Part shown: positions 1-64,000 of the stretch, in pieces
Layout of the letters: every line of letters starts with the position of its first letter
Numbering within the stretch: position 1 is the first letter of the stretch
Source: Sulfurimonas sp. HSL-1656
Lineage (GTDB): Bacteria > Campylobacterota > Campylobacteria > Campylobacterales > Sulfurimonadaceae
Length of the DNA stretch: 64,000 nucleotides
Assembly (NCBI RefSeq): GCF_039645585.1
Contig: NZ_CP147915.1
Location: forward strand, 1,860,001-1,924,000
Direction of reading: 5' to 3'
Translations under genes and position numbers: made by a program
Notes under the pieces: generated by a model
Database searches by the model: none
Told to the model about the DNA's origin: nothing
Seen by the model: only the letters and a program-made list of their open reading frames with translations

Positions 1-1494
1 TACAAGGCCCTCCCCCTGCTCTTTGCGCTGCTGCTGCCGGTAGAGACGCTCCGCGCATCGCAGGATGTCCAGACCTACACCTCGCAGGGGCTGGTCGTCG
101 CCGACTACCAGGTCATCGACCTTCCCGGCAGCGACGCCATCGACCTGCTCGGCCTGCGCTACCTGCTGCAGCTCAACGACTGGCTCTATTTCGGTCTCGG
201 TGCCCATGCCCCGCTGGTCCGCGGGGATTACGGCGGGTTCATGACCCTGGATGCCACGCTGCATGCCCAGTACCCCCTCTATGAGGGGCTCTTTATCGAC
301 GCGGGGGCCACCGTGGGCGGCGGCGGCGGGGGTTCCAGCATCGCGCAGAGCAAAGAGCTCTCCGGTTCGGGCGGCTTCGGCATCGGCTATATCGGTCTGG
401 GGTACGAGTTCGACAACCACTTCTCCGTCGGCGTGAACTACGCCTACATCAAATTTGAAGACTCCCAGATCGACAGTTCCCAGGTCAATTTCTTTGTCGA
501 AAAGGCGGTCGATTACACCGCCGCGTCCTATGCCGATGCCGGCAAGATCGTCCCCGCGCTGGTCAAGCTGCTGGGCAGCAAAGAGCATATCCTGACGTTT
601 GAAATGAACAACCTCTTTCAAATCGACCCGACGGGCACGAACAAGAAGACCGTCAACACGATCGCGCTGCAGTTCTCCCATTTCCTCGATGATGCCAACT
701 ACCTCTTCGTCGAAGCGGAAATCGGCTACAAGGGCCTTCCGCTCTATAACCAGGTGCTCCCCGGCGCCGGCCGCCGCTTCTCCCTCTCTCCCCACGTTCA
801 CCTCTACGGCCAGGTCGGCGTCGGATCGGGAGGGTATTCGCCCGACCTCATCGACACCGGCTCCGGGCTGCTGGTCTACCCCAAGGCGTCGCTGGAGTAC
901 CTCCCGGGCGACGATTGCGGTCTGGCCCTCTCCGGCGGCTACCTGGCCGCACCGACGGGAAGCTCCAGAAACTATACGCTGGGGGCCTCCCTCAATTACC
1001 ATCTCACCGGCGCCAAGAAGGGCACGGCAGGCGGGCGTACCTTCAAAGGGTTCCGCCTCAGCGTCTTTCCCCAGAGCGAGCTGAATGTCAAAGTGGACGG
1101 TGCGAGCCACCACGACGTGCATATGCTCTCCACCCAGCTCGACGCCCTGCTGGACCCCCACTGGTACTTTGCCACGCAGGTCAGTGTCGCCTATAACGAC
1201 TACCTGGGCTACCCGGGGTACGGCGAGATCCTGGCGGGGGTAGGGATCCAGAACCGCTACACGCCTTCCACGCGCTTCCAGAGTTTTTTCCAGCTCCTGC
1301 TGGGCACCAACGTGGACGGCGTCGTCTTCAAACCTTCCGTCGGCACGACCTATACGCTCACGGACCGTATCGCACTCTATGCCCAGGTTGGGCAGATCAT
1401 GTCCGTCAACAGCCAGGACCTCTACCGGGAAGACCGTCCCTTCAGCGCGACCTCCGTCGGGGCAGGCCTCTCTTACCGTTTTTCGCTGCCCTAA
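1..1494 (+). CDS. Outer-membrane beta-barrel protein, 5' end cut by the window
   Basis: The reading frame is open from the first base, so the true start lies upstream. The first residues (YKALPLLFALLLPVETLRAS) look like the tail of a signal peptide ending near an Ala-Ser cleavage site. The rest alternates aromatic and polar residues, has Gly-rich turns, and ends in a C-terminal aromatic-rich strand (SYRFSLP), as in outer-membrane barrels. An internal ATG at 241 is unlikely to be the start because the upstream in-frame sequence is equally barrel-like. I recognise no specific family. The next gene has its own promoter, so this one probably ends its transcription unit. Confidence 0.7.
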   Translation, partial: YKALPLLFALLLPVETLRASQDVQTYTSQGLVVADYQVIDLPGSDAIDLLGLRYLLQLNDWLYFGLGAHAPLVRGDYGGFMTLDATLHAQYPLYEGLFIDAGATVGGGGGGSSIAQSKELSGSGGFGIGYIGLGYEFDNHFSVGVNYAYIKFEDSQIDSSQVNFFVEKAVDYTAASYADAGKIVPALVKLLGSKEHILTFEMNNLFQIDPTGTNKKTVNTIALQFSHFLDDANYLFVEAEIGYKGLPLYNQVLPGAGRRFSLSPHVHLYGQVGVGSGGYSPDLIDTGSGLLVYPKASLEYLPGDDCGLALSGGYLAAPTGSSRNYTLGASLNYHLTGAKKGTAGGRTFKGFRLSVFPQSELNVKVDGASHHDVHMLSTQLDALLDPHWYFATQVSVAYNDYLGYPGYGEILAGVGIQNRYTPSTRFQSFFQLLLGTNVDGVVFKPSVGTTYTLTDRIALYAQVGQIMSVNSQDLYREDRPFSATSVGAGLSYRFSLP

Positions 1495-1571
1495 GCAGAG
1501 CGGCAGCCTTGGCCTATGCCGTTTTCTACGGGTAACCCGATTTAAAAACCGCCCGTTAAGTTTTTCCCAAA

Positions 1572-1577
1572 TATAAT
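1572..1577 (+). promoter_or_regulatory. -10 box upstream of the cyclophilin gene
   Basis: A perfect TATAAT lies 29 bases before the start codon, followed by the ribosome site AGGAG. No convincing -35 box is seen. Confidence 0.6.
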
Positions 1578-1606
1578 GCGCTTTAAAATAGACAGGAGTA
1601 CTACCT

Positions 1607-2119
1607 ATGTTCGGTTTCGGAAAACAAGAACTCAAGACCTACGACTACAGCGCCGAGGAGATGGCATCGTTCCAATGGGCGAAAATGACGACGAGCAAGG
1701 GTGTCATGTGGCTCAAACTCTACAACGAAGAGACGCCGAACACGGTCGCGAACTTCGCCTTCCTGGTCAAAGACGGCTACTATGACGGCCTGAACTTCCA
1801 CCGTGTCATCCCGGGCTTCATGGCCCAGGGCGGCTGCCCGCACGGTACGGGTACCGGCGGTCCGGGCTGGGCCATCGCGTGCGAAACGAAGAATAACGTT
1901 CACAAGCATGTCAAAGGGACCCTCTCCATGGCCCACGCGGGTCCGAACACGGGCGGCAGCCAGTTCTTCATCTGTTTCGTCCCGTGCCCGCACCTCGACG
2001 GCGTCCATACCGTCTTCGGCGGCATCGAAGCCGGTGACGCAGACTCCATGGCCGTGCTCGACAGCATCGCCGGCCAGGACAAGATCGAGAAAGTCGAAAT
2101 TCTCGCCGAAAAGGCGTAA
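1607..2119 (+). CDS. Cyclophilin-type peptidyl-prolyl cis-trans isomerase
   Basis: This 170-residue protein catalyses cis-trans isomerisation of Xaa-Pro bonds during folding. The cyclophilin signature is clear: NFHRVIPGFMAQGG with the catalytic Arg near residue 66, GTGTGGPGW, and the core GTLSMAHAGPNTGGSQFF. There is no signal peptide, so it is probably cytoplasmic. The N-terminal 20 residues extend beyond the usual domain. The ATG follows AGGAG with good spacing. queH begins 9 bases after its stop, suggesting cotranscription. The family is certain; which Escherichia coli paralogue (PpiA or PpiB) it matches is not. Confidence 0.93.
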   Translation: MFGFGKQELKTYDYSAEEMASFQWAKMTTSKGVMWLKLYNEETPNTVANFAFLVKDGYYDGLNFHRVIPGFMAQGGCPHGTGTGGPGWAIACETKNNVHKHVKGTLSMAHAGPNTGGSQFFICFVPCPHLDGVHTVFGGIEAGDADSMAVLDSIAGQDKIEKVEILAEKA

Positions 2120-2128
2120 GTTACCGCC

Positions 2129-3211
2129 ATGCTCGTCCATATCTGCTGCAGCGTCGACTCCCACTTCTTCCTGGAGAAGCTGCAGCACGACTTCCCCGAG
2201 GAGAAGCTCACGGGCTTCTTCTACGACCCCAATATCCACCCCTACTCCGAGTACCGCCTGCGCTACCTTGACGTCCAGCGTTCGTGCAAGAAACTCGGCA
2301 TCGATCTGCTCGAAGGCGCATACGACTTCGAAACGTGGATGGACGCCGTGCGGGGATTGGAAAAGGAGCCGGAGAAAGGGGCGCGCTGCGAGGTCTGCTT
2401 CGACCGCCGTTTCGAGGTGAGCGCGAACAAAGCCCTGGAACTGGGCGAAAAACGGATGACGACCACCCTGCTGGTGAGCCCGCTCAAGTCCCAGGAGCAG
2501 CTCAAGCGCGTCGGAGACGCCTTCCACGCGGAGCACGGCGTCGAGTTCATCGCCGTCGACTACCGCGCCGGCGGCGGCACCCAGGACCAGAGCCGCGTCA
2601 CCAAGGAGCAGCAGCTCTACCGCCAGGACTACTGCGGCTGCCTCTTCGGGCTGAGCATGCAGCGCGAACACCAGGATCGCCTGATGGACGAGATGTTCTC
2701 CCCTATCGACGGCCGCATCCTGCCCGCCTCCATCGAGGAGCGGCTGGCCATGTACGAGCAGCGGATGGCGCTGGAAGACGCAGGTAAGACCTACCGCATC
2801 GTCAAGCAGAAGTTCCTCAACTACCGCCAGTTCACCTGCCGTCTCACCCGGGGAAAAGCGGAGTCCGTCCCTGCTTACGCCCTGCACTATTCGACCCTGC
2901 CGCGTACACGCGCCAGCGGGAAAGTGGAGTACGAACAGCACGGTATTTACTATTTCAACCGCGACGACGTCCGTTTCATCACCATTGAAACCTTCAACCG
3001 CCGCCTGGGAACATCGTATGAAAACGTCAAGGCGCTCTGCTTTGAACCGCCCGCTCTCGAAGATGAACTGGCCCTGCGGCAGCAGCTCTGCGACACCCCG
3101 TTCGACCTTTCTCCCGTTATCGTTGTCGACGACACACCAGAGGGCAAACTCACCCTTACCCTCGACGCCAAGGTATACGAAGACACGAAAGAGCGGCTCA
3201 TCGCAGACTAA
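2129..3211 (+). CDS. queH: Epoxyqueuosine reductase QueH with long C-terminal extension
   Basis: QueH performs the last step of queuosine synthesis, reducing epoxyqueuosine in tRNA. The N-terminal ~190 residues carry the family's cysteine pattern: ICCSVDS (C6, C7), CEVC (C87, C90) and DYCGCLFGL (C169, C171), as expected for an iron-sulfur and metal-binding reductase. Residues ~190-360 form an extra C-terminal part without a motif I recognise; similar long forms are, to my knowledge, typical of Campylobacterota. The gene follows the cyclophilin gene by 9 bases. The ribosome site is weak (GTTACCGCC), which fits translational coupling. Confidence 0.87.
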   Translation: MLVHICCSVDSHFFLEKLQHDFPEEKLTGFFYDPNIHPYSEYRLRYLDVQRSCKKLGIDLLEGAYDFETWMDAVRGLEKEPEKGARCEVCFDRRFEVSANKALELGEKRMTTTLLVSPLKSQEQLKRVGDAFHAEHGVEFIAVDYRAGGGTQDQSRVTKEQQLYRQDYCGCLFGLSMQREHQDRLMDEMFSPIDGRILPASIEERLAMYEQRMALEDAGKTYRIVKQKFLNYRQFTCRLTRGKAESVPAYALHYSTLPRTRASGKVEYEQHGIYYFNRDDVRFITIETFNRRLGTSYENVKALCFEPPALEDELALRQQLCDTPFDLSPVIVVDDTPEGKLTLTLDAKVYEDTKERLIAD

Positions 3212-3234
3212 TCGGTTATTAACCCCTTTTTCGC

Positions 3235-3240
3235 TAAAAT
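3235..3240 (+). promoter_or_regulatory. -10 box upstream of fabZ
   Basis: TAAAAT in an AT-rich stretch after the queH stop, about 65 bases before fabZ. It is the only promoter-like element between the two genes. A small CCCGG/CCGGG hairpin lies in the leader. Confidence 0.45.
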
Positions 3241-3304
3241 CACTCACTTTTCCCCGGACAAAACATGCCGGGCAACCTATCAGAAAAAGGAAGATCCAAC
3301 CACT

Positions 3305-3748
3305 ATGATCGATGTTGTCGAAATTCAGAAAATTCTGCCGCACCGCTTCCCGTTCCTCCTCGTAGACCGCGTCACCGAACTCAACCCGAACGAGTCCCTC
3401 ACCGGTTACAAGAACGTGACCATCGGCGAACAGATCTTCGAAGGCCACTTCCCTGGCCACCCTATCTATCCGGGCGTTATGATCCTCGAGGGGATGGCGC
3501 AGGCCGGCGGTATCCTGGCATTTAAAAGCATGGATATGACCGAAGAGGAAGCGGCACAGAAAGTTGTCTACTTCATGAGTATCGACGGTGCGAAATTCCG
3601 CAATCCCGTCCGCCCGGGCGACCGCCTGGAATACCGCATGAAAGTCGTCAAGCATAAAGGTGCCATCTGGATCCTCGAGGGCAAGGCCTATGTGGACGAC
3701 AAGCTCGTCTCCGAAGCCGAGCTCAAAGCGATGATCGTCGACAAGTAA
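3305..3748 (+). CDS. fabZ: 3-hydroxyacyl-ACP dehydratase FabZ
   Basis: FabZ dehydrates (3R)-hydroxyacyl-ACP in fatty acid elongation and uses the same hydroxymyristoyl pool as LpxA. The 147-residue hot-dog protein has the active-site segment [20 protein letters not shown] with catalytic His52 and Glu62. The length is normal. It is first in the tight series fabZ-lpxA-clpX-mreB-mreC; lpxA starts 9 bases after its stop. Pairing with lpxA is common in Gram-negative bacteria and balances phospholipid against lipid A synthesis. Confidence 0.97.
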
Positions 3749-3757
3749 GGCAGGCAA

Positions 3758-4537
3758 ATGAGCAAAATCTCACCGCAGGCGATCATCGAAGCGGGCGCCG
3801 TTATCGGCGACGACGTCGAAATCGGCCCCTTCTGTTTCATCTCTTCCGAAGCCACCATCGGCGACGGCACCAAGATCGCCCAGGGCGCCTGTATCTACGG
3901 GAAGACGACCATCGGCAAGCATAACGAGATCTTCTCCTATGCCGTCCTCGGCTCCATCCCGCAGGATCTGAAATTCGGCGGTGAGGATGTGGAACTCATT
4001 ATCGGCGATTACAACAAGATCCGCGAGTTCACCCTCTTCAACCCGGGCACCAAAGGCGGCGGCGGCAAAACGATCATCGGCAGCCACAACCTCTTTATGG
4101 GCTACGTCCATATCGGGCACGACGTCATCATCGGCAACCACTGCATCCTGGCCAATGCCGCGACGCTGGCCGGACACGTCGAAATGGGCGACTACGCCGT
4201 TATCGGCGGGATGACCCCGATCCACCAGTTCGTCAAGATCGGCGACTTCGCGATGATCGCCGGCGCGTCGGCGCTGTCGCAGGACGTCCCGCCCTACTGT
4301 ATGGCCGAGGGCAACCGCGCCGTTATCCGGGGCCTCAACCTGACCGGCCTGCGCCGCCACACGGAACGCAACGACATCGATGCCCTCAAGTCCGCCTACC
4401 GCGACCTCTTCGAATCGGGCCAGCCCCTCAAAGAGACGGCGGCGGAACTGGTGGAGAGCAGCGAAAACCACTACGTACACAACCTGTGTAACTTTATCCT
4501 GAAAACCAAACGGGGTATCCCCTTTGAGAGGAAGTAA
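3758..4537 (+). CDS. lpxA: UDP-N-acetylglucosamine acyltransferase LpxA
   Basis: This is the first enzyme of lipid A synthesis; it transfers a hydroxyacyl chain from ACP to UDP-GlcNAc. The 259-residue protein begins with repeated hexapeptides (left-handed beta helix) such as AVIGDD, ATIGDG and TTIGKH. GYVHIGHDVIIGNHCILANA aligns with the catalytic segment, with His121 at the active-site position. The C-terminal helical part is present. It sits between fabZ and clpX, with only 3 bases before clpX. Confidence 0.97.
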   Translation: MSKISPQAIIEAGAVIGDDVEIGPFCFISSEATIGDGTKIAQGACIYGKTTIGKHNEIFSYAVLGSIPQDLKFGGEDVELIIGDYNKIREFTLFNPGTKGGGGKTIIGSHNLFMGYVHIGHDVIIGNHCILANAATLAGHVEMGDYAVIGGMTPIHQFVKIGDFAMIAGASALSQDVPPYCMAEGNRAVIRGLNLTGLRRHTERNDIDALKSAYRDLFESGQPLKETAAELVESSENHYVHNLCNFILKTKRGIPFERK

Positions 4538-4540
4538 GTC

Positions 4541-5779
4541 ATGAAAGATCGTCACTGCAGCTTCTGCGGCACCCATGAAAGCGACGCCAACCCCCTGATC
4601 GCGGGGAACGACGCCTACATCTGCAAGAACTGTGTCTTCTCCGCCTACAAGATCATGTTCGGCGACGAAGAGGCCCTCACCGAAGCGGATTACAAGCTCG
4701 TCGAACATGTCGGCGAACTGATGACGCCCAAGGAGATCAACGCCTTCCTGGGCGAGTACATCATCGGGCAGGAGCGTGCCCGCAAGCTGCTCTCGGTCGC
4801 GGTCTACAACCACTACAAGCGGATCTTCAAGCAGCACGACCTCGACGACGACACGGAGATCGCCAAATCGAACGTCCTGCTGATCGGACCGACGGGCAGC
4901 GGGAAGACCCTGATGGCCCAGACGATCGCCCGCATCCTCAACGTCCCCCTGGCGATCGCCGATGCGACGAGCCTCACCGAGGCGGGTTACGTCGGCGAGG
5001 ATGTCGAGAACATCCTTACCAAGCTGCTGCAGGCCGCCGACGGCGACGTCGAGCGCGCCCAGCAGGGGATCCTCTTCATCGACGAGATCGACAAGATCGC
5101 CCGCATGAGTGAAAACCGCTCCATCACCCGCGACGTCTCCGGCGAAGGGGTCCAGCAGGCGCTGCTCAAGATCATTGAGGGCTCCGTCGTCAACATCCCG
5201 CCCAAGGGGGGCCGAAAGCACCCCAACCAGGACTTCATCGCGATGGATACCTCCAATATCCTCTTCATCTGCGGGGGCGCCTTCGACGGCATGCAGGAGA
5301 TCCTCAAGCGCAAGGCGGGCAAGAACGTGCTCGGTTTCGGCCACGAAAAGAAAAGCACCGCCGAGCAGGAAGTCACCATGCAGATGGTCGAGCCCGATGA
5401 TCTCGTGCATTACGGCCTGATCCCGGAGCTGATCGGCCGTCTGCCGGTCATCGCTTCGCTCAACGAGATCAGCGAAGAGGATATGATCCGCATCCTCACC
5501 GAACCGAAGAACTCGCTCATCCGCCAGTACGCCAAGCTCTTCGCCATCGACAGCGTCAAACTGACCTTCGAAGAGGATGCCCTGCGCGCCATTGCCGCCA
5601 AGGCCAAAGCCCGCAAGACCGGGGCACGCGGCCTGCGTTCGATCCTCGAAGAGACGATGATCGACATCATGTACGAACTGCCCGATTACAGCGGTTACGA
5701 GGTCGTGATCACGGCCGAATGTATCACCGAGGGGGAGAAACCCCTCTACATCAAAACTGACGACAAGAAAAGCGCTTAA
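4541..5779 (+). CDS. clpX: ATP-dependent Clp protease unfoldase ClpX
   Basis: ClpX is the AAA+ unfoldase that feeds substrates to ClpP. The N-terminal zinc-binding domain has two Cys pairs (C6, C9, C28, C31). Walker A is GPTGSGKT at residues 116-123, followed by Walker B LFIDEIDK, the substrate-channel sequence GYVGEDVEN, and the C-terminal GARGLR sensor-2 region. The 412-residue length is normal. clpP is not in the window. It lies inside the lipid A/cell-shape operon, 9 bases before mreB. Confidence 0.97.
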
Positions 5780-5788
5780 AGGAACACG

Positions 5789-6826
5789 ATGCTTCTGAAC
5801 AAACTGATCGGACTCTTCTCCAACGACCTCTCCATCGACCTGGGAACGGCCAACACCCTCGTCATTGCCAAGGGACACGGCATCATCATCAACGAACCCT
5901 CCGTCGTCGCCGTGAAGATGGAAAAATTCGGCCAGCAGCGCGTCCTGGCCGTCGGGCACGAGGCCAAGGAGATGGTCGGGAAAACCCCGGGCAACATCCG
6001 CGCCATCCGCCCGATGAAAGACGGCGTCATCGCCGACTTCGACATGACCGAAAAGATGATCCGCAAGTTCATCGAGAAGGCTCACGGCCGCTCGGCGCTG
6101 ATCAGCCCGCGCATCATCATCTGCGTGCCGTACGGCCTGACCCAGGTCGAGCGTAAAGCCGTCCGCGAATCGGCCCTCTCCGCGGGCGCACGGGAAGTCT
6201 TCCTCATCGAGGAACCGATGGCTGCCGCCATCGGCGCAGGCGTAGACATCCGCGAACCGCAGGGGAACCTCGTCGTCGACATCGGCGGCGGTACGACCGA
6301 GATCGGCGTCGTCAGCCTCGGCGGGCTGGTGCTCTCCAAATCCATCCGCACCGCCGGCGACAAGATCGACAAAGCGATTATCGACTACGTCAAACGCAAA
6401 TACAACCTCCTCATCGGCGACCGTACCGCCGAGGAGATCAAGATCGAGATCGGGACGGCCCTGCCGCTGGAAAAACGCCTGACAAAAGTCGCGACGGGCC
6501 GCGACCAGGTCGAAGGGATGCTCAGCACCATCGAGCTCACCAGCGACGACGCCTACGAGGCGATGAAAGAGCCCCTCAAAGAGATCGCCGAAGCGCTGCG
6601 TGACGTCCTTGAGAAGATGCCGCCAGACCTCGCCGGCGACATCGTCGACCACGGCATCATCCTCACGGGCGGCGGCGCCCTGATCCGCCAGCTCGACAAG
6701 TTCCTGGCGGACATCATCCGCATCCCGGTCTTCGTCGCCGACGAACCGCTCCTGGCCGTTGCCAAGGGAACGGGACGCGCCCTGGAGGAGATCGACCTGC
6801 TCCAGGAACTCTTCGAAAATGAGTAA
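5789..6826 (+). CDS. mreB: Rod-shape actin homologue MreB
   Basis: MreB is the bacterial actin that organises elongation-phase peptidoglycan synthesis at the inner membrane. The actin-type phosphate loops are visible: IDLGTANTLV near the N-terminus and DIGGGTTEIGVVSLGG in the middle, then LTGGGALIRQLD near the C-terminus. The 345-residue length is normal. Its stop overlaps the mreC start in ATGAGTAA, so translation is probably coupled. No mreD, mrdA or rodA follows. Confidence 0.97.
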   Translation: MLLNKLIGLFSNDLSIDLGTANTLVIAKGHGIIINEPSVVAVKMEKFGQQRVLAVGHEAKEMVGKTPGNIRAIRPMKDGVIADFDMTEKMIRKFIEKAHGRSALISPRIIICVPYGLTQVERKAVRESALSAGAREVFLIEEPMAAAIGAGVDIREPQGNLVVDIGGGTTEIGVVSLGGLVLSKSIRTAGDKIDKAIIDYVKRKYNLLIGDRTAEEIKIEIGTALPLEKRLTKVATGRDQVEGMLSTIELTSDDAYEAMKEPLKEIAEALRDVLEKMPPDLAGDIVDHGIILTGGGALIRQLDKFLADIIRIPVFVADEPLLAVAKGTGRALEEIDLLQELFENE

Positions 6827-7577
6827 GCGCGCCTCCGCGCTCCTCTTCCTGCTCCTGCTGTTCGCGGGCTCCGTCTTCTTTTCGACGACCCTGCAATCCC
6901 CCCTCCTCTCCGGCCTGCAATGGATCAACCACTCCTGGAATACCTTTACCACCGGTATCGGCAATATGATCGAAGAGAATTTCGAACAGCAGGAGACCAT
7001 CCAGGCACTGCGTAAAGAGGCGGAACTCTACCGGCAGTCGCACCTGCTCCTGCACGAGATGGCTACCGAGTTCAACGCCCTGCTGGCGGAGAACAACTCC
7101 ACCTTCCGCTTTGATCCCCGCCTTGCCCTTGTCCGTACCATCGCTTATGCCAACTTCGCCGACATGACCAAGCTCTGGCTGCAGATGGAGGATTTCAACG
7201 CCTCCCGCCTCTACGGCATGGTCTACAACGAAACGGCCGCGGGCATCGTCACGGCGCGCGACGGCAGACCGCTGGCCCTGCTCAACGGCGACTACCAGTG
7301 CACCTACGCCGTCTTCGTCGGCCCCAACAAGGCCCCTGGGATCGTCCGCGGCCGCAACAGCGACACGATGCTCGTGCAGTACATCCCAACCTGGATCGGC
7401 ATCACCGTGGGCGACGAAGTCGTCACCTCCGGCCTGGACCACCTCTTTTTTCCCGGCATCAAGGTCGGAAGGGTCCGCTCCATCGAGCTGACCGGCGGCT
7501 ACCAGAACGCCGTCATCGAGCCCTATTACAAAGGAAACGATCCGGATTATTTCCACGTGATCACCCGCATACGATGA
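6819..7577 (+). CDS. mreC: Rod-shape-determining protein MreC
   Basis: MreC is a membrane-anchored periplasmic scaffold that links MreB to the peptidoglycan machinery. A single membrane segment (ALLFLLLLFAGSVFF) lies near the N-terminus. A coiled-coil-prone stretch follows (ENFEQQETIQALRKEAELYR), then the periplasmic beta domain with IGITVGDEVVTSG and FPGIKVGRV. I chose the ATG at 6819, which overlaps the mreB stop by 8 bases, over an upstream in-frame ATG inside mreB. The resulting 252 residues fit the family. Confidence 0.93.
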   Translation: MSKRASALLFLLLLFAGSVFFSTTLQSPLLSGLQWINHSWNTFTTGIGNMIEENFEQQETIQALRKEAELYRQSHLLLHEMATEFNALLAENNSTFRFDPRLALVRTIAYANFADMTKLWLQMEDFNASRLYGMVYNETAAGIVTARDGRPLALLNGDYQCTYAVFVGPNKAPGIVRGRNSDTMLVQYIPTWIGITVGDEVVTSGLDHLFFPGIKVGRVRSIELTGGYQNAVIEPYYKGNDPDYFHVITRIR

Positions 7578-8389
7578 AGAAATTTTTCCTCCTTACCCTG
7601 CTCCCGCTCCTGCTCTTTTCCAAAGACGACGTTTTCATCGGGGGCGGCCCCTATTTCCAGACCCTGCCCTATAAAGACGCCGACCCCGTCGTACTTGCTA
7701 CACCCGTCATCTTCTTTGACAACTCCCTCTTCTACATCCGCTGGACCCGGGTCGGTATGTACTTCCTCGGCGACAGCGGCGAGACGCAGAGCTGGGGGCT
7801 CTCTTTCACGGCGCAGCCGCAGATCCTCGGCTACTACGAGCGCCGCGCGCTGACCCAGTTGAACCAGCGCTCAAAAACGCCCATCCTGCAGGGGATGGCG
7901 GAGCGCGACAGCGGCTGGGAAGGGGGCCTCTCGGCCGCTTATGCCCGCGGCGACTTCTTCGCGGAGTTTCTCATCATGCACGACATTACCGATACGAACA
8001 ACGGGACGAAACTGCGGCTGGAGGCGGGGCAGAGCTTCAGCGTCGGCGACTGGTACTTCGTGCCGAGCGTCCTCGCCGTCTGGCTCTCGCAGCCCTTTGC
8101 AAACTACTATTTCGGCGTCAAAAACAGCGAAGAGAACCTGCTGATCGGCCGGCCCGCCTACCGCAGCGACGCAACGCTGAACCTGGCCGTGCAGACCTAC
8201 GTCAAATACAACATCAACGCACACTGGCACCTGCTCGGCAATCTCCGCGCCGACCGCTTCGGCGACCCCGTCTCCGAGAGCCCCCTGACGGAGACCCGGG
8301 TCATGTACAGCGGCATGCTTTCACTGCTCTACTCCTTTAACCTTTTCGGCGAAGAAAAAGCCGTCCTGAACCCGCCGGAAAAGCGCTGA
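7574..8389 (+). CDS. MipA/OmpV-like outer-membrane protein
   Basis: This 271-residue protein starts with a signal peptide (MKKFFLLTLLPLLLFSK) and continues as a barrel-like sequence: DDVFIGGGPYFQTLPYKD, repeated aromatic strands, and a late YSFNLF strand. This resembles the MipA/OmpV family, some members of which bind the lytic transglycosylase MltA and a penicillin-binding protein. The ATG overlaps the mreC stop by 4 bases (ATGA), so it is translated with the cell-shape genes. That placement fits a wall-related role, but function is inferred from family and position only. Confidence 0.72.
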   Translation: MKKFFLLTLLPLLLFSKDDVFIGGGPYFQTLPYKDADPVVLATPVIFFDNSLFYIRWTRVGMYFLGDSGETQSWGLSFTAQPQILGYYERRALTQLNQRSKTPILQGMAERDSGWEGGLSAAYARGDFFAEFLIMHDITDTNNGTKLRLEAGQSFSVGDWYFVPSVLAVWLSQPFANYYFGVKNSEENLLIGRPAYRSDATLNLAVQTYVKYNINAHWHLLGNLRADRFGDPVSESPLTETRVMYSGMLSLLYSFNLFGEEKAVLNPPEKR

Positions 8390-8443
8390 ACGGCGCGGGA
8401 AGGGCAGCCCCTATTCTTCACCCCTTTTTAAGGGCCTCCCGAC

Positions 8444-8449
8444 TATAAT
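8444..8449 (+). promoter_or_regulatory. -10 box upstream of carB
   Basis: TATAAT 38 bases before carB, in the 98-base gap after the MipA-like gene. The ribosome site GAAGGG precedes the ATG. No clear -35 box is seen. Confidence 0.6.
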
Positions 8450-8487
8450 ACCCTCCTGAAATTTCATCTTTTTTCCGAAGGGTATCA

Positions 8488-11400
8488 ATGCCAAAACGCG
8501 ATGATATTAAAACGATTCTGCTCATCGGCTCCGGCCCGATCGTCATCGGTCAGGCCTGTGAATTCGACTACTCCGGCACCCAGGCGGTCAAAACGCTCAA
8601 AGAGCTCGGCTACCGTGTCGTCCTGATCAACTCCAACCCTGCGACGATCATGACGGACCCGGAGTTTGCGGACCGCACCTACATCGAGCCGATCAAAGAA
8701 GAGATCATCGCCCAGATCATCGAAAAAGAGAACGTCGACGCCATCCTGCCGACCATGGGCGGGCAGACGGCCCTCAATGCCGCCATGAGCATGTACGAAA
8801 AAGGGATGCTCGAAGGCATCGAGTTCCTCGGCGCCAACCCCGATGCGATCAAGAAGGGCGAAGACCGCCAGGCCTTCAAGGAAGCGATGATCAAGCTCGG
8901 CATGGACCTGCCGCATTCGCGCTACGCCTACAACATGGAAGAAGCCCTCGCCGCCGCCGAAGAGATCGGCTTCCCTATTATCATCCGCGCCTCCTTCACC
9001 CTCGCCGGCGGCGGTTCGGGTGTTGCCTACAACATCGACGAGTACAAGCTGCTTGCGCAGCGCGGCCTGGATGAGAGCCCGATCACGGAGATCCTCGTCG
9101 AAGAGTCCCTGCTGGGCTGGAAAGAGTACGAGATGGAAGTCATCCGCGACCGCGCGGACAACTGCATCATCGTCTGTTCCATCGAGAACTTCGACCCGAT
9201 GGGCGTCCATACCGGCGACTCCATCACGATCGCCCCGGCCCTGACGCTGACCGACAAAGAGTACCAGCGCATGCGCGACGCCTCTTTCGAGATTCTGCGC
9301 GAGATCGGCGTCGACACCGGCGGTTCCAACGTCCAGTTCTCCGTCGACCCGAAAACGGGCCGTATGATCGTCATCGAGATGAACCCGCGCGTCTCGCGCT
9401 CCTCGGCGCTCGCTTCCAAAGCGACGGGCTACCCTATCGCCAAGGTCGCGACCCTGCTTGCCGTCGGCTTCACCCTCGATGAGATCACCAACGATATCAC
9501 CGGCACCCCGGCCTCGTTCGAACCGGTCATCGACTACATCGTCACCAAGACGCCGCGCTTCACCTTCGAGAAGTTCCCCGAAGCCGAAAGCACCCTGACG
9601 ACGGGGATGAAATCCGTCGGCGAAGCGATGGCCGTCGGCCGGACCTTTAAAGAGTCCATGCAGAAAGCGCTCTGTTCGCTGGAAACGGGGCTCTGCGGTT
9701 TTGATGAGATGAAAGGCGACATGGACCACATCCGCCACGAGATCCGCCGTCCCAACGCCGAGCGGATGCTCTACGTCGCCGAAGGTTTCCGCCGCGGCAT
9801 GAGCGTGGAAGAGATCTTCGAACTCTCCAAAATCGATCCGTGGTTCCTCTACCAGATCGAAGAGATCGTCGCCGAGGAGCAGACGGTCGACCTCGATATC
9901 CTCAACGACGCCGTCCGCCTGCGCAGAGCGAAAGCCAACGGCTTCAGCGACAAGAAGATCGCGCAGCTCATCGTCAAGCAGGGCGCAGGTGACATCCGTG
10001 AAAGTGACGTCTACAATGCGCGCAAACGCATGGGCATCCATCTCGAGTACAACGAAGTCGATACCTGTGCCGCCGAGTTCGAGGCGCTGACGCCTTACCT
10101 CTACTCCACGACGAACATCACGACCCTTCCGGAGCAGCCTTCACGCGCTTCGGACAAGAAAAAGGTGATGATTCTCGGCGGCGGGCCGAACCGCATCGGC
10201 CAGGGGATCGAGTTCGACTACTGCTGTGTCCATGCCGCGTTCGCCCTTGAAGAGATGGGCATCGAGACGATCATGTACAACTGTAACCCCGAAACCGTCT
10301 CCACCGACTACGACACCTCCGACGTGCTCTACTTCGAACCGATCGACCTCGAGCACGTCCGCGAAGTCATCGAGTACGAGAAACCCAACGGGATCATCGT
10401 CCACTTCGGCGGCCAGACGCCGCTGAAACTCGCCAACCCGCTCACCGCCATCGGGGCGCAGATCGCGGGGACACCGGCGAAGGTGATCGACCTTGCCGAA
10501 GACCGCGAGAAGTTCTCCGACTTCGTCACCAAGCATAACCTCAAGCAGCCGGACAACGGGATCGCCAAAACGAAAGAGGAGGCGATCAGTGTTGCTTCGC
10601 AGCTGGGCTACCCTGTTCTCGTGCGCCCCTCCTTCGTCCTCGGCGGCCGCGCAATGCGTATCGTCTACAAAGAGGAGGAGCTGCGCCAGTACATGGACGA
10701 AGCGGTCTCCGTTTCCAACGACGCGCCGGTCCTCGTCGACAAGTTCCTTGACCAGGCGGTCGAGCTTGACGTCGATGCCATCTGCGACGGCAGCGAGGTC
10801 TATATCGGCTCGGTCATGCAGCACATCGAAGAGGCCGGTATCCACTCCGGCGACTCCGCCTGTTCCCTGCCGCCGGTCAACCTCAGCGACGCCCTGCGCG
10901 AACAGGTCGAACAGCAGACGAAGACGATCGCCCTGGGCCTCGGCGTCATCGGCCTGCTGAACATCCAGTACGCCATCTACCAGAACGAGGTCTACCTCAT
11001 CGAGGTCAACCCGCGTGCATCGCGTACCGTCCCGTTCGTCTCCAAGGCGACGGGCATGCCGCTGGCGAAAGTCGCGACCCGCGTCATGATGGGCGACACC
11101 CTGCGCAATGCGCTGGCCTTCTACGACCACTACGACATCGTCATCGAAGAAAACGGCCTGCTCAAACCGCGCCTGCGTGACCATATCGCCCTCAAAGAGG
11201 CGGTCTTCCCGTTCAACAAACTCTACGGTGCCGACCTGGTCCTGAGCCCGGAGATGAAATCGACCGGCGAGGTCATGGGGATCAGCTCCAGCTTCGGCGT
11301 CAGCTTCGCCAAGTCGCAGATGGCGGCGGGCAACCGCATCCCGACGTCGGGCACCTGCTTCCTCTCCTTCATCGAGATGGACAAACCCGCCGGCGTCGAG

Positions 11401-11745
11401 ATCGCCCGCGGCCTGCATGAGCACGGCTTCAAGCTTGTCGCGACCCGCGGTACCCAGAAGGTGATCGAAGCGGCCGGCATTCCGTGCGAACCGGTCCTCA
11501 AGATCTCCGAGGGTCGCCCGAACATCGAAGACATGATGAAAAACGGCGACATCACGATGGCGATCAACACGTCCGACAACAATACGTCGAAAAAAGACGC
11601 CACCGTTATCCGCCAGATCGTCCTGCGGATGAACATCCCCTACTTCACGACGCTCAGCGCCGCCCGCGCCGCGATCGATGCGCTCGGTCACATGAAGGAC
11701 GACGCTTGGACCGCCCCGCAAGCCCTTCAAGACTACCTGGCCTGA
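8488..11745 (+). CDS. carB: Carbamoyl-phosphate synthase large subunit
   Basis: CarB makes carbamoyl phosphate for arginine and pyrimidine synthesis with the glutaminase subunit CarA, which is not in the window. The 1085-residue protein has the expected duplicated ATP-grasp layout: first half opening with [20 protein letters not shown], second half with [20 protein letters not shown], and each half carrying a metal-binding segment ([20 protein letters not shown] and [18 protein letters not shown]). The C-terminal allosteric domain follows. It has its own promoter. The next gene probably starts inside its 3' end. Confidence 0.98.
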
Positions 11746-12173
11746 CAGGGGTCCTGCTGGTACAGACCGACACGACCGTCGGTTTCGTATCGCAGAACGC
11801 GGAAGCCCTCGCCCTCGCCAAAAGCCGGCCGGCGTCGAAACCCTTTCTCAAAACCTTCGCCTCGTTCAGCGTCTATAAACAGACCGGGCGCATTCCCGCT
11901 CGTTTCAAACGTGAAGCACGGCGCAGGGAAAAAACGACCTACATCGTCAAGGGGGAGGCTTTCCGCATCGTTCCCAAAGGAAGCTACCACCGGCTGCTCC
12001 GCCCCTACGGCTGGCTCTACTCCACCTCCGCCAATGCGGCGGGGGGACGTTTTGACGCCGCATACGCCTTCGCGAAGGCTGACGCCGTCATCGAAGATGC
12101 ACGGGGGCTCTACGAAACCGCCCCTTCTGTCATCTATCAACTGAATCAACATAAAAAACGGAGAATCAGATAA
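11706..12173 (+). CDS. Short Sua5/YciO/YrdC (TsaC-like) protein
   Basis: The family makes threonylcarbamoyl-AMP, the first step of tRNA t6A synthesis. The sequence [11 protein letters not shown] near the N-terminus and [11 protein letters not shown] near the C-terminus match the substrate- and ATP-binding ends of the YrdC fold. At about 155 residues it is shorter than typical TsaC (~190) and the middle is compressed. The only conventional start in reach is TTG at 11706, preceded by AAGGA and overlapping the carB end by 40 bases. A CTG at 11742 inside CTGA is an alternative. Whether it is catalytically active is unknown. Confidence 0.72.
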
Positions 12174-12175
12174 GT

Positions 12176-12736
12176 ATGAAGCATGTCAAAGCAATCGCCT
12201 CGGGCCTCTATCTCGGTACGGCCGGCATCACGATGATGAGCGTCCTCTCGGGATGCGTCCAGGAGCAGCAGGAGCCCCAGAACCGCTTCCTCGTCGTTCA
12301 CCAGCAGCCCAGCGGCAAATACGTTGTCGTCGAGGAGGTCCCGACCGACGGACCCAACCGCGCCATCATCCGTGAGTACGATGCCAACGGCACCATCACG
12401 GAGCGCTTCATGAACGAAGCGGAGATGAAGGCGCTGGCCGAGCAGGAGTATGCGAAGATGCAGGCGGGCGAGAGCGAACTGAACCGTGCGCCAGAGGGCG
12501 AAGGCATGGGGCTCGCCGGGACGATCCTCGCCGTCGCCGCCGGGTCGCTGCTGGGGAACATGATCGGCAACGCCCTGATGAACAACGCCAACTACCGACA
12601 GCATGCGGATCGCGTCAACAAGAGCGCCTACCATGCGACCCAGAAGAGCAAGGCAGGCAGCAGTACGAAGAAGAGCTTCTTCGGGGGTTCGAAAACGGGA
12701 ACATCGACCTCCTCTTCCACCACCTACGGAGGCTGA
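12176..12736 (+). CDS. UPF0323 family lipoprotein
   Basis: This 186-residue protein has a lipoprotein signal ending in LSGC (lipid-anchored Cys27). A charged middle follows, then a Gly/Ala-rich hydrophobic stretch (LAGTILAVAAGSLLGNMIGNAL) and a low-complexity Ser/Thr/Gly/Lys tail. Its layout matches the UPF0323 family known in Campylobacter (Cj0371) and Helicobacter. Function is not established. It precedes the ATP-grasp gene by 3 bases, the same pairing as in Campylobacter (Cj0371-Cj0372), which suggests a joint role in the envelope. Confidence 0.85.
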   Translation: MKHVKAIASGLYLGTAGITMMSVLSGCVQEQQEPQNRFLVVHQQPSGKYVVVEEVPTDGPNRAIIREYDANGTITERFMNEAEMKALAEQEYAKMQAGESELNRAPEGEGMGLAGTILAVAAGSLLGNMIGNALMNNANYRQHADRVNKSAYHATQKSKAGSSTKKSFFGGSKTGTSTSSSTTYGG

Positions 12737-12739
12737 CCC

Positions 12740-13918
12740 ATGGTCCGACTCGATACCGTTTCGGCCCTGCCGAACGACACCCTCGAACAGCTCGGTTTTA
12801 CCTGGCACACCGACAGTGACGGTACGCACTATGTCGCCGACGAACTGGTGCTTGTCAGCGACGCCGAAGCCGAAGCGTACTACGAAGCGGCCAACACCCT
12901 CTACGACATGTATGTCCAGGCGGCCGAATATGTCATCGAGAACGAGCTCTTTTTCGACCTCGGCATCCCCTTCAACCTGGTCGAGCCGATCAAGAAGAGC
13001 TGGGAAAATGACGTGCACTGGCACGTCTACGGCCGCTTCGACCTTGCCGGCGGGATCGACGGGGCGCCGATCAAGCTGATCGAGTTCAACGCCGACACGC
13101 CGACGGGGCTTTACGAAAGTGCCGTGCTGCAGTGGGCGCTGCTCAAGCATAACGGTCTGGATGAGGCGCGCCAGTTCAACAACATCTACGAAGCTTTACT
13201 CCAAAACTTCCGACGCCTTATCACCCTCTTTGACGATCCGGACGATTTCGAGAAGTTCTACGACGGCTGGAAGATCCTTTTCAGCAGCGTCGAGGGGAAT
13301 GACGAGGAGGAGGTGACGACGAAGCTCCTGCGCCAGATCGCGACCGACGCGGGCTTCGCGACGGGCTTCGAGTTCCTTCAGAACGTCCGCTTCGATGACG
13401 AGGGGATATTTGATGCTTCCGATACCCCCTACGAATACTGGTTCAAGCTCTACCCCTGGGAGGACATCGCCACCGACGAACCGGAACTTGCGGTCCTGCT
13501 GGGCAATATCATGCAGCACCAGAAAGCGATCATCCTCAACCCGGCCTATACCCTGCTTTTCCAGTCCAAGGGGATGATGAAGATCCTCTGCGACCTCTTC
13601 CCCGACTCCCCCTACCTGCTTCAAACCTCCTTCGAACCGCTCGAGGGCACGAAACAGGTTGAAAAGCGGATGTTCGGCCGCGAAGGGGCCAATACAAAGA
13701 TTATCGGCAGTGACGGCAGCGTCCTGCACGCAACGGAGGGACCCTACGGAAACTACCGCCCGGTCTACCAGGCGTATGCCGAATTCCCGCAGGACCGCGA
13801 CGGCAACCGCTACCAGGCCGGGGTCTTCTTCGCCTACGAAGCGTGCGGTCTCGGTTTCCGCCGCGGCGGGGAGATCCTGGACAATATGAGCAAATTTGTA
13901 GGGCATGTGCTTTCGTAG
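12740..13918 (+). CDS. Glutathionylspermidine-synthase-like ATP-grasp protein
   Basis: The 392-residue sequence matches the synthetase domain of the glutathionylspermidine synthase/YgiC/YjfC family, C-N ligases of the ATP-grasp fold. Supporting segments are HVYGRFDLAGG, IEFNADTPTGLYESAVLQW, MMKILCDLFPDSPYLLQTSFEP and MFGREGANTKI. There is no amidase domain, so it resembles the stand-alone forms whose substrates are unproven. It is tightly linked to the UPF0323 lipoprotein and is followed by a strong hairpin, so the carB-to-here series probably ends with it. Confidence 0.85.
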   Translation: MVRLDTVSALPNDTLEQLGFTWHTDSDGTHYVADELVLVSDAEAEAYYEAANTLYDMYVQAAEYVIENELFFDLGIPFNLVEPIKKSWENDVHWHVYGRFDLAGGIDGAPIKLIEFNADTPTGLYESAVLQWALLKHNGLDEARQFNNIYEALLQNFRRLITLFDDPDDFEKFYDGWKILFSSVEGNDEEEVTTKLLRQIATDAGFATGFEFLQNVRFDDEGIFDASDTPYEYWFKLYPWEDIATDEPELAVLLGNIMQHQKAIILNPAYTLLFQSKGMMKILCDLFPDSPYLLQTSFEPLEGTKQVEKRMFGREGANTKIIGSDGSVLHATEGPYGNYRPVYQAYAEFPQDRDGNRYQAGVFFAYEACGLGFRRGGEILDNMSKFVGHVLS

Positions 13919-13931
13919 AAGGTGGTGAGCG

Positions 13932-13950
13932 CCCCGGACACTGTCCGGGG
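13932..13950. terminator. Hairpin between convergent genes
   Basis: An 8-bp perfect stem (CCCCGGAC/GTCCGGGG) with a 3-base loop sits between the ATP-grasp gene stop and the stop of the facing small gene. No clear T-run follows on either strand, so intrinsic termination is likely but not certain. Confidence 0.55.
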
Positions 13951-13957
13951 AAACGCT

Positions 13958-14221
13958 TTATTCCAGAAAATAGATATCCGGCCGGTCGATGACGCCGACC
14001 TCCTGCATCTTCTGCTTGAGATCCTCGGAGTCGGCGAAGGCGCGGGCCTTTTCAAGATCAGCGGCTTCGAACAGCGCGATAACCTCATGGGGGTCATCCG
14101 CGTTCCGAAGCAGATAGACCTCTTTCAGCCCTGCGGCGTCCCTTGCCCCCTTATGCCCGTCATACCCGGGCTTCCATTCATTATAATCCCTGACTTTGTG
14201 TCGTACCATCATGTAAGCCAT
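13958..14221 (-). CDS. Small antibiotic-biosynthesis-monooxygenase-like protein
   Basis: The 87-residue protein (MAYMMVRHKVRDYNEWKPGY start) has the beta-alpha layout of dimeric alpha/beta-barrel (ABM-like) proteins: an N-terminal strand, DYNEWK, then a strand and helix with EVIALFEAADLEKARAFADS. Such proteins can be small oxygenases or ligand binders, but no catalytic residue can be assigned. It stands alone on the minus strand facing the ATP-grasp gene. The ATG follows AAGGGAGACGAG. Confidence 0.6.
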   Translation of the reverse strand: MAYMMVRHKVRDYNEWKPGYDGHKGARDAAGLKEVYLLRNADDPHEVIALFEAADLEKARAFADSEDLKQKMQEVGVIDRPDIYFLE

Positions 14222-14544
14222 CTCGTCTCCCTTGGTGAGTGATTGGATAACCGCCCGAAGGCAGCACGCTTCGTACTTTTTTCAGTATGAAGCACCTCCG
14301 GTAGATTCCGACTTAATTATTAAAATCAAAATCTCCGTTTTAGGTGGGAAATGGACGGGAGACGCGGAGACCGGCAGTCCATATCGTAACGTCGTGACGG
14401 GGCTTTGACCCCGCTTTGGTGTAGATTTAACACTTCTGTTATAGAGTTTCACTATACTCTATAGATATGCCTGAATACGTCAGAACAACGACAATGTGGT
14501 CTGAGAAAATGCAGGACTGTTTATTATCATCTCCAAGGAACATC
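14222..14544. other. Intergenic region with divergent control sequences
   Basis: No coding sequence is supported here. It separates the leftward ABM-like gene from the rightward copper cluster. It holds a weak CGGGG/CCCCG hairpin (14398-14413) and then an AT-rich stretch with nested inverted repeats around a TATACT box. An in-frame ATG at 14467 exists but lacks a ribosome site and would only add 26 residues in front of a good signal peptide. Confidence 0.6.
14428..14463 (+). promoter_or_regulatory. Promoter and operator-like repeats before the copper cluster
   Basis: A -10-like TATACT (14453-14458) lies inside the inverted repeat TATAGAG (14440-14446)/CTCTATA (14457-14463). A second small repeat, TAACA (14428-14432)/TGTTA (14437-14441), overlaps a possible TTAACA -35 (14427-14432), giving an unusually long spacer of 20. 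Long spacers with a dyad are typical of MerR-type promoters such as CueR targets. That link is only an inference. Confidence 0.35.
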
Positions 14545-15021
14545 ATGACCCTTTTGCATCGCGTACTGATCACAACCCTTTTCTTTGTCGCCGGCCTCTC
14601 CGCCCAATCCGTTGAAGTCTCCGGCATCTATGTCCGCGAAGTACCGCCGAACCTGCCCAACAGTGCCGCGTTCATGGAACTGAAGAACCTGACGGACAAA
14701 CCTGTCGCCCTTATCAGTGCCGCTTCCGCAGCCGCCAATACAGTCGAACTGCACGAACACGTGAATGTCGACGGTATGATGCAGATGCGCCAGATCCCGA
14801 AGATCGACATTCCGGCCGCCGGGACGACAATGCTTCAGCCGGGTGGCCTGCATGTCATGCTCATCGGGCTGACACAGAAGCTCAAAGCGGGAGAAAACGT
14901 CACGATCACGCTGAACTTCTCCGACGGCGAGAGTATTACGCTTGAGGCCCCGGTCAAAAAAGTGGCCGGTATGATGATGCAGCAGAAGATGAAATGCGGC
15001 AGCGGCAAATGCGGAAAGTAA
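14545..15021 (+). CDS. PCuAC-type periplasmic copper chaperone
   Basis: PCuAC proteins bind Cu(I) in the periplasm and help load the Cu centres of haem-copper oxidases. This 158-residue protein has a signal peptide (MTLLHRVLITTLFFVAGLSA), ligand segments ELHEHVNVDGMMQMRQIP and PGGLHVMLIGL, and a Met/Cys-rich tail (MMMQQKMKCGSGKCGK) that could be a second copper site. The start at 14545 follows AAGGA. It is first in a three-gene set ending in SCO1/SenC, which supports the copper-delivery role. Confidence 0.9.
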   Translation: MTLLHRVLITTLFFVAGLSAQSVEVSGIYVREVPPNLPNSAAFMELKNLTDKPVALISAASAAANTVELHEHVNVDGMMQMRQIPKIDIPAAGTTMLQPGGLHVMLIGLTQKLKAGENVTITLNFSDGESITLEAPVKKVAGMMMQQKMKCGSGKCGK

Positions 15022-15024
15022 CGG

Positions 15025-15498
15025 GTGAGCCTCAAAAAACTCTTTAAAATCCTCGCCATCCAGCTGGGGGTGGCCATCCTGCTCGTCTTTGCCTACCTCG
15101 CCTATGATGCCGACCTCATCTACGAATGGCTCAGCGGCGACGTCAAATTCGGAACGCCTGCGCAGGAGTGTGATCTGCATACTGGTGCGTGCACGGCGAC
15201 GATGGGCGACGGCACGCCTGTAACCTTCGCCATGAGCCCGCGTCCCATCCCGGTCATGCAGAAGCTGCAGCTGCACCTCGCAACCGAGGGCCATTACGAC
15301 AGTCTGAAAGTGGAGATCTACGGTCTCAATATGAATATGGGACGTTACAGCTATACCCTGACGCGTACGAGCGACGGCAATTACAGCGGCGAGGGGATGA
15401 TCCCGGCCTGTTCGGGTCGGATGGATTGGCGCGCCAACATTATTGCCGAAGAGCCGACCAGGCGTATCGGCACCTATTTCACCTTTTCGACGGAGTAA
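15025..15498 (+). CDS. Unrecognised membrane-anchored protein between PCuAC and SCO
   Basis: This 157-residue protein begins at GTG, 3 bases after the chaperone stop. One N-terminal membrane helix (ILAIQLGVAILLVFAYLAY) anchors a periplasmic domain of about 120 residues. That domain has potential metal ligands: CDLHTGAC, MSPRPIPVMQ, GLNMNMGRYS and MIPACSGRM. The domain size loosely recalls FixH/YtkA-like beta domains, but I cannot assign a family. Position between two copper chaperones suggests copper handling. SCO starts 2 bases after its stop. Confidence 0.7.
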   Translation: MSLKKLFKILAIQLGVAILLVFAYLAYDADLIYEWLSGDVKFGTPAQECDLHTGACTATMGDGTPVTFAMSPRPIPVMQKLQLHLATEGHYDSLKVEIYGLNMNMGRYSYTLTRTSDGNYSGEGMIPACSGRMDWRANIIAEEPTRRIGTYFTFSTE

Positions 15499-15500
15499 CC

Positions 15501-16079
15501 ATGGTCCAACGTCTGATCCTGATTCTTTTTCCCCTGTTGCTGGCCGTGGGTGCCTACTTCTATGTCATTCCCACCGTGGAACGCAAACATTACGACTTCA
15601 CGCTTCAGAGTGCCGACGGTCCGGTCAGCCTCAGCGACTTCCGGGGTAAAAAGGCCGTCGCTATCTATTTCGGCTACACCTACTGTCCCGATATCTGCCC
15701 GACGACCTTCTCCAACCTGACGGGGGCCATGAAACTGCTGCCGCCCGAAGCGGCTGATGCAATGCAGGTGATCTTTGTCAGCGTCGACACCGACCGCGAT
15801 ACGCCGCAGAGTCTCAAAGAGTATGTCGAATACTTCTACCCTACCTACCTCGGCGTGACCGGGACGAAAGCGCAGATCGACGAAGTCGTCTCACGTTACG
15901 AGGGGACCGAATACACGATTATCAAAGGGGGGAGCAAGGCGATGGGCTACACCGTCGGCCACACCTCCTACGTCTACTTTTTTGACAAACAGGGGAACTT
16001 CAGCTCCCGCCTGAACCACAGCATCGATCCCCGCGAAACGCTGACGCATATGGAAAAGGCTCTAGGGCTCTCCCATTAA
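15501..16079 (+). CDS. SCO1/SenC/PrrC family copper protein
   Basis: SCO proteins deliver or reduce copper for the Cu centres of respiratory oxidases or related enzymes. The 192-residue protein has an N-terminal membrane anchor (LILILFPLLLAVGAYFYV) and a thioredoxin-like domain with CPDIC (C62, C66) and the third ligand His154 in VGHTSYVYFFD. I chose the ATG at 15501 after GGAGTAACC over upstream in-frame ATGs that lie inside the preceding gene. It closes the copper set; no oxidase gene is nearby. Confidence 0.95.
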   Translation: MVQRLILILFPLLLAVGAYFYVIPTVERKHYDFTLQSADGPVSLSDFRGKKAVAIYFGYTYCPDICPTTFSNLTGAMKLLPPEAADAMQVIFVSVDTDRDTPQSLKEYVEYFYPTYLGVTGTKAQIDEVVSRYEGTEYTIIKGGSKAMGYTVGHTSYVYFFDKQGNFSSRLNHSIDPRETLTHMEKALGLSH

Positions 16080-16148
16080 TTAGACGCTATCCGAGCGAAA
16101 CCTGGGGACGCTCGCACAGCAATATTCTCCCGAAAACCCGAGCTGCTG

Positions 16149-17192
16149 TTACGCTTCCTCCGTCTGACCGTTTCCGCCCGTGCCGAGCAGCACGGCGATC
16201 CACCTTGTCGACTCTTCCGAATCAAACACAATCTTGACCATGATCGTGAGCGGAATAGAGAGCAGCATACCAACCGGCCCCAGCAGCCACCCCCAGAAGA
16301 TCAACGACAGGAATACGACAAGCGTCGAGAGATCAAGCCCCCGTCCCATCACCTTCGGTTCGATGACCGATCCTACCAGCACATTGATCACGACGTACCC
16401 GGCCGCGATCCAGAACGCCGATGCTGCATCCAGCTGGATCAGCGCCAGCAGCACGGCTGGTACGGCGGCCATGATGGAGCCGATATTGGGAATAAAATTG
16501 AGCAGGAATGCCACGACACCCCACAAGACGGGATAATCCAGCCCGAAGAGCAGCAGCAGGAGATAAACAAGAAAGCCCGTTCCAGCGCTGATCAGCGCTT
16601 TAAGCGCCATGTAGTGGTTTATCTTTGCGAGGATCTCGTTGAGATGCTTCTCCCCTTCGGAGTGGTTCCGGCGGTAGATAAAGGCGATCTTGTTGCGGTA
16701 GGCGACGCCCTCGAGCAGCATGAATACGGTCGTCAGCAAAATGACGAACCCGTTCGTCAGGATCGATCCGAACCCCTTGAGCGCCCCGGTCATATAGGTA
16801 AAGACGGCACCGGGATCGAGCAGCGTCTGCAGGTTCTTTTCCGGCAGCGCCATCCCCTGCTCCGTCAACCAGCCCGCGACACCGCCGAGACGGCTTCTCA
16901 GGTCGGCTTCATAGCCGGGAAGGTTACCGATGAAATCATTCGTGGCATGGCCGACGATGACGCCGAAAAGAACAAAGAAGAGGAGCAGCACGCCGATAAG
17001 CATCAGCATCGCCAGCGCCATCGGGATCTTACGTGCCATCAGAAAGTGCAGTAACGGCATGAGGATGATCGCGATGAAGAGCGAAAGAAGAAAAGGGATA
17101 ATGATCGCCGATGCCGCCTTGACACCGGCGAAGACGATGACGACGGCTGCAAGGATGATAAAGACGTTCCCGAAACGGTTGGTCTGCTCCAT
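16149..17192 (-). CDS. AI-2E family transporter (PerM/TqsA type)
   Basis: The 347-residue protein has about eight membrane helices: two at the N-terminus (VFIILAAVVIVFAGVKAASA and IIIPFLLSLFIAIILMPLLH), a third soon after, a soluble middle, and a C-terminal bundle with LNFIPNIGSIMAAVPAVLL and VGSVIEPKVMGRGLDLS, both typical of the family. Members export autoinducer-2 or other solutes; some are sodium/proton antiporters, so the substrate is open. It starts 3 bases after the permease gene stop and is probably cotranscribed with it and ung. Confidence 0.9.
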   Translation of the reverse strand: MEQTNRFGNVFIILAAVVIVFAGVKAASAIIIPFLLSLFIAIILMPLLHFLMARKIPMALAMLMLIGVLLLFFVLFGVIVGHATNDFIGNLPGYEADLRSRLGGVAGWLTEQGMALPEKNLQTLLDPGAVFTYMTGALKGFGSILTNGFVILLTTVFMLLEGVAYRNKIAFIYRRNHSEGEKHLNEILAKINHYMALKALISAGTGFLVYLLLLLFGLDYPVLWGVVAFLLNFIPNIGSIMAAVPAVLLALIQLDAASAFWIAAGYVVINVLVGSVIEPKVMGRGLDLSTLVVFLSLIFWGWLLGPVGMLLSIPLTIMVKIVFDSEESTRWIAVLLGTGGNGQTEEA

Positions 17193-17195
17193 AAG

Positions 17196-18008
17196 CTAGG
17201 CTCCTGACTGGATTTTTTTCTTGTTGGTCCGCTGCTGCAGATAGTTGGCGAGGTTCATCAGACAGAGCGTGACCAGGAAGATCATCAGACCCGGAAAGAA
17301 ACTGACCCACCAGGCGATGTCGATCACCTCCTTACCGTTACTCAGAATCGTCCCCCAGCTCATCTGCGGTGCCACGATCCCCAGGCCGAGGAAGCTCAGC
17401 CCTGACTCGGAGAGGATCGCCCCGCCGACGCCGAAGGTGAAACTGACGAAGAAGATCGGGGCCAGCAGCGGCGCGTAATATTTGAGCAGTATCTTCGCCC
17501 GCGATACCCCGGCGATACCGAGGATCTTGATGAAGGGCTGCGACGTCACGGCGAAACTTTCCGAACGCACCAGCCTCGCCGTCGTCATCCAGCCCGTGAC
17601 GGAGATGATGAGGATCAGCACCAGCGCCGAGGCGTTGACGTAGCTCACCAGGGCCAGCAGCAGGAAAAAGGTCGGGAAGGTCAGGAAAAGGTCCACCACG
17701 ATGACGAAACCTTTGTCGACGACGCCCCTGGCATATCCTGCGATCGCCCCGAGTATGAAACCGAGGAAGGTCCCGATCAATGCACTTCCCACACCGATGA
17801 CAAGAGAGATCCTCCCCCCTTCAAGGATCCGGGCCAGTAGATCCCGCCCGAGACGGTCGGTCCCGAATGGGTGGGCCAGTGAAGGGGCAGCGAGGATAGC
17901 ATCGCGGTGCAGCAGATAGGGATCAGCCGTATAGAGGAAACCGCCCAGAAAGGTCACCACAATGATCAGCGCCAGTAAGAAAAGCGTTTTACGCGGAAAA
18001 TCATGCAT
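17196..18008 (-). CDS. OppC/DppC-type ABC transporter permease
   Basis: The 270-residue protein has one N-terminal helix, then the DppC-like sequence HPFGTDRLGRDLLARILEGG, four to five more helices, and the coupling-loop region (GVSRAKILLKYYAPLLAPIF). Family members move peptides, nickel or glycoside-like solutes. I start it at the ATG at 18008, which overlaps the ung stop by 8 bases (ATGCATGA). A longer frame exists but only covers ung DNA. No partner permease, ATPase or binding protein lies beside it, so the rest of the transporter must be elsewhere. Confidence 0.88.
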   Translation of the reverse strand: MHDFPRKTLFLLALIIVVTFLGGFLYTADPYLLHRDAILAAPSLAHPFGTDRLGRDLLARILEGGRISLVIGVGSALIGTFLGFILGAIAGYARGVVDKGFVIVVDLFLTFPTFFLLLALVSYVNASALVLILIISVTGWMTTARLVRSESFAVTSQPFIKILGIAGVSRAKILLKYYAPLLAPIFFVSFTFGVGGAILSESGLSFLGLGIVAPQMSWGTILSNGKEVIDIAWWVSFFPGLMIFLVTLCLMNLANYLQQRTNKKKIQSGA

Positions 18009-18696
18009 CTGAAAGACACCAGTCGATCGGGGCGATGCCCGCGCTTTGCAGGTAGGCATTGGTCCGTGAAAAAGGTTTGGAACCGAAAAAACCTCTATAC
18101 GCGGAGAGCGGCGAGGGGTGAGGTGAGGTAATGATGTGATGGCGTGAAGCATCGATCAGCGATGCTTTCATCTGTGCAGGCCGGCCCCAGAGGATGAAGA
18201 CCAACTTCTCCCGGCCGTCGCTGAGGGCCTTGATGGTCGCATCGGTAAAACGCTCCCACCCCTGCTCTTTATGCGAATGCGCCTGCCCGGCTCGGACGGT
18301 CAAAACCGTATTGAGCAGAAACACCCCCTGCTCCGCCCATGCTTCCAGCGTTCCGTGCTGCGGAACATCGCAGCCTATATCGTCTCTGAGCTCCTTGAAG
18401 ATGTTCTGCAGGGAGGGCGGATGCGCTATGCCGCGCTGCACGGAGAATGCAAGCCCGTGCGCCTGGTTCGGCCCATGGTAGGGGTCCTGCCCGAGGATAA
18501 CGACTTTGACTTTCTCATAGGGTGTCAGGTTGTATGCAGCAAAGATATCGGCACCTTTCGGGTAGATGGGAAAGGCAGCTTTCTCAGCGAGGAGAAACGT
18601 TTTGAGTTCCGTGAAATAGGCCTGCTCGAATTCCGAGGACAGCACTGCTTTCCAGGAGGAGTCGATCTTGGGGTCAATCTGCATAGCACCATCCAT
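18001..18696 (-). CDS. ung: Uracil-DNA glycosylase
   Basis: Ung removes uracil from DNA at the start of base excision repair. The 231-residue protein carries both family-1 signatures: GQDPYHGP with catalytic Asp71 and HPSPLS with His193. The length is normal. It is followed by the overlapping permease gene and preceded by its own -10-like sequence, so it probably leads this leftward unit. A second in-frame ATG four codons in could also serve as start. Confidence 0.97.
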   Translation of the reverse strand: MDGAMQIDPKIDSSWKAVLSSEFEQAYFTELKTFLLAEKAAFPIYPKGADIFAAYNLTPYEKVKVVILGQDPYHGPNQAHGLAFSVQRGIAHPPSLQNIFKELRDDIGCDVPQHGTLEAWAEQGVFLLNTVLTVRAGQAHSHKEQGWERFTDATIKALSDGREKLVFILWGRPAQMKASLIDASRHHIITSPHPSPLSAYRGFFGSKPFSRTNAYLQSAGIAPIDWCLSDA

Positions 18697-18712
18697 ATAG
18701 AGAATCCGACGT

Positions 18713-18718
18713 AGTATA
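18713..18718 (-). promoter_or_regulatory. -10 box upstream of ung
   Basis: TATACT on the minus strand, about 16 bases before the ung ATG, in the AT-rich gap after fadL. This implies a short leader. Confidence 0.4.
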
Positions 18719-18756
18719 CAAAAGAATGTGTTTGGGATGCGTAAAACGGAAGGAGT

Positions 18757-18770
18757 CCGCCCGAAGGCGG
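18757..18770 (-). terminator. Hairpin downstream of the FadL-type gene
   Basis: On the minus strand CCGCC-TTCG-GGCGG forms a stable UUCG tetraloop hairpin 30 bases after the stop codon. It is followed by a weakly T-rich stretch (ACTCCTTCCGTTTTACG). Confidence 0.55.
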
Positions 18771-18799
18771 AAGAATGAAGTTGTTAGTGCACGATGCGC

Positions 18800-20188
18800 T
18801 TAGAACGCATAGTTCAGCTGTACCGTAACACCTGTCTGGGAGTGCTTGACATCCGCTGAAGAGTCACCTGTCGCTGCTGCCGCTGCACCGGCCTGAGCAG
18901 GCGAACCGCCGTTTTGCAGGACCATATTTGCAGCCAGCCCCTGACCCATGGCAGTTGTGTCGTAGGAGAAGCTGACTTCCGGTGCATAGACAAAGGCCGC
19001 ATCGACAGAAATCATGTCTGTAAAGCTGTAGGTACCACCGGCTGTGATATGTGATTCGACAACTGCCGGGAACCCCGCGAGGTTGAAGAAGTTTTTGACG
19101 GCACCTTCATAATTGACAGGCATTCCTGCCGGAGTGAAACCAGCTGCGGCTCCATCCTGCTCCTGAATCGGGTTCTCTGCATAGTTATAACCGAGGCGGA
19201 CCGCCCAGTTGTTTCTCTCATACTGGTAACCGACGGAGAAGACATTCTGGTTGTCCCATTCAAACTCTTTATATCCCTTCGCATCCGCCCAGCGGATCTG
19301 CTTGTAGTCGAATGCGATCGTGTTGCCGCTTCCAAGGATGTCATAGCTGATACCGACACCGATCTCTGCCGGCTGCTCGAGATGGTCATCGATACCTTGC
19401 AGGCCGAATGCCTGGGAAGTTACTTCAAGCGTATGGTCATAAGTCATATCGATAGAAGACTGGTACTTGGCACCCAGTGTCAGGCCCGTGATGCCGACTG
19501 CACCTGCATCGTACGCAACACCGACTTCATAACCGAAACCGAAATCTTCGGAGACACCGGACCCCTGCGGATCAATACCGCCTGTAGGCAGCGGCATTGC
19601 ATAAGCAATATTCAGTGAACCGTACTGCAGCATCGGGGCGACACCGACACTGAAGCCGGAATTGCTGTAAGATACCGGTACGGCGAAACGCATCAGCTGC
19701 AGGTTCGTACGCATACCGAAAGAGCCGTTGCTGCTGACACCGCTAGCAGGGTCGAGCGTATCACGGTAATCCGTACCCATACCGGCTACACCGAACATGC
19801 CGATACCGACAACGACGTTGTCATTGATACGGGAAGCAAGAGCAACCTCAGGAATCATACTCATATCAGCTTTGCTGGTATCAGACTCTACCGGCATGAC
19901 AGGAGTAGCTGTCGCTGCTGAGTAAGCTTCTGCAAATGCGTTGGATTCAAAATCAACCTTTGGCATGAAGAGCGTTCCACCGAAAGAGATCTCATTGCTT
20001 TTGACCGCAGAAAGCAGTGCCGGGTTAGCCAGACCGCTTTCAGCACCGAATGCGGTGGCAATGCCTACACCACCCATACCGCGTGCTTTAGCACCGAGAC
20101 CCATAAGGTTATCCCCGTTTGTTGCAAATGCCGAAGTTGCAGTCAGAGCCATTGCAGCAGCCATTGCCAGTTTGATTGTACGTGTCAT
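18800..20188 (-). CDS. OmpP1/FadL/TodX family outer-membrane transporter
   Basis: The 462-residue protein has a signal peptide (LAMAAAMALTATSAFA) followed at once by TNGDNLMGLGAKARGMGGVG, the N-terminal hatch motif of FadL-family porins for hydrophobic compounds. A long barrel follows, ending in VTVQLNYAF with terminal Phe, as expected for BAM-dependent insertion. Codon use is more AT-rich than in neighbouring genes, which may reflect high expression or transfer. Its own promoter lies in the AT-rich upstream gap. Fatty acids or other hydrophobic substrates are possible. Confidence 0.92.
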   Translation of the reverse strand: MTRTIKLAMAAAMALTATSAFATNGDNLMGLGAKARGMGGVGIATAFGAESGLANPALLSAVKSNEISFGGTLFMPKVDFESNAFAEAYSAATATPVMPVESDTSKADMSMIPEVALASRINDNVVVGIGMFGVAGMGTDYRDTLDPASGVSSNGSFGMRTNLQLMRFAVPVSYSNSGFSVGVAPMLQYGSLNIAYAMPLPTGGIDPQGSGVSEDFGFGYEVGVAYDAGAVGITGLTLGAKYQSSIDMTYDHTLEVTSQAFGLQGIDDHLEQPAEIGVGISYDILGSGNTIAFDYKQIRWADAKGYKEFEWDNQNVFSVGYQYERNNWAVRLGYNYAENPIQEQDGAAAGFTPAGMPVNYEGAVKNFFNLAGFPAVVESHITAGGTYSFTDMISVDAAFVYAPEVSFSYDTTAMGQGLAANMVLQNGGSPAQAGAAAAATGDSSADVKHSQTGVTVQLNYAF

Positions 20189-20241
20189 CTATTCTCCTAC
20201 GAATAAAAATCAAATGGAAGTTTTTGCTTCCGATTTCGTTC

Positions 20242-20247
20242 ATTATA
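20242..20247 (-). promoter_or_regulatory. -10 box for the FadL-type gene
   Basis: TATAAT on the minus strand 53 bases before the start codon. The DNA upstream of it is very AT-rich and could act as an UP element. Confidence 0.55.
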
Positions 20248-20761
20248 GGCGTCGGAAAATAAAGTGAATATAAAGCTGGAAGGCCCTACTTAACGGGGAT
20301 TTATAATTATTCTAAGCGAAAGAGACAATACAGAGCAAATAAAATATATTTATATCTTTGTGTTATAAAAATAGCATATTTATTTCATTTTCTGTTGCTT
20401 TTTTAACAGTATTCTTATTTTTATAAAAAAGAGATATGTTTTTGATATTTTTATCACTATGTTACGTTTTGAAACACAATTAAGTTGTATAGAAAGGCAG
20501 ATATTCTGCAATCCATCGCTTGCACGCGGTCTCAAGAAAGCAAATGCACCTACACTCCATCAGCTGAAGGAAACAAGGTGATACAAACTATGAAAAAGTG
20601 GAAAGAATTCTAATCGCCAAATAGCTGCATAATGGGCAATATAGACCATTAAGATAATTTGACCACAGTTGATAGACAAGAATAAAGGTTTAACTGATTG
20701 ATTAGAAGTAAGGTATTTGATGATTGATTGTAAATTGTAAGTAGAAGGATAAATCCGAGAA
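20248..20761. other. AT-rich intergenic region between 5S rRNA and the FadL-type gene
   Basis: About 500 bases with no supported gene. Base composition is strikingly AT-rich compared with the flanking protein genes, with runs such as TTTTTATAAAAAAG. A short minus-strand frame (20560-20793) runs into the 5S gene and is not credible. I see no clear T-tailed hairpin, although the rRNA operon must end in this stretch. Confidence 0.6.
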
Positions 20762-20877
20762 CCAGGCGGCGACCTACGTTCCCAACCCTGCAAGGGTCAG
20801 TATTATCAGCGATGAGAGGCTTAGCTTCCGGGTTCGGAATGGGGCCGGGCGTTTCCCTCTCTCTATAGCCACCTGGA
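20762..20877 (-). rRNA. rrf: 5S ribosomal RNA
   Basis: On the minus strand the gene opens with CCAGGTGGCTATAGAGAG and closes with GCCGCCTGG, which pair as the terminal 5S helix. The conserved internal CCGAACCCGGAAGCTAAG and CGCTGATAATACTGACCC-type segments lie between. The length of about 116 bases fits. It is last in the operon. Confidence 0.92.
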
Positions 20878-20881
20878 CAAT

Positions 20882-20915
20882 CGGATCGAAAAGCTTCGAG
20901 AAGCTCTTGGATCCG
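20882..20915 (-). other. Hairpin in the 23S-5S spacer
   Basis: CGGATC (20882-20887) pairs with GATCCG (20910-20915), and inside it AGCTTC (20892-20897) pairs with GAAGCT (20900-20905). It sits directly before 5S in the transcript, so it is a likely processing site rather than a terminator. Confidence 0.5.
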
Positions 20916-20940
20916 ACTGCGTGTCGGTTATGTATGTTTT

Positions 20941-20957
20941 ATGCTAAGGGTTAGCAT
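20941..20957 (-). repeat. Perfect small hairpin in the 23S-5S spacer
   Basis: ATGCTAA/TTAGCAT, a perfect 7-bp stem with a 3-base loop, lies just past the 23S processing stem. Confidence 0.45.
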
Positions 20958-20965
20958 AAAATATG

Positions 20966-21026
20966 ATTGTTAAAGTCAACGGTTGCAACTACAGCTATTA
21001 CAGCTCATACTGAGTAAGGCAGTAAG
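20966..21026 (-). other. 3' arm of the 23S rRNA processing stem
   Basis: Three blocks here (20966-20980, the GTTGCAACTACA region near 20982, and 21009-21026) are reverse complements of blocks upstream of 23S (23998-24012, near 23959, and 23916-23931), in nested order. Together they would bring the two ends of pre-23S RNA into a long duplex of the kind RNase III cuts. Confidence 0.7.
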
Positions 21027-21044
21027 ACACTAATTTTAGGGAAA

Positions 21045-23905
<2,861 letters not shown>

Positions 23906-23915
23906 CTAATTAGCG

Positions 23916-24012
23916 CTTACTGCCTTACTCAATATGAATAAGACTGTAATATTTAATTGTAGTTGCAATACTTACGAAGTAATCTTCATAAATATTTGTT
24001 GACTTTAACAAT
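23916..24012 (-). other. 5' arm of the 23S rRNA processing stem
   Basis: This spacer between tRNA-Ala and 23S holds the partners of the blocks at 20966-21026: CTTACTGCCTTACTCA (23916-23931), TGTAGTTGCAA near 23959, and GTTGACTTTAACAAT (23998-24012). Interrupted pairing over roughly 100 bases supports an RNase III-type processing stem. Confidence 0.7.
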
Positions 24013-24094
24013 GATAATTCAATGAACGTTTTAGACTCTTATACACTAAGAAGTCTAATATGAATACTTCATCAAGTACTCGTATTAGGCTTCG

Positions 24095-24170
24095 TGGTGG
24101 AGAATAGCGGGATCGAACCGCTGACCTCCTGCGTGCAAAGCAGGCGCTCTCCCAGCTGAGCTAATTCCCC
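24095..24170 (-). tRNA. tRNA-Ala (TGC)
   Basis: A 76-base cloverleaf on the minus strand: acceptor GGGGAAT/ATTCTCC with one G-T pair, anticodon loop TTTGCAC, T arm GGTTCGATC, and encoded CCA. It lies in the 16S-23S spacer. Confidence 0.96.
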
Positions 24171-24182
24171 ACATAGTGATCC

Positions 24183-24259
24183 TGGTGGGCCTAGGAGGAC
24201 TTGAACCTCCGACCTCACCCTTATCAGGGGTGCACTCTAACCAGCTGAGCTATAGGCCC
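24183..24259 (-). tRNA. tRNA-Ile (GAT)
   Basis: A 77-base cloverleaf on the minus strand: acceptor GGGCCTA/TAGGCCC, anticodon GAT in CTGATAAG, T arm GGTTCAAGTCC and encoded CCA. It precedes tRNA-Ala in the spacer, the usual Ile-Ala order. Confidence 0.96.
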
Positions 24260-24289
24260 CTTCTCGGCATTTCTAATTCAATAGAACAT

Positions 24290-24311
24290 AGATCACTGAA
24301 AACTAAGCAAG
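24290..24311 (-). other. 3' arm of the 16S rRNA processing stem
   Basis: Twenty-two bases complementary to 26039-26060 with a single non-Watson-Crick position. The two arms flank 16S, so the pre-16S ends would form a duplex suited to RNase III cleavage. Confidence 0.75.
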
Positions 24312-24385
24312 CAAGCGGACAGACACAATCTGAAATGTGAGATTTTCTCTTCGGGCCACCAAACGAATGGTGCCCGGTTACTCTA

Positions 24386-25891
<1,506 letters not shown>

Positions 25892-26038
25892 AAAAGACGC
25901 TTCATAAATGAAGCGATTACTGATCCAGCCCAAGATATAAAATCATTGGCTGTATAGTGTCTATCACTATAAATAGTAATAGACGGTTAAATTGTGTCTT
26001 ATCTAAGTAAGACTTCCAGACCTTGTCTGTCCATCCCA

Positions 26039-26060
26039 CTTGCTTAGTTTTCAATGATCT
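26039..26060 (-). other. 5' arm of the 16S rRNA processing stem
   Basis: This leader block pairs with 24290-24311 across 16S. It lies roughly 150 bases before the mature 16S start. Confidence 0.75.
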
Positions 26061-26137
26061 CAAACTTTCGCGATCTTCAACCCGAAGTCCCGCTAGATAG
26101 GCCTCTTTTCGATGCCTCTCATCGTTTGTGGACGGGA

Positions 26138-26166
26138 ATTATAGGGGATTTCAAAAGCAATGTCAA
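26138..26166 (-). promoter_or_regulatory. rRNA operon promoter
   Basis: On the minus strand TTGACA (26161-26166), a 17-base spacer and TATAAT (26138-26143) form a perfect sigma-70 consensus. The predicted start near 26130 gives a leader of about 240 bases. The flanking DNA is AT-rich. Confidence 0.85.
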
Positions 26167-26232
26167 GAGGTTTTTGCGGAAATTTTCATTTTTTGCGAAA
26201 TTTCTTTTTACTTGCTAATTTATGTAATTATG

Positions 26233-27498
26233 TTACTTGTTATTGGTACTGTTTTCACGGATGGATTTCACTTCCGCAACGGCCGTATAGTCGCTGTCCA
26301 TCAGCTCAATTTCATCACCTTCGCTTACATTACAAAGGGAAACGGGCCTTCCCCCTTTCACGACCTGGGCGTACCCTTTCATGACTTTGCTTTTCGGATC
26401 CTGGGCATTCATACTTGACTGCAGTGCGTTCAGCAGTGACTGTTTCTGGTTTAATAGCATCATGGTTGCCTGGCCCAGTCGCACCCCCATCGGGTCAAGC
26501 AGTGCATCGGCCTGTTGCAAGCGATAGCCGATGCTCTGATCATACCGCTGCTGCAGCTGCACAAGCAGTAGTGACTGCTCTTTAATTCTTTGTTCGACGG
26601 AGTGTTGTTTATAGCGTTCGAACAGATGCAGCACGCTTTGCATTTCCCTTTGCACTTTTTCTGCAATGCGCTGATCAAACTGTTCCTGGAGTGCGTCAAG
26701 GCTCATCATCATCTCGTATTGGTCCGGAAGGAGCATCTGCATCGCCGCGGAAGGGGTCGGTGCCCGCAGATCGGCGACAAAATCCGTAATCACCCAATCT
26801 ATCTCGTGCCCGACGGCAGAAACGACGGGTGTCGCAGCCGCAGCAACCGCCCTCGCCAATGCTTCATCATTAAAACCCCACAGGTCTTCCATGCTTCCGC
26901 CGCCCCGGCTGAGTACAATGACATCATAACCGGCTTTGTCGGCAGCATTCAAAGCGGCAAGCAGTGAAAACGGGGCCTGTTCTCCCTGAACGATGCTATC
27001 GTAGACGAAAAGCTCGGTCAACGGCCAGCGGTGCGCCGCGACCCGTTTCATATCCTGGAGCGCCGCTCCGGTAGCAGAGGTGATCAAGGCAATCTTTTTG
27101 GGGTAGCGCGGCAGTGCTTTTTTCCGTTCACTGTCGAACAGCCCCTCCTCCGAAAGCCGCGATTTGAGCTGTTCATACGCCAGTGCCAGTGCCCCCTGCC
27201 CTGCCGGTTCGATTACCTGGGCATTGATTTGGTAACTGCCGCGCGGTTTGTAGAGTGTGATCCCGCCGCGGACGACGACCTTGAGCCCCTCTTCGAGGCG
27301 GAACCGCAGATGCGCCGCGTTGCCTCGGAACATGACGCCGCTGAGCGCCGAACCGCTGTCTTTGAGGGTAAAATAGATATGGCCGCTGTTATGATAGGTA
27401 ATTCGGGAGAGTTCGCCTTCGACGGCGACCTGGACAAAGGTCGTCTCGAGAAGGTTCTTGATCTGTTCGTTGAGGGCCGATACGGAGACCGCCTTCAC
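26233..27498 (-). CDS. xseA: Exodeoxyribonuclease VII large subunit
   Basis: XseA is the catalytic and DNA-binding subunit of ExoVII, which degrades single-stranded DNA in repair. The 421-residue protein has the N-terminal OB fold (VAVEGELSRITYHNSGHIYFTLKD), the nuclease core with ALITSATGAALQDM, VIVLSRGGGSMEDLWGFNDE and SAVGHEIDWVITD, then a long coiled-coil region and a C-terminal domain (GYAQVVKGGRPV). The small subunit XseB is not adjacent. It follows menG by 3 bases and is last before the rRNA promoter. Confidence 0.97.
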   Translation of the reverse strand: MKAVSVSALNEQIKNLLETTFVQVAVEGELSRITYHNSGHIYFTLKDSGSALSGVMFRGNAAHLRFRLEEGLKVVVRGGITLYKPRGSYQINAQVIEPAGQGALALAYEQLKSRLSEEGLFDSERKKALPRYPKKIALITSATGAALQDMKRVAAHRWPLTELFVYDSIVQGEQAPFSLLAALNAADKAGYDVIVLSRGGGSMEDLWGFNDEALARAVAAAATPVVSAVGHEIDWVITDFVADLRAPTPSAAMQMLLPDQYEMMMSLDALQEQFDQRIAEKVQREMQSVLHLFERYKQHSVEQRIKEQSLLLVQLQQRYDQSIGYRLQQADALLDPMGVRLGQATMMLLNQKQSLLNALQSSMNAQDPKSKVMKGYAQVVKGGRPVSLCNVSEGDEIELMDSDYTAVAEVKSIRENSTNNK

Positions 27499-27501
27499 GC
27501 T

Positions 27502-28212
27502 TTACACCTTCTTGGCGATGATCAGCGTGGAGATATCCATGGAAAAACTCTGGATAAAGAGCGGCTCGAAACCGGCAGCTTCCAGTTCGCCGCGCATCCC
27601 CTCCACCGTCAGGAAGCCCTCGATAGAGTTGGGCAGGTATTCGTAGGCTTCTTTGTTCTTGGAGATAAACCCGCCGATCTTCGGCAGAACCTTCGTCATG
27701 TAGAAGTCGCGGATTTTTCCCAGGATCGACGGGTGCTCGTTTTTCATGAACTCCAGGATGACCACCATCCCGCCGGGTTTAAGGACCCGGTTGAACTCAC
27801 GCAGCGCCGCTTCGCGTTCGACAACATTACGGATACCGTAGGAGATGCTGAGCATATCCGCCGTATTATCCTCAACGGGAAGTTCCGTCGCCTTGGAAAT
27901 AGCGAAATCAAAATCGGGGAACTTCTGCCGTCCGACACCGACCATCCCTTCTGATGGGTCAACGCCGAGGATTTGCTTCACGCTGATCGACTTCACCCCG
28001 GCGCGTTGGCGCCAGTAATCCATCATGTCCCCCGTGCCGCAGGCGACATCGACGATCAGGTCGAGTTCCGACCGGTCGTAGAATGCGAATGCTTTGTCGC
28101 ACCCTTTGCGGCGCCAGCTGCGGTCGACACCCATACTCATAACGCGGTTCGCCTTGTCATAGGTCGGCGCGATCTCGTCGAACATCGATACGATTTTTTC
28201 CTGTCTATCCAT
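27502..28212 (-). CDS. menG: Demethylmenaquinone methyltransferase MenG/UbiE
   Basis: This class I SAM methyltransferase makes the last step of menaquinone synthesis. The 236-residue protein begins with the family signature MFDEIAPTYDKANRVMSMGVD, followed by SAM motif I VDVACGTGDMM and the later YGIRNVVEREAALREFNRVL, both typical of UbiE/MenG. Campylobacterota use menaquinones, so the ubiquinone branch is unlikely. Its start overlaps the ribD end by 8 bases. Confidence 0.95.
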   Translation of the reverse strand: MDRQEKIVSMFDEIAPTYDKANRVMSMGVDRSWRRKGCDKAFAFYDRSELDLIVDVACGTGDMMDYWRQRAGVKSISVKQILGVDPSEGMVGVGRQKFPDFDFAISKATELPVEDNTADMLSISYGIRNVVEREAALREFNRVLKPGGMVVILEFMKNEHPSILGKIRDFYMTKVLPKIGGFISKNKEAYEYLPNSIEGFLTVEGMRGELEAAGFEPLFIQSFSMDISTLIIAKKV

Positions 28213-29215
28213 TCACCATCCATTGCTTGACATCCTCTCCCGAGCGGGAGAGATGCCTGATTTCAAATTGTTGCGGTTGTTGCAGAAAGCGTATTGTACC
28301 ACCGCTCGACGGCGCAACAAAACAGAGGTACATGTCACAGCGCGACTGTACCGCTTCAAACATCCCCGGACCGCCCTCGACAAGAACATTCCGGTACCGG
28401 TCAATTACAGTGAGATCCGCCGCGATCATCACCTTCCGGCCGGGGACGCTGAAGAGCGGGATCGTCCGGTCGAAGTCGTCACGCTTGGAGAGAATAAGGA
28501 TATCCGGTGCCTTGCCCGCCACCATCCTTGCATCCAGTGTCGGCCGGTCGGTGCGTACGGTGTTACCGCCGATGACCAGCAAGTCCGCCGCGTCGCGCAT
28601 CGTATGCACGAAACGCCGCGATTCGCTCCCGCTGATAATCCCGCCGTCTATCGTTCCGTCGAGCCGCTGGGCCCACTTGAAGGTCACAAAGGGTTTCGTC
28701 TGCCACTGTACGAAGGGAAACAGCAGATCATCCGCCGCTTTGGAAGGAGTGTGTTCAACCGTAATGCCAGCATCATTCAGAATGGACGCCCCGCCGGCCG
28801 CCTCGCCGTTCGGATCCGCTGCGGTATAGATGACCCGCCCTATCCGCACGCCGGCCAGCAGGCGCGCACAGGAGGGGGTTTTGCCGTGATGGGCACAGGG
28901 TTCGAGGGTCACATGGATCGTACAGGTAGTGAAACAGCTGTTGTGATTAGAGAGGAGATAGTCGTGGATCGCGCCGGAATCTTTCAATTCCAGGATAGCG
29001 GTATCGGAAGTGAGCAGCGCAAAGGCCTGCTGAAGTGCCAGGACTTCCGCATGGGGGCCTCCCGCTTTTTCGTGAGCGGCTACGGCAAGGATTTTCCCCG
29101 AAGCATCGGTGACGGCGGCGCCGACGGCTGGATTGGGGAAGGTGCACCCCTGGTAAGCCCATGCCGCATCGACGGCCAACGCCATCGGATCAGGCCGGGC
29201 CATCTGCTTTACCAC
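28205..29215 (-). CDS. ribD: Riboflavin biosynthesis deaminase/reductase RibD
   Basis: RibD carries out the deaminase and reductase steps of riboflavin synthesis. The N-terminal cytidine-deaminase-like domain has GGPHAEVLAL and TLEPCAHHGKTPSCARLL (zinc ligands His and two Cys). The C-terminal reductase domain has FVTFKWAQRLDGTID and NTVRTDRPTLDAR. At 336 residues it is slightly short of the Escherichia coli enzyme. It overlaps rimP by 7 bases and menG by 8, so the genes are probably translationally coupled. Confidence 0.95.
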   Translation of the reverse strand: MVKQMARPDPMALAVDAAWAYQGCTFPNPAVGAAVTDASGKILAVAAHEKAGGPHAEVLALQQAFALLTSDTAILELKDSGAIHDYLLSNHNSCFTTCTIHVTLEPCAHHGKTPSCARLLAGVRIGRVIYTAADPNGEAAGGASILNDAGITVEHTPSKAADDLLFPFVQWQTKPFVTFKWAQRLDGTIDGGIISGSESRRFVHTMRDAADLLVIGGNTVRTDRPTLDARMVAGKAPDILILSKRDDFDRTIPLFSVPGRKVMIAADLTVIDRYRNVLVEGGPGMFEAVQSRCDMYLCFVAPSSGGTIRFLQQPQQFEIRHLSRSGEDVKQWMVNG

Positions 29216-29640
29216 TCGAAGTAGGTTGCAGCCTTGACGACGCTGTCAAAAGGGACTGTTTCGGTTCCCGCCTCGGTTTCGATAGTCAGAGTGCCGTCCT
29301 CGCCGACACTTTTCAGCTCACCGCGAAGTTTCGTCTTGTCCTGCAGTGTCAGTTTGACCTTCTCGCCGACAGAGTAACTGAAATGCTCCAGGGTCTTGAG
29401 TTTGCGTTCGACCCCGGGGGAACTCACTTCAAGACGGTATTCGCCCTGTACCGGCGGGGTCACGTCCAGCATCGGGGAGATCAGCTTCGTCGCTTCGACG
29501 CACTGGTCCATGGTGGTACCGCCCTCGCCGATAACGTTGACACGGTAGATCGTCTCGCTGTTTTCGGTGACAATAGAGGTATCGTACAGGTGCAGGCCGA
29601 TCGATTCGACCAGGTTCTTGATATCGCTCTCAAGACTCAT
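29209..29640 (-). CDS. rimP: Ribosome maturation factor RimP
   Basis: RimP assists 30S subunit assembly. The 143-residue protein has the family order: an N-terminal alpha/beta domain with the DQCVEATKLISPMLD segment and YRLEVSSPGVERKL, then an SH3-like C-terminal barrel. I start it at the ATG at 29640 ([13 protein letters not shown]); the longer frame only covers rbfA. It overlaps rbfA by 11 bases. rimP, rbfA and infB together form the classic translation cluster. Confidence 0.94.
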   Translation of the reverse strand: MSLESDIKNLVESIGLHLYDTSIVTENSETIYRVNVIGEGGTTMDQCVEATKLISPMLDVTPPVQGEYRLEVSSPGVERKLKTLEHFSYSVGEKVKLTLQDKTKLRGELKSVGEDGTLTIETEAGTETVPFDSVVKAATYFEW

Positions 29641-29995
29641 CGTGCTTTTCCCCTTCGATCTGTTTGAAAAGTGCTTCGATCTGCTGCGTCTTCTGGAGCT
29701 GATCGTCAAAAACGAATGCCAGTTTCGGGCAGCGGTACCACCCCTGGTCTTTCATACAGTAATCTTCGATCACCGGGCGCGCTTTGCGCAGCTGCTTCAA
29801 AAAAGCATTGCGCTCCGCTTCGCTGTAGTCATGGGGATCGAGGTAGACTTTGGCATCACTGCGCCCCTTCGCACAGCGGACCTCGATGACATCGAGTTCA
29901 TGCAGGCGGGCATCCCCCAGTTGCGAGATCGCCTCCGGAATCAGCTCCTGGAGGATCGCATCGGTGCGTTTAAGCTTGATCTCGGCGGGCGTCAC
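29630..29995 (-). CDS. rbfA: Ribosome-binding factor A
   Basis: RbfA is a cold-shock-linked 30S assembly factor with a KH-like fold. The 121-residue sequence has an N-terminal helix ([18 protein letters not shown]), a [20 protein letters not shown] strand pair, and a C-terminal segment [21 protein letters not shown] that matches the family's conserved ending. It overlaps infB by 4 bases and rimP by 11. Confidence 0.92.
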
Positions 29996-32604
29996 AGCTC
30001 TACTTTCTGCTCCACACGGGTGAAGGTTTCGATGACGTCACCGACCTGCACATCGTCATAGCCGTTGAGGACAACCCCACACTCGTAGCCGTTTCCGACC
30101 TCTTTGACGTCATCTTTGAAGCGCTTGAGCGATGTCAGATCGCCTTCGTGGATAACGACACCGTCGCGGATGACGCGGACCAGGCCGCCGCGGACCAGTT
30201 TGCCGTCGACGACCACACAGCCCGCAACCATACCCTTCGGAATTTTGAAGACTTCGCGGACATCGGCCTGGCCGCTGTGCTCTTCGCTGAACTTCGGTGC
30301 CATCATACCTGTCAGCATACCCGTAATATCATCGAGCAGCTGGTAGATGATGGTATAGGTGCGGATATCGACACCGCGTTGTTTCGCCAGGGCTTTGACC
30401 GCACCCGTCGGGCGGACGTTGAATCCGAGCAGGACGCTGTTTTCCGAGCTGTTCGCCAGCTCGACGTCGTTTTCGGTGATCCCGCCGACGCCGGAGGAGA
30501 TGATATCGACCTTGACCTCTTCATTACGCAGGGCAAGCAGTGAGGTGCGGATCGCCTCGAGCGAACCGTGGACATCGGTTTTCAGGATAACCTTCAGGGA
30601 TTTCAGTTTCCCTTCTGCGATCAGTGCCGTCAGTTCGTCCAGTGAAGTCTTCGTACTGGCGGAGAGCTCTTTCTGGCGCTCATACTCGGCACGTTTCTGG
30701 GCATATTCGCGTGCCTCTTTGTCGCTCGCCATTGCGATCATGACGTCACCGGCTGCCGGGACTTCATTCAGACCGACAACAACGGCCGTTTCACTTGGGC
30801 CCAGGACTTTGATCTGCTGACCCTGATCATTGATAAGGGAACGGACACGACCGAATGCCTTGCCGCAGACAACGTTGTCCCCGACACGGAGCGTACCGTT
30901 CTGGACGATCACCGTTCCGACAGGACCGCGTCCTTTTTCAACGGAACTTTCGACGACGACCGCTTTGGCCGCCGCATCCGGGTTGGCTGTCAGCTCCATC
31001 ACTTCCGCCGTCAGAAGGATGTTATCGAGCAGGTCATCGATCCCCATACCTGATTTGGCGGAAACCGGGACAAACTCAACGTCTCCGCCCCAGTCGATCG
31101 GGGAGACGTCCTGCTCTGCCATCTGGGCTTTGACCATATCCGGGTTCGCACCCTCTTTGTCCATTTTGTTGACCGCAACGATAATCGGTGCTTCGGACGC
31201 TTTGGCGTGCTTGATCGCCTCGATGGTCTGCGGTTTGACACCGTCGTCCGCCGCAACGACGATAATAACGATGTCGGTCGCCTGGGCACCGCGTTCACGC
31301 ATCGCGCTGAAGGCGGCGTGGCCCGGGGTGTCGATGAAGGTGATCTTCTTGTTTTTCTGCTCGACCGTATAGGCACCGATGTGCTGGGTGATGCCGCCAG
31401 CCTCGCCGTGGGCAACACGGGCGTTGCGGATCGCGTCGAGCAGTGAGGTCTTACCGTGGTCGACGTGTCCCATGATCGTGATAACCGGCGGACGCTCTTC
31501 GAGGTGCTCTTCGGATTCCGCTTCGACGTACTCCTCTTCATAGTTGAAGGCGTTGGTCGGATCGATCGTCGTGACTTCGACCTCGAACTCTTCGGCGAGG
31601 ATCTCGATCTCGTCTTTGCCGAGGAAGTCGTTCTTCGTCACCATCATACCAAGGTTGAAAAGGACCTTGATGACATCGGAAATAGGATGGTTGATCTTTT
31701 CCGCGAACTCGTATACGCGGATATCTTCGGGGATTTCGACGTGCGTGACGACTTCCTCCGCACCCTTCTCTTTCGTATACTTTCTGCGTTTTTTACGGGC
31801 AACCTGGCGCGGACGGTTGCCGCCCGGCTTCTTCTGACCGCCGCCGCGGCCGACCGGTTTCTTCTCACGCGGGCGCTGCGGTTCTTCCGGCAGTTTCGGT
31901 TTGTCCTGCGTCGCTTCGCTCAGGTCAAGCAGTACGACTTCGTCGTCATCGTAATCCATGGAGACATCCGACATGCCGCCGCCGAAGATATCGAGTGACG
32001 TGCCGCTGGTTTTGCGCTGCGTCGGCGTTCCCTTCGCAGCTTTTTTGGCTCTCTTCTTCTGTGCCAGCTCTTCGAGTACGTCTGCACCGAGTTTGCCGTA
32101 GCTGGAAAGTTTCGTCGTCTCTTTGGAGACCTGTGCCGTCTCCTCGGCGGACGGACGGTTTTTCTTTTTGATCCGCAGACCGCTGCGCTTGATCGGCGTC
32201 ACCTCTTTGAGGGCCGGTTCCGTCTTCTGAACGACGGCGCCTGAAACGGGCTTCGGTTTCGTTTCCGCTTCTTTCGGTACTTCGGCTTCCTCTTTTTCGG
32301 CAGCCGCCGGTGTTACTGCAGCTTCGGACGGCACTGCCGCCGCTTCTTTTTCGGTTTCGGCAGGTGTCGCCGCCTCTTCCTGCGCTTTGGCCGCTTTCTT
32401 CACAACGCGGACTTTCGGTTCCGGCGCAGCTGGCGTCGTACCGCTCATGATAAAGTTAGCGATCTTTTCCGCCTCTTCCATGGATACGGAGTTTGAAGCC
32501 GTTTTGACACTGTCGAGCCCCATCGCCTGAGCTTTTTCAACGACCTCTTTTGATGCGATGCCCAATTCTTTGGCAATCTCGCTTACTCTAACTTTATCTG
32601 ACAT
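29992..32604 (-). CDS. infB: Translation initiation factor IF-2
   Basis: IF-2 is the GTPase that places fMet-tRNA on the ribosome. The 870-residue protein has an IF2_N domain (1-50), a long Ala/Glu/Pro/Lys-rich linker (~55-290), a second N-type domain, and then the G domain with GHVDHGKT at 379-386, DTPGHAAF and NKMD. Domains II to IV follow. Length and layout are normal. It overlaps ylxR by 11 bases and rbfA by 4. Confidence 0.98.
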
Positions 32605-32857
32605 CCGTGATGATCTCCTTTAACTCGTTCAGCAGGCGCTCTGTCTCCCCGCTTTTACATTGGCGGGCGAGCGCTTTGGCAGTCTGTTTTGCAGTGAAAC
32701 ACTCCGGGCACAGATAAAAACTCCGTCCTGTCCCGCTGTAGGGGCGCAGGGAACGCTCGGTGCATTGCAATCTCAACAGTTGATCCTGTGCTTCCCGTTT
32801 CCGGCAGCAGACGCACATGCGAACGGGGCCCGAATAATTTTGGCGCATTATATCCAA
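32594..32857 (-). CDS. YlxR family RNA-binding protein
   Basis: This 84-87-residue protein of the DUF448/YlxR family carries [21 protein letters not shown] and [13 protein letters not shown], with four Cys residues that could bind metal. YlxR is usually encoded beside infB and may regulate transcription or RNase P. The start is uncertain: TTG at 32857 follows AAGGA closely, while the ATG three codons on lies inside a TATAAT-like sequence (32847-32852). It starts 20 bases after thrB. Confidence 0.85.
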
Positions 32858-32877
32858 AGTTTCCTTGAATGAGCGTT

Positions 32878-33759
32878 TCAGCGTTCGACCGTCAAACCGT
32901 TGTTGTCCAGGTTGAGAATTTTAACCGCAAACTGGGGAAAACGCTGTTCAAGCTTAGCCGCCAGTCCCGCCGCATCCTCGTCGTAGCACAGCGAAAAGAA
33001 CGTTGAACCGCTTCCGGAAAGCGTGCTCATCAACGCACCCTGTTCGTACGCCGCCTTCTGAATCGTAAACAGTTCCGGCATCATTTTCATCCGCGTTTTC
33101 TGGTGAAAACGGTCCTGGGTCGCGATCTTAAGCATCTCCCAGTCCTCGTTGAAGAACGCGGCCACCGTCAACGCAGCGTGCGAGACGTTGAAGACGGCGT
33201 TCTCTTTGCTGTAAGACTTCGGAAGCGTCGTACGCGACTTCGCCGTCGAAATCGGCTTGTCGGGGATGACCACGACCGCCCGCAGGTAATCGGGCAGGTG
33301 TTTTTTCTGCGAGAAGACCTTGTTCTTCTCCACCGTGGCGACGTTGAAACCGCCCATGACCGCCGGCGTGATATTGTCCGGGTGCGATTCGTAGACGAGA
33401 GCATGGTTCAATATCCGGCGCTTGGAAACGCGGACGCCTGCCGCCTCGTGCGCCGTGGCAATAGCACTGACGATCACGGCCGATGAGCTTCCGAGCCCCC
33501 GGGAAAGGGGGATGCTGTTGTAAAACTGGAACTTGAAATTCTGTTTTTTGTGCGTCAGGCGCTGATAATGCTCGTTGAAGATGCTCACGAACATGTTGTT
33601 CCCCTTCAGACGGGGGTTGCTTTCACCTTCGCCCTTGATGGAAACGCTGAAAAAACGCGACGGTTTGAATTCGACCCGGTTGCGCAGGTCGACGGAAAGA
33701 CCGAGGGTGTCAAAGCCCGGTCCGAGATTGGCGCTGGTCGCCGGAACGCTGATAATCAA
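32878..33759 (-). CDS. thrB: Homoserine kinase
   Basis: ThrB phosphorylates homoserine in threonine synthesis. The 293-residue GHMP kinase shows [16 protein letters not shown] at the N-terminus, the ATP loop [10 protein letters not shown] at 85-94, and the C-terminal [13 protein letters not shown]. Length is normal. It follows the tsaB-like gene by 9 bases and precedes ylxR-infB, the same order as in Campylobacter. Confidence 0.96.
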
Positions 33760-33768
33760 TCGTGCTCC

Positions 33769-34221
33769 TTAACCGACGGCTCCTATCCCGTAGTACGGCA
33801 GGGCATCGTCGGAAAAATCATTGAGATTCAGGTGGGACGGAAGGCTGAAATCCGCCTCAACCGGCGTTTCGAACTTTTGCGTCTTGATTGTGTCCGCCAT
33901 TTTAACGAAATAGAGCTTCCCAACCGCTTTGAGCGGACGGTTCCCGTTAAAGTAAAATGCATCTGCCGCAAGCAGCCGTGCTCCCAGCACAATACTGAGG
34001 GTTTTGAGGTAGAGGTAGGCGATCTTGATCGCCATAAAACTGCCGGGTCCCTTGGCGTAGACGAGATGGCCGAGGGTGTATTTTTTCAGAATCGTCTGAA
34101 AGAGTTCCGGGAGGGAGTCGGAGCTCTGTTTCGTACTCTCGTAACGCTCGACGAGTTCCCCGTCCTTGTAGATCCCGACGACGATCGGGGTGGTCAGTGC
34201 AATGACGACGGCATCATGCAT
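33769..34221 (-). CDS. tsaB: Short TsaB-like t6A pathway protein
   Basis: TsaB is the inactive ASKHA-fold partner that supports TsaD in t6A tRNA modification. The sequence has [18 protein letters not shown] followed by [28 protein letters not shown], matching the TsaB GPGSFTGLRIG region. At 150 residues it is well short of Escherichia coli TsaB (231). The ATG at 34221 overlaps the lpxC end by 8 bases. Synteny with lpxC and thrB matches the Campylobacter Cj0132-Cj0134 block. Confidence 0.82.
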
Positions 34222-35098
34222 ATGCTTTGGCCATCGCCTTCGCTTCCGCCGTCGCGATCTCGACGACTTCGTAATTCGCGGGGTCTTTGAGCAGCTCAAG
34301 GGTCAGCTTGTGGTTGAGGTCGTGACTGCCGGCAAACGCCTCGTACTCCCCGATAAAATTGATGCCGATCAGCGACATGTCGCCGATGGCGTCAAGGATC
34401 TTGTGGCGGACAAACTCGTTGCTGTAGCGCAGTCCCTCAGGGTTGAGCACCTTTTTTTCATCAAGCACGACGGCGTTTTCCAGGCTGCCGCCGAGGGCCA
34501 GCCCCTTGGAACGGAGGTACTGTACCTCGTGCAGGAAACCGAAGGTACGGGCGCGGGCGATCTCCGCCTTGTAGGTTTCACGGCTGAAATCGAGGTCGAA
34601 GTGCTGCTCGGAAATGACGGGGTGCTTGAACCGGATGGTGAAGTGGTAGCGCAGGTCATTCGAAGGCATCAGCTTGACGTACTTGTCGCCGTCCTTGATC
34701 GTCACTTCTTTCTTGATCCGCATAATGCGCTTAGGCGCATCCTGTTCGACCGTTTCCGCTTCATCCAGCAGGAGGCAGAAGCTCGCACTGGAGCCGTCCA
34801 TGACGGGAACCTCGTCCGCGTCGACGATAATGCGGAGGTTGTCGATGCCGTAGGCGTAGACGGCGGAGAGAAGATGCTCGATCGTGGAGATGACGTAGCC
34901 GTCTTTGCCGATGACCGTCGCCATCTGCGTATCGACCACGTTCTCGGGTTTGAGGGGGATGGAAACGCCGACATCCTTGCGGACGAAGACGATCCCGCTG
35001 TCCGCTTCGAGAGGCTCGAGGCGGAGGCGGACCGGAGAGCCTTTGTGCAAACCGATTCCCACCAGTTCAACCGGTTTTGCGATCGTCGTCTGTTTCAT
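34214..35098 (-). CDS. lpxC: UDP-3-O-acyl-GlcNAc deacetylase LpxC
   Basis: LpxC makes the committed step of lipid A synthesis. The 294-residue protein shows the zinc ligands: His75 in STIEHLLSA, and His232/Asp236 in [10 protein letters not shown]. The general-base Glu74 lies in the same STIEHLLSA segment, and His259 in GSHDLNHKL matches the active-site His of the family. The length is normal. It has its own promoter and begins the leftward lpxC-tsaB-thrB-ylxR-infB series. Confidence 0.97.
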
Positions 35099-35129
35099 GC
35101 GTCCCCCTTAGGTACAGCGTATTTGTGGC

Positions 35130-35135
35130 ATTATA
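35130..35135 (-). promoter_or_regulatory. -10 box upstream of lpxC
   Basis: TATAAT on the minus strand 32 bases before lpxC, in the short gap after the M23 peptidase gene. The gap is AT-rich. Confidence 0.6.
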
Positions 35136-35180
35136 GCCAATAAACGTGAATAAATTGTGATAAACCCGCGCTCCCGCCCC

Positions 35181-36551
35181 TTAGCGGCGGCGGTCGATCA
35201 CTTTCTTCGCCTCTTTGATGACGTCGGTGACATTGAGGCGGATCCACTGCTTATCCATCCACTCTTCGGGGCGCACTTCGACCCCCTGTACCAGGACGCC
35301 GAAGTGGAGGTGGTCTCCCATGGCATAACCGGTCATCCCCGTATTGGCGATGTGCGTTCCCGCATCGACGTGTTCCCCCTGGGTGACGTTGACGTTCGAA
35401 CAGTGGCCATAGAGCGTGTAAAGTCCCAATCCGTGGGCGAGAATAGGCATATTCCCGTAGATACCGTTCTCGTCGGCAAAGACGATCTCGGAGGGGTTCT
35501 GGATCTTGATCTTGCCCATTTTCACGCTGGCGAGGTCGAGCCCGAGGTGCCAGGATTCGCTGACCTTCTCGCCGTTGTAGTAGTAGAGACGGTGGTCGCC
35601 GAAACTTGCCACCACCTGGCCGTTGCGCAGCGGATAGAATGGCTGCTGCGCGAAACCGTCGACCTGGGTCTCGCCGACTTTCGAGGTGATATTGTGGATC
35701 AGTTCCTCATTCTGGGCCCGCATAGTCTCGTTCACATAACGGAAACGTTCGATCATGTCGGCATTGGCAGGGGCACCGTACATCTGCGCGAGATCGGAGA
35801 CCTTGCCATTGAGGAAATGGTCGCTGAGCTTGATCTTCGAGACACGGTACTGCTTCTCCTGGAGGTGCAGCGGGATGTACGCCTTGGCACGGTTGCCCGC
35901 GACGTCGGTAGCGATGACATAGGCCCGGAAGCGCTCGGCAGTCACCGGCCACGCGATCAGCGCGACATAGTAATTCGTCGCATAGAAGGGTTCTGCTTTG
36001 AAACGGCGTCCGAAACTCGTCTCGACATAGAGCTCTTCAAGGTTCTCATCCTCGGCTTCAAAGACAACAAGGGCCGACCCGCCCTGCGTGATCTTGTAGG
36101 AGTTGGCGATAATGCCGACTTTCGGGCGGTGCGCATCGATCTTCAGGGTCACACGCTGAACGGCACGGTTGCCGGCGAAAAAGTTCCAGCGGCTGGCGTC
36201 GCGCGCTTCCACTTCCAGGGTCACGACATCGGTCTGCTTGCCGATCGTGCGGGCCGGGACCTGCAGCTCAAACTGTTTGGACATCTCCGGCGCAGGCGTC
36301 TTCGCCTCGGTAAGGACGGTCTGGCTGCTGCCGCTGGTAAGGGTGATCTTGTATTCGAGTATGCCGCTCTGGTCGTCAATGGAGACCTTGAGCGGGGCTT
36401 CGCCGTTCCAGTAGCCGCTGTTCTCGATGCGGATGTCCGGGACGTCGCGTTCGAACGCATCGGACGTATAGAGGTAGACAGCGCCCCCGATGATTGCCAG
36501 CAGGATGCTCAAAAACATAATCCCGCCGTACCCTTTTTTTCTTCGTCTCAT
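35181..36551 (-). CDS. Membrane-anchored M23 family peptidase
   Basis: This 456-residue protein has one N-terminal membrane helix (IMFLSILLAIIGGAVYLY), a long all-beta periplasmic region with Ig-like character (~35-320), and a C-terminal LytM domain. WHLGLDLA and GDHLHFGV give the zinc and catalytic residues, so it is probably an active endopeptidase that trims peptidoglycan cross-links. It resembles helical-shape peptidases of Campylobacterota, but which one is not certain. Its start overlaps the DHH gene by 4 bases. Confidence 0.92.
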   Translation of the reverse strand: MRRRKKGYGGIMFLSILLAIIGGAVYLYTSDAFERDVPDIRIENSGYWNGEAPLKVSIDDQSGILEYKITLTSGSSQTVLTEAKTPAPEMSKQFELQVPARTIGKQTDVVTLEVEARDASRWNFFAGNRAVQRVTLKIDAHRPKVGIIANSYKITQGGSALVVFEAEDENLEELYVETSFGRRFKAEPFYATNYYVALIAWPVTAERFRAYVIATDVAGNRAKAYIPLHLQEKQYRVSKIKLSDHFLNGKVSDLAQMYGAPANADMIERFRYVNETMRAQNEELIHNITSKVGETQVDGFAQQPFYPLRNGQVVASFGDHRLYYYNGEKVSESWHLGLDLASVKMGKIKIQNPSEIVFADENGIYGNMPILAHGLGLYTLYGHCSNVNVTQGEHVDAGTHIANTGMTGYAMGDHLHFGVLVQGVEVRPEEWMDKQWIRLNVTDVIKEAKKVIDRRR

Positions 36552-37477
36552 TCCAACTCCTTTTCAATTATGTCAACAACTTTGGCCGTCAAGGCATCCA
36601 GGGTCGTTCCCGTCGCCGTAAAGCCCGACGCAAAATGGTGGCCGCCCCCGCCGAAAGCCGCCGCGATCACACCGACATCGATGCCGTCATCCGTACGGAG
36701 CGCTACTTTGAGCGAACCGTCTTCGCGCTCGCAAAGCATCAAAACGACGCTGACCGTCGGCAGTCCGAGGACCTCCTGCAGCACGTCGTCGCAGGCCGTC
36801 TCCTCCGCGCCGCTCTGTGCGAACATCTCCCGGGTCACCTGCAGCAGCGCAATACGCGCATCGCCCAGAAGGGAGAGCCCGGAGAGTATCAGCGCCTTCA
36901 GGCGCAGGTTCGAAAGAGGCCGGCGCAGAAAAAGTGCCCGGTTGACCGTGGCAACCTCGGCACCGGCCCGGGTAAGTTCTGCAGCCATCTCAAAGACCGA
37001 CGCATCCGTCCGGCGGCTCATGAACCCCAGGGTATCTTCGGCGATCCCGGCATAGAGGGCCGTCGCCATCTTGGCATTGATTTTGATCCCTTCGGACCTG
37101 AACCATGCCATCAGAACGGCCGTGGTACTGGCCGCTTCCTTGTCAATGAGCTTGAGGTGGCCGAACCCGTCGCTGCTGCTGTGGTGATCGACATTGATCA
37201 CCGTACACTTCGGCAGGACGCCCAGGCGCTCGGAATCGCCGCAGTCGAACGCAATGGCCAGGTCGGCCGCATCACTCCAGCGCGACGTGATCTTATCCGC
37301 CCACGGTAAACAGAACAATCGTTCATCAATTGTTTCGCTGGCGCAAAAGAGCGTCACGCGTTTGTGCAGCCGAAGCAGGTGGGCGTACATGGCGCATGCG
37401 CTGCCCAGGGAGTCCGCGTCCGGGTGCACGTGGGCAATGAGTGCGATGTGCTCCGCCGCTTCGATCGCTTCGCGCAT
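36548..37477 (-). CDS. DHH/DHHA1 family phosphoesterase (NrnA-like)
   Basis: The 309-residue protein has the DHH-family metal motifs: AHVHPDADSLGSA (Asp20, Asp22), FDCGDS, and VDHHSSSDGFG, with the C-terminal DHHA1 motif FGGGGHHFASG. NrnA-type members degrade short oligoribonucleotides, pAp or cyclic dinucleotide products. I start it at the ATG at 37477, which shares one base with the nadC stop; the longer frame only covers nadC. Confidence 0.92.
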   Translation of the reverse strand: MREAIEAAEHIALIAHVHPDADSLGSACAMYAHLLRLHKRVTLFCASETIDERLFCLPWADKITSRWSDAADLAIAFDCGDSERLGVLPKCTVINVDHHSSSDGFGHLKLIDKEAASTTAVLMAWFRSEGIKINAKMATALYAGIAEDTLGFMSRRTDASVFEMAAELTRAGAEVATVNRALFLRRPLSNLRLKALILSGLSLLGDARIALLQVTREMFAQSGAEETACDDVLQEVLGLPTVSVVLMLCEREDGSLKVALRTDDGIDVGVIAAAFGGGGHHFASGFTATGTTLDALTAKVVDIIEKELE

Positions 37478-38295
37478 CAGTCCATTTTCATGGAGAGGTC
37501 GATCCAGTTGGCCTGATGGATCAGCGAGCCGGTACTGATGGCATCGACCCCGGTGGCCGCATAGGACTCGATCGTTTCGAGGGAGATGTTCCCGCTGGCT
37601 TCGAGTTTGATGTAGGGGAAGTTCGTATTTTTGTAGACGACCACTTCGCGCAGCTGCACGGGGGTCATGTTGTCGCACATGACGATATCGGCCCGCACGT
37701 CCATCGCCTTCTTCGCCATCTCGAAGGTCTCCGCCTCGATCTCGATCTTCGCGGTGTAGGGGATCTTTTTACGGGCCGCGGCCATAAAGGCGTCGAGGTC
37801 CTTGATCGTGCGCAGGTGGGTATCTTTGAGCATCAGACAGTCATCGAGCCCCATGCGGTGGTTCACCGCCCCGCCGATGCGCGTCGCGTACTTTTCAAAG
37901 TTGCGGAGCATCGGGCGGGTTTTGCGCGTGTCGAGCAGCTTGGTGCCGTAGGGTTCGATCAGGTCCACGTACCGGCGGGTCAGCGTTGCGATCGAGCTGG
38001 CATGCAGCATCATATTGAGGATCGTGCGTTCACACCGCAGGAGGGTATGCGAGTCCCCGCTGAAGTGGGCGATCACGTCGCCTTTTTGAAAGCGCTCTCC
38101 CTCCTTGACGAACCATTTGACATAGATGCTTTCCATCTTCGCCAGGGTGTCGACGTAAAGCACACCGGCCAGGACGCCGTCGCTTTTTGCATAGATCTTG
38201 GCCGACGCCTCGATGGCCTCCGAAACCCGCGCATAGAGATCCCCGCGGCCGACATCTTCAGCCATCGTCTCTTCGATAAAACGTTCGATATTCAC
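37477..38295 (-). CDS. nadC: Quinolinate phosphoribosyltransferase
   Basis: NadC converts quinolinate and PRPP to nicotinate mononucleotide in NAD synthesis. The 272-residue protein shows LLDTRKTRPMLRNFEKYA and NHRMGLDDCLMLKDTH, both conserved substrate-binding segments, plus LEASGNISLETIESYAATGVD and ISTGSLIHQA at the C-terminus. It overlaps nadA by 4 bases. Length is normal. Confidence 0.97.
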   Translation of the reverse strand: MNIERFIEETMAEDVGRGDLYARVSEAIEASAKIYAKSDGVLAGVLYVDTLAKMESIYVKWFVKEGERFQKGDVIAHFSGDSHTLLRCERTILNMMLHASSIATLTRRYVDLIEPYGTKLLDTRKTRPMLRNFEKYATRIGGAVNHRMGLDDCLMLKDTHLRTIKDLDAFMAAARKKIPYTAKIEIEAETFEMAKKAMDVRADIVMCDNMTPVQLREVVVYKNTNFPYIKLEASGNISLETIESYAATGVDAISTGSLIHQANWIDLSMKMD

Positions 38296-39290
38296 AGTGC
38301 CATCATCCGATCAAGGGCGACCTTGGCCCATTTGCGTGTCTCTTCGTCCACGTGGATCTCATTGATCGGTTCCCCGTCCTCGATCGACTTGAGGGTATTG
38401 TAAAGGTCCTCGAGCGTCGTTTCGTTCATCGTCGGACACTCCGGCTTCGTCGACGAAAGGACGTAGGTGTTCTTGGGGCGCAGGCGGTTAACGAGGTTGA
38501 ACTCGGTCCCGACGGCAACCTTCTGATCCTCGGGCAGCTCGGCGATGTATTTGATCAACTGCGACGTCGAGCCGGTAAAATCGGCTTCGGCGACGATCGC
38601 CGGGTCGCATTCGGGGTGGACGGCGATGAGGATGCCAGGGTACTTTTTGCGGTAGAACCGGATATCGTCGACGCTGAAGAGCTGGTGTACGGAACAGAAG
38701 CCGTCGTAGCAGATGATGTCGGCGTCGGCAAGGTTCTCGTCGATCCCGATAACGGCGGACTTGAGCCCCATCATATTCGCGATGTTCTGGCCCAGGCAGC
38801 GGTCGGGCACGAAAAGGATCTTTTTGCCCTCTTTCAGAGCCGTCTCGATGATCATCTTCGCGTTGGAGCTCGTACAGACCATCCCGCCCATCTTGCCGAC
38901 CTTGGCCTTGACGTCCGCGTTGGAGTTGATGTAGGTGATCGGCAGGATGTTCTCTTTGGCGATCCCTGCCGCTTCCATCTTCTTGACGGATTCGTCGTAG
39001 TAGAGACTGTCGATCATCCGGGCCATGGCACAGCAGGCGATCTTCGGCATGACGACCCGTTTTTCCGGGCTGAGTACCTTGACGCTCTGGCCCATGAAGC
39101 CGACCCCGCAGAAGACGACAAACTCGCTGTCGTCCGCCATTGTCTTTTTGGCCAGTTCCAGCGAGTCGCCGGTAATATCGCCCATTTCAAAGACTTCGTC
39201 GCGCTGGTAGAAGTGTGCGACGACCGTGACGCTCAGCTTCGCTTTGAGCGCGCGGATCTTCGCTTTGAGTTCTTCGGTATTATCCGTCAA
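38292..39290 (-). CDS. nadA: Quinolinate synthase
   Basis: NadA condenses iminoaspartate with DHAP to quinolinate using a [4Fe-4S] cluster. The 332-residue protein has VVAHFYQRDEVFEMGDITGDS at the N-terminus, VVFCGVGFMGQSVKVLSP, VCTSSNAKMIIE, AVHPECDPAIV, and STKPECPTMNETTLEDLY near the C-terminus; the three cluster cysteines are likely in FCGV, CTSS and ECPTMN. It is first of the leftward nadA-nadC-DHH-M23 unit. Confidence 0.97.
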   Translation of the reverse strand: MTDNTEELKAKIRALKAKLSVTVVAHFYQRDEVFEMGDITGDSLELAKKTMADDSEFVVFCGVGFMGQSVKVLSPEKRVVMPKIACCAMARMIDSLYYDESVKKMEAAGIAKENILPITYINSNADVKAKVGKMGGMVCTSSNAKMIIETALKEGKKILFVPDRCLGQNIANMMGLKSAVIGIDENLADADIICYDGFCSVHQLFSVDDIRFYRKKYPGILIAVHPECDPAIVAEADFTGSTSQLIKYIAELPEDQKVAVGTEFNLVNRLRPKNTYVLSSTKPECPTMNETTLEDLYNTLKSIEDGEPINEIHVDEETRKWAKVALDRMMAL

Positions 39291-39356
39291 ATCATCTCCC
39301 CTCTCTGTCTGGTATCGGGCCGCCGCCAGCGGTACGCCGCCCGGAATATTAATGGA

Positions 39357-39362
39357 ATTATA
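39357..39362 (-). promoter_or_regulatory. -10 box upstream of nadA
   Basis: TATAAT on the minus strand 67 bases before nadA, back to back with the plsY promoter. Confidence 0.5.
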
Positions 39363-39387
39363 ACCAAAGCGTCGTTACCATATCCCT

Positions 39388-39393
39388 TATAAT
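39388..39393 (+). promoter_or_regulatory. -10 box upstream of plsY
   Basis: TATAAT 29 bases before the plsY ATG, in the nadA-plsY divergent gap. Confidence 0.6.
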
Positions 39394-39421
39394 TCATATC
39401 TACTCTCAAGGCCCCGTGTTT

Positions 39422-40036
39422 ATGGACTTTCTCTTCAATTCCAATGTACAGTTCTACCTGCTGGCTTATTTCGTAGGCGGTATCCCCTTCGGACTGGTCC
39501 TGGCCAAGTTCTTCGCCGGCGTCAACATCAAAGAGAGCGGCTCGAAGAGCATCGGTGCGACGAACGTGCTGCGCGTCGTCAAAGAGAGCAACCCCGCCCT
39601 CGCCAAGAAACTGGGGATCGCGACACTGGTCCTCGATGCCCTTAAAGGGGTCGTCGTCTTACTGATCGCAAAAGCGTTCGGGATGAGCGAAGCGGCCCAG
39701 TGGGCCGTGGCCGTCCTGGCCGTCGCCGGCCACTGTTTCAGCCCCTACCTCTGGTTTGAAGGGGGCAAAGGGATCGCAACGGGCATGGGCGTCATGCTCG
39801 TCATGCTGCCGCTGGAGACGCTGATCGCCCTGGCGGTCTGGGGGATGATGGCCAAAACGGTCCGCATCTCCTCCGTCTCGTCGCTGACCGGCGTGCTTGC
39901 ACTGCTCGTGTCCAGCTTCTTTATTCACCCGGAGATGGCACACGCCCCGGTTACCCTGATCGTCGTGCTCCTCTTTTACAAACACATCCCCAACATCGTC
40001 CGTCTCGTCAAAGGCGAGGAGAAACGCGTCGTCTGA
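39422..40036 (+). CDS. plsY: Acyl-phosphate glycerol-3-phosphate acyltransferase PlsY
   Basis: PlsY transfers an acyl group from acyl phosphate to glycerol 3-phosphate, the first step of phospholipid synthesis. The 204-residue membrane protein has the three catalytic motifs: GGIPFGLVLAKFFAG/GSKSIGATNVLR, HCFSPYLWFEGGKGIATGMG, and the C-terminal YKHIPNIVRL. I favour ATG at 39422, with AAGG ten bases upstream, over an in-frame GTG six bases earlier. Its stop overlaps the folB start (TGATG). Confidence 0.96.
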   Translation: MDFLFNSNVQFYLLAYFVGGIPFGLVLAKFFAGVNIKESGSKSIGATNVLRVVKESNPALAKKLGIATLVLDALKGVVVLLIAKAFGMSEAAQWAVAVLAVAGHCFSPYLWFEGGKGIATGMGVMLVMLPLETLIALAVWGMMAKTVRISSVSSLTGVLALLVSSFFIHPEMAHAPVTLIVVLLFYKHIPNIVRLVKGEEKRVV

Positions 40037-40362
40037 TGACCATCGAGATCCGCGCCCTCACCTTCGACTGCATCATCGGCATCCTCGATTTCGAGCGGGT
40101 CACCCCGCAGCGGGTCGTCATTGATACGGTCATCGACTACGACTACGACGGGGAGCAGTTCCTCGACTACGCCGCCATCGCGGCGCATATCAGAACGCGG
40201 ATGCGCGAGGGAGAGTTCGCCCTTGTCGAAACCGCGCTCCAGGTCCTCACCGATACCCTCAAAATATCATTTCCCGCCATAAAAAGCCTCTCTATCACCA
40301 TCGCCAAACCCGACATTCTCCCCGACTGCAGGGTCTCTGTCACAAAAAAATCCAATTTTTAA
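40036..40362 (+). CDS. folB: Dihydroneopterin aldolase
   Basis: FolB acts in folate synthesis. The 108-residue protein starts MTIEIRALTFDCIIGILDFERVTPQRVVIDTVIDYDY, where IGILDFER matches the family's IGV..EER substrate loop and the short FALVETALQVLTDTL helix follows. The C-terminal strand ends KPDILPDCRVSV. Length is slightly below Escherichia coli FolB. It is coupled to plsY by a one-base overlap. Confidence 0.88.
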   Translation: MTIEIRALTFDCIIGILDFERVTPQRVVIDTVIDYDYDGEQFLDYAAIAAHIRTRMREGEFALVETALQVLTDTLKISFPAIKSLSITIAKPDILPDCRVSVTKKSNF

Positions 40363-40399
40363 AGAAAATTGAAAAAAAGTTTAAAATTTTCTAAAACTG

Positions 40400-40408
40400 T
40401 GCTATACT
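40400..40408 (+). promoter_or_regulatory. Extended -10 promoter for the response regulator
   Basis: TGC-TATACT fits an extended -10 element. It lies in an AT-rich gap of 80 bases after folB, 34 bases before the ATG. A ribosome site (AGAGGA) follows. The AT-rich tract upstream could serve as a sigma-contact or operator region. Confidence 0.6.
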
Positions 40409-40442
40409 TCGCGAAAATTTTCAACAGTTAGAGGATTAATGC

Positions 40443-41114
40443 ATGCGCATTTTGATCATTGAAGATGAGATCACACTCAACAAAACTCTTGCCGAAGGGC
40501 TCAAAGAGTTTGGATACCAGAGCGACGTCGTCGAAACCCTCAAAGACGGTGAATACTACCTCGATATCCGCAACTATGACCTGATTCTGATGGACTGGAT
40601 GCTTCCGGACGGAAACAGCATCGACATTATTCCCGACATCAAAGCCAACACACCCAAAACGGCCGTCGTCGTCCTCTCCGCCCGTGACGACAACGAGAGC
40701 GAAATCGCCGCACTTCGCGCCGGTGCGGACGACTTTATCCGCAAGCCCTTCGACTTCGACGTCCTCGTCGCCCGCCTGGAGGCGCGCCTGCGCTTCGGCG
40801 GCAGCAACATCATCGAGATCGAAGACCTGATCATCAACCCCGAAGAAGAGAAGATCATCTACAAAGAGAAGGAGATCGAGCTCAAGGGCAAGCCGTTCGA
40901 GGTCCTGACACACCTGGCGCGCCACCGCGACCAGATCGTCTCCAAAGAGCAGCTGCTCGACGCCATCTGGGAAGAGCCGGAACTCGTCACACCGAACGTC
41001 ATCGAGGTCGCCATCAACCAGATCCGCCAGAAAATGGACAAACCCCTCAGCATCACAACGATTGAAACCGTACGCCGCCGCGGATACCGTTTTTGTTTTC
41101 CGAAAGAAGCATAA
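40443..41114 (+). CDS. hsrA: OmpR-family response regulator, HsrA/CosR type
   Basis: The 223-residue protein has a receiver domain (1-~110) and a winged-helix DNA-binding domain. The C-terminal half (KGKPFEVLTHLARHRDQIV through VRRRGYRFCFPK) is nearly identical to remembered HP1043/HsrA of Helicobacter and CosR of Campylobacter. Unlike those, the receiver keeps canonical residues: Asp8/Glu9, acceptor Asp51 in LILMDWMLPDG, Ser79 and Lys101. It could therefore be phosphorylated. A sensor kinase gene overlaps its end by 22 bases. Targets are probably redox and housekeeping genes, by analogy only. Confidence 0.9.
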   Translation: MRILIIEDEITLNKTLAEGLKEFGYQSDVVETLKDGEYYLDIRNYDLILMDWMLPDGNSIDIIPDIKANTPKTAVVVLSARDDNESEIAALRAGADDFIRKPFDFDVLVARLEARLRFGGSNIIEIEDLIINPEEEKIIYKEKEIELKGKPFEVLTHLARHRDQIVSKEQLLDAIWEEPELVTPNVIEVAINQIRQKMDKPLSITTIETVRRRGYRFCFPKEA

Positions 41115-42400
41115 GAAACCGGTTTCTCATCCAGCTCATCGTCGCTTCGGCGGCGCTGCTGATCATCTTCTCCTCCATACTCTATTTTTACATCCGGCAA
41201 AATATTTACGACGAAAAACAGCTTGAGATGCTGCAGTTCGCCAAGAACATCACCGCATTTCAGTCCCTCTCCGACACGATGAGCAACGATACCGACCCCC
41301 TGCTGGGTGTCAGCGTCGAACTGATCCGCTACGATTCATCCGATACCGAACCGCATTTCTTTGACGACAGCAGCGAGGGGCGCGACTACCTGATTCTCCT
41401 CTACCCCTTCGAGCAAGCCCAGCAGACCTACCTCAAGGTCTCCAAAGATATCAGCACGATGAAGAAACTGCTCAAAAAGATCCTGCGTTCGATCTTTATC
41501 ATCAACGCCATCGGCTTCTTTATCATCGTGCTCTACGCGATCGCCCTCTCCAAAATGCTGACGATCCCCATCCGGCAGCTCAGCCACCGTCTGTCCAACA
41601 TGAACGAGCACCTCGTCCGGCCGATCCGCGTGGAGCACCTCCCCGAGGAGTTCGAACCCCTCGGCATCACGATCAACCGCCTGCTCGGACGGATCCAGAA
41701 CTTCGTCAAGTACCAAAAAGAGCTCTTCATCGGCGCCGCGCATGAGCTCAAAACCCCCCTGGCGGTCATCAAGCTCAAGAACCAGGTCACCCTGATCAAA
41801 AAACGTTCTCCCGAAGAGTATATCGAGGCGATCAAAAAGACGAACGAAACCGTCGACGAAATGAACAAGATCGTCGCCGACATCCTTAATATCGGGCGTC
41901 AGGAGGGGGCGCAGCTCGAAGCGCCGGTACGCCGGGACATCATCGACATGCTCCGGCGCAAGGGGGAAGACTTCACCCTGCTCGCCCGTGCCGAACAGAA
42001 GACGCTCGAATACGACCTCCAGCCCGAAACCTATGAGGCGACGATCCAGGAGGGACTGCTCAACCAGATCCTGCAGAACTTCCTGCAAAACGCCGTCAAA
42101 TTCACGCCCGAAGGGCGCAAGATCACCCTGACCAGCCGCGCCGAGGGGGAAGACCTCGTGATCAGGGTGATCGACGAAGGGTGCGGGATCGACGATAGCG
42201 TCGACCTCTTCGCCCCTTTCAAACGCCTCGGGAACAAATCCGGCGTCGGCCTGGGACTCTTCCTGGCCAAAAGCGCCGCGGATGCCATGGGGGCGGAGAT
42301 CTCCCTGCGCAACCGGACCGACGGTGTCGACGGCACGGAAGCGACGCTGGTGCTGCGCGCTAAGCTCTGCTGCCCGCTTCCCCTGCCCAAGAAAAAATAG
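41093..42400 (+). CDS. Sensor histidine kinase paired with the HsrA-like regulator
   Basis: The 435-residue kinase has one membrane helix at ~12-33, a periplasmic sensor region of about 95 residues with no recognised fold, a second helix (SIFIINAIGFFIIVLYAIAL), a HAMP-like linker, and a HisKA domain with AAHELKTPLAVIK. The ATPase domain has NQILQNFLQNAVKF, VIDEGCGID and GVGLGLFLAKSAADAMG. The best start is TTG at 41093 inside the regulator gene; SIRNRFLIQ after it is a usual kinase N-terminus. Tight coupling makes it the likely cognate kinase. Confidence 0.9.
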   Translation: MFSERSIRNRFLIQLIVASAALLIIFSSILYFYIRQNIYDEKQLEMLQFAKNITAFQSLSDTMSNDTDPLLGVSVELIRYDSSDTEPHFFDDSSEGRDYLILLYPFEQAQQTYLKVSKDISTMKKLLKKILRSIFIINAIGFFIIVLYAIALSKMLTIPIRQLSHRLSNMNEHLVRPIRVEHLPEEFEPLGITINRLLGRIQNFVKYQKELFIGAAHELKTPLAVIKLKNQVTLIKKRSPEEYIEAIKKTNETVDEMNKIVADILNIGRQEGAQLEAPVRRDIIDMLRRKGEDFTLLARAEQKTLEYDLQPETYEATIQEGLLNQILQNFLQNAVKFTPEGRKITLTSRAEGEDLVIRVIDEGCGIDDSVDLFAPFKRLGNKSGVGLGLFLAKSAADAMGAEISLRNRTDGVDGTEATLVLRAKLCCPLPLPKKK

Positions 42401-42494
42401 GGCGGACTTTCCATCATATTTATCACGAAATCTAATCTCTACAACACCTTTCGGGCGAATGTTTTCCGCTTCAAACTCACCAAAGGTTTCTTCT

Positions 42495-42502
42495 GCTATA
42501 AC
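42495..42502 (+). promoter_or_regulatory. Extended -10 promoter for the ferredoxin gene
   Basis: TGC-TATAAC, an extended -10 element, about 50 bases before the ferredoxin ATG. Confidence 0.5.
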
Positions 42503-42517
42503 TCGCAATTAAATTAC

Positions 42518-42533
42518 TGACGCTAGCGCGTCA
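42518..42533 (+). promoter_or_regulatory. Leader hairpin of the ferredoxin mRNA
   Basis: TGACGC-TAGC-GCGTCA is a perfect 6-bp stem with a 4-base loop located between the promoter and the ferredoxin start. It could stabilise the short mRNA or be an operator dyad. Confidence 0.4.
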
Positions 42534-42551
42534 AAGATAAATGAGGTATGT

Positions 42552-42809
42552 ATGTCCCTGCTGATCAACGATGAATGTATCGCCTGCGATGCCTGTAGAG
42601 AAGAGTGCCCGACCGAAGCGATTGAAGAGGGGGACCCGATCTACATCATCGACCCCGACCGCTGTACCGAATGCGTCGGTACCTATGACGAACCGGCGTG
42701 TATCGCCGTCTGCCCGGTCGACTGTATCGTCCCGGACAAAGACAACGTCGAGACCGTCGCCGAGCTGAAGTTCAAACACGACCAGATCATGGCCGAATAC
42801 GAGGAGTAA
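42552..42809 (+). CDS. 2[4Fe-4S] ferredoxin (YfhL-like)
   Basis: This 85-residue electron carrier has CIACDACREECP and a second cluster motif with an insertion, CTECVGTYDEPACIAVCP, as in the YfhL/Allochromatium-type ferredoxins. The acidic C-terminal tail fits that group. It sits alone with its own promoter and is followed by a terminator hairpin. Likely partners are low-potential enzymes elsewhere in the genome. Confidence 0.95.
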   Translation: MSLLINDECIACDACREECPTEAIEEGDPIYIIDPDRCTECVGTYDEPACIAVCPVDCIVPDKDNVETVAELKFKHDQIMAEYEE

Positions 42810-42820
42810 TCGCTCCTTCT

Positions 42821-42840
42821 CCCGATCCATGCGGGTCGGG
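42821..42840. terminator. Terminator-like hairpin between convergent genes
   Basis: CCCGATCC pairs with GGGTCGGG (one G-T pair) around a 4-base loop, between the ferredoxin stop and the facing antiporter stop. A T-rich run is lacking on the plus strand. Confidence 0.5.
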
Positions 42841-42844
42841 AACC

Positions 42845-44173
42845 CTACCCCCTGTGTGCCTGCGCCGCAGCTGACGCCCGTCTGCTTTTCAGGACAAAGT
42901 ACCCCCACAACGTCACACCGTAACCGAAGATACTCAGCATAACGACACCAATGGTCACCGATTCGAAGAGCGCCTTATGGGCAAAGCTGTCGGGGATCAT
43001 ATGCACGAGGATGATCGAGAGCGCCCCCTTCATCCCGCTGAAGGTGAGAATGAACCACCCCTCGAACCCCACCGGCTTGATCAGGTTGAACCGGTGGCCG
43101 AAAAGGGCGAACTTCGCCATGGAGAGGGCCCGGATCAGCGTCGTGGCGGCGAACATGGCGAGGATCTCGTACCGGTAGTGCCAGAGCTGTTCATAATCGA
43201 CCATTTCCGCCAGGGTAAAGAAGATCATGACCGTCGCCAGGTAGCCGAACTCCTTCGCCATCTCGAAAATATACTCCAGGCGCTGTTCCGTCGTCGCCTG
43301 ATAACCGCCGAAACGGAGCTGATGATAAAGCTGCTCAAGCCGGTAGCTCTTCGTTTTGCGCGCTTCTCGGGCTTCGCTGCGCCGCAGATCGGCATCGATC
43401 CAGGCTTTCGTGGCGATGATGGCCGCGATAAGGGTCAAAATGCCGCTGACGTGCATCTCTTCACCCAGCACGTAGGCCGCATACCCTTCCACGACAAAGA
43501 TGAAGAACTCCCCGCGCTGATGCTCGACCAGCTTCATCATCAGGTAGAACCCGAAGCCCATCGCGATCCCCAGGCCGAGACTGACCGCGAAGACCCGCAG
43601 CGCGTCGAACGAAGCTGCCGCCGGATCGATCGACCCGCTGAGCATCCACGGCAGCCCGACGAAGAAGAAGGCGATGACTGCCGTGGCGTCGTTGCCGAGC
43701 GATTCGCCCTCGATCAGCACCTTGAGGTCATGGCCGATCCCCTCAAAGCGCGACAGCACGGACTGCACGCTCACCGCATCGGTCGCCATGTTGATCGCAA
43801 ACAGCGCCACATAGCCGCCCAGGCTCAGCGGGGCGAAGAGTTCCAACTGGTACAGGCTCGCTCCCGCCGCGATGGAGAGCGCTACGGCGAAGACCGCCAG
43901 GTAGAAGATCTCGAAGCCGAAACGCCGCACATCCGCAAAATGCAGGTGCAGCGCATCCCCCATAAAGATGAGCGGGATACAGAGCAGGATCACGGTATCG
44001 AAGTGGAGCCGCAGATCGAGCGGAACGGCAGCGGGCAGCAGGTGGTAGACGAGGTAAGAACCGATCAGCAGCAAAAAGACGGCGGGAACCTTCAGACGGT
44101 CGGCCAGTGTATCGGAAATAACGACCACGGCCAAGAGGGTAATCAGCATGATTTCGGGGGCAAAAGAGTGCAT
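42845..44173 (-). CDS. CPA1-type cation:proton antiporter
   Basis: The 442-residue protein has about 12 membrane helices. LFAINMATDAVSVQSVL and EGESLGNDATAVIAFFF carry the Asp and Glu-Asn-Asp residues expected in sodium/proton exchangers of the CPA1 family. A soluble insertion near residues 285-330 (SEAREARKTKSYRLEQLYHQL) interrupts the helices. I start at ATG 44173, preceded by AGGAAGG; a longer frame upstream would begin within the neighbouring promoter area. Na+ or K+ specificity cannot be read from the sequence. Confidence 0.88.
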   Translation of the reverse strand: MHSFAPEIMLITLLAVVVISDTLADRLKVPAVFLLLIGSYLVYHLLPAAVPLDLRLHFDTVILLCIPLIFMGDALHLHFADVRRFGFEIFYLAVFAVALSIAAGASLYQLELFAPLSLGGYVALFAINMATDAVSVQSVLSRFEGIGHDLKVLIEGESLGNDATAVIAFFFVGLPWMLSGSIDPAAASFDALRVFAVSLGLGIAMGFGFYLMMKLVEHQRGEFFIFVVEGYAAYVLGEEMHVSGILTLIAAIIATKAWIDADLRRSEAREARKTKSYRLEQLYHQLRFGGYQATTEQRLEYIFEMAKEFGYLATVMIFFTLAEMVDYEQLWHYRYEILAMFAATTLIRALSMAKFALFGHRFNLIKPVGFEGWFILTFSGMKGALSIILVHMIPDSFAHKALFESVTIGVVMLSIFGYGVTLWGYFVLKSRRASAAAQAHRG

Positions 44174-44192
44174 GGACCTTCCTGTTTTCGCC

Positions 44193-44198
44193 ATTATA
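44193..44198 (-). promoter_or_regulatory. -10 box upstream of the antiporter gene
   Basis: TATAAT on the minus strand 20 bases before the chosen ATG, implying a very short leader. Confidence 0.5.
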
Positions 44199-44275
44199 GC
44201 GTGTCGTCCGGGCGCCGAAGGCCTCAAACGAAGCGGCCCGTACCCAACCTTGGCGGACTCTGAGGCGGATTTTTG

Positions 44276-44281
44276 TATAAT
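44276..44281 (+). promoter_or_regulatory. -10 box upstream of the Ppx/GppA gene
   Basis: TATAAT 20 bases before the ATG, in the divergent gap with the antiporter gene. Confidence 0.55.
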
Positions 44282-44301
44282 CCGCTCAAAAAGGCTCACT
44301 T

Positions 44302-45774
44302 ATGGCGAAGCGCACCGCGATCATCGATATCGGGTCCAACTCCGTACGGATGGTCGTCTTCGAAAAAAGCAGCCGCTTTGCCTTCTCCCTGCTGCATGAG
44401 TCCAAAAGCCGCGTCCGGATCAGCGAGGGTGCCTATGCAGCCGGCGGGACCCTTCAGCCCGATGCCATCGAACGTGCTTTGAAAGCCCTGGGAGAGTTTT
44501 TGAGCATCGCCCGCTCCTACGGCAGCCGCAAACTGCTCTGCGTCGCGACCTCCGCCGTCCGTGATGCGCCCAACCGTGCCGAATTTCTTTCCCGTGCCAA
44601 AAAGGAACTCGGCCTGCAGATCAAGGTGATCGACGGTGAGAAAGAGGCCTACCTCGGTGGGGTTGCGGCCGCCAACCTTCTGCCCTCCATGGCGGCCCGC
44701 ACCATTGACATCGGCGGCGGTTCCACGGAGTACGCCTGCATCGCGGCAGGGAGTGTCATGCAGAGCGCTTCGCTCGACCTTGGGACCGTCCGGCTCAAGG
44801 AGCTTTTCTTCGACCGGGGCGACGTCGAAGGGGCCAGCGCCTACATCGATACCCAGTTCGCCGCGATGCCGCCGGTGAGCAGTCCGATCGTTATCGGGAT
44901 CGGCGGGACCTTCCGCGCCCTCGCGCAGATCATCCAGAAAAACCAGGCACATCCGATGAAGAAGCTGCATGCCTTCACCTTCGGCGCGGATGCCCTGATG
45001 GCGCTGGGAAAGAAGATCGTCGCCGCGCCCGACGACGCTTCGCTCAAACAGCTCGGGGTAAAAAAGGAACGCTACGATGTTATCCGTCCCGGGACGCTCA
45101 TTCTCATGCGCTTCTTGCAGCATGTCGGCTGCGAGACCCTGGTCACCAGCGGGGCGGGGGTACGCGAAGGGCTCTACCTGACCGACCTCCTGCGCCACAA
45201 CCGCCACCGCTTTCCTGAGGGGTACAACCCCTCCCTGCGGTACCTGCTTGACTGCCATACGATCGAAACGACCTTCTCCAACCAGCTTCCGACCGTAGCC
45301 ATGCGGCTCTTTGACCTGCTGCAACCCCCCATGGAGCTGCCGGCAGAGAGCCGCCGCCTGCTCAAGATCGCGGCGCAGCTGGCCAAAGTCGGTGCGTCGG
45401 TCCATTTTTACTCCTACCACAAGAACAGCCAGTACCTCGTCGAAAGCGCCCTGGAGTACGGCTACAGCCATGAGGAGATCATGACCGTGGCGGCACTGGT
45501 CCGTTACCACAAGAGCCGCAAGATCGCCAAGCCGTTCCAGAGCGACTACCAGCGGCTCCTGCCCAAGGCGAAGATTCTCAACCGCCTCAACCTCCTGCTG
45601 GCTCTGGCCGACGCCCTGCTGACCCACCGCCCGCACAATATCGACTTCACCCTGACGCTCGACGAAGCCGGCGCTCTGCACGTACGCGCCACAGAAGGTG
45701 CACACCTCTATCTTGCAAAAGAGCAGATCGAACGCCTCGGGATCGAGAAAGAGCTGACGGTATCTATCGATTAG
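44302..45774 (+). CDS. Ppx/GppA family exopolyphosphatase/guanosine pentaphosphatase
   Basis: These ASKHA-fold phosphatases hydrolyse polyphosphate and/or pppGpp. The 490-residue protein has AIIDIGSNSVRMVVFE at the N-terminus, ATSAVRDAPN, a TIDIGGGSTEYACI phosphate loop, DLGTVRLKELFF, and VIGIGGTFRALAQI. A C-terminal HD-like region (residues ~310-490) is present, as in long Ppx forms. Which substrate dominates cannot be told. It converges on bamA. Confidence 0.93.
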   Translation: MAKRTAIIDIGSNSVRMVVFEKSSRFAFSLLHESKSRVRISEGAYAAGGTLQPDAIERALKALGEFLSIARSYGSRKLLCVATSAVRDAPNRAEFLSRAKKELGLQIKVIDGEKEAYLGGVAAANLLPSMAARTIDIGGGSTEYACIAAGSVMQSASLDLGTVRLKELFFDRGDVEGASAYIDTQFAAMPPVSSPIVIGIGGTFRALAQIIQKNQAHPMKKLHAFTFGADALMALGKKIVAAPDDASLKQLGVKKERYDVIRPGTLILMRFLQHVGCETLVTSGAGVREGLYLTDLLRHNRHRFPEGYNPSLRYLLDCHTIETTFSNQLPTVAMRLFDLLQPPMELPAESRRLLKIAAQLAKVGASVHFYSYHKNSQYLVESALEYGYSHEEIMTVAALVRYHKSRKIAKPFQSDYQRLLPKAKILNRLNLLLALADALLTHRPHNIDFTLTLDEAGALHVRATEGAHLYLAKEQIERLGIEKELTVSID

Positions 45775-45777
45775 GCA

Positions 45778-45793
45778 ACGGCCGCCCGGCCGT
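45778..45793. terminator. Hairpin between ppx and bamA
   Basis: ACGGCC-GCCC-GGCCGT, a 6-bp GC-rich stem, lies right after the Ppx/GppA stop and before the facing bamA stop. There is no T-run, so it may be a weak bidirectional terminator. Confidence 0.4.
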
Positions 45794-45816
45794 GTTGAAG
45801 GTCAAAGCGCCGGAGG

Positions 45817-48060
45817 TTAGAAGCGCTGACCGATGGTGAATTCGAAGTGGGAGATCCGGTCGTCCGTTTCCGGGTTGATCGGGTTGGCGAAGACCAGCTG
45901 CAGCGGCCCCATCGGAGAGAACCACTCCAGTGACACCCCGTAGCCGCCGCGGGAGAATTCCGACAGCGAAGAGGTACCGATCCAACCCCAGTCCAGGAAG
46001 GTCGTCAGGCGCATCTTCGCTTTCGGGGCCAGCGGGAAGCTCAGCTCCGCGTTGTTCGAGAAGGTCTGCTTCCCGCCGATCCGGACATTGTCGCCGGAGG
46101 TGGCATTATAGTAGTACGGCATCGAGTATGACTCATACCCGCGAACCGAACCGAGCCCACCCATGTAGAAGCGCTCTGCCAGCGGCAGGTAGCCCGTATC
46201 ACGGGCGAGGTAGTAGCGCGCCTTGTAGCGGAAGATAAGGTCGAACCCGAGCCACTCGTCGAGCCCGTTGTACTTGCTCAGTTCCGTCCGGCTTTTGACA
46301 TAGTCCGCCTGGGCCCCGAGCCCGGCACGCTCGATACTCTCCGAGACCGCCCAGCCGCGCCGCGCCACGTAGTAGTCATCGGTGTTGTCGAAGCTCATGG
46401 CGACCGAGACGGCGCTCTTCGCATAGCTCTCGAAGAAGCGCTGCTGATCCTGGGTATAGAGCGACAGGTTCGCATCTTCGTAGTTGACGTTGGAGTAGGT
46501 GTAGTTGAGGAAGCCGGAGATGTAGCGGCTGAAACGGTGACCGGTCCCCAGCGATACCCCGTCGGAGTGGGTCGTGTAGTCGTTATACTGGAAATCGCTG
46601 TAGAAGATCGAGAAGTTTCCGCTGAAATCGCTGTCGTTGAGGCGCGGGTTGGAGATATTGAACGAGTAGTTGTTCGAACGCTGCGAACGCTCCAGGCGCA
46701 GGCCGACGTTGATCCCCGATCCGAAGATGTTACGGTCGCTGACGCCCACGCTGAGCATGAACCCGCCGTAGCTGCCGTACCCGCCCCCGAGCTGGATATT
46801 GCCCGTCGGTGCCTCTTTGACCTTGACGACCAGGTCCATGGAGTGGTCGTCGACCCGTTTCTCCTCGATCGTGTTGGCGTCGAAATAGCCGGTACGCCCC
46901 AGGGCATTGCGCGAATCCTGCAGGTCCGTCAGCGAATAGAGGTCGCCCGGCCCCAGGTAGAGCTCCCGGCGGACGATACGGTCGAGGGTCCGGTTGTTCC
47001 CCGCGATCACGACGTTGCGGATCCACACCTTCTCGCCCGGGATGATGCGGTAGATCACCTCGAGGGTCCCCTCTTCCTTGTTCTTGCGCAGGTCGGGGAG
47101 GACGCGGACATAGGCGTACCCCAGGTCCGCGATCTTCGTTTTGATGCGCTCGGAGTCCTCACGGAACGTTTTGATGTTGAAGGGCTTTTCCGTTTCCAGG
47201 GTGATGACGTCACGCAGCTCGGTGTCGTCGATGACGTGGGTCTGCTGGTGCAGCTCGATCGCCTTGGTGATATAGACCTGCCCCTCGGTGACCTGGTAGC
47301 TCATCTCAGCCGTATAGTCGTCAAAATCGATCCGGGTGAACGGGGCATCGACCTTCGCGTCCATATAGCCGTGCTGCATGTAGGTATCGCGGATCCGCAT
47401 CGGGTCGTACTGCAGCTGGTCGAGCATCATCTTCCCGTCGTTGCGGCCCCAGAACCACCCCATGAACTGGTGCTCTTTGTTGGCGATGTTGTCGTCGAAG
47501 GTATCGGGGTCGAGTCCCTCCACGCCGCTGAAACTCAGTTTTTCAATCAGGATCGTTTCCCCTTCGTTCACGACGAAGGTGACGCCGACGGAACCGTTGT
47601 CAAGGTGCTCGGTTTCGATCTCGACGACGGAGTCGATCTTCCCCTCCTGCGAAAGGTTGTCGACGATGCGTTTCTTGGCCGCCTCGAGTTTTTTGGGATC
47701 GTAAAGGGTCCCTTTTTTCAGCTGGACGACATCGCGCAGGGTGTCCTCGTCCTTCTCTTTCCAGCCCTTGAGCTCGATACGCGAAATGACCGGTTTTTCT
47801 GTGAAATGGAATGTGAGCGTGCCCGCTTCGAACGTCGCGTAGATGTCCGTAAAGTACCCCTGCCCGAAGAAGCGTTCGATGGTCTGGTCGACCTTCTCCG
47901 TCTCCAGCGGCGCCTCCGCTTTTTGCACCAACAGCTGTTCGGCCACCCCTTCGGAGATGTGGACCAGCCCTTCGAATTGTACTTTTTCAACGGTTTCGGC
48001 GGCGAACGCAAGCGTCGAAACCGTCAAAAACACCGCTATCAGTGCCGACCAGTGTTTCAT
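45817..48060 (-). CDS. bamA: Outer-membrane assembly factor BamA
   Basis: BamA inserts barrel proteins into the outer membrane. The 747-residue protein has a signal peptide (WSALIAVFLTVSTLAFA), five POTRA-type periplasmic repeats (~22-400), and a 16-strand barrel. RFYMGGLGSVRGYE gives the conserved VRGY/F loop motif, and the C-terminus HFEFTIGQRF is a barrel signal with terminal Phe. Length is normal. It is transcribed alone and diverges from tyrA. Confidence 0.97.
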   Translation of the reverse strand: MKHWSALIAVFLTVSTLAFAAETVEKVQFEGLVHISEGVAEQLLVQKAEAPLETEKVDQTIERFFGQGYFTDIYATFEAGTLTFHFTEKPVISRIELKGWKEKDEDTLRDVVQLKKGTLYDPKKLEAAKKRIVDNLSQEGKIDSVVEIETEHLDNGSVGVTFVVNEGETILIEKLSFSGVEGLDPDTFDDNIANKEHQFMGWFWGRNDGKMMLDQLQYDPMRIRDTYMQHGYMDAKVDAPFTRIDFDDYTAEMSYQVTEGQVYITKAIELHQQTHVIDDTELRDVITLETEKPFNIKTFREDSERIKTKIADLGYAYVRVLPDLRKNKEEGTLEVIYRIIPGEKVWIRNVVIAGNNRTLDRIVRRELYLGPGDLYSLTDLQDSRNALGRTGYFDANTIEEKRVDDHSMDLVVKVKEAPTGNIQLGGGYGSYGGFMLSVGVSDRNIFGSGINVGLRLERSQRSNNYSFNISNPRLNDSDFSGNFSIFYSDFQYNDYTTHSDGVSLGTGHRFSRYISGFLNYTYSNVNYEDANLSLYTQDQQRFFESYAKSAVSVAMSFDNTDDYYVARRGWAVSESIERAGLGAQADYVKSRTELSKYNGLDEWLGFDLIFRYKARYYLARDTGYLPLAERFYMGGLGSVRGYESYSMPYYYNATSGDNVRIGGKQTFSNNAELSFPLAPKAKMRLTTFLDWGWIGTSSLSEFSRGGYGVSLEWFSPMGPLQLVFANPINPETDDRISHFEFTIGQRF

Positions 48061-48103
48061 CAGAACCCTATTTGCATCTATTTTCTTGTTTTTAAGAAGA
48101 AGG

Positions 48104-48112
48104 ATTCTACCA
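48104..48112 (-). promoter_or_regulatory. Extended -10 promoter for bamA
   Basis: On the minus strand TGG-TAGAAT forms an extended -10 element 44 bases before bamA. Confidence 0.5.
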
Positions 48113-48157
48113 GCCCGCAGGTTAATAGGACGTAAAAAGCCCCCTCTAATCCTGCGG

Positions 48158-48173
48158 GCGCTACAATTAGCGC
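48158..48173 (+). promoter_or_regulatory. tyrA promoter within a small dyad
   Basis: TACAAT (48162-48167) sits inside the inverted repeat GCGCT/AGCGC. A very strong ribosome site, AAGGAGG, lies between it and the ATG. Confidence 0.45.
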
Positions 48174-48190
48174 GACATTAAGGAGGCGTA

Positions 48191-49024
48191 ATGACACTGG
48201 GAATTATCGGACTGGGACTGATGGGCGGCTCGCTGGGGATGGACCTGCGGCAGCTGCCTTTCGTCAATGAGGTGATCGGACACGACCACAACGCCTCCCA
48301 CTGCGACACGGCGCTGGAGCTGGGACTCGTTGACAAGGTCGTCGACTTCGACACGCTCCTGCAGTGCGATACGATCTTCCTCTCCGTCCCCGTCGACGGC
48401 ATTATGAGCATTCTGCAGCAGATGCCCGGCCGTATCAAAACGGACGCGACCGTCATCGACCTCGGCAGTACCAAGGCCCGTATCGTCGAAAGCATCCCGG
48501 AGAGCATCCGCCGCAACGTCATCGCTGCCCACCCCATGACCGGGACCGAGAACTTCGGTCCCAAGGCAGCCATCACGGGACTCTACAAGGACAAGGTCGT
48601 CGTCCTCTGCGACATGGACGAGTCCGGTAAGCGCCAGCAGGAGACGGCTGTGCGCCTCTTCTCGGGCCTGCACATGCGGCTGCATTACATGCGCGCCCAC
48701 GACCACGACCGCCATGCCGCGTTTATCAGCCACATGCCCCACGCCATCTCCTACTCCCTGGCCAACACGGTACTGAACCAGGAGGACAAGTACAACATCC
48801 TCGCCCTGGCCGCAGGGGGTTTCCGCTCCATGAGCCGCCTGGCAAAGAGTTCGCCCAATATGTGGGAAGATATCTTCCGCCAGAACAAAGAGCACCTCCT
48901 CGAGGCGATCAACCTCTTCGAAGATGAGCTCAGCGCCATGAAAAAGGCGATCAAAGAGGAGGCGTGGGACGAAGTACACGATCGCCTCGAGACGGGCAAA
49001 AAACTGCACGAGATCCTTTTATGA
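48191..49024 (+). CDS. tyrA: Prephenate dehydrogenase
   Basis: TyrA oxidatively decarboxylates prephenate to 4-hydroxyphenylpyruvate in tyrosine synthesis. The 277-residue protein starts with the NAD-binding loop IIGLGLMGGSLGMDL, followed by FLSVPVDGIM, DLGSTKARI, AHPMTGTENFGPKAA and the C-terminal AFISHMPHAISYSLAN and ALAAGGFRSMSRLAKSSP helices. There is no chorismate mutase or ACT domain. It overlaps the next gene by 4 bases. Confidence 0.95.
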   Translation: MTLGIIGLGLMGGSLGMDLRQLPFVNEVIGHDHNASHCDTALELGLVDKVVDFDTLLQCDTIFLSVPVDGIMSILQQMPGRIKTDATVIDLGSTKARIVESIPESIRRNVIAAHPMTGTENFGPKAAITGLYKDKVVVLCDMDESGKRQQETAVRLFSGLHMRLHYMRAHDHDRHAAFISHMPHAISYSLANTVLNQEDKYNILALAAGGFRSMSRLAKSSPNMWEDIFRQNKEHLLEAINLFEDELSAMKKAIKEEAWDEVHDRLETGKKLHEILL

Positions 49025-49620
49025 CCGAAGCCAACACGATTCTCCCCCAGAATCTGCAGGACTTAATCGCCAACCTCTCCTATGTACAGGCCGTACCGCT
49101 GGGGACCCAGCAAGGCATCCCCTTCGTCGCCGTCAAGGTCGCCGACACCAACAGCAAACTGCTCGAGGACAACGCCGTCACCTGCGAGTTCAAGCCCTCC
49201 ATCTTCAACGTCGACTACAAGGGGCATACCCTCGCGCTCTGTATCGTGCAGTTCCGTCTCAACGGCTCCGACCGCCACATCTTTACCGCCAGCTACGACC
49301 TGCATAACGACAAACAGTACAGCGACTGCCACGACCTCCTCGCCATGACCCAGTACGGCCTGCTCGTCGCCACGGCCGAGGTGCACACCTTCTTGCAGTT
49401 CGATACGAACTTCGAAGGGACCTTCAACCCGCAGCAGGTCCTGGCCCAGGCCCGCTCCGCCGCCACCGATTACGACCCGCTGCTCTTCAGCGAGGTCTCC
49501 TACGGTCTGACCATGCAGGCCGATACGCCTGCACACCTCTGGGAGTACCTGGAGCAGATCGCCCCCGCCCTGCACCGCTGGTACGCCCGGATGCAACTGG
49601 AATCCGAAAAGGTCGAATGA
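49021..49620 (+). CDS. Protein of unknown function between tyrA and an HI0933-type flavoprotein
   Basis: I do not recognise this 199-residue protein. It has no signal peptide or membrane helix and looks like a soluble alpha/beta protein with strands such as VPFVAVKVADTNSK-like and LALCIVQFRLNG. The ATG at 49021 overlaps tyrA by 4 bases (ATGA), and its end overlaps the flavoprotein gene by 4 bases, so it is expressed as part of this unit. No role in tyrosine synthesis can be deduced. Confidence 0.72.
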   Translation: MTEANTILPQNLQDLIANLSYVQAVPLGTQQGIPFVAVKVADTNSKLLEDNAVTCEFKPSIFNVDYKGHTLALCIVQFRLNGSDRHIFTASYDLHNDKQYSDCHDLLAMTQYGLLVATAEVHTFLQFDTNFEGTFNPQQVLAQARSAATDYDPLLFSEVSYGLTMQADTPAHLWEYLEQIAPALHRWYARMQLESEKVE

Positions 49621-50867
49621 ACGCCTTCGACGTCATCGTCACTGGCAGCGGCGCCGCAGGCATGATGGCCGCTATCGTTGCGGCCCGCTGCGGCAAAAGG
49701 GTGCTGCTGCTTGAAAAGCTCTCCAAACCCGGCGCCAAGCTCAAAGCGACCGGCGGCGGCCGCTGCAACCTCACCAACACCCTCGACAACGCCGCGTTTA
49801 TGGCCCGTTTCGGCCGCGACGGCCGCTTCATGACCCCGGCGCTGGACGCCTTCGACCACAAAGCACTGATCGCTTTTTTCAATGAGATCGGCGTCGAAAC
49901 CCATGCCCCCGACGGTTATAGGGTCTTTCCCGTCACCCACAGTGCGGAGACGATCCTCTCGGCGCTGGAGAAGGAGCTCGAACGCCTCGGCGTCGAGGTG
50001 CGCTGCAAGCAGAAGGTCGTCACCGTCGAGCATGACGGCGGGCATGTGACCGGGGTGAAAACGGAGACGGACGCCTTCAGCGCCCCCCATGTCGTACTTG
50101 CCACCGGGGGGCTCGGCTACCCCCAGCTCGGTGCCGAAGGGGACGGTTATGCCCTCTCCGAGCAGGCGGGCCACACTGTCACCGCGCTCTACCCGGCCAT
50201 GATGCCGCTCAAGACCAAAGAGACCTGGGTAGAGCACTGCCGCGCCGATACGATCCCCAAGGTCACCATCAGGGTCGATCTGAAAAAGGCGAAGAAACTG
50301 CGCGCGACCGGGGACCTCATCTTCACCAGGAGCGGTATCCGGGGGCCTGCCGTCCTTGACTTCGCCCGCGACGTCACCCCGCTGCTGGAGACCTACGGCG
50401 AAGTGCCGCTGCTGATCAACATGACGAAGGGGATGACCGAAGACGACCTGCTGAAGCATTTCAAGGTGTACCAGGGGGGCCATCCCGATGCCGTCACGAT
50501 CGACCTCGTGCAGAGCCTGCTGCCCGAAGCCCTCGCGCTTCAGCTCTGTGCCCTCGCCCACGCCGACCCGCAGGCGAAGTTCAACAAACTCGACGGCAAG
50601 ATCCGCAATGACCTCATCCGCCTCCTCGCCTGGACCCCGCTCACCGTCACCGGCCACGACGGTTTCAAGATGGCGATGATCACCCGCGGTGGGGTGTCGC
50701 TCAAGGAGATCCGCCCCGAAACGATGGAGAGCCGGCTGCTCAAGGGGCTTTACTTCTGTGGCGAGCTGATGAACCTCGACGGCCCCTGCGGCGGCTACAA
50801 CCTGCAGTGGTCCTTTGCCAGCGGCTACCTCGCCGGGCAGCTGGGGATGATTCCGCACGCATCCTGA
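49617..50867 (+). CDS. HI0933/YhiN family FAD-dependent oxidoreductase
   Basis: The 416-residue flavoprotein has a dinucleotide-binding N-terminus (VIVTGSGAAGMMAAIVAARCGKRVLLLEK), followed by the family signature ATGGGRCNLTN, then LATGGLGYPQLGAEGDGY, and a C-terminal FAD motif LYFCGELMNLDGPCGGYNLQWSF written here in parts. These match the HI0933/BaiN group, whose physiological substrates are mostly unknown. It overlaps the upstream unknown gene by 4 bases. Confidence 0.92.
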   Translation: MNAFDVIVTGSGAAGMMAAIVAARCGKRVLLLEKLSKPGAKLKATGGGRCNLTNTLDNAAFMARFGRDGRFMTPALDAFDHKALIAFFNEIGVETHAPDGYRVFPVTHSAETILSALEKELERLGVEVRCKQKVVTVEHDGGHVTGVKTETDAFSAPHVVLATGGLGYPQLGAEGDGYALSEQAGHTVTALYPAMMPLKTKETWVEHCRADTIPKVTIRVDLKKAKKLRATGDLIFTRSGIRGPAVLDFARDVTPLLETYGEVPLLINMTKGMTEDDLLKHFKVYQGGHPDAVTIDLVQSLLPEALALQLCALAHADPQAKFNKLDGKIRNDLIRLLAWTPLTVTGHDGFKMAMITRGGVSLKEIRPETMESRLLKGLYFCGELMNLDGPCGGYNLQWSFASGYLAGQLGMIPHAS

Positions 50868-50963
50868 CCCTTCGCCGCCACTTGACGCCTGCCGCTTCAA
50901 GAGGCGCTTGTCTATTTTTGTGTACACTGGGGGAAGTGGCAGTCGATGGGAGGTCCCTACACA

Positions 50964-52694
50964 ATGAGCGCCGAATGGTGGGAGCACGCCGTTTTTTACC
51001 AGATCTACCCCCGCAGTTTTGCCGATGCTGACGGCAACGGCATCGGCGACCTGGCCGGCATTATCGGGAAACTTGACTACCTGCAGTGGCTCGGTGTCGA
51101 CGCCCTCTGGCTCTCCCCGCATTACCCCTCCCCGCAAATCGACACCGGTTACGATATCACGGACTTCACGGCGGTTGAACCGGCGTACGGAACGATGGAG
51201 GAGTTCGACCGCCTGCTCGACGCGATCCATGCGCGGGGCATGAAGCTGATCCTCGATCTCGTCCTCAACCACACCTCCGACAGGCATCCGTGGTTCCTGG
51301 AGGCACGTTCAAGCCGGGACAACCCCAAGCGTGACTGGTATGTCTGGCACGACGGCGACGGGGAGGGACCGCCCAACAACTGGCAGTCGGAGTTCGGCGG
51401 CTCCGCGTGGGAGTACGATACCCTCACCGGGCAGTGGTATTACCATGAATTCCTCAAAGAACAGCCCGATCTCAACTGGCGGAACCCAGACGTTCACGCC
51501 GCGATGTTCGATGTCGCACGTTTCTGGCTGGACAAAGGGGTGGACGGCTTTCGCCTGGATGCCATCGGCACCCTTTACGAAGACCCCGCGCTGACCCCGC
51601 AGACGAGCCGTTACAATGCCATTGACGTACTGCGGCACAACTGGCTTCCCCAAGAGATACGTGACGGGATGCACTACATGGATATCGTCCGCGACTTGCT
51701 CCGGTATCAGCACGAGCAGCCCGAAGTCTTTGAACTGATGCGCGACTTCCGTACCCTGATCGACAGTTATGACAACCGTTTCCTCGTCGGTGAGACCTCC
51801 GACGTCCGCTTTCTGGGGAACGGCAGGGATGCGCTGCACGCCATCTTCAACTTCGATGTCGTCTCCCTGCCGGCGTTGACGCCTCAAGCCCTCCGGAACA
51901 TCCGGAATACGTGGCAAGCCGACATGCCTGAGGGCGGCGTTTTCTGCACGACACTTAACAACCACGACCAATCCAGGAGTGCGACCCACTTTGCCGCAGG
52001 TGCGAATCAACTGCAGCAGTGCCGCATCGCCCTCGCCGTCACCCTTTTTATGGGGGGCATCCCTTTTCTTTATTACGGCGAAGAGATCGGCATGCGCGAC
52101 TATGCCATCCGCAGCCTCGGCGAGCTGCACGACAGCGTCGGCTGGATCTACCGCGATCTGCGTCTGCAGGAGGGCATCGGCGAAGCGCAGATCCTCGCAG
52201 AGCTCGGCACCTTCTCCCGGGACCGCTGCCGGACGCCGATGCAGTGGGACCGCTCCCCCAACGCGGGCTTCACGCCGGCCGGCGTCAGGACATGGCTTCC
52301 GGTGCATGACAGCTACCTTGAAGGGGTCAACGTGGCCGACCAGGCCGCCGACCCCGATGCGCTTTTGCCTTTTTACCGGGAACTGATCCGTCTGTACCGC
52401 ACGCATCCCGCACTCCAGACAGGCAGTTTCCTGGACCTCGACCCCTCCAATGAAGCGCTGCTTGTTTTCCTCCGCACATCCGGTGAAGCGCAGTGCCTCG
52501 TCATGATCAGTTTCGCCCCAAAGCCTCTGCGATACCGCCTTGAATGCCGCGGACGCATTTTGTTTACAGACGCGCAAAAGCAGACGCCCCTTGAACCGGG
52601 GGCGTACACCCTCCCCCCTTTCGGTATCCTGGTCGCAGCACTCGAAGAAAATACACGCGCCTCGGCCTGTTTACCTCTTTTCGCTATGGTATAA
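50964..52694 (+). CDS. GH13 alpha-glucosidase-type glycoside hydrolase
   Basis: The 576-residue enzyme has the complete alpha-amylase-family set: DLVLNHTSDRHPWF, catalytic Asp199 in DGFRLDAIG, acid/base Glu277 in FLVGETSD, and Asp335 in LNNHDQSR. The start and layout (WWEHAVFYQIYPRSFADADG) resemble oligo-1,6-glucosidase/alpha-glucosidase subfamilies. I chose ATG 50964 with GGGAGGT upstream over an ATG six codons earlier that overlaps that site. No signal peptide, so it is cytoplasmic. Next to ggpPS it may hydrolyse glucosylglycerol or stored glucosides; that is inference. Confidence 0.88.
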   Translation: MSAEWWEHAVFYQIYPRSFADADGNGIGDLAGIIGKLDYLQWLGVDALWLSPHYPSPQIDTGYDITDFTAVEPAYGTMEEFDRLLDAIHARGMKLILDLVLNHTSDRHPWFLEARSSRDNPKRDWYVWHDGDGEGPPNNWQSEFGGSAWEYDTLTGQWYYHEFLKEQPDLNWRNPDVHAAMFDVARFWLDKGVDGFRLDAIGTLYEDPALTPQTSRYNAIDVLRHNWLPQEIRDGMHYMDIVRDLLRYQHEQPEVFELMRDFRTLIDSYDNRFLVGETSDVRFLGNGRDALHAIFNFDVVSLPALTPQALRNIRNTWQADMPEGGVFCTTLNNHDQSRSATHFAAGANQLQQCRIALAVTLFMGGIPFLYYGEEIGMRDYAIRSLGELHDSVGWIYRDLRLQEGIGEAQILAELGTFSRDRCRTPMQWDRSPNAGFTPAGVRTWLPVHDSYLEGVNVADQAADPDALLPFYRELIRLYRTHPALQTGSFLDLDPSNEALLVFLRTSGEAQCLVMISFAPKPLRYRLECRGRILFTDAQKQTPLEPGAYTLPPFGILVAALEENTRASACLPLFAMV

Positions 52695-52773
52695 GGGACA
52701 CCGCTTGCACTTCTCGTATGAGATTTGCATATTGACTTTCTTTAATTTTTTCCACACTACAAAACACCATCAC

Positions 52774-52780
52774 AGGAGGG
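52774..52780 (+). promoter_or_regulatory. Strong ribosome-binding site deciding a non-AUG start
   Basis: AGGAGGG lies seven bases before an in-frame ATC at 52788. No ATG, GTG or TTG follows at usable distance in the frame of the downstream protein; the first canonical start is a TTG more than 100 bases on. Confidence 0.75.
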
Positions 52781-52787
52781 TAGTCAC

Positions 52788-55043
52788 ATCTCTATTGTTA
52801 TCACAGAAGACATCCACATTCTCGCCACGGATCTCGACGGAACGTTTCTCGAAAGCGCCAACAAAGCAGACGATCCGCTTTACCGCTACTTGCACGACAA
52901 TCCGAACATCATTCTTGTTTTCAACTCCGGGAGGAATATCGAACTGATCCTGCCGCTTTTGGATGATATGTCCATTCCAACCCCCCACTACATCATCGGC
53001 GACGTCGGCGCCTCCGTGCTTGACGGTACGAACCTCGAACCGGTGCAGCCGCTACAGCACAATATCTCGAAGCGGTGGTACAAGGCCCTCGACTCCATCG
53101 CGGACCTCCGCGACCGTCTCGAGACGCTCGAACGCCAGGACCAGCCCCAGGAGCGCCGCCTCTCCTACTACGTCACGAGCAGCACCATCCCCAGGGAGCT
53201 CGTCGACGAACTCAGCACCCGCGAGTGCGACGTCCTGCACTCCAACGAGATCTACCTCGACATCCTGCCCAAGGGCACCAGCAAAGGTTCCACCCTTGAA
53301 GCGCTGGTCGACCATCTGGGGGTGCCCAAAGAGCGGGTCATCGTCGCCGGGGACACCCTCAACGACCTCAGCATGTACCAGCACGGCTTCAAAGGCGTCG
53401 TGCTGAACAACGCCGAAACCCCGCTCAAAGAGGCGGCCAGCCAGATCGAACACGCCTATTTCTCCAAGGCCCCGGGGACCCACGGCATCCTCGAAGCGAT
53501 GCACCATTTCGGCATCGCCGAAGCGGAGCATATCGCCAACCTCCCGGCCCCGACTTACGGCGACGCGAACCTCGTCATGGTCTACCACCGCCTCCCGTTC
53601 CAGGAGGTCGAAGAAGCGGGGAAGATCGTCCACAAAAAACACACCAGTCCCAACGGCATCCTCCCCACCCTGCTGGGCTTCTTCGCCAACGGCGAAAAGG
53701 GCTCCTGGGTCGCCTGGTCCAAGTGTGAAAGCCGCACCCCGGAGGATTTTGAAAAGTATGTCGAGGTGGACAAGGAGCAGTACGAGCACCTCCGGGTCTG
53801 CCGCGTCCCGCTGACGGCCTATGACGTCAAGATATTCTACGAGGTCTTCTCCAAAGAGGCGTTCTGGCTTCTGCTGCACTCTTTCCACGAAAAGGCCGTC
53901 TTCAACCACGACCACTGGAAACACTTCTGCGATGTCAATCGCATCTTTGCGGAGAACACGGCGGCCGAAGCGGCCGAAGGCGCCGTCGTCTGGATCCATG
54001 ACTACAACCTCTGGATGGTCCCGGGCTACCTGCGGCAGCTACGCCCCGACGTCAAAATCGCCTTTTACCACCATACGCCTTTCCCGTCGGCGGATATTTT
54101 CAATATGCTCCCCTGGCGGCGCGACATCATCAACTCGCTGCTGCAGTGCGACTATGTCGGCTTCCATATTCCCCAGTACGTCGACAACTTCGTCAATACG
54201 GTCCGTTCCAACACCCAGATCGAAGTCAACTCCCGCAAAAATGCCGCGCCACTGTTCAAAACCTACGGCTGCGCGATCGGCGTCGATGATTATGCCGACT
54301 CTTTCACGACCGAGCTCAATACCGTCCGCCTCGGCGCACACCCCGTCGGCATCAACTGCGGTTATATCGAACAGCTTGCGGCCAGCGACCATGTGCAGAC
54401 GCTCTACCACAAGATCCGCGACGAGATCGGCGACAACAAGCTGATCGTCTCCATTGAACGCACGGACTATACCAAGGGGCCGGTGGACAAGCTCAAAGCC
54501 TACGAGCAGTTCCTGGAGACCCATCCCGAAATGCGCGGCAAGATCAACCTCTTCATGGTCTGTACCCCGCCGGCCAAGGGGATGGCGATCTACGAAGAGA
54601 TCACCCAGGATATTGCCTACCACGTCGGCCTCATCAACGGCCGCTTCGGCTCGTACAAATGGACCCCGATCCACTACGTCAACCGCGTCATCCCCTTCGA
54701 GGACGTCATCGCCTACAACTGCGCCGCGGACATCGGCTGGGTGACGCCGCTGCGCGACGGCCTGAACCTCGTCGCCAAAGAGTACGTCGCCGCCCAGCAC
54801 GCCATCGGCGGCAATGGTGCGCTGGTGCTCTCCGAATTCGCCGGGGCCGCCGTGGAACTGCACGGCGCTTTCCTCGCCAACCCCTACGACAGGGTCGACA
54901 TGAGCAATACCCTTATGCAGGCCCTCGAAGCCCCGGAAAAAGAACGGGCCTCGCGGCTGCAGCGCATGTCGAACATCATCCACCGTTACGATGTCAACGC
55001 CTGGGGGCAGGACTTCCTCTCCAGCGTCACGGAGAGTGACTAA
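52788..55043 (+). CDS. ggpPS: Fused glucosylglycerol-phosphate phosphatase/synthase (GgpPS-like)
   Basis: GgpPS makes the osmolyte glucosylglycerol from ADP-glucose and glycerol 3-phosphate. Read from ATC 52788, the ~751-residue protein has an N-terminal HAD-IIB phosphatase (nucleophile motif TDLDGT, Asp15/Asp17; KGTSKGSTLEAL; GDTLNDLSMY) and a C-terminal GT20 domain with VWIHDYNLWMVPGYLR, FYHHTPFPSADIF, ERTDYTKGPVDKLKAYE and TPLRDGLNLVAKEYVAAQ. ERTDYTKG and the phosphatase-first fusion favour GgpPS over trehalose-6-phosphate synthase. The ORF has no canonical start before the HAD motif; an AUC or AUU start is likely. The first TTG (52890) would remove the nucleophile. Confidence 0.82.
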   Translation: MSIVITEDIHILATDLDGTFLESANKADDPLYRYLHDNPNIILVFNSGRNIELILPLLDDMSIPTPHYIIGDVGASVLDGTNLEPVQPLQHNISKRWYKALDSIADLRDRLETLERQDQPQERRLSYYVTSSTIPRELVDELSTRECDVLHSNEIYLDILPKGTSKGSTLEALVDHLGVPKERVIVAGDTLNDLSMYQHGFKGVVLNNAETPLKEAASQIEHAYFSKAPGTHGILEAMHHFGIAEAEHIANLPAPTYGDANLVMVYHRLPFQEVEEAGKIVHKKHTSPNGILPTLLGFFANGEKGSWVAWSKCESRTPEDFEKYVEVDKEQYEHLRVCRVPLTAYDVKIFYEVFSKEAFWLLLHSFHEKAVFNHDHWKHFCDVNRIFAENTAAEAAEGAVVWIHDYNLWMVPGYLRQLRPDVKIAFYHHTPFPSADIFNMLPWRRDIINSLLQCDYVGFHIPQYVDNFVNTVRSNTQIEVNSRKNAAPLFKTYGCAIGVDDYADSFTTELNTVRLGAHPVGINCGYIEQLAASDHVQTLYHKIRDEIGDNKLIVSIERTDYTKGPVDKLKAYEQFLETHPEMRGKINLFMVCTPPAKGMAIYEEITQDIAYHVGLINGRFGSYKWTPIHYVNRVIPFEDVIAYNCAADIGWVTPLRDGLNLVAKEYVAAQHAIGGNGALVLSEFAGAAVELHGAFLANPYDRVDMSNTLMQALEAPEKERASRLQRMSNIIHRYDVNAWGQDFLSSVTESD

Positions 55044-55127
55044 ACCTTTCGGATGATTCCGCCCCTCTCCTTTTCCGCGCGCCTTGACAAACCTATGCGC
55101 CGCCGAGAACGTGGAGAGGGAGTTGCA

Positions 55128-55517
55128 ATGCAGCATCCTAAAAATAGAGATGAAATTTCAGCATATGAGGGAATGGGACGTGTTATGAAAAGGTATCTCG
55201 GCGCCTTCACCATCGATATCTACGACCTCGGCGGGATCATGGAGACTCGTATCAATGATGAGGCCCGGTGGGTCGTCGAACAGTATATCCGTACTATCAA
55301 CGATATTGCGGAGGTGGAGCCTCTGAGTATCGAGCAGAGGGTATCCGCTGAGTACATCGACGAGGAGCTGGACCGGTACCGCAATCTACAGTTTTCGTTC
55401 GTGATGTCCTCCGGCGAAGAGCGCCATGTGCTGTTTCGGGAGCTGTTCAGGCGTTTAAGGGACATCGACACCGGCTGCATGGCCAATGTCGAACTCGAGC
55501 CCTATTTTGGGACATAA
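55128..55517 (+). CDS. Unrecognised 129-residue protein downstream of ggpPS
   Basis: The protein is soluble, acidic and mostly helical by eye (DEARWVVEQYIRTINDIAEV, RVSAEYIDEELDRYRNLQF), with no motif I know. I start it at ATG 55128 after a GGAGAGGGAG ribosome site; an upstream ATG at 55095 is a weaker option. The codon use is more AT-rich than in ggpPS. It starts 84 bases after ggpPS and may or may not be cotranscribed. Confidence 0.6.
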   Translation: MQHPKNRDEISAYEGMGRVMKRYLGAFTIDIYDLGGIMETRINDEARWVVEQYIRTINDIAEVEPLSIEQRVSAEYIDEELDRYRNLQFSFVMSSGEERHVLFRELFRRLRDIDTGCMANVELEPYFGT

Positions 55518-55549
55518 CCGGATGGAAGGGCGTTTCGGAGAGCACCGGC

Positions 55550-56200
55550 TTACGGCGTACCGAACTCTTTGATGACGAGGTGATCCGCACTGCTGTCGGC
55601 GGGGTTGTAGAGCGCATTCGTCGACCCGACAGCTATCCCGGAGGATTCGGCCCTGACCCACATACTGACGGTATGGCTGCCTGCCGAGAGGCCGTCAAAG
55701 ATCCCCGTGATCGTCGCCGGATGCGAAGGTAAACACCCCTCTTCACCGTACTGCAGCATCGTACGGGCAGGTCCTGCCGAAGACGGCGTATCGTCGACCC
55801 TCAGTTCGAAAACAACTTGATCATCGGCAATGACGCCGACGCAGATACGGCCGTTGTACTGGATCTCGAGCACCGAGGCGTCCTGCTGCTTGACATAACT
55901 TCCCATATCGCCTATTTTGACGAAATCTCCGAGAAATGTCCCAGTAAGAGGGGATGTCGTCCGCGGGACGGCCAGGGTACTCCACCCCACCAGACCGGTC
56001 GCGGCGATGGCGTTCGTATTGGCCGAGATACGGCTGTTGTTGTCGTTGATCTGCGTCGTCTGCTCGTTGAAATTGGCGTTGACCTCGTCAGCGATAGCCG
56101 GCGTATTCGCGACAAAGGTATTCATGGCACCGACTTCCCCCGCACGGAGCACACTTCCTGCCAGAAGCAGCGCTGCCGCTGCAGCCGTGATGCTTTTCAT
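55550..56200 (-). CDS. Secreted protein with N-terminal coiled-coil-like stem
   Basis: The 216-residue protein has a signal peptide (ITAAAAALLLAGSVLRA), then FVANTPAIADEVNANFNEQT followed by an Asn-rich helical stretch (TQINDNNSRISANTNAIA) that resembles the trimer-forming stems of surface proteins. The rest is beta-rich with two Cys residues in ICVG and EEGCLP. I recognise no family. It is most likely periplasmic or surface-exposed, and it lies just downstream of the SPFH gene. Confidence 0.65.
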   Translation of the reverse strand: MKSITAAAAALLLAGSVLRAGEVGAMNTFVANTPAIADEVNANFNEQTTQINDNNSRISANTNAIAATGLVGWSTLAVPRTTSPLTGTFLGDFVKIGDMGSYVKQQDASVLEIQYNGRICVGVIADDQVVFELRVDDTPSSAGPARTMLQYGEEGCLPSHPATITGIFDGLSAGSHTVSMWVRAESSGIAVGSTNALYNPADSSADHLVIKEFGTP

Positions 56201-56229
56201 GGAAACTCCTTCTACTTTATCTGCCGGCG

Positions 56230-57084
56230 TTATTTGAATACGCTGCCGAGCATCCCCTTGATCGCCTGCTGCACGTCGGCCGGGTAGACAACAAACTTGC
56301 CGTTCTGGCTTTCGCCCAGTTTCTCCAGCGCGGCGATATAGCGGTCGCCGAGCAGGAACATGGCGGGGAGCTCCTTCTCCTGGATGGATTCGGAGATGCG
56401 GGCGATCGCTTCGGCCGAGGCCTGTGCCAGCGCCACCTGGGCCTGGGCTTCGAGCTTGGCCGCTTCGAGTTTCCCTTCGGCTTCCAGGATCATGGCGTTC
56501 TTGTTCCCGTCGGCCTTGGTGACGACAGCACGGCGTTCACGCTCGGCGGCGGCCTGCTGCTCCATCGCTTTTTGCATGGAGGGGCTGGGGCTGATGTCCT
56601 GAATCTCGACGGACTTGACGGTCACGCCCCAGTCGGCGACGTCGTCGATGATCTGCTCTTTGAGGCGCGCCTTGATCATGTCGCGGTTGGAGAGCGCCTC
56701 GTCCAGCTTCATCTCCCCTATAATGGAACGCAGCGTCGTCATGACGAGATTGACAATGGCCATGCGGAAATCCTCGACCCCGTAGACCGCATCCGAGGGG
56801 CGCGTGACACGGATAAAGGCGATGGCGTTGGTGAGGATGACGGCGTTATCCATCGTGATGACCTCCTGCTGCGGGACGTCTAGGATGATATCCCTTGTCG
56901 TCATCCGCTCGCGTACACTGTCGATGTAGGGGATAATGAGGTTGAGCCCCGGGGTGAGGGTCCGGTAGAACTTGCCCAGCCGTTCGATGATCCACTCCTC
57001 GCCCTGCGGGACGACCTTGATCCCCTTGTAGAGGGTGATGATGATGACGATGGCAAAGACGCCGATAAGGTAGAGTGAAACCAT
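56230..57084 (-). CDS. SPFH-domain stomatin/prohibitin-like protein (QmcA type)
   Basis: These proteins form membrane-bound oligomers and partner with NfeD. The 284-residue protein has an N-terminal membrane helix (LYLIGVFAIVIIITLYKG), the SPFH core with VPQGEEWIIERLGKFYRTL and LDVPQQEVITMDNAVI, a QQAAAERERRAVVTKADG helix and a C-terminal coiled coil. It begins directly at the nfeD stop codon with no gap, so the pair is coupled. Confidence 0.93.
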   Translation of the reverse strand: MVSLYLIGVFAIVIIITLYKGIKVVPQGEEWIIERLGKFYRTLTPGLNLIIPYIDSVRERMTTRDIILDVPQQEVITMDNAVILTNAIAFIRVTRPSDAVYGVEDFRMAIVNLVMTTLRSIIGEMKLDEALSNRDMIKARLKEQIIDDVADWGVTVKSVEIQDISPSPSMQKAMEQQAAAERERRAVVTKADGNKNAMILEAEGKLEAAKLEAQAQVALAQASAEAIARISESIQEKELPAMFLLGDRYIAALEKLGESQNGKFVVYPADVQQAIKGMLGSVFK

Positions 57085-57546
57085 TTAGTTCTCCTTCAGG
57101 GGGGTCACTTTGATCAGCTGGCCGCTGACGTCGACAATACGCACCTTGGTGCCGACGGTAATCGGCTCGTCGGCGAATGCAGGCCATTCGCGGTTGCCCA
57201 GCACGGGGATGTCAAAAAGTACTTTGCCGCGCTGCGGCGGTTCGATCCCCTCGGTGACAGTCCCCTTTGTGTCGACCCTGTAATTGGGCTGACCGCTCTC
57301 CGACACCGTACGCTGACGGATGAAACGCCACCACCCTACGATGAATAGGGTGGAGAGGATCGACCAGATCAGCAGTTCGGCGGAGAAGGAGAGATCAAGG
57401 AGATAAGCGAGCGTCCCCGTCAGGATCGCGGCGACGCCGATTCCCAGCAGCAGGAAGGTGAGGGCCATCGTCTCCAGGCCGATCAGCACCATTCCAAGGA
57501 TCACCCAGTGCCACCATTCTACGTTTGCGTTCAACCAATCGAGCAT
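57085..57546 (-). CDS. NfeD family membrane protein
   Basis: The 153-residue protein has three or four membrane helices (WVILGMVLIGLETMALTFLLLG is the first) and a C-terminal OB-fold domain (GTKVRIVDVSGQLIKVTPL), the short NfeD form. NfeD proteins bind SPFH partners and help place them in the membrane. It heads the pair with the SPFH gene. Confidence 0.9.
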   Translation of the reverse strand: MLDWLNANVEWWHWVILGMVLIGLETMALTFLLLGIGVAAILTGTLAYLLDLSFSAELLIWSILSTLFIVGWWRFIRQRTVSESGQPNYRVDTKGTVTEGIEPPQRGKVLFDIPVLGNREWPAFADEPITVGTKVRIVDVSGQLIKVTPLKEN

Positions 57547-57602
57547 GCTTTACTCCTACGTCTTCACACAAGTATAGCAAATAAACCTGCAGGGCTGTGC
57601 CG

Positions 57603-58697
57603 TCAATCCGCTTTCCGCTTCCCCTGTTTCAACCGGCCGAGCAGCGTAGCGATCCCCTTGGGGTCCGGGGCATCCGCCCCTTCGTAAAGATGCCGTTCCA
57701 GCGCTTCCGCACTCTTTTTCGCATCGGGGTCGTCCAGGTAGCCAAAAAGTGCGACCAGCGCCGTTCGGAGCGAATCGAAACGGACCCGTTCCTCTTTGCT
57801 TCTGCGGCGCACAGCAAACAGCGTCAGTGCGACACCGAGGACGAAACCGGCGACGCCCCCTGCCGCCAGACTCCATATCGTCATCGTCTCCTCCTTCATA
57901 TTTTTCTTCTTTACCCTGGGTTCCGCCGCGGCGCGGACATGGACCGGGATCGGCAGCGACGACGCCGTGACGATGCGCTGCGTCGCCGGGTCGAAACTGC
58001 GGAAGCTCACCGAGGGGATCGTAAAATCCTGTTCGCCGACGAGGGCGAAGGTCCGGTTGAGTTCATTGCTGTAGCACCCCTCCTCCCACGCGGCGTTTTG
58101 CGTATGTCCCTCCTCGAAAACGCTTACGCCGGCAATCGCCATCCGCAGCGGTTCCGCCGTCTCCAGGTTCCCGCACCCCGAGAGCGACAGGGTCAGGCGG
58201 ACCGGCTGCCCGCTGTCGGTCACATTGCGGTCGACGACGGCCTGCAACGCAAAAGCGCCGACCGCCTGCACCCCTCCGGGAACGGGGTTGGCAAAAAGCG
58301 TCACGGGTTCGAAGAGGTGCTGCTGCCATGCGACCGAAGGCATCCACTGCCCCCACGCATCCTGTGTATAGGTACGTTCGGCGACGTTCATCGCCGCCCT
58401 GCCGGTCGAGAGCTCGCCGCCCTGCATCGGGGCGATGACGTAGCTCTTTTCCCAGATATCCGCCCCCGCTTCGTGCCGCTCTTCCGCGTGACTCTGCAGG
58501 ACCTGGAAATGCGCCAGTTCCGGTGCCGCGAAACGGAAGTCGATCCCCTTGTCCGACGCGGCATGCGCGAAACGGTAGACGAGCCGCAGCGGTTCGCCCT
58601 GGTAGAGCTGGCGGGAGGAGCTGTCGACCGTCAGTTCATACCCCGAAAGCGTACTGACGGCCACCAGTAGCCCAAGCGCCTTACCACGGAACGACAT
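57603..58697 (-). CDS. BatD-like protein
   Basis: This 364-residue protein has a signal-like N-terminus (LGLLVAVSTLSGYELTVDSS), a long beta-rich periplasmic part with QLYQGEPLRLVYRF and GQPVRLTLSLSGCGN, and a C-terminal membrane helix (IWSLAAGGVAGFVLGVALTLFAV) followed by a cytoplasmic tail. It occupies the batD position of the MoxR/VWA cluster and overlaps the batB/C gene by 17 bases. Identity rests on layout and neighbourhood more than sequence. Confidence 0.75.
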   Translation of the reverse strand: MSFRGKALGLLVAVSTLSGYELTVDSSSRQLYQGEPLRLVYRFAHAASDKGIDFRFAAPELAHFQVLQSHAEERHEAGADIWEKSYVIAPMQGGELSTGRAAMNVAERTYTQDAWGQWMPSVAWQQHLFEPVTLFANPVPGGVQAVGAFALQAVVDRNVTDSGQPVRLTLSLSGCGNLETAEPLRMAIAGVSVFEEGHTQNAAWEEGCYSNELNRTFALVGEQDFTIPSVSFRSFDPATQRIVTASSLPIPVHVRAAAEPRVKKKNMKEETMTIWSLAAGGVAGFVLGVALTLFAVRRRSKEERVRFDSLRTALVALFGYLDDPDAKKSAEALERHLYEGADAPDPKGIATLLGRLKQGKRKAD

Positions 58698-60375
58698 GGT
58701 CGCCTCCCCCTGTGCGATCCGGCGTGATCTTGTAGAGGTGTGTCCGGCTCTGCCGCTGCAGCGACTGCCGCCACATGGCCGCCTCGTAATCGCTCATCGC
58801 GGCCGTTTTCGCTTCGCCGGAGGCTTCCGAAGGCCTCGCCGCCTCCCCCTCGGAAGTCTCCTTCTGTGCGGAAGCATTCTGCCCCCCGTTCGCCGGAGAC
58901 GATGCGTCCGAAGCGTTATGCTCCCCTCCCGCTTCAGTCGCCGCCGCAGCCGTTCGGCGGCGCTCCGCCTGCACCAGCCGCATCAAGCGTCCGCGGACAA
59001 TGGCCATGTTTTCGCGCGTCTGCGGGTCGTTTTGGAGGTAGAGCGCCTTCTGGTATACCTTGATGGCGGCTTCGAGGTTCTCCCTGCCCCCCAGCATCGC
59101 CCTCGCATTGCCCAGATTGTGCAACGTCGAAAACTGCAGCATCCGATCCTTGCTGCGGATACGTTCCCACAGTGCGGCCGCCGCATCGTATTTTCCGGCA
59201 CGGTAAAGGGCGTGTGCGCTGTCGTACATCGCCTGGGGGTCATTGCCGTTATGGACGCCGTAACGGTAAAAGGCGCGCGCGGCCCGTGCATAATCCCCCT
59301 CTTCATAAAACCCTTTCGCGGATTCGAGCAGTTCATAGTCGAAAGGCTCCGCCCGCAGCGTGGCGGTATGCCCGAACAGCAGCACGCCCAGCAGCAGTGC
59401 GGGAGGGACGGCCACCCGTTCGCGGCGGCTCATGGAGGCATTGGCCAGCAGCAGTAAAAAGAGCGCCACTCCCAGCGGCAGGATGTAGAGCTGGCCGTAC
59501 CGGCGGATCTCCTTTGTCCCCGCTTCGCCCCCTTCGGCATGGCGGCGCAGCTCGGAGAGCAGGGCCGCGACGTCACGGGAGCCCATCGTCATCTCGACAT
59601 AGAGACCGCCGGTGGATTCGGCCAGAGAGCGCAAAGAAGGATTCAGTACCGTCCTTACCGGTTCTCCCCCCTGCATGACGGGTTTTCCTTCCTGCTGCAG
59701 TACGCCCCCTTCGGCCGTTCCGATCCCGAGGATATAAATGTGGAGCTTCTGTGCTTTGGCATAGGCGACCGCCTCGGAGAAATTGCGTCCGTCGCCCCCG
59801 TCGGTCAGCAGCAGCAGATTTTTGCGCCCCGGATTGCTCATCACCCCCTTCGCCGCGGCCAGCAGTGCCATGATATCGGTCCCCTTCTCGGCGTAGGTAT
59901 CGGGTGCGAAATCTTCCAGTAGCTCCGTCAGCGCGCTTTTGTCCGCCGTGGGCGGCACCACGGCATAGACATCCCGCCCGAAAGCGAGTACCCCGATGCG
60001 TTCCCGCTTGGCCCGAGCGACCAGTGCAAGCAGCTTGGCCTTCGCGACGGCGGCGCGGGAGGGGTAGACATCCTCCGTCTGCATGGAGGCCGAGATGTCG
60101 ACGGCGACCGTCAGCGCAGTGTGCGGGCTCTTGACGACGGCCGTCGCTTCGGTAATGACGGGCTGGGACATCGCCGCGATCAGCAGGACGAAAACGGCCA
60201 GGTAGATCAGGTTGCGCTGGCGGAGGCTGAGACGCTTTTCGTTCACCCGCAGCCGTTCGAAAACGGGGCCGGAAAAGAGCTCCGCCGCCGGCTCCTTCTG
60301 GGTCAGGATAAAGTAGAAGAGCACCAGAACCGGCGGCAGCATAAGGTAAAAGAACTCGGGGTGGAGAAAGGTCAT
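58681..60375 (-). CDS. BatB-BatC fusion: VWA domain plus TPR protein
   Basis: The 564-residue protein has two N-terminal helices, a von Willebrand A domain with the MIDAS sequence VDISASM and LLLLTDGGDGRN, a third helix pair (~300-345), and then TPR repeats (FDYELLESAKGFYEEGDYARAARAFYRYG in two lines of the repeat). A low-complexity Ala/Glu/Ser region and a RTHLYKITPDR tail typical of BatC follow. BatB and BatC are separate genes in Bacteroides. The fusion is convincing because one frame runs through both. Confidence 0.87.
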   Translation of the reverse strand: MTFLHPEFFYLMLPPVLVLFYFILTQKEPAAELFSGPVFERLRVNEKRLSLRQRNLIYLAVFVLLIAAMSQPVITEATAVVKSPHTALTVAVDISASMQTEDVYPSRAAVAKAKLLALVARAKRERIGVLAFGRDVYAVVPPTADKSALTELLEDFAPDTYAEKGTDIMALLAAAKGVMSNPGRKNLLLLTDGGDGRNFSEAVAYAKAQKLHIYILGIGTAEGGVLQQEGKPVMQGGEPVRTVLNPSLRSLAESTGGLYVEMTMGSRDVAALLSELRRHAEGGEAGTKEIRRYGQLYILPLGVALFLLLLANASMSRRERVAVPPALLLGVLLFGHTATLRAEPFDYELLESAKGFYEEGDYARAARAFYRYGVHNGNDPQAMYDSAHALYRAGKYDAAAALWERIRSKDRMLQFSTLHNLGNARAMLGGRENLEAAIKVYQKALYLQNDPQTRENMAIVRGRLMRLVQAERRRTAAAATEAGGEHNASDASSPANGGQNASAQKETSEGEAARPSEASGEAKTAAMSDYEAAMWRQSLQRQSRTHLYKITPDRTGGGDHVVPW

Positions 60376-61295
60376 GCCACCCTCCGGTTGCGCAGGTAGA
60401 CATAGAGCAGCAGCGTCATGAAGCCCATAAAGAGCGGGTAGATGTAGTAGTACTCCTTGACGATCAGGACCGGGGGGCGCTGGGGCGACTTTTCCAGGGC
60501 GTCGATCTGCGCGTAGACGTCGGCCAGGGATGTACTGTCCCGGGCCGTGAAATAGGCGCCGCCGCTCTCTGCTGTCAGCGTTTCCAGTACGGACTCCTGG
60601 GCGGCCGGCTCGTCCCCGATGACGACGGCGTAGAGGCGCACGCCGTCTTTGAACGCCAGCCCCCCGACAACGTCGCTGCCCACCGGGGCACCCGGGGTGT
60701 TCCGGCCGTCGGTCAGGACGACGACGATCTTTTCAGCACTCTGCACGTCATGCAGCGAGACGATCCCCCTGGCCATCGCCTCGTAAAGGGCCGTGTATTT
60801 GCCCGCAATGCCGACATAGAGCTGCCCGATGATCTGCGAGAGCATGCCCATGTCGGAGGTGGGCGGTGCGGCCGTAAACGTGTGGGTGCCGAAGACGACG
60901 AGGCCGACGCTGTCGCTGCTGCGCTGCGCCGTAAACGCCTGCAGGATCTCCTGGACCGCCTCGAAGCGGCTGCGGGTACGGTCACCCGGGTCGAAATCGC
61001 CGTTGCGCATGGAGGCGCTGGCATCCACCACGAGGCTGATCGCATACCCCGGAGCGCTGACCGGCTGGTAGACCTGCTCTTTCACCGGTGACATCAACGC
61101 GACGAGCAGTAGGATGACTGAAGCCCATTTGAGCAGCCAGAGCCAGAAGGAGGGTTTGAGCGTGACCGCGGCGAAGGCGGCGAGGTGCGGGAAGTAAAAG
61201 CCCTGGTGGCGCAGGCGGCAGAGCGCTTCGCACGCCAGAAAGATGAAGAGGAAGGAGATGACTTTCGGGAATTCGAAGAAGATCCCCTCAAACAT
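60372..61295 (-). CDS. BatA-like VWA-domain membrane protein
   Basis: The 307-residue protein has N-terminal helices, a VWA domain with MIDAS sequence VVDASASMRNGD and VVLTDGRNTPGAPVG, and a C-terminal helix (YYYIYPLFMGFMTLLLYVYL). The BatA order in the cluster and the overlap with DUF4381 (8 bases) and BatB/C (4 bases) support the call. It probably faces the periplasm and works with BatB. Confidence 0.88.
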   Translation of the reverse strand: MFEGIFFEFPKVISFLFIFLACEALCRLRHQGFYFPHLAAFAAVTLKPSFWLWLLKWASVILLLVALMSPVKEQVYQPVSAPGYAISLVVDASASMRNGDFDPGDRTRSRFEAVQEILQAFTAQRSSDSVGLVVFGTHTFTAAPPTSDMGMLSQIIGQLYVGIAGKYTALYEAMARGIVSLHDVQSAEKIVVVLTDGRNTPGAPVGSDVVGGLAFKDGVRLYAVVIGDEPAAQESVLETLTAESGGAYFTARDSTSLADVYAQIDALEKSPQRPPVLIVKEYYYIYPLFMGFMTLLLYVYLRNRRVA

Positions 61296-61686
61296 CGATC
61301 ATCCCGAGATAGATCCTGAAATACGCTCGGGTCTCCTCGTCGATGGGCGGCACCGTTTTGCGGAATTTGTAGGGTTCGAGGCGCTGTTCGAGATTTTCGA
61401 AGGCCTCCTGAAGACGCGGGGAGTCCTCCGCGAAACGGCGGCCGAGACGGGAGATGGCATACGCCGCCTGCTTCGCGTCATCCAGATCGACCGCCTCGAG
61501 GGCCTTGCGGCACGCGCGCCGGGTATTTTCCCTTCGCTCCTCGCGGTAACGGCGGATCAGCAGGTAGAGGACGAGCAGAAGAAAAACGAGCACCATGGCC
61601 GCCGCGGCTGCCAGGTAGTAGGGCGTATAGTCATGGATCTCGACCAGGGGCTTGATGTCATGCAGCGGGATATCGTCTGAATGCAT
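61288..61686 (-). CDS. DUF4381-like small membrane protein
   Basis: The 132-residue protein has HDIKPLVEIHDYTPYYLAAAAAMVL leading into one long membrane helix and a cytoplasmic helical domain (RRACRKALEAVDLDDAKQAAYAIS). This matches the DUF4381 protein usually encoded between DUF58 and batA. It overlaps batA by 8 bases and shares one base with the DUF58 gene. Function unknown. Confidence 0.8.
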   Translation of the reverse strand: MHSDDIPLHDIKPLVEIHDYTPYYLAAAAAMVLVFLLLVLYLLIRRYREERRENTRRACRKALEAVDLDDAKQAAYAISRLGRRFAEDSPRLQEAFENLEQRLEPYKFRKTVPPIDEETRAYFRIYLGMIDV

Positions 61687-62516
61687 TATCGCCCCTCGAA
61701 AAGGCGCCGGAGTTTGACGCCGATGTGGTCATCCGTATAGATCTTCGTAAAACGGATGCCGTCTTTACGAAGCTGCTCGTACAGGGCATGGTCATGCTCA
61801 CGCACTTTCGCTTCGTAATCGTGTACGGTCCGGGTGTTAAAGTCCCCCTCGAGCAGCATCCCGCTCTCGGGGTCGCGCAGTGAGGCGAAACCGAACGGCG
61901 GCGGGTGCTCTTCCAGGCGGTCACGGACGATGATGCAGACGACCTCGTGCTTCTTTGCCAGCAGCCGCAGCTGGGGAAGTTCGAAGAAATCCCCGACAAC
62001 AAGCAGGAGCGAGCGGCGGCGGATACGCTGGTAGAGCGTCTTCACCATTGCATCGTAATCGCTCTTTTTCCCGACCGCCTCGAAAGCGTCTACCTTCTGT
62101 GTCAGCTCGGAGACGGCATAGCGGTTCTTCGTCGGGCGCCCCTCGTCGTAGAGGCGGTCCGCAAAGAGCATGTAGCCCAGCGCGTCGCTGTTGTACTGCA
62201 CGGCGTACCCCACCGTCGCGGCGATCTCGGCCATCACCTCCTGCTTGAAACGGTGCTGCCCGAAATGGACGCTGCCGCCGAGCATCATCGCGACGACGAC
62301 GCTGAGCTCCCGCTCTTCGCGGAAGATCTTGATATAGGGGGTGCGCATCTTCGCCGTGATGTTCCAGTCGATATGGCGGATGTCGTCGCCGGGCATGTAC
62401 TCGCGCAGCTCGATAAAGTCGTACCCCTCCCCATGGAAGATCGAGGGGTTGTTGCCGATCAGCTCGCTGAAGACCTGTCGCCGGGCCTTGACGAGGATGC
62501 GCTGGACCGTTCCCAT
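61686..62516 (-). CDS. DUF58 domain protein
   Basis: The 276-residue protein contains GEGYDFIELREYMPGDDIRHIDWNITAKMRTPYIKIFREER, here cited by parts, which is the DUF58 signature, and a VWA-like C-terminal portion. DUF58 proteins are always close to MoxR and VWA genes and probably act as substrates or adaptors of the MoxR ATPase. No membrane helix is seen, unlike many longer DUF58 proteins. It follows moxR by 6 bases. Confidence 0.9.
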   Translation of the reverse strand: MGTVQRILVKARRQVFSELIGNNPSIFHGEGYDFIELREYMPGDDIRHIDWNITAKMRTPYIKIFREERELSVVVAMMLGGSVHFGQHRFKQEVMAEIAATVGYAVQYNSDALGYMLFADRLYDEGRPTKNRYAVSELTQKVDAFEAVGKKSDYDAMVKTLYQRIRRRSLLLVVGDFFELPQLRLLAKKHEVVCIIVRDRLEEHPPPFGFASLRDPESGMLLEGDFNTRTVHDYEAKVREHDHALYEQLRKDGIRFTKIYTDDHIGVKLRRLFEGR

Positions 62517-62522
62517 AAGACC

Positions 62523-63473
62523 CTACGGCAGCGGGACCGCTTCGATCACCCTGTCGATGATCTCGTCCGACGTGACGCCGTCGGCCTCGGCCTCGTAACT
62601 GAGCACGATGCGGTGGCGCATCAGCTCCTTGATAATGAAAGCGACGTCAACAGGGCTGACGTAGTCCTTGCCGCGCAGATAGGCCATCGCCTTGACGGCC
62701 TTGAACATATCGATGCTCACCCGCGGGCTCGCGCCGAACTGCAGCTGCGTTTCGAGGGCATCGAGACCGTACGCCTTCGGGTCGCGGGTCGCACTGACCA
62801 GCTCGATCATGTAGCGCTCGACCTCTTCATCGACATGCACCTTTTTGACCTCCGCTTTGAGCGCCTCCAGGTCTTCGTGCATGATGACCGCATTAATCGT
62901 CTCGGAAACGCCCGCAGCAATGCGGCGGGCGATCTCGAGCTCCTCCTCTTTCGTGTTGTAGCCGACCTTCAGTTTCAGCATAAAACGGTCCAGTTGCGCT
63001 TCGGGCAGCTGGTAGACCCCCTCCTGCTCCACCGGGTTCTGCGTCGCCATGACGAAGAAAGGGGGTGCGAGTTTGAAACTCTCCTCGCCGATGGTGACCT
63101 GCCGCTCCTGCATCACTTCCAGCAGGGCCGATTGCACCTTTGCCGGGGCACGGTTGATCTCGTCGGCGAGTAGCAGGTTCGTGAACACCGGACCGTGTTT
63201 GATCTTGAACGCGTTATGCTGCGGGTCGTAGATCTCGGCACCGAGGATGTCCGAGGGGAGCAGGTCCGGGGTAAACTGCACCCGTTTGAACTGCAGTCCC
63301 AGGCTTTGCGAGAGCGCTTTGACCGTCGTCGTCTTCGCCAGTCCGGGGATCCCTTCGATTAGAATGTGCCCTTCGCAGAGCAGGCCGATCAGCAGCCCGT
63401 CGATCATCTTGTCCTGGCCGACGACGACTTTCGCCACCTCGGACTTGATCGCTTCGATTTTGGAGTACATCAA
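62523..63473 (-). CDS. MoxR-family AAA+ ATPase
   Basis: The 316-residue protein has Walker A GIPGLAKTTT at ~41-50, Walker B LLLADEINRAPAKVQ, sensor FFVMATQNPVEQEG and the arginine-rich SPRVSIDMFKAVKAMAYLRG. MoxR ATPases act as chaperones for VWA proteins, here the Bat proteins encoded downstream. It is first of the six-gene cluster and has its own -10 box. A second ATG directly follows the first; either could start it. Confidence 0.95.
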   Translation of the reverse strand: MMYSKIEAIKSEVAKVVVGQDKMIDGLLIGLLCEGHILIEGIPGLAKTTTVKALSQSLGLQFKRVQFTPDLLPSDILGAEIYDPQHNAFKIKHGPVFTNLLLADEINRAPAKVQSALLEVMQERQVTIGEESFKLAPPFFVMATQNPVEQEGVYQLPEAQLDRFMLKLKVGYNTKEEELEIARRIAAGVSETINAVIMHEDLEALKAEVKKVHVDEEVERYMIELVSATRDPKAYGLDALETQLQFGASPRVSIDMFKAVKAMAYLRGKDYVSPVDVAFIIKELMRHRIVLSYEAEADGVTSDEIIDRVIEAVPLP

Positions 63474-63499
63474 TCACCTTTATAAGGATAATAGCGGCC

Positions 63500-63505
63500 A
63501 TTATA
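63500..63505 (-). promoter_or_regulatory. -10 box upstream of moxR
   Basis: TATAAT on the minus strand 27 bases before the moxR ATG. No -35 box stands out. Confidence 0.55.
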
Positions 63506-63642
63506 ACGTTTTGAAGGTATAGATTGCCCTGCCCCGATGCCGAAGCAGCAGAGACGGCGGATGGGAAAAACAGGGATTTCAGCGCCGAAAATGCGACGCC
63601 AGAGGTTTTTTCGTTTTTTTTGTATTTTCTTCCGAAAAACTA

Positions 63643-63671
63643 TTGACTTTGAAGAGTGTTTTTCGTATAAT
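63643..63671 (+). promoter_or_regulatory. tRNA promoter
   Basis: TTGACT (63643-63648), a 17-base spacer and TATAAT (63666-63671), with T-rich tracts upstream. It drives tRNA-Lys and probably tRNA-Glu. Confidence 0.75.
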
Positions 63672-63712
63672 TCCCGTCCACAAACGAAGAGAGCTTATCT
63701 CATTGTTTGCAT

Positions 63713-63788
63713 GTCTCGTTAGCTCAGCTGGTAGAGCACGTCACTTTTAATGATGTGGCCGTTGGTTCGAATCCAACACGGGACACCA
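63713..63788 (+). tRNA. tRNA-Lys (TTT)
   Basis: A 76-base cloverleaf: acceptor GTCTCGT/ACGGGAC with one G-T pair, anticodon loop CTTTTAA, T arm GTTGG-TTCGAAT-CCAAC and encoded CCA. Confidence 0.96.
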
Positions 63789-63804
63789 TTGTTACTCCTA
63801 TAGT

Positions 63805-63879
63805 GGCCCCATCGTCTAGCGGTTAGGATCCCAGATTTTCATTCTGGTTACCGGAGTTCGAGTCTCCGTGGGGTCACCA
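63805..63879 (+). tRNA. tRNA-Glu (TTC)
   Basis: A 75-base cloverleaf: acceptor GGCCCCA/TGGGGTC, anticodon loop TTTTCAT with TTC, T arm CGGAG-TTCGAGT-CTCCG and encoded CCA. It lies 16 bases after tRNA-Lys. Confidence 0.96.
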
Positions 63880-64000
63880 CTTATTTTTCCCTCTTTTGAA
63901 AACATTCAGCATCTTTTAAAATCAACTATATGTTATTTATACGCTCTTTTCACTCATCCGCGATATAACTTCAATATCATGTATGCATCACTAAACGGCT
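63880..64000. other. AT-rich sequence at the window edge
   Basis: Nothing coding is seen. The T-rich stretch just after tRNA-Glu may be part of the tRNA terminator, but there is no clear hairpin before it. The tRNA array may continue beyond the window. Confidence 0.4.

Follow-up and report, generated by a model that had tools for sequence, protein, structure and literature searches.

The window (the whole 64,000-nucleotide stretch analysed here, from a 2.56-Mb single-contig genome) carries a cosR/hsrA response regulator gene followed directly by a histidine kinase gene, cosS, with plsY and folB upstream and genes for a ferredoxin and a Ppx/GppA phosphatase downstream (Table 1). The regulator belongs with the CosR/HsrA orthologs: it has their conserved DNA-binding domain, it is clearly the closest regulator in its genome, at 482 bits against 95 for the next best, and its neighbors are of the type seen around the orthologs outside families f2 and f7. 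Handles of this kind denote groups of the phylum, for some of which we infer a likeness: f2 is Helicobacteraceae-like, f3 Campylobacteraceae-like, f4 Sulfurovaceae-like, f5 Nautiliaceae-like, f7 Arcobacteraceae-like, and g15 jejuni-like. The nearest named relatives by CosR, among the matches listed and with very near records possibly missing from them, are Sulfuricurvum/Sulfurimonas assemblies. An Na+/H+ antiporter-like gene that scores below the family cut-offs (42845-44299, minus strand) separates the ferredoxin gene of the window from gppA; the two adjoin directly at loci L187, L219, and L201.

Table 1. Features at and around the cosRS locus, in positions of the window
Feature	Position	Strand	Basis or comment
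plsY, upstream neighbor of cosR	39416..40036	+	domain and neighbor comparison
folB, upstream neighbor of cosR	40036..40362	+	domain and neighbor comparison
cosR/hsrA, PhoB/OmpR-family response regulator, 223 aa, ATG start	40443..41114	+	Pfam Response_reg and Trans_reg_C
CosR receiver domain, residues 1-118 (span used for rates)	40443..40796	+	Pfam PF00072 at residues 3-112
CosR acidic pair E7/D8, codons	40461..40466	+	both residues present
CosR D51 codon, expected phospho-acceptor	40593..40595	+	role from PMC3938529
CosR S79 codon, switch Ser/Thr	40677..40679	+	sequence
CosR K101 codon, pocket lysine	40743..40745	+	sequence
CosR DNA-binding domain, residues 124-221 (span used for rates)	40812..41105	+	Pfam Trans_reg_C, winged helix
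cosS histidine kinase, 435 aa, TTG start	41093..42400	+	HisKA and HATPase_c
Overlap of cosS start and cosR end, 22 nt	41093..41114	+	depends on the TTG start
CosS H217 codon (HELKTP), expected autophosphorylation site	41741..41743	+	sequence motif
YfhL-type 4Fe-4S ferredoxin gene (fdx), downstream neighbor	42552..42809	+	domain and neighbor comparison
Ppx/GppA phosphatase gene (gppA), downstream neighbor	44302..45774	+	domain and neighbor comparison

An earlier note on this DNA had described an HsrA/CosR-type regulator coupled to a kinase, and the domains and the pocket residues D8, E9, D51, S79, and K101 are as it gave them. It had taken D8/E9 to be the acidic pair; both residues are there, but by equivalence to E9/D10 of PhoB the pair is E7/D8, and D8 is the counterpart of the magnesium-binding Asp of that protein. 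The pocket of the window CosR is complete (E7, D8, D51, S79, K101). Its stop codon does lie, as had been said, inside a complete histidine kinase gene, whose product has H217 in the motif HELKTP together with the N, F, G1, and G2 boxes. With this kinase directly downstream and D51 in place the locus fits the CosRS type, and with the kinase adjacent and the pocket intact it falls outside the definition of an orphan atypical regulator of the HsrA kind.

Of the 55 kinase-bearing loci that belong to neither f1 nor f7, 50 have an in-frame TTG at the matching position; it is present at only 32/100 in the family of the window and its named close relatives, and at none of the f7 loci among those listed. 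Because TTG placement varies in this way between families, the overlap with cosR is common and not universal; where it occurs, translation of cosS is probably coupled to that of cosR. A structure prediction for CosS from 43 aligned sequences (mean pLDDT 72, pTM 0.45) suggests a small beta-rich outer domain flanked by two long helices. The N-terminal part of CosS is shortened at four g8 loci (L181, L303, L308, L310), with open frames of 360-402 aa.

Whether cosR has a CosR box upstream was scored with the HP1043 motif TTTAAG-N5-TTTAAG (PMC5253667). Matches run slightly above shuffles, with 28/181 upstream regions at p 0.05 or less, and the region of the window is not among these 28 (p 0.24). 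By eye, positions 40366-40408 and many other cosR upstream regions have TTTAA, TTGAA, or CTAAA units every 11 bases, ending at an extended -10 (TGnTATAAT), in a geometry that resembles the HP1043 site with a motif score not clearly above shuffles. The periodic promoters of Campylobacter have a similar look.

Every phylum genome drawn (397/397) gave a CosR match with an E value of 1e-40 or lower, a distribution that would be consistent with an essential gene. We read cosR in 193 genomes outside the family of the window, at 30 loci inside it, and at 80 named loci. Outside the family the pocket is intact in 85/85 genomes with cosS within 1.5 kb downstream, while the 108 without it divide into 12 intact and 96 not, D51 being kept in 9 of those 96. 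Counted by position over all loci, near-duplicates and three paralogs among them, 186/186 with cosS within 1.5 kb downstream have an intact pocket, versus 22/121 without. The 30 loci of the window's family and the 80 named close relatives, near-duplicates included, have intact pockets throughout (110/110); the ten of them that have no cosS downstream come from eight genomes, all eight carrying a kinase elsewhere, in one case as a partial match (G397, L013). Genome G348 likewise has no cosS beside cosR, a kinase elsewhere, and an intact pocket. Since L030 stops at a contig end, its kinase may not have moved. We accordingly dropped position beside cosR as the measure of kinase presence, as those ten loci and G348 look kinase-free in genomes that carry the kinase.

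Some loci show rearranged or duplicated forms. In G133, cosS lies about 3.5 kb from cosR with the pocket intact (L321), and a long opposite-strand gene stands between the two at the same place (L012). Second CosR-like regulators with changed pockets occur in f6 (L197, L198, L319, L320), beside first copies that keep pocket and kinase, and in f9 (L290, G248); these may reflect decay following duplication within the genome. At L232, in the one-contig g15 genome G173, cosR is in two overlapping frames that split receiver from DNA-binding domain, possibly by sequencing error.

Searched genome-wide, CosS orthologs reach at least 160 bits and the family members that come next at most 92, the second piece of a split match in G365 being the exception to that gap. 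By this threshold 61/115 genomes have a CosS ortholog and 54/115 do not; G087 and G008, single genomes with the kinase in two frames and possible sequencing errors, are counted as having it. The comparison with the pocket covers 110/115, no cosR having been read in G149, G161, G039, G116, and G060. Genomes that carry a kinase at any position all have an intact pocket (59/59); among those with none, 11/51 do (three g55, three g34, five g35). The remaining kinase-free genomes either keep D51 with other pocket residues changed (9/51, namely eight of f5 and G297) or have no D51 (31/51). A kinase together with a broken CosR pocket was thus seen in 0 genomes examined, and kinases away from the locus also go with an intact pocket. 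Asp51, proposed in the earlier note as the marker to score, is a poor one when used alone, and we rejected it as the measure of the pocket on account of f5 and G297.

The two halves of CosR differ in what goes with the kinase. Receiver identity to the window is 73% (56-94) with kinase and 53% (36-75) without, and DNA-binding identity is 90% (74-98) and 86% (66-94), respectively. Residues 181-195, LVTPNVIEVAINQIR, are identical in 106/110 genomes. The DNA-binding half had been called almost identical to that of HsrA and CosR; with the half as a whole at 85-87%, the description suits the recognition helix better.

One account of these pockets is that Asp51 was regained in the lineage of the window from an orphan ancestor, which the earlier note had named as an outcome that would undo an ancestral pair. 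G297, with Asp at 51 inside a clade having other residues there, indicates that a change to Asp can happen; G297 has D51 only, D8 and S79 being changed, whereas all five pocket residues are intact in 59/59 kinase-bearing genomes of many families. No regain was seen, and we give this account, already disfavored, hardly any credence.

A second account is that CosS chiefly serves another regulator, the CosR pocket being kept for other phosphodonors. The 11 kinase-free genomes with a full pocket in g34, g55, and g35 speak for it, as does the C. fetus cosS knockout, reported to grow normally with slightly lower aerotolerance and little effect overall (PMC3938529); against it stand the association of CosS with an intact pocket in all 59 genomes checked, off-locus kinases included, the overlap of cosR and cosS in many families, and the direct phosphorylation of C. 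fetus CosR by C. fetus CosS (same source). We regard it as improbable.

The number and direction of the kinase changes were taken from trees. Seven changes are required on an RpoB tree built from 89 genomes, in g34, the Helicobacter core, G034 within g8, g55, g15, g50, and between f5 and the rest; the count is from the corrected tree, and the placement on branches from an earlier one in which the G074 RpoB was read on the wrong strand. (Two of the 89 rows were left out of the trait tests, and G173 also from the rates; G365 has no RpoB match.) A tree of 45 kinases shows 12 changes of family label where the minimum is 11, agreeing with RpoB by family. Because the kinase tracks the families, the changes read as losses of one old gene, f5 excepted. 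A topology that unites g34 with the Helicobacter core is rejected (p-AU 0.038), and as this is a moderate result from RpoB alone, we count the losses as five or six. The expectation that Campylobacter and Helicobacter lost the kinase was too broad, since 6/8 sampled f3 genera and two f2 genera keep it, and it was lost also in Sulfurovaceae-like g50.

Gene order is a further indicator. The neighbors plsY, folB, fdx, and gppA are common to the kinase-free f5, g15, g50, and g55 and to the kinase-bearing families except f2 and f7. All four are found at 8/8 loci in f5; g15 has plsY in 20/22, folB in 18/22, fdx in 18/22, and gppA in 22/22; g50 has 11/11, 11/11, 11/11, and 9/11; and the single g55 locus examined has most of them. 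With the kinase, f8 has the four in 9/9, f9, f10, f11, and f12 mostly have them, f3 has plsY in 18/20, folB in 18/20, fdx in 8/20, and gppA in 19/20, and f4 and f6 have them less often. Among groups that share these neighbors, the distance from cosR to the start of the ferredoxin frame is about 1.3-1.9 kb where there is a kinase and no more than 0.4 kb where there is none. None of the four was found around cosR in f2, with kinase or without, or in f7, which rules out an identical gene order everywhere and means that, for Helicobacter, loss of the kinase in place is unsupported by gene order. The agreement of kinase and RpoB trees, with the flanks of f5, g15, g50, and g55 matching those of kinase-bearing families, supports the claim that the pair, a canonical two-component system, is older than the orphans nested among kinase-bearing lineages.

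The phylum root falls outside that support. We take f5 to be the deepest family and use it as the root; as it is without kinase, a single later gain takes no more steps than a single loss. On that reading the kinase would have arrived one time, in the space between cosR and the ferredoxin gene and following the f5 split, making the orphan the oldest state and the other orphans secondary. The f5 loci, with the four neighbors around cosR and no cosS (8/8), are what such a history would leave, a CosS ortholog at E 1e-20 was found in 0/9 f5 genomes searched, and no close cosS paralog appeared in six genomes searched. The f5 receivers themselves tell against it: they keep D51, S79, and K101 beside K or R at residue 8 (8/8), resembling the decayed form of a receiver once phosphorylated, and with Lys or Arg in place of the counterpart of the magnesium-binding Asp of PhoB, f5 CosR is probably unphosphorylated despite D51. 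The f5 rooting, too, is an assumption. A single gain is a possibility that we hold as the less likely history, and the ancestral-pair view, in which the orphans descend from a two-component form as the earlier note suggested, has support across the phylum apart from one deep family. Three f5 genomes have a second regulator unusually near CosR, at 122-143 bits (G040:C2:338336, G028:C1:228055, G004:C1:1650096); the one in G028 has a histidine kinase match about 0.5 kb away.

Rates relative to RpoB separate the two halves of the protein. The receiver/RpoB rate is 1.79 in g15, 2.31 in the Helicobacter core, 3.43 in g50, and 1.92 in f5, against 0.27-1.08 in seven kinase-bearing groups; the kinase-free, pocket-intact g34 and g55 are at 0.79 and 0.41. 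The DNA-binding/RpoB rate is 0.50, 1.12, 0.21, and 1.00 in g15, the Helicobacter core, g50, and f5, and 0.20-1.71 in kinase-bearing groups, the top value being that of f6; ten groups other than the Helicobacter core, f5, and f6 have 0.15-0.78. There is no kinase-linked split in the DNA-binding domain, yet the domain as a whole is not frozen. A model in which kinase and pocket depend on each other beats independence with a likelihood ratio of 32.5 for D51 and 35.7 for the pocket (4 df), a test that is generous when independent events are few. By independent pairs, three of six agree, none oppose, and three show no difference, so the sign test is not significant (p 0.25). Likelihood fits of the order of loss, which do not favor kinase or pocket as the first to go, involve a state that was seen in no genome or a rapid regain. 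The 11 genomes with an intact pocket and no kinase would suit an order in which the kinase goes first, though another phosphodonor could also explain them; the slow receiver of g34 and g55 beside the intact pocket could mean a recent kinase loss or another phosphodonor.

We consider it highly probable that CosRS is a two-component system with a dispensable kinase input to an essential regulator, and that repeated losses of the kinase were followed by receiver decay. CosS, anchored in the membrane by two helices that would flank a small outer domain, would autophosphorylate on H217 and pass the phosphoryl group to D51, which would shift CosR activity at its promoters. The essential job of CosR would be done by the DNA-binding domain with phosphorylation not needed, and the kinase would therefore be a dispensable input. 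The pair would date back at least to the ancestor shared by all of the phylum except f5, and the kinase would have been lost on five or six occasions (Helicobacter core, g34, one g8 species, g55, g15, g50), most losses leading to decay of the receiver under an unchanged DNA-recognition helix, with HsrA and the C. jejuni CosR as presumed end products. That it was one dispensable kinase throughout, each loss orphaning an essential regulator, with decay in one direction and phosphorylation never essential, the species of the window included, we favor with some reserve. If true, g34 and g55 are groups caught midway, having lost the kinase but not yet the pocket. The essential regulators HsrA and CosR are under study as drug targets and are mostly presented as phosphorylation-independent oddities; the survey would recast them as end points of repeated loss, names groups with intermediate states, and gives a genome set on which to ask how an essential response regulator fares with its input removed, and whether groups that keep the pocket but have no CosS draw on another phosphodonor.

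The cosRS pair itself is already known, because Hwang et al. 2014 (PMC3938529) named CosS and gave its distribution; the window adds a further CosRS, in a Sulfuricurvum/Sulfurimonas-like genome, and the phylum-wide survey is the addition. Judged by title and start of abstract among the matches listed, the open-licence literature yielded no phylum-wide cosRS study, and nothing was found there on atypical regulators and gene loss. The 2014 paper reports cosS in non-thermotolerant Campylobacter, Wolinella, Arcobacter (A. butzleri), Sulfurospirillum, and H. pullorum. Within Campylobacter it reports D51 for every non-thermotolerant member and for no thermotolerant one. That CosR has the Asp in Wolinella and Arcobacter and another residue in C. 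jejuni had been noted by Hwang et al. 2011 (PMC3139631), and a 2024 structure paper repeats the 2014 findings on CosS and CosR (PMC10936212).

The closest known system is CosRS of C. fetus and relatives, in which, as in the window, a D51-bearing CosR ortholog is followed directly by a kinase gene (PMC3938529). It belongs to another family than the window pair, whose setting is Sulfuricurvum/Sulfurimonas-like. According to that source, cosR knockouts of C. fetus were unobtainable, its CosR binds C. jejuni CosR targets very weakly, and its CosS does not phosphorylate C. jejuni CosR, even with N51D. CosR of C. jejuni (Cj0355c; PDB 8uvx, 8uuz; PMC10936212) has a DNA-binding half 86% identical to that of the window and the same folB and ferredoxin neighbors (PMC3139631), but no kinase, a replaced D51, and a receiver only 58% identical. 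HsrA/HP1043 of H. pylori (PDB 2hqr, 2hqn; PMC5253667) was compared through four loci, L119, L120, L122, and L127, marked by K8 and a gap at 51-54. Their DNA-binding halves are 85-87% identical to that of the window CosR and their receivers 42-44%; the plsY, folB, fdx, and gppA neighbors were not found alongside them, and HsrA, unlike the window CosR, has no kinase, Lys in place of D8, and residues 51-54 deleted (PMC3139631).

Follow-up and report, generated by a model that had tools for sequence, protein, structure and literature searches.

A conserved AUC codon as the likely translation start of the fused glucosylglycerol-phosphate phosphatase/synthase gene ggpPS in Sulfurimonas and Micavibrionales

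We analyzed a window of 64,000 nucleotides from Sulfurimonas sp. HSL-1656 (contig NZ_CP147915.1, positions 1,860,001 to 1,924,000) and find that translation of its ggpPS gene likely begins at a genuine AUC codon kept by selection, with a Shine-Dalgarno (SD) sequence that would rescue the weak codon and an output that would be limited and sensitive to IF3. Comparison with homologous genes indicates that the AUC start is genuine and under selection, as opposed to an artefact of sequencing. By analogy with known near-cognate starts, it probably holds production of the enzyme low, and a salt- or IF3-dependent induction of ggpPS is possible.

The gene encodes a fused enzyme whose first catalytic motif lies close to the proposed start:

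52788 to 55043, + strand: ggpPS, fused glucosylglycerol-phosphate phosphatase/synthase, 751 aa read from the AUC, with stop codon TAA at 55041-55043
52830 to 52844, + strand: HAD motif I, DLDGT (nucleophile and acid/base Asp)

Glucosylglycerol is a salt-protective solute (osmolyte). Numbered from the AUC, the N-terminus of the product is an S6PP-like HAD-IIB phosphatase (Pfam PF05116, residues 11-243) and the C-terminus a GT20 synthase (Pfam PF00982, residues 261-747). The glucosylglycerol-phosphate synthase model TIGR02398 scores the protein at 649 bits, against a curated cut-off of 569. Both domains, with an intact motif I, place the product in the GgpPS family, and glucosylglycerol synthesis is its predicted function. 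The phosphatase motif I is complete only if translation begins upstream of DLDGT. This motif is matched in the alignment by the DLDNT of sucrose-phosphatase 1s2o, so that a start at TTG 52890 would cost the enzyme its catalytic strand.

The elements that define the start region are the following:

52743 to 52745, + strand: in-frame stop TAA, limiting 5' extension of ggpPS
52774 to 52780, + strand: Shine-Dalgarno AGGAGGG, with a 7-nt spacer to ATC 52788
52788 to 52790, + strand: proposed ggpPS start ATC (AUC), based on ATC in 7/7 clade genes and on the Ile-codon control
52890 to 52892, + strand: TTG, first canonical start-like codon in the ggpPS frame, rejected as start

From the stop codon onward, the frame reads TAA(52743) TTT TTT CCA CAC TAC AAA ACA CCA TCA, continues as CAG GAG GGT AGT CAC ATC(52788) TCT ATT(52794) GTT ATC ACA GAA GAC and, directly after this GAC, as ATC CAC ATT CTC GCC ACG GAT CTC GAC GGA ACG. 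The initial annotation had proposed that ggpPS starts at a codon other than AUG, GUG or UUG, and reading the frame confirms its statement that no ATG, GTG or TTG occurs between TAA 52743 and TTG 52890. Its further point that initiation at TTG 52890 would delete the phosphatase site also holds, given that DLDGT lies upstream of that codon. The genome's own 16S rRNA, located in the same window, ends GGATCACCTCCTTT and pairs with the ggpPS SD, which makes AGGAGGG a full 6-base anti-SD match (16S tail CCTCCTTT). The claim that the SD is well placed for the AUC is likewise borne out, and the same SD is found in two congeners.

Close homologues of the gene are few. Within the family, ggpPS occurs in 3/228 genomes, every one of them in the window's genus, and the two congeneric proteins share 96% and 91% identity with that of the window. 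Beyond the genus, the nearest genes belong to four genomes of the Micavibrionales (4/142 of the order), which GTDB places in the Alphaproteobacteria, with 64-73% protein identity. These seven genes (the window gene, L002 and L003 from the window's genus in the Campylobacterota; L030, L031, L059 and L060 from the Micavibrionales) form the set used for the comparison of the start codon that the initial annotation had called for. All seven, the window gene counted, have ATC at the corresponding position, preceded by a Shine-Dalgarno. In the three genomes of the window's genus, the segment ACAGGAGGGTAGTCACATCTCTATTGTT is identical although the leader just upstream diverges. The Micavibrionales start regions read GAAGGAGGGGGAGCG-ATC-TCT in L030, AAAAGAGGTACAGACCA-ATC-ATT in L031 (where the AUC is directly beside an AUU), AAAAGGAGAGAGCT-ATC-ACA in L059 and CAGGAGAAGGTAGCT-ATC-ACC in L060, so that the codons flanking ATC vary on either side. 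Four of the seven genes (window, L030, L031 and L060) hold no canonical start between the in-frame stop and DLDGT. Judged by the lack of a usable canonical start together with an AUN codon at SD spacing, the genes have a predicted near-cognate start, strictly so in these 4/7.

As a control, we considered how often a codon is retained within the coding sequence. Of the 28 internal columns with invariant Ile, just one reads ATC across the seven ggpPS genes, and no more than 17/352 invariant degenerate columns retain one codon throughout. The genome of G005 is too similar to that of the window to supply a baseline of other genes that need non-canonical starts. Ile codons in L030 are distributed as 9 ATC, 34 ATT and 7 ATA, and its start is nonetheless ATC. 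Under independent draws of Ile codons, counting the window's genus as a single draw, the chance of finding ATC throughout at the start is approximately 0.014, a modest p-value owing to the small number of sequences (n=7). A stronger argument than this figure is that ATC is the sole codon kept in that stretch, beside the SD, across long branches. Taken over the aligned genes, the start ATC is conserved between species beyond coding expectation.

In a maximum-likelihood tree, the seven AUC genes constitute one clade (support 100/100) that spans long branches, with genes from Campylobacterota g37 and Marinobacteraceae, at approximately 50% identity, falling outside. Starts in these outgroups are canonical in every case (29/29 Marinobacteraceae and 4/4 Campylobacterota g37), most being ATG and a few GTG or TTG. 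The topology indicates that the AUC has a single origin, its conservation amounting to one evolutionary event followed by retention. The nesting of the window's genus among the Micavibrionales genes suggests that transfer went into the Campylobacterota. No gene neighbours are common to the ggpPS loci of the two groups, so ggpPS appears to have travelled by itself, taking its start region along. No relative was found on viral contigs. Regarding taxonomy, the records of L030 and L031 are named Micavibrio and their lineage line in the tree reads Bdellovibrionota, a label that seems outdated; a class search around their genome returned gene coordinates from Tistrella mobilis, implying that the collection puts the genome in the Alphaproteobacteria. 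The T. mobilis ggpPS match itself (L043, L044, L056) carries an in-frame TGA, which may reflect a pseudogene, a split gene or a frameshift.

The strength of the SD differs among the clade genes. No ggpPS gene in the comparison has a stronger SD/anti-SD duplex than those of the window's genus, at -12.6 kcal/mol; L030 follows at -12.4 kcal/mol, and the duplexes of L031, L059 and L060 are ordinary (-7.2 to -8.7 kcal/mol). The best duplex outside the AUC clade, at -9.4 kcal/mol, is exceeded by 4/7 clade genes. An RNA structure or Rfam element was also considered as a reason for the conserved leader and finds no support in the leader folds or the Rfam search: the folds of the seven leaders revealed no shared structure around the start (z-scores -0.3 to 1.5), and positions 52400-53000 returned no Rfam match.

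The strong SD is open to another interpretation, namely that AUC is the start but is merely tolerated, with the SD compensating for it, no regulatory role, and persistence through chance or mutational inertia. The single origin of the clade, the unusually strong SD in the genes of the window's genus and the one internal Ile column in 28 that stayed ATC in all seven genes by chance are compatible with this account, which we nevertheless consider unlikely. ATC has been retained over long branches even in AT-rich, ATT-dominated genes such as L030, and ATG, the start of most outgroup genes (the rest having GTG or TTG), is only one C-to-G change away. That same proximity of ATG lends some appeal to a sequencing or assembly error at 52788 with G as the true base, for one substitution would restore the canonical codon. 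The identical ATC in G004, G005 and four Micavibrionales genomes leaves such an error extremely improbable, and its presence in independent genomes disposes of the base error that the initial annotation had named as a possible refutation.

Translation could instead begin elsewhere: at TTG 52890, yielding a truncated protein, at AUU 52794, or at an upstream or out-of-frame codon followed by recoding. TTG 52890 comes first among the canonical codons of the frame, but starting there removes HAD motif I, and the codon is not conserved, reading TTA in L030. The AUU, which the initial annotation had listed as the next option, loses that standing, as the codon is not conserved among the homologues. 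Canonical in-frame codons do occur upstream in L002 (ATG, TTG), L003 (TTG) and L059 (GTG), but they precede the SD at non-homologous positions and are absent in four genes. An out-of-frame TTG is present at +7 in the window's genus, and out-of-frame starts in the Micavibrionales are located 19-31 nt inside the gene, most of them opening ORFs of a few codons. Initiation at TTG 52890 paired with a separate phosphatase, the other refutation that had been envisaged, is disfavoured as well, since ggpPS is the sole full-length S6PP match in each of the seven genomes, making a separate phosphatase unlikely; the other S6PP matches in the genus are weak and partial (20-25 bits, in ORFs of approximately 275-300 aa). 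On this evidence, a start elsewhere is very unlikely. Frameshift entry into ggpPS finds no support: canonical codons that lie out of frame close to the start vary from gene to gene, and most of them lead to short ORFs.

Selected initiation at AUC is the reading we prefer, and it has precedents in part. A good SD is known to let a near-cognate AUN codon serve as start, with IF3 discriminating against it, as established for E. coli infC and pcnB (PMC9410913). In S. aureus, ccpN (AUA) and cvfC1 (AUU) have conserved near-cognate starts with an extended SD and approximately 10% of the AUG yield, and the ratio of near-cognate to AUG output of ccpN varies with growth medium (PMC13009471). The AUU start of E. 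coli pcnB, encoding poly(A) polymerase I, is attributed to Binns and Masters (2002) in the accounts given by PMC13009471 and PMC9410913. One gene resembling ggpPS in its start is infC (AUU in E. coli, AUA in S. aureus), which shares a near-cognate AUN codon, a good SD, conservation across species and, presumably, discrimination by IF3. The two differ in that infC autoregulates IF3, whereas a metabolic enzyme such as ggpPS cannot feed back on IF3. Like pcnB, ggpPS encodes an enzyme whose expression would be capped by an inefficient near-cognate start, although the codon (AUU versus AUC), the enzyme and the phyla are different. The staphylococcal genes share with ggpPS a conserved non-canonical start and have an extended SD, but they encode a regulator and a small protein, are conserved within Staphylococcus/Bacillus, and have starts demonstrated by experiment; ggpPS is biosynthetic, is found across phyla by transfer, and has a start read from sequence.

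AUU and AUC starts are at home in the four Micavibrionales genomes that carry ggpPS, as their infC genes attest: these begin with ATT in L064 and L066 and with ATC in L065 and L067 (genomes G927, G457, G942 and G458), and in L065 and L066 no canonical in-frame start precedes the conserved infC domain (start near locus positions 1470-1545). Compared with this alternation of AUU and AUC, ggpPS has AUC in 7/7 genes. The infC genes of the window's genus, by contrast, begin with TTG, so that the classical infC/IF3 loop is not evident there. The parallel to infC/IF3 regulation at which the initial annotation had hinted is plausible. Marinobacter ggpPS (PMC10873239) has the same fused GGPP-GGPS architecture and approximately 50% identity, and in contrast to the AUC of the window's clade all 29 Marinobacteraceae genes read start with ATG, GTG or TTG. 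Viewed against known near-cognate starts, the ggpPS start appears unusual in its codon (AUC, not AUU or AUA), in belonging to a biosynthetic enzyme for a stress solute, and in being kept across two phyla. To our knowledge, natural AUC starts have hardly ever been documented in bacteria, and we found no literature naming glucosylglycerol together with Sulfurimonas.

We propose that the initiator tRNA decodes AUC 52788 as fMet, the strong, well-spaced SD keeping the 30S subunit at the codon long enough for the near-cognate pairing to be accepted. Selection would have kept the AUC since the common ancestor of the ggpPS clade, and when the gene passed between Micavibrionales and Campylobacterota the codon would have gone with it. 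The AUC most likely serves to cap enzyme output at a low yield, and ggpPS expression would be tied, as for infC and pcnB, to the IF3-controlled stringency of start-codon selection and could thereby be modulated by IF3 or growth state. A reason to limit the enzyme may be that it drains glycerol-3-phosphate and nucleotide sugar, the osmolyte being costly when not needed. A further extension, in which the AUC start acts as a built-in sensor of osmotic or growth state, is distinctly unlikely: a salt upshift would change the ionic strength or the ratio of IF3 to ribosomes, relax start-codon stringency and raise enzyme synthesis at the ribosome. Were this so, the SD, the AUC and the gene would constitute a cassette that works in hosts without close kinship, and this would account for its having been kept when it passed from one phylum to another.

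A single-gene cassette for a stress solute that keeps an AUC start in two phyla would offer a clean natural case for near-cognate starts as selected translational throttles, and also for asking whether initiation fidelity responds to osmotic state. It has a practical consequence too, for gene finders restricted to ATG, GTG and TTG would truncate ggpPS at TTG 52890 and lose the phosphatase active site, and automatic annotation of the ggpPS family in these groups may hence be wrong.

The gene upstream of ggpPS in the window is kept as a neighbour in the window's genus only:

50946 to 52694, + strand: GH13 alpha-glucosidase-type gene, ending 93 nt before the AUC

No sigma-70 promoter was found in the 93-nt gap. 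The GH13 gene, also present in G005, may act in breaking down glucosylglycerol and can be compared in this with the GH13_18 phosphorylase adjoining ggpPS in Marinobacter. In the Micavibrionales genome G942 (L072, 1665-4456), ggpPS follows genes resembling glycerol-3-phosphate dehydrogenase and glycerol kinase, a possible source of its substrate. On plasmids of Dinoroseobacter and Falsirhodobacter (L057, 1450-3731; L058, 1465-3758), the phosphatase and the synthase are separate adjacent genes, and this unfused module stands behind a gene for G3P dehydrogenase.
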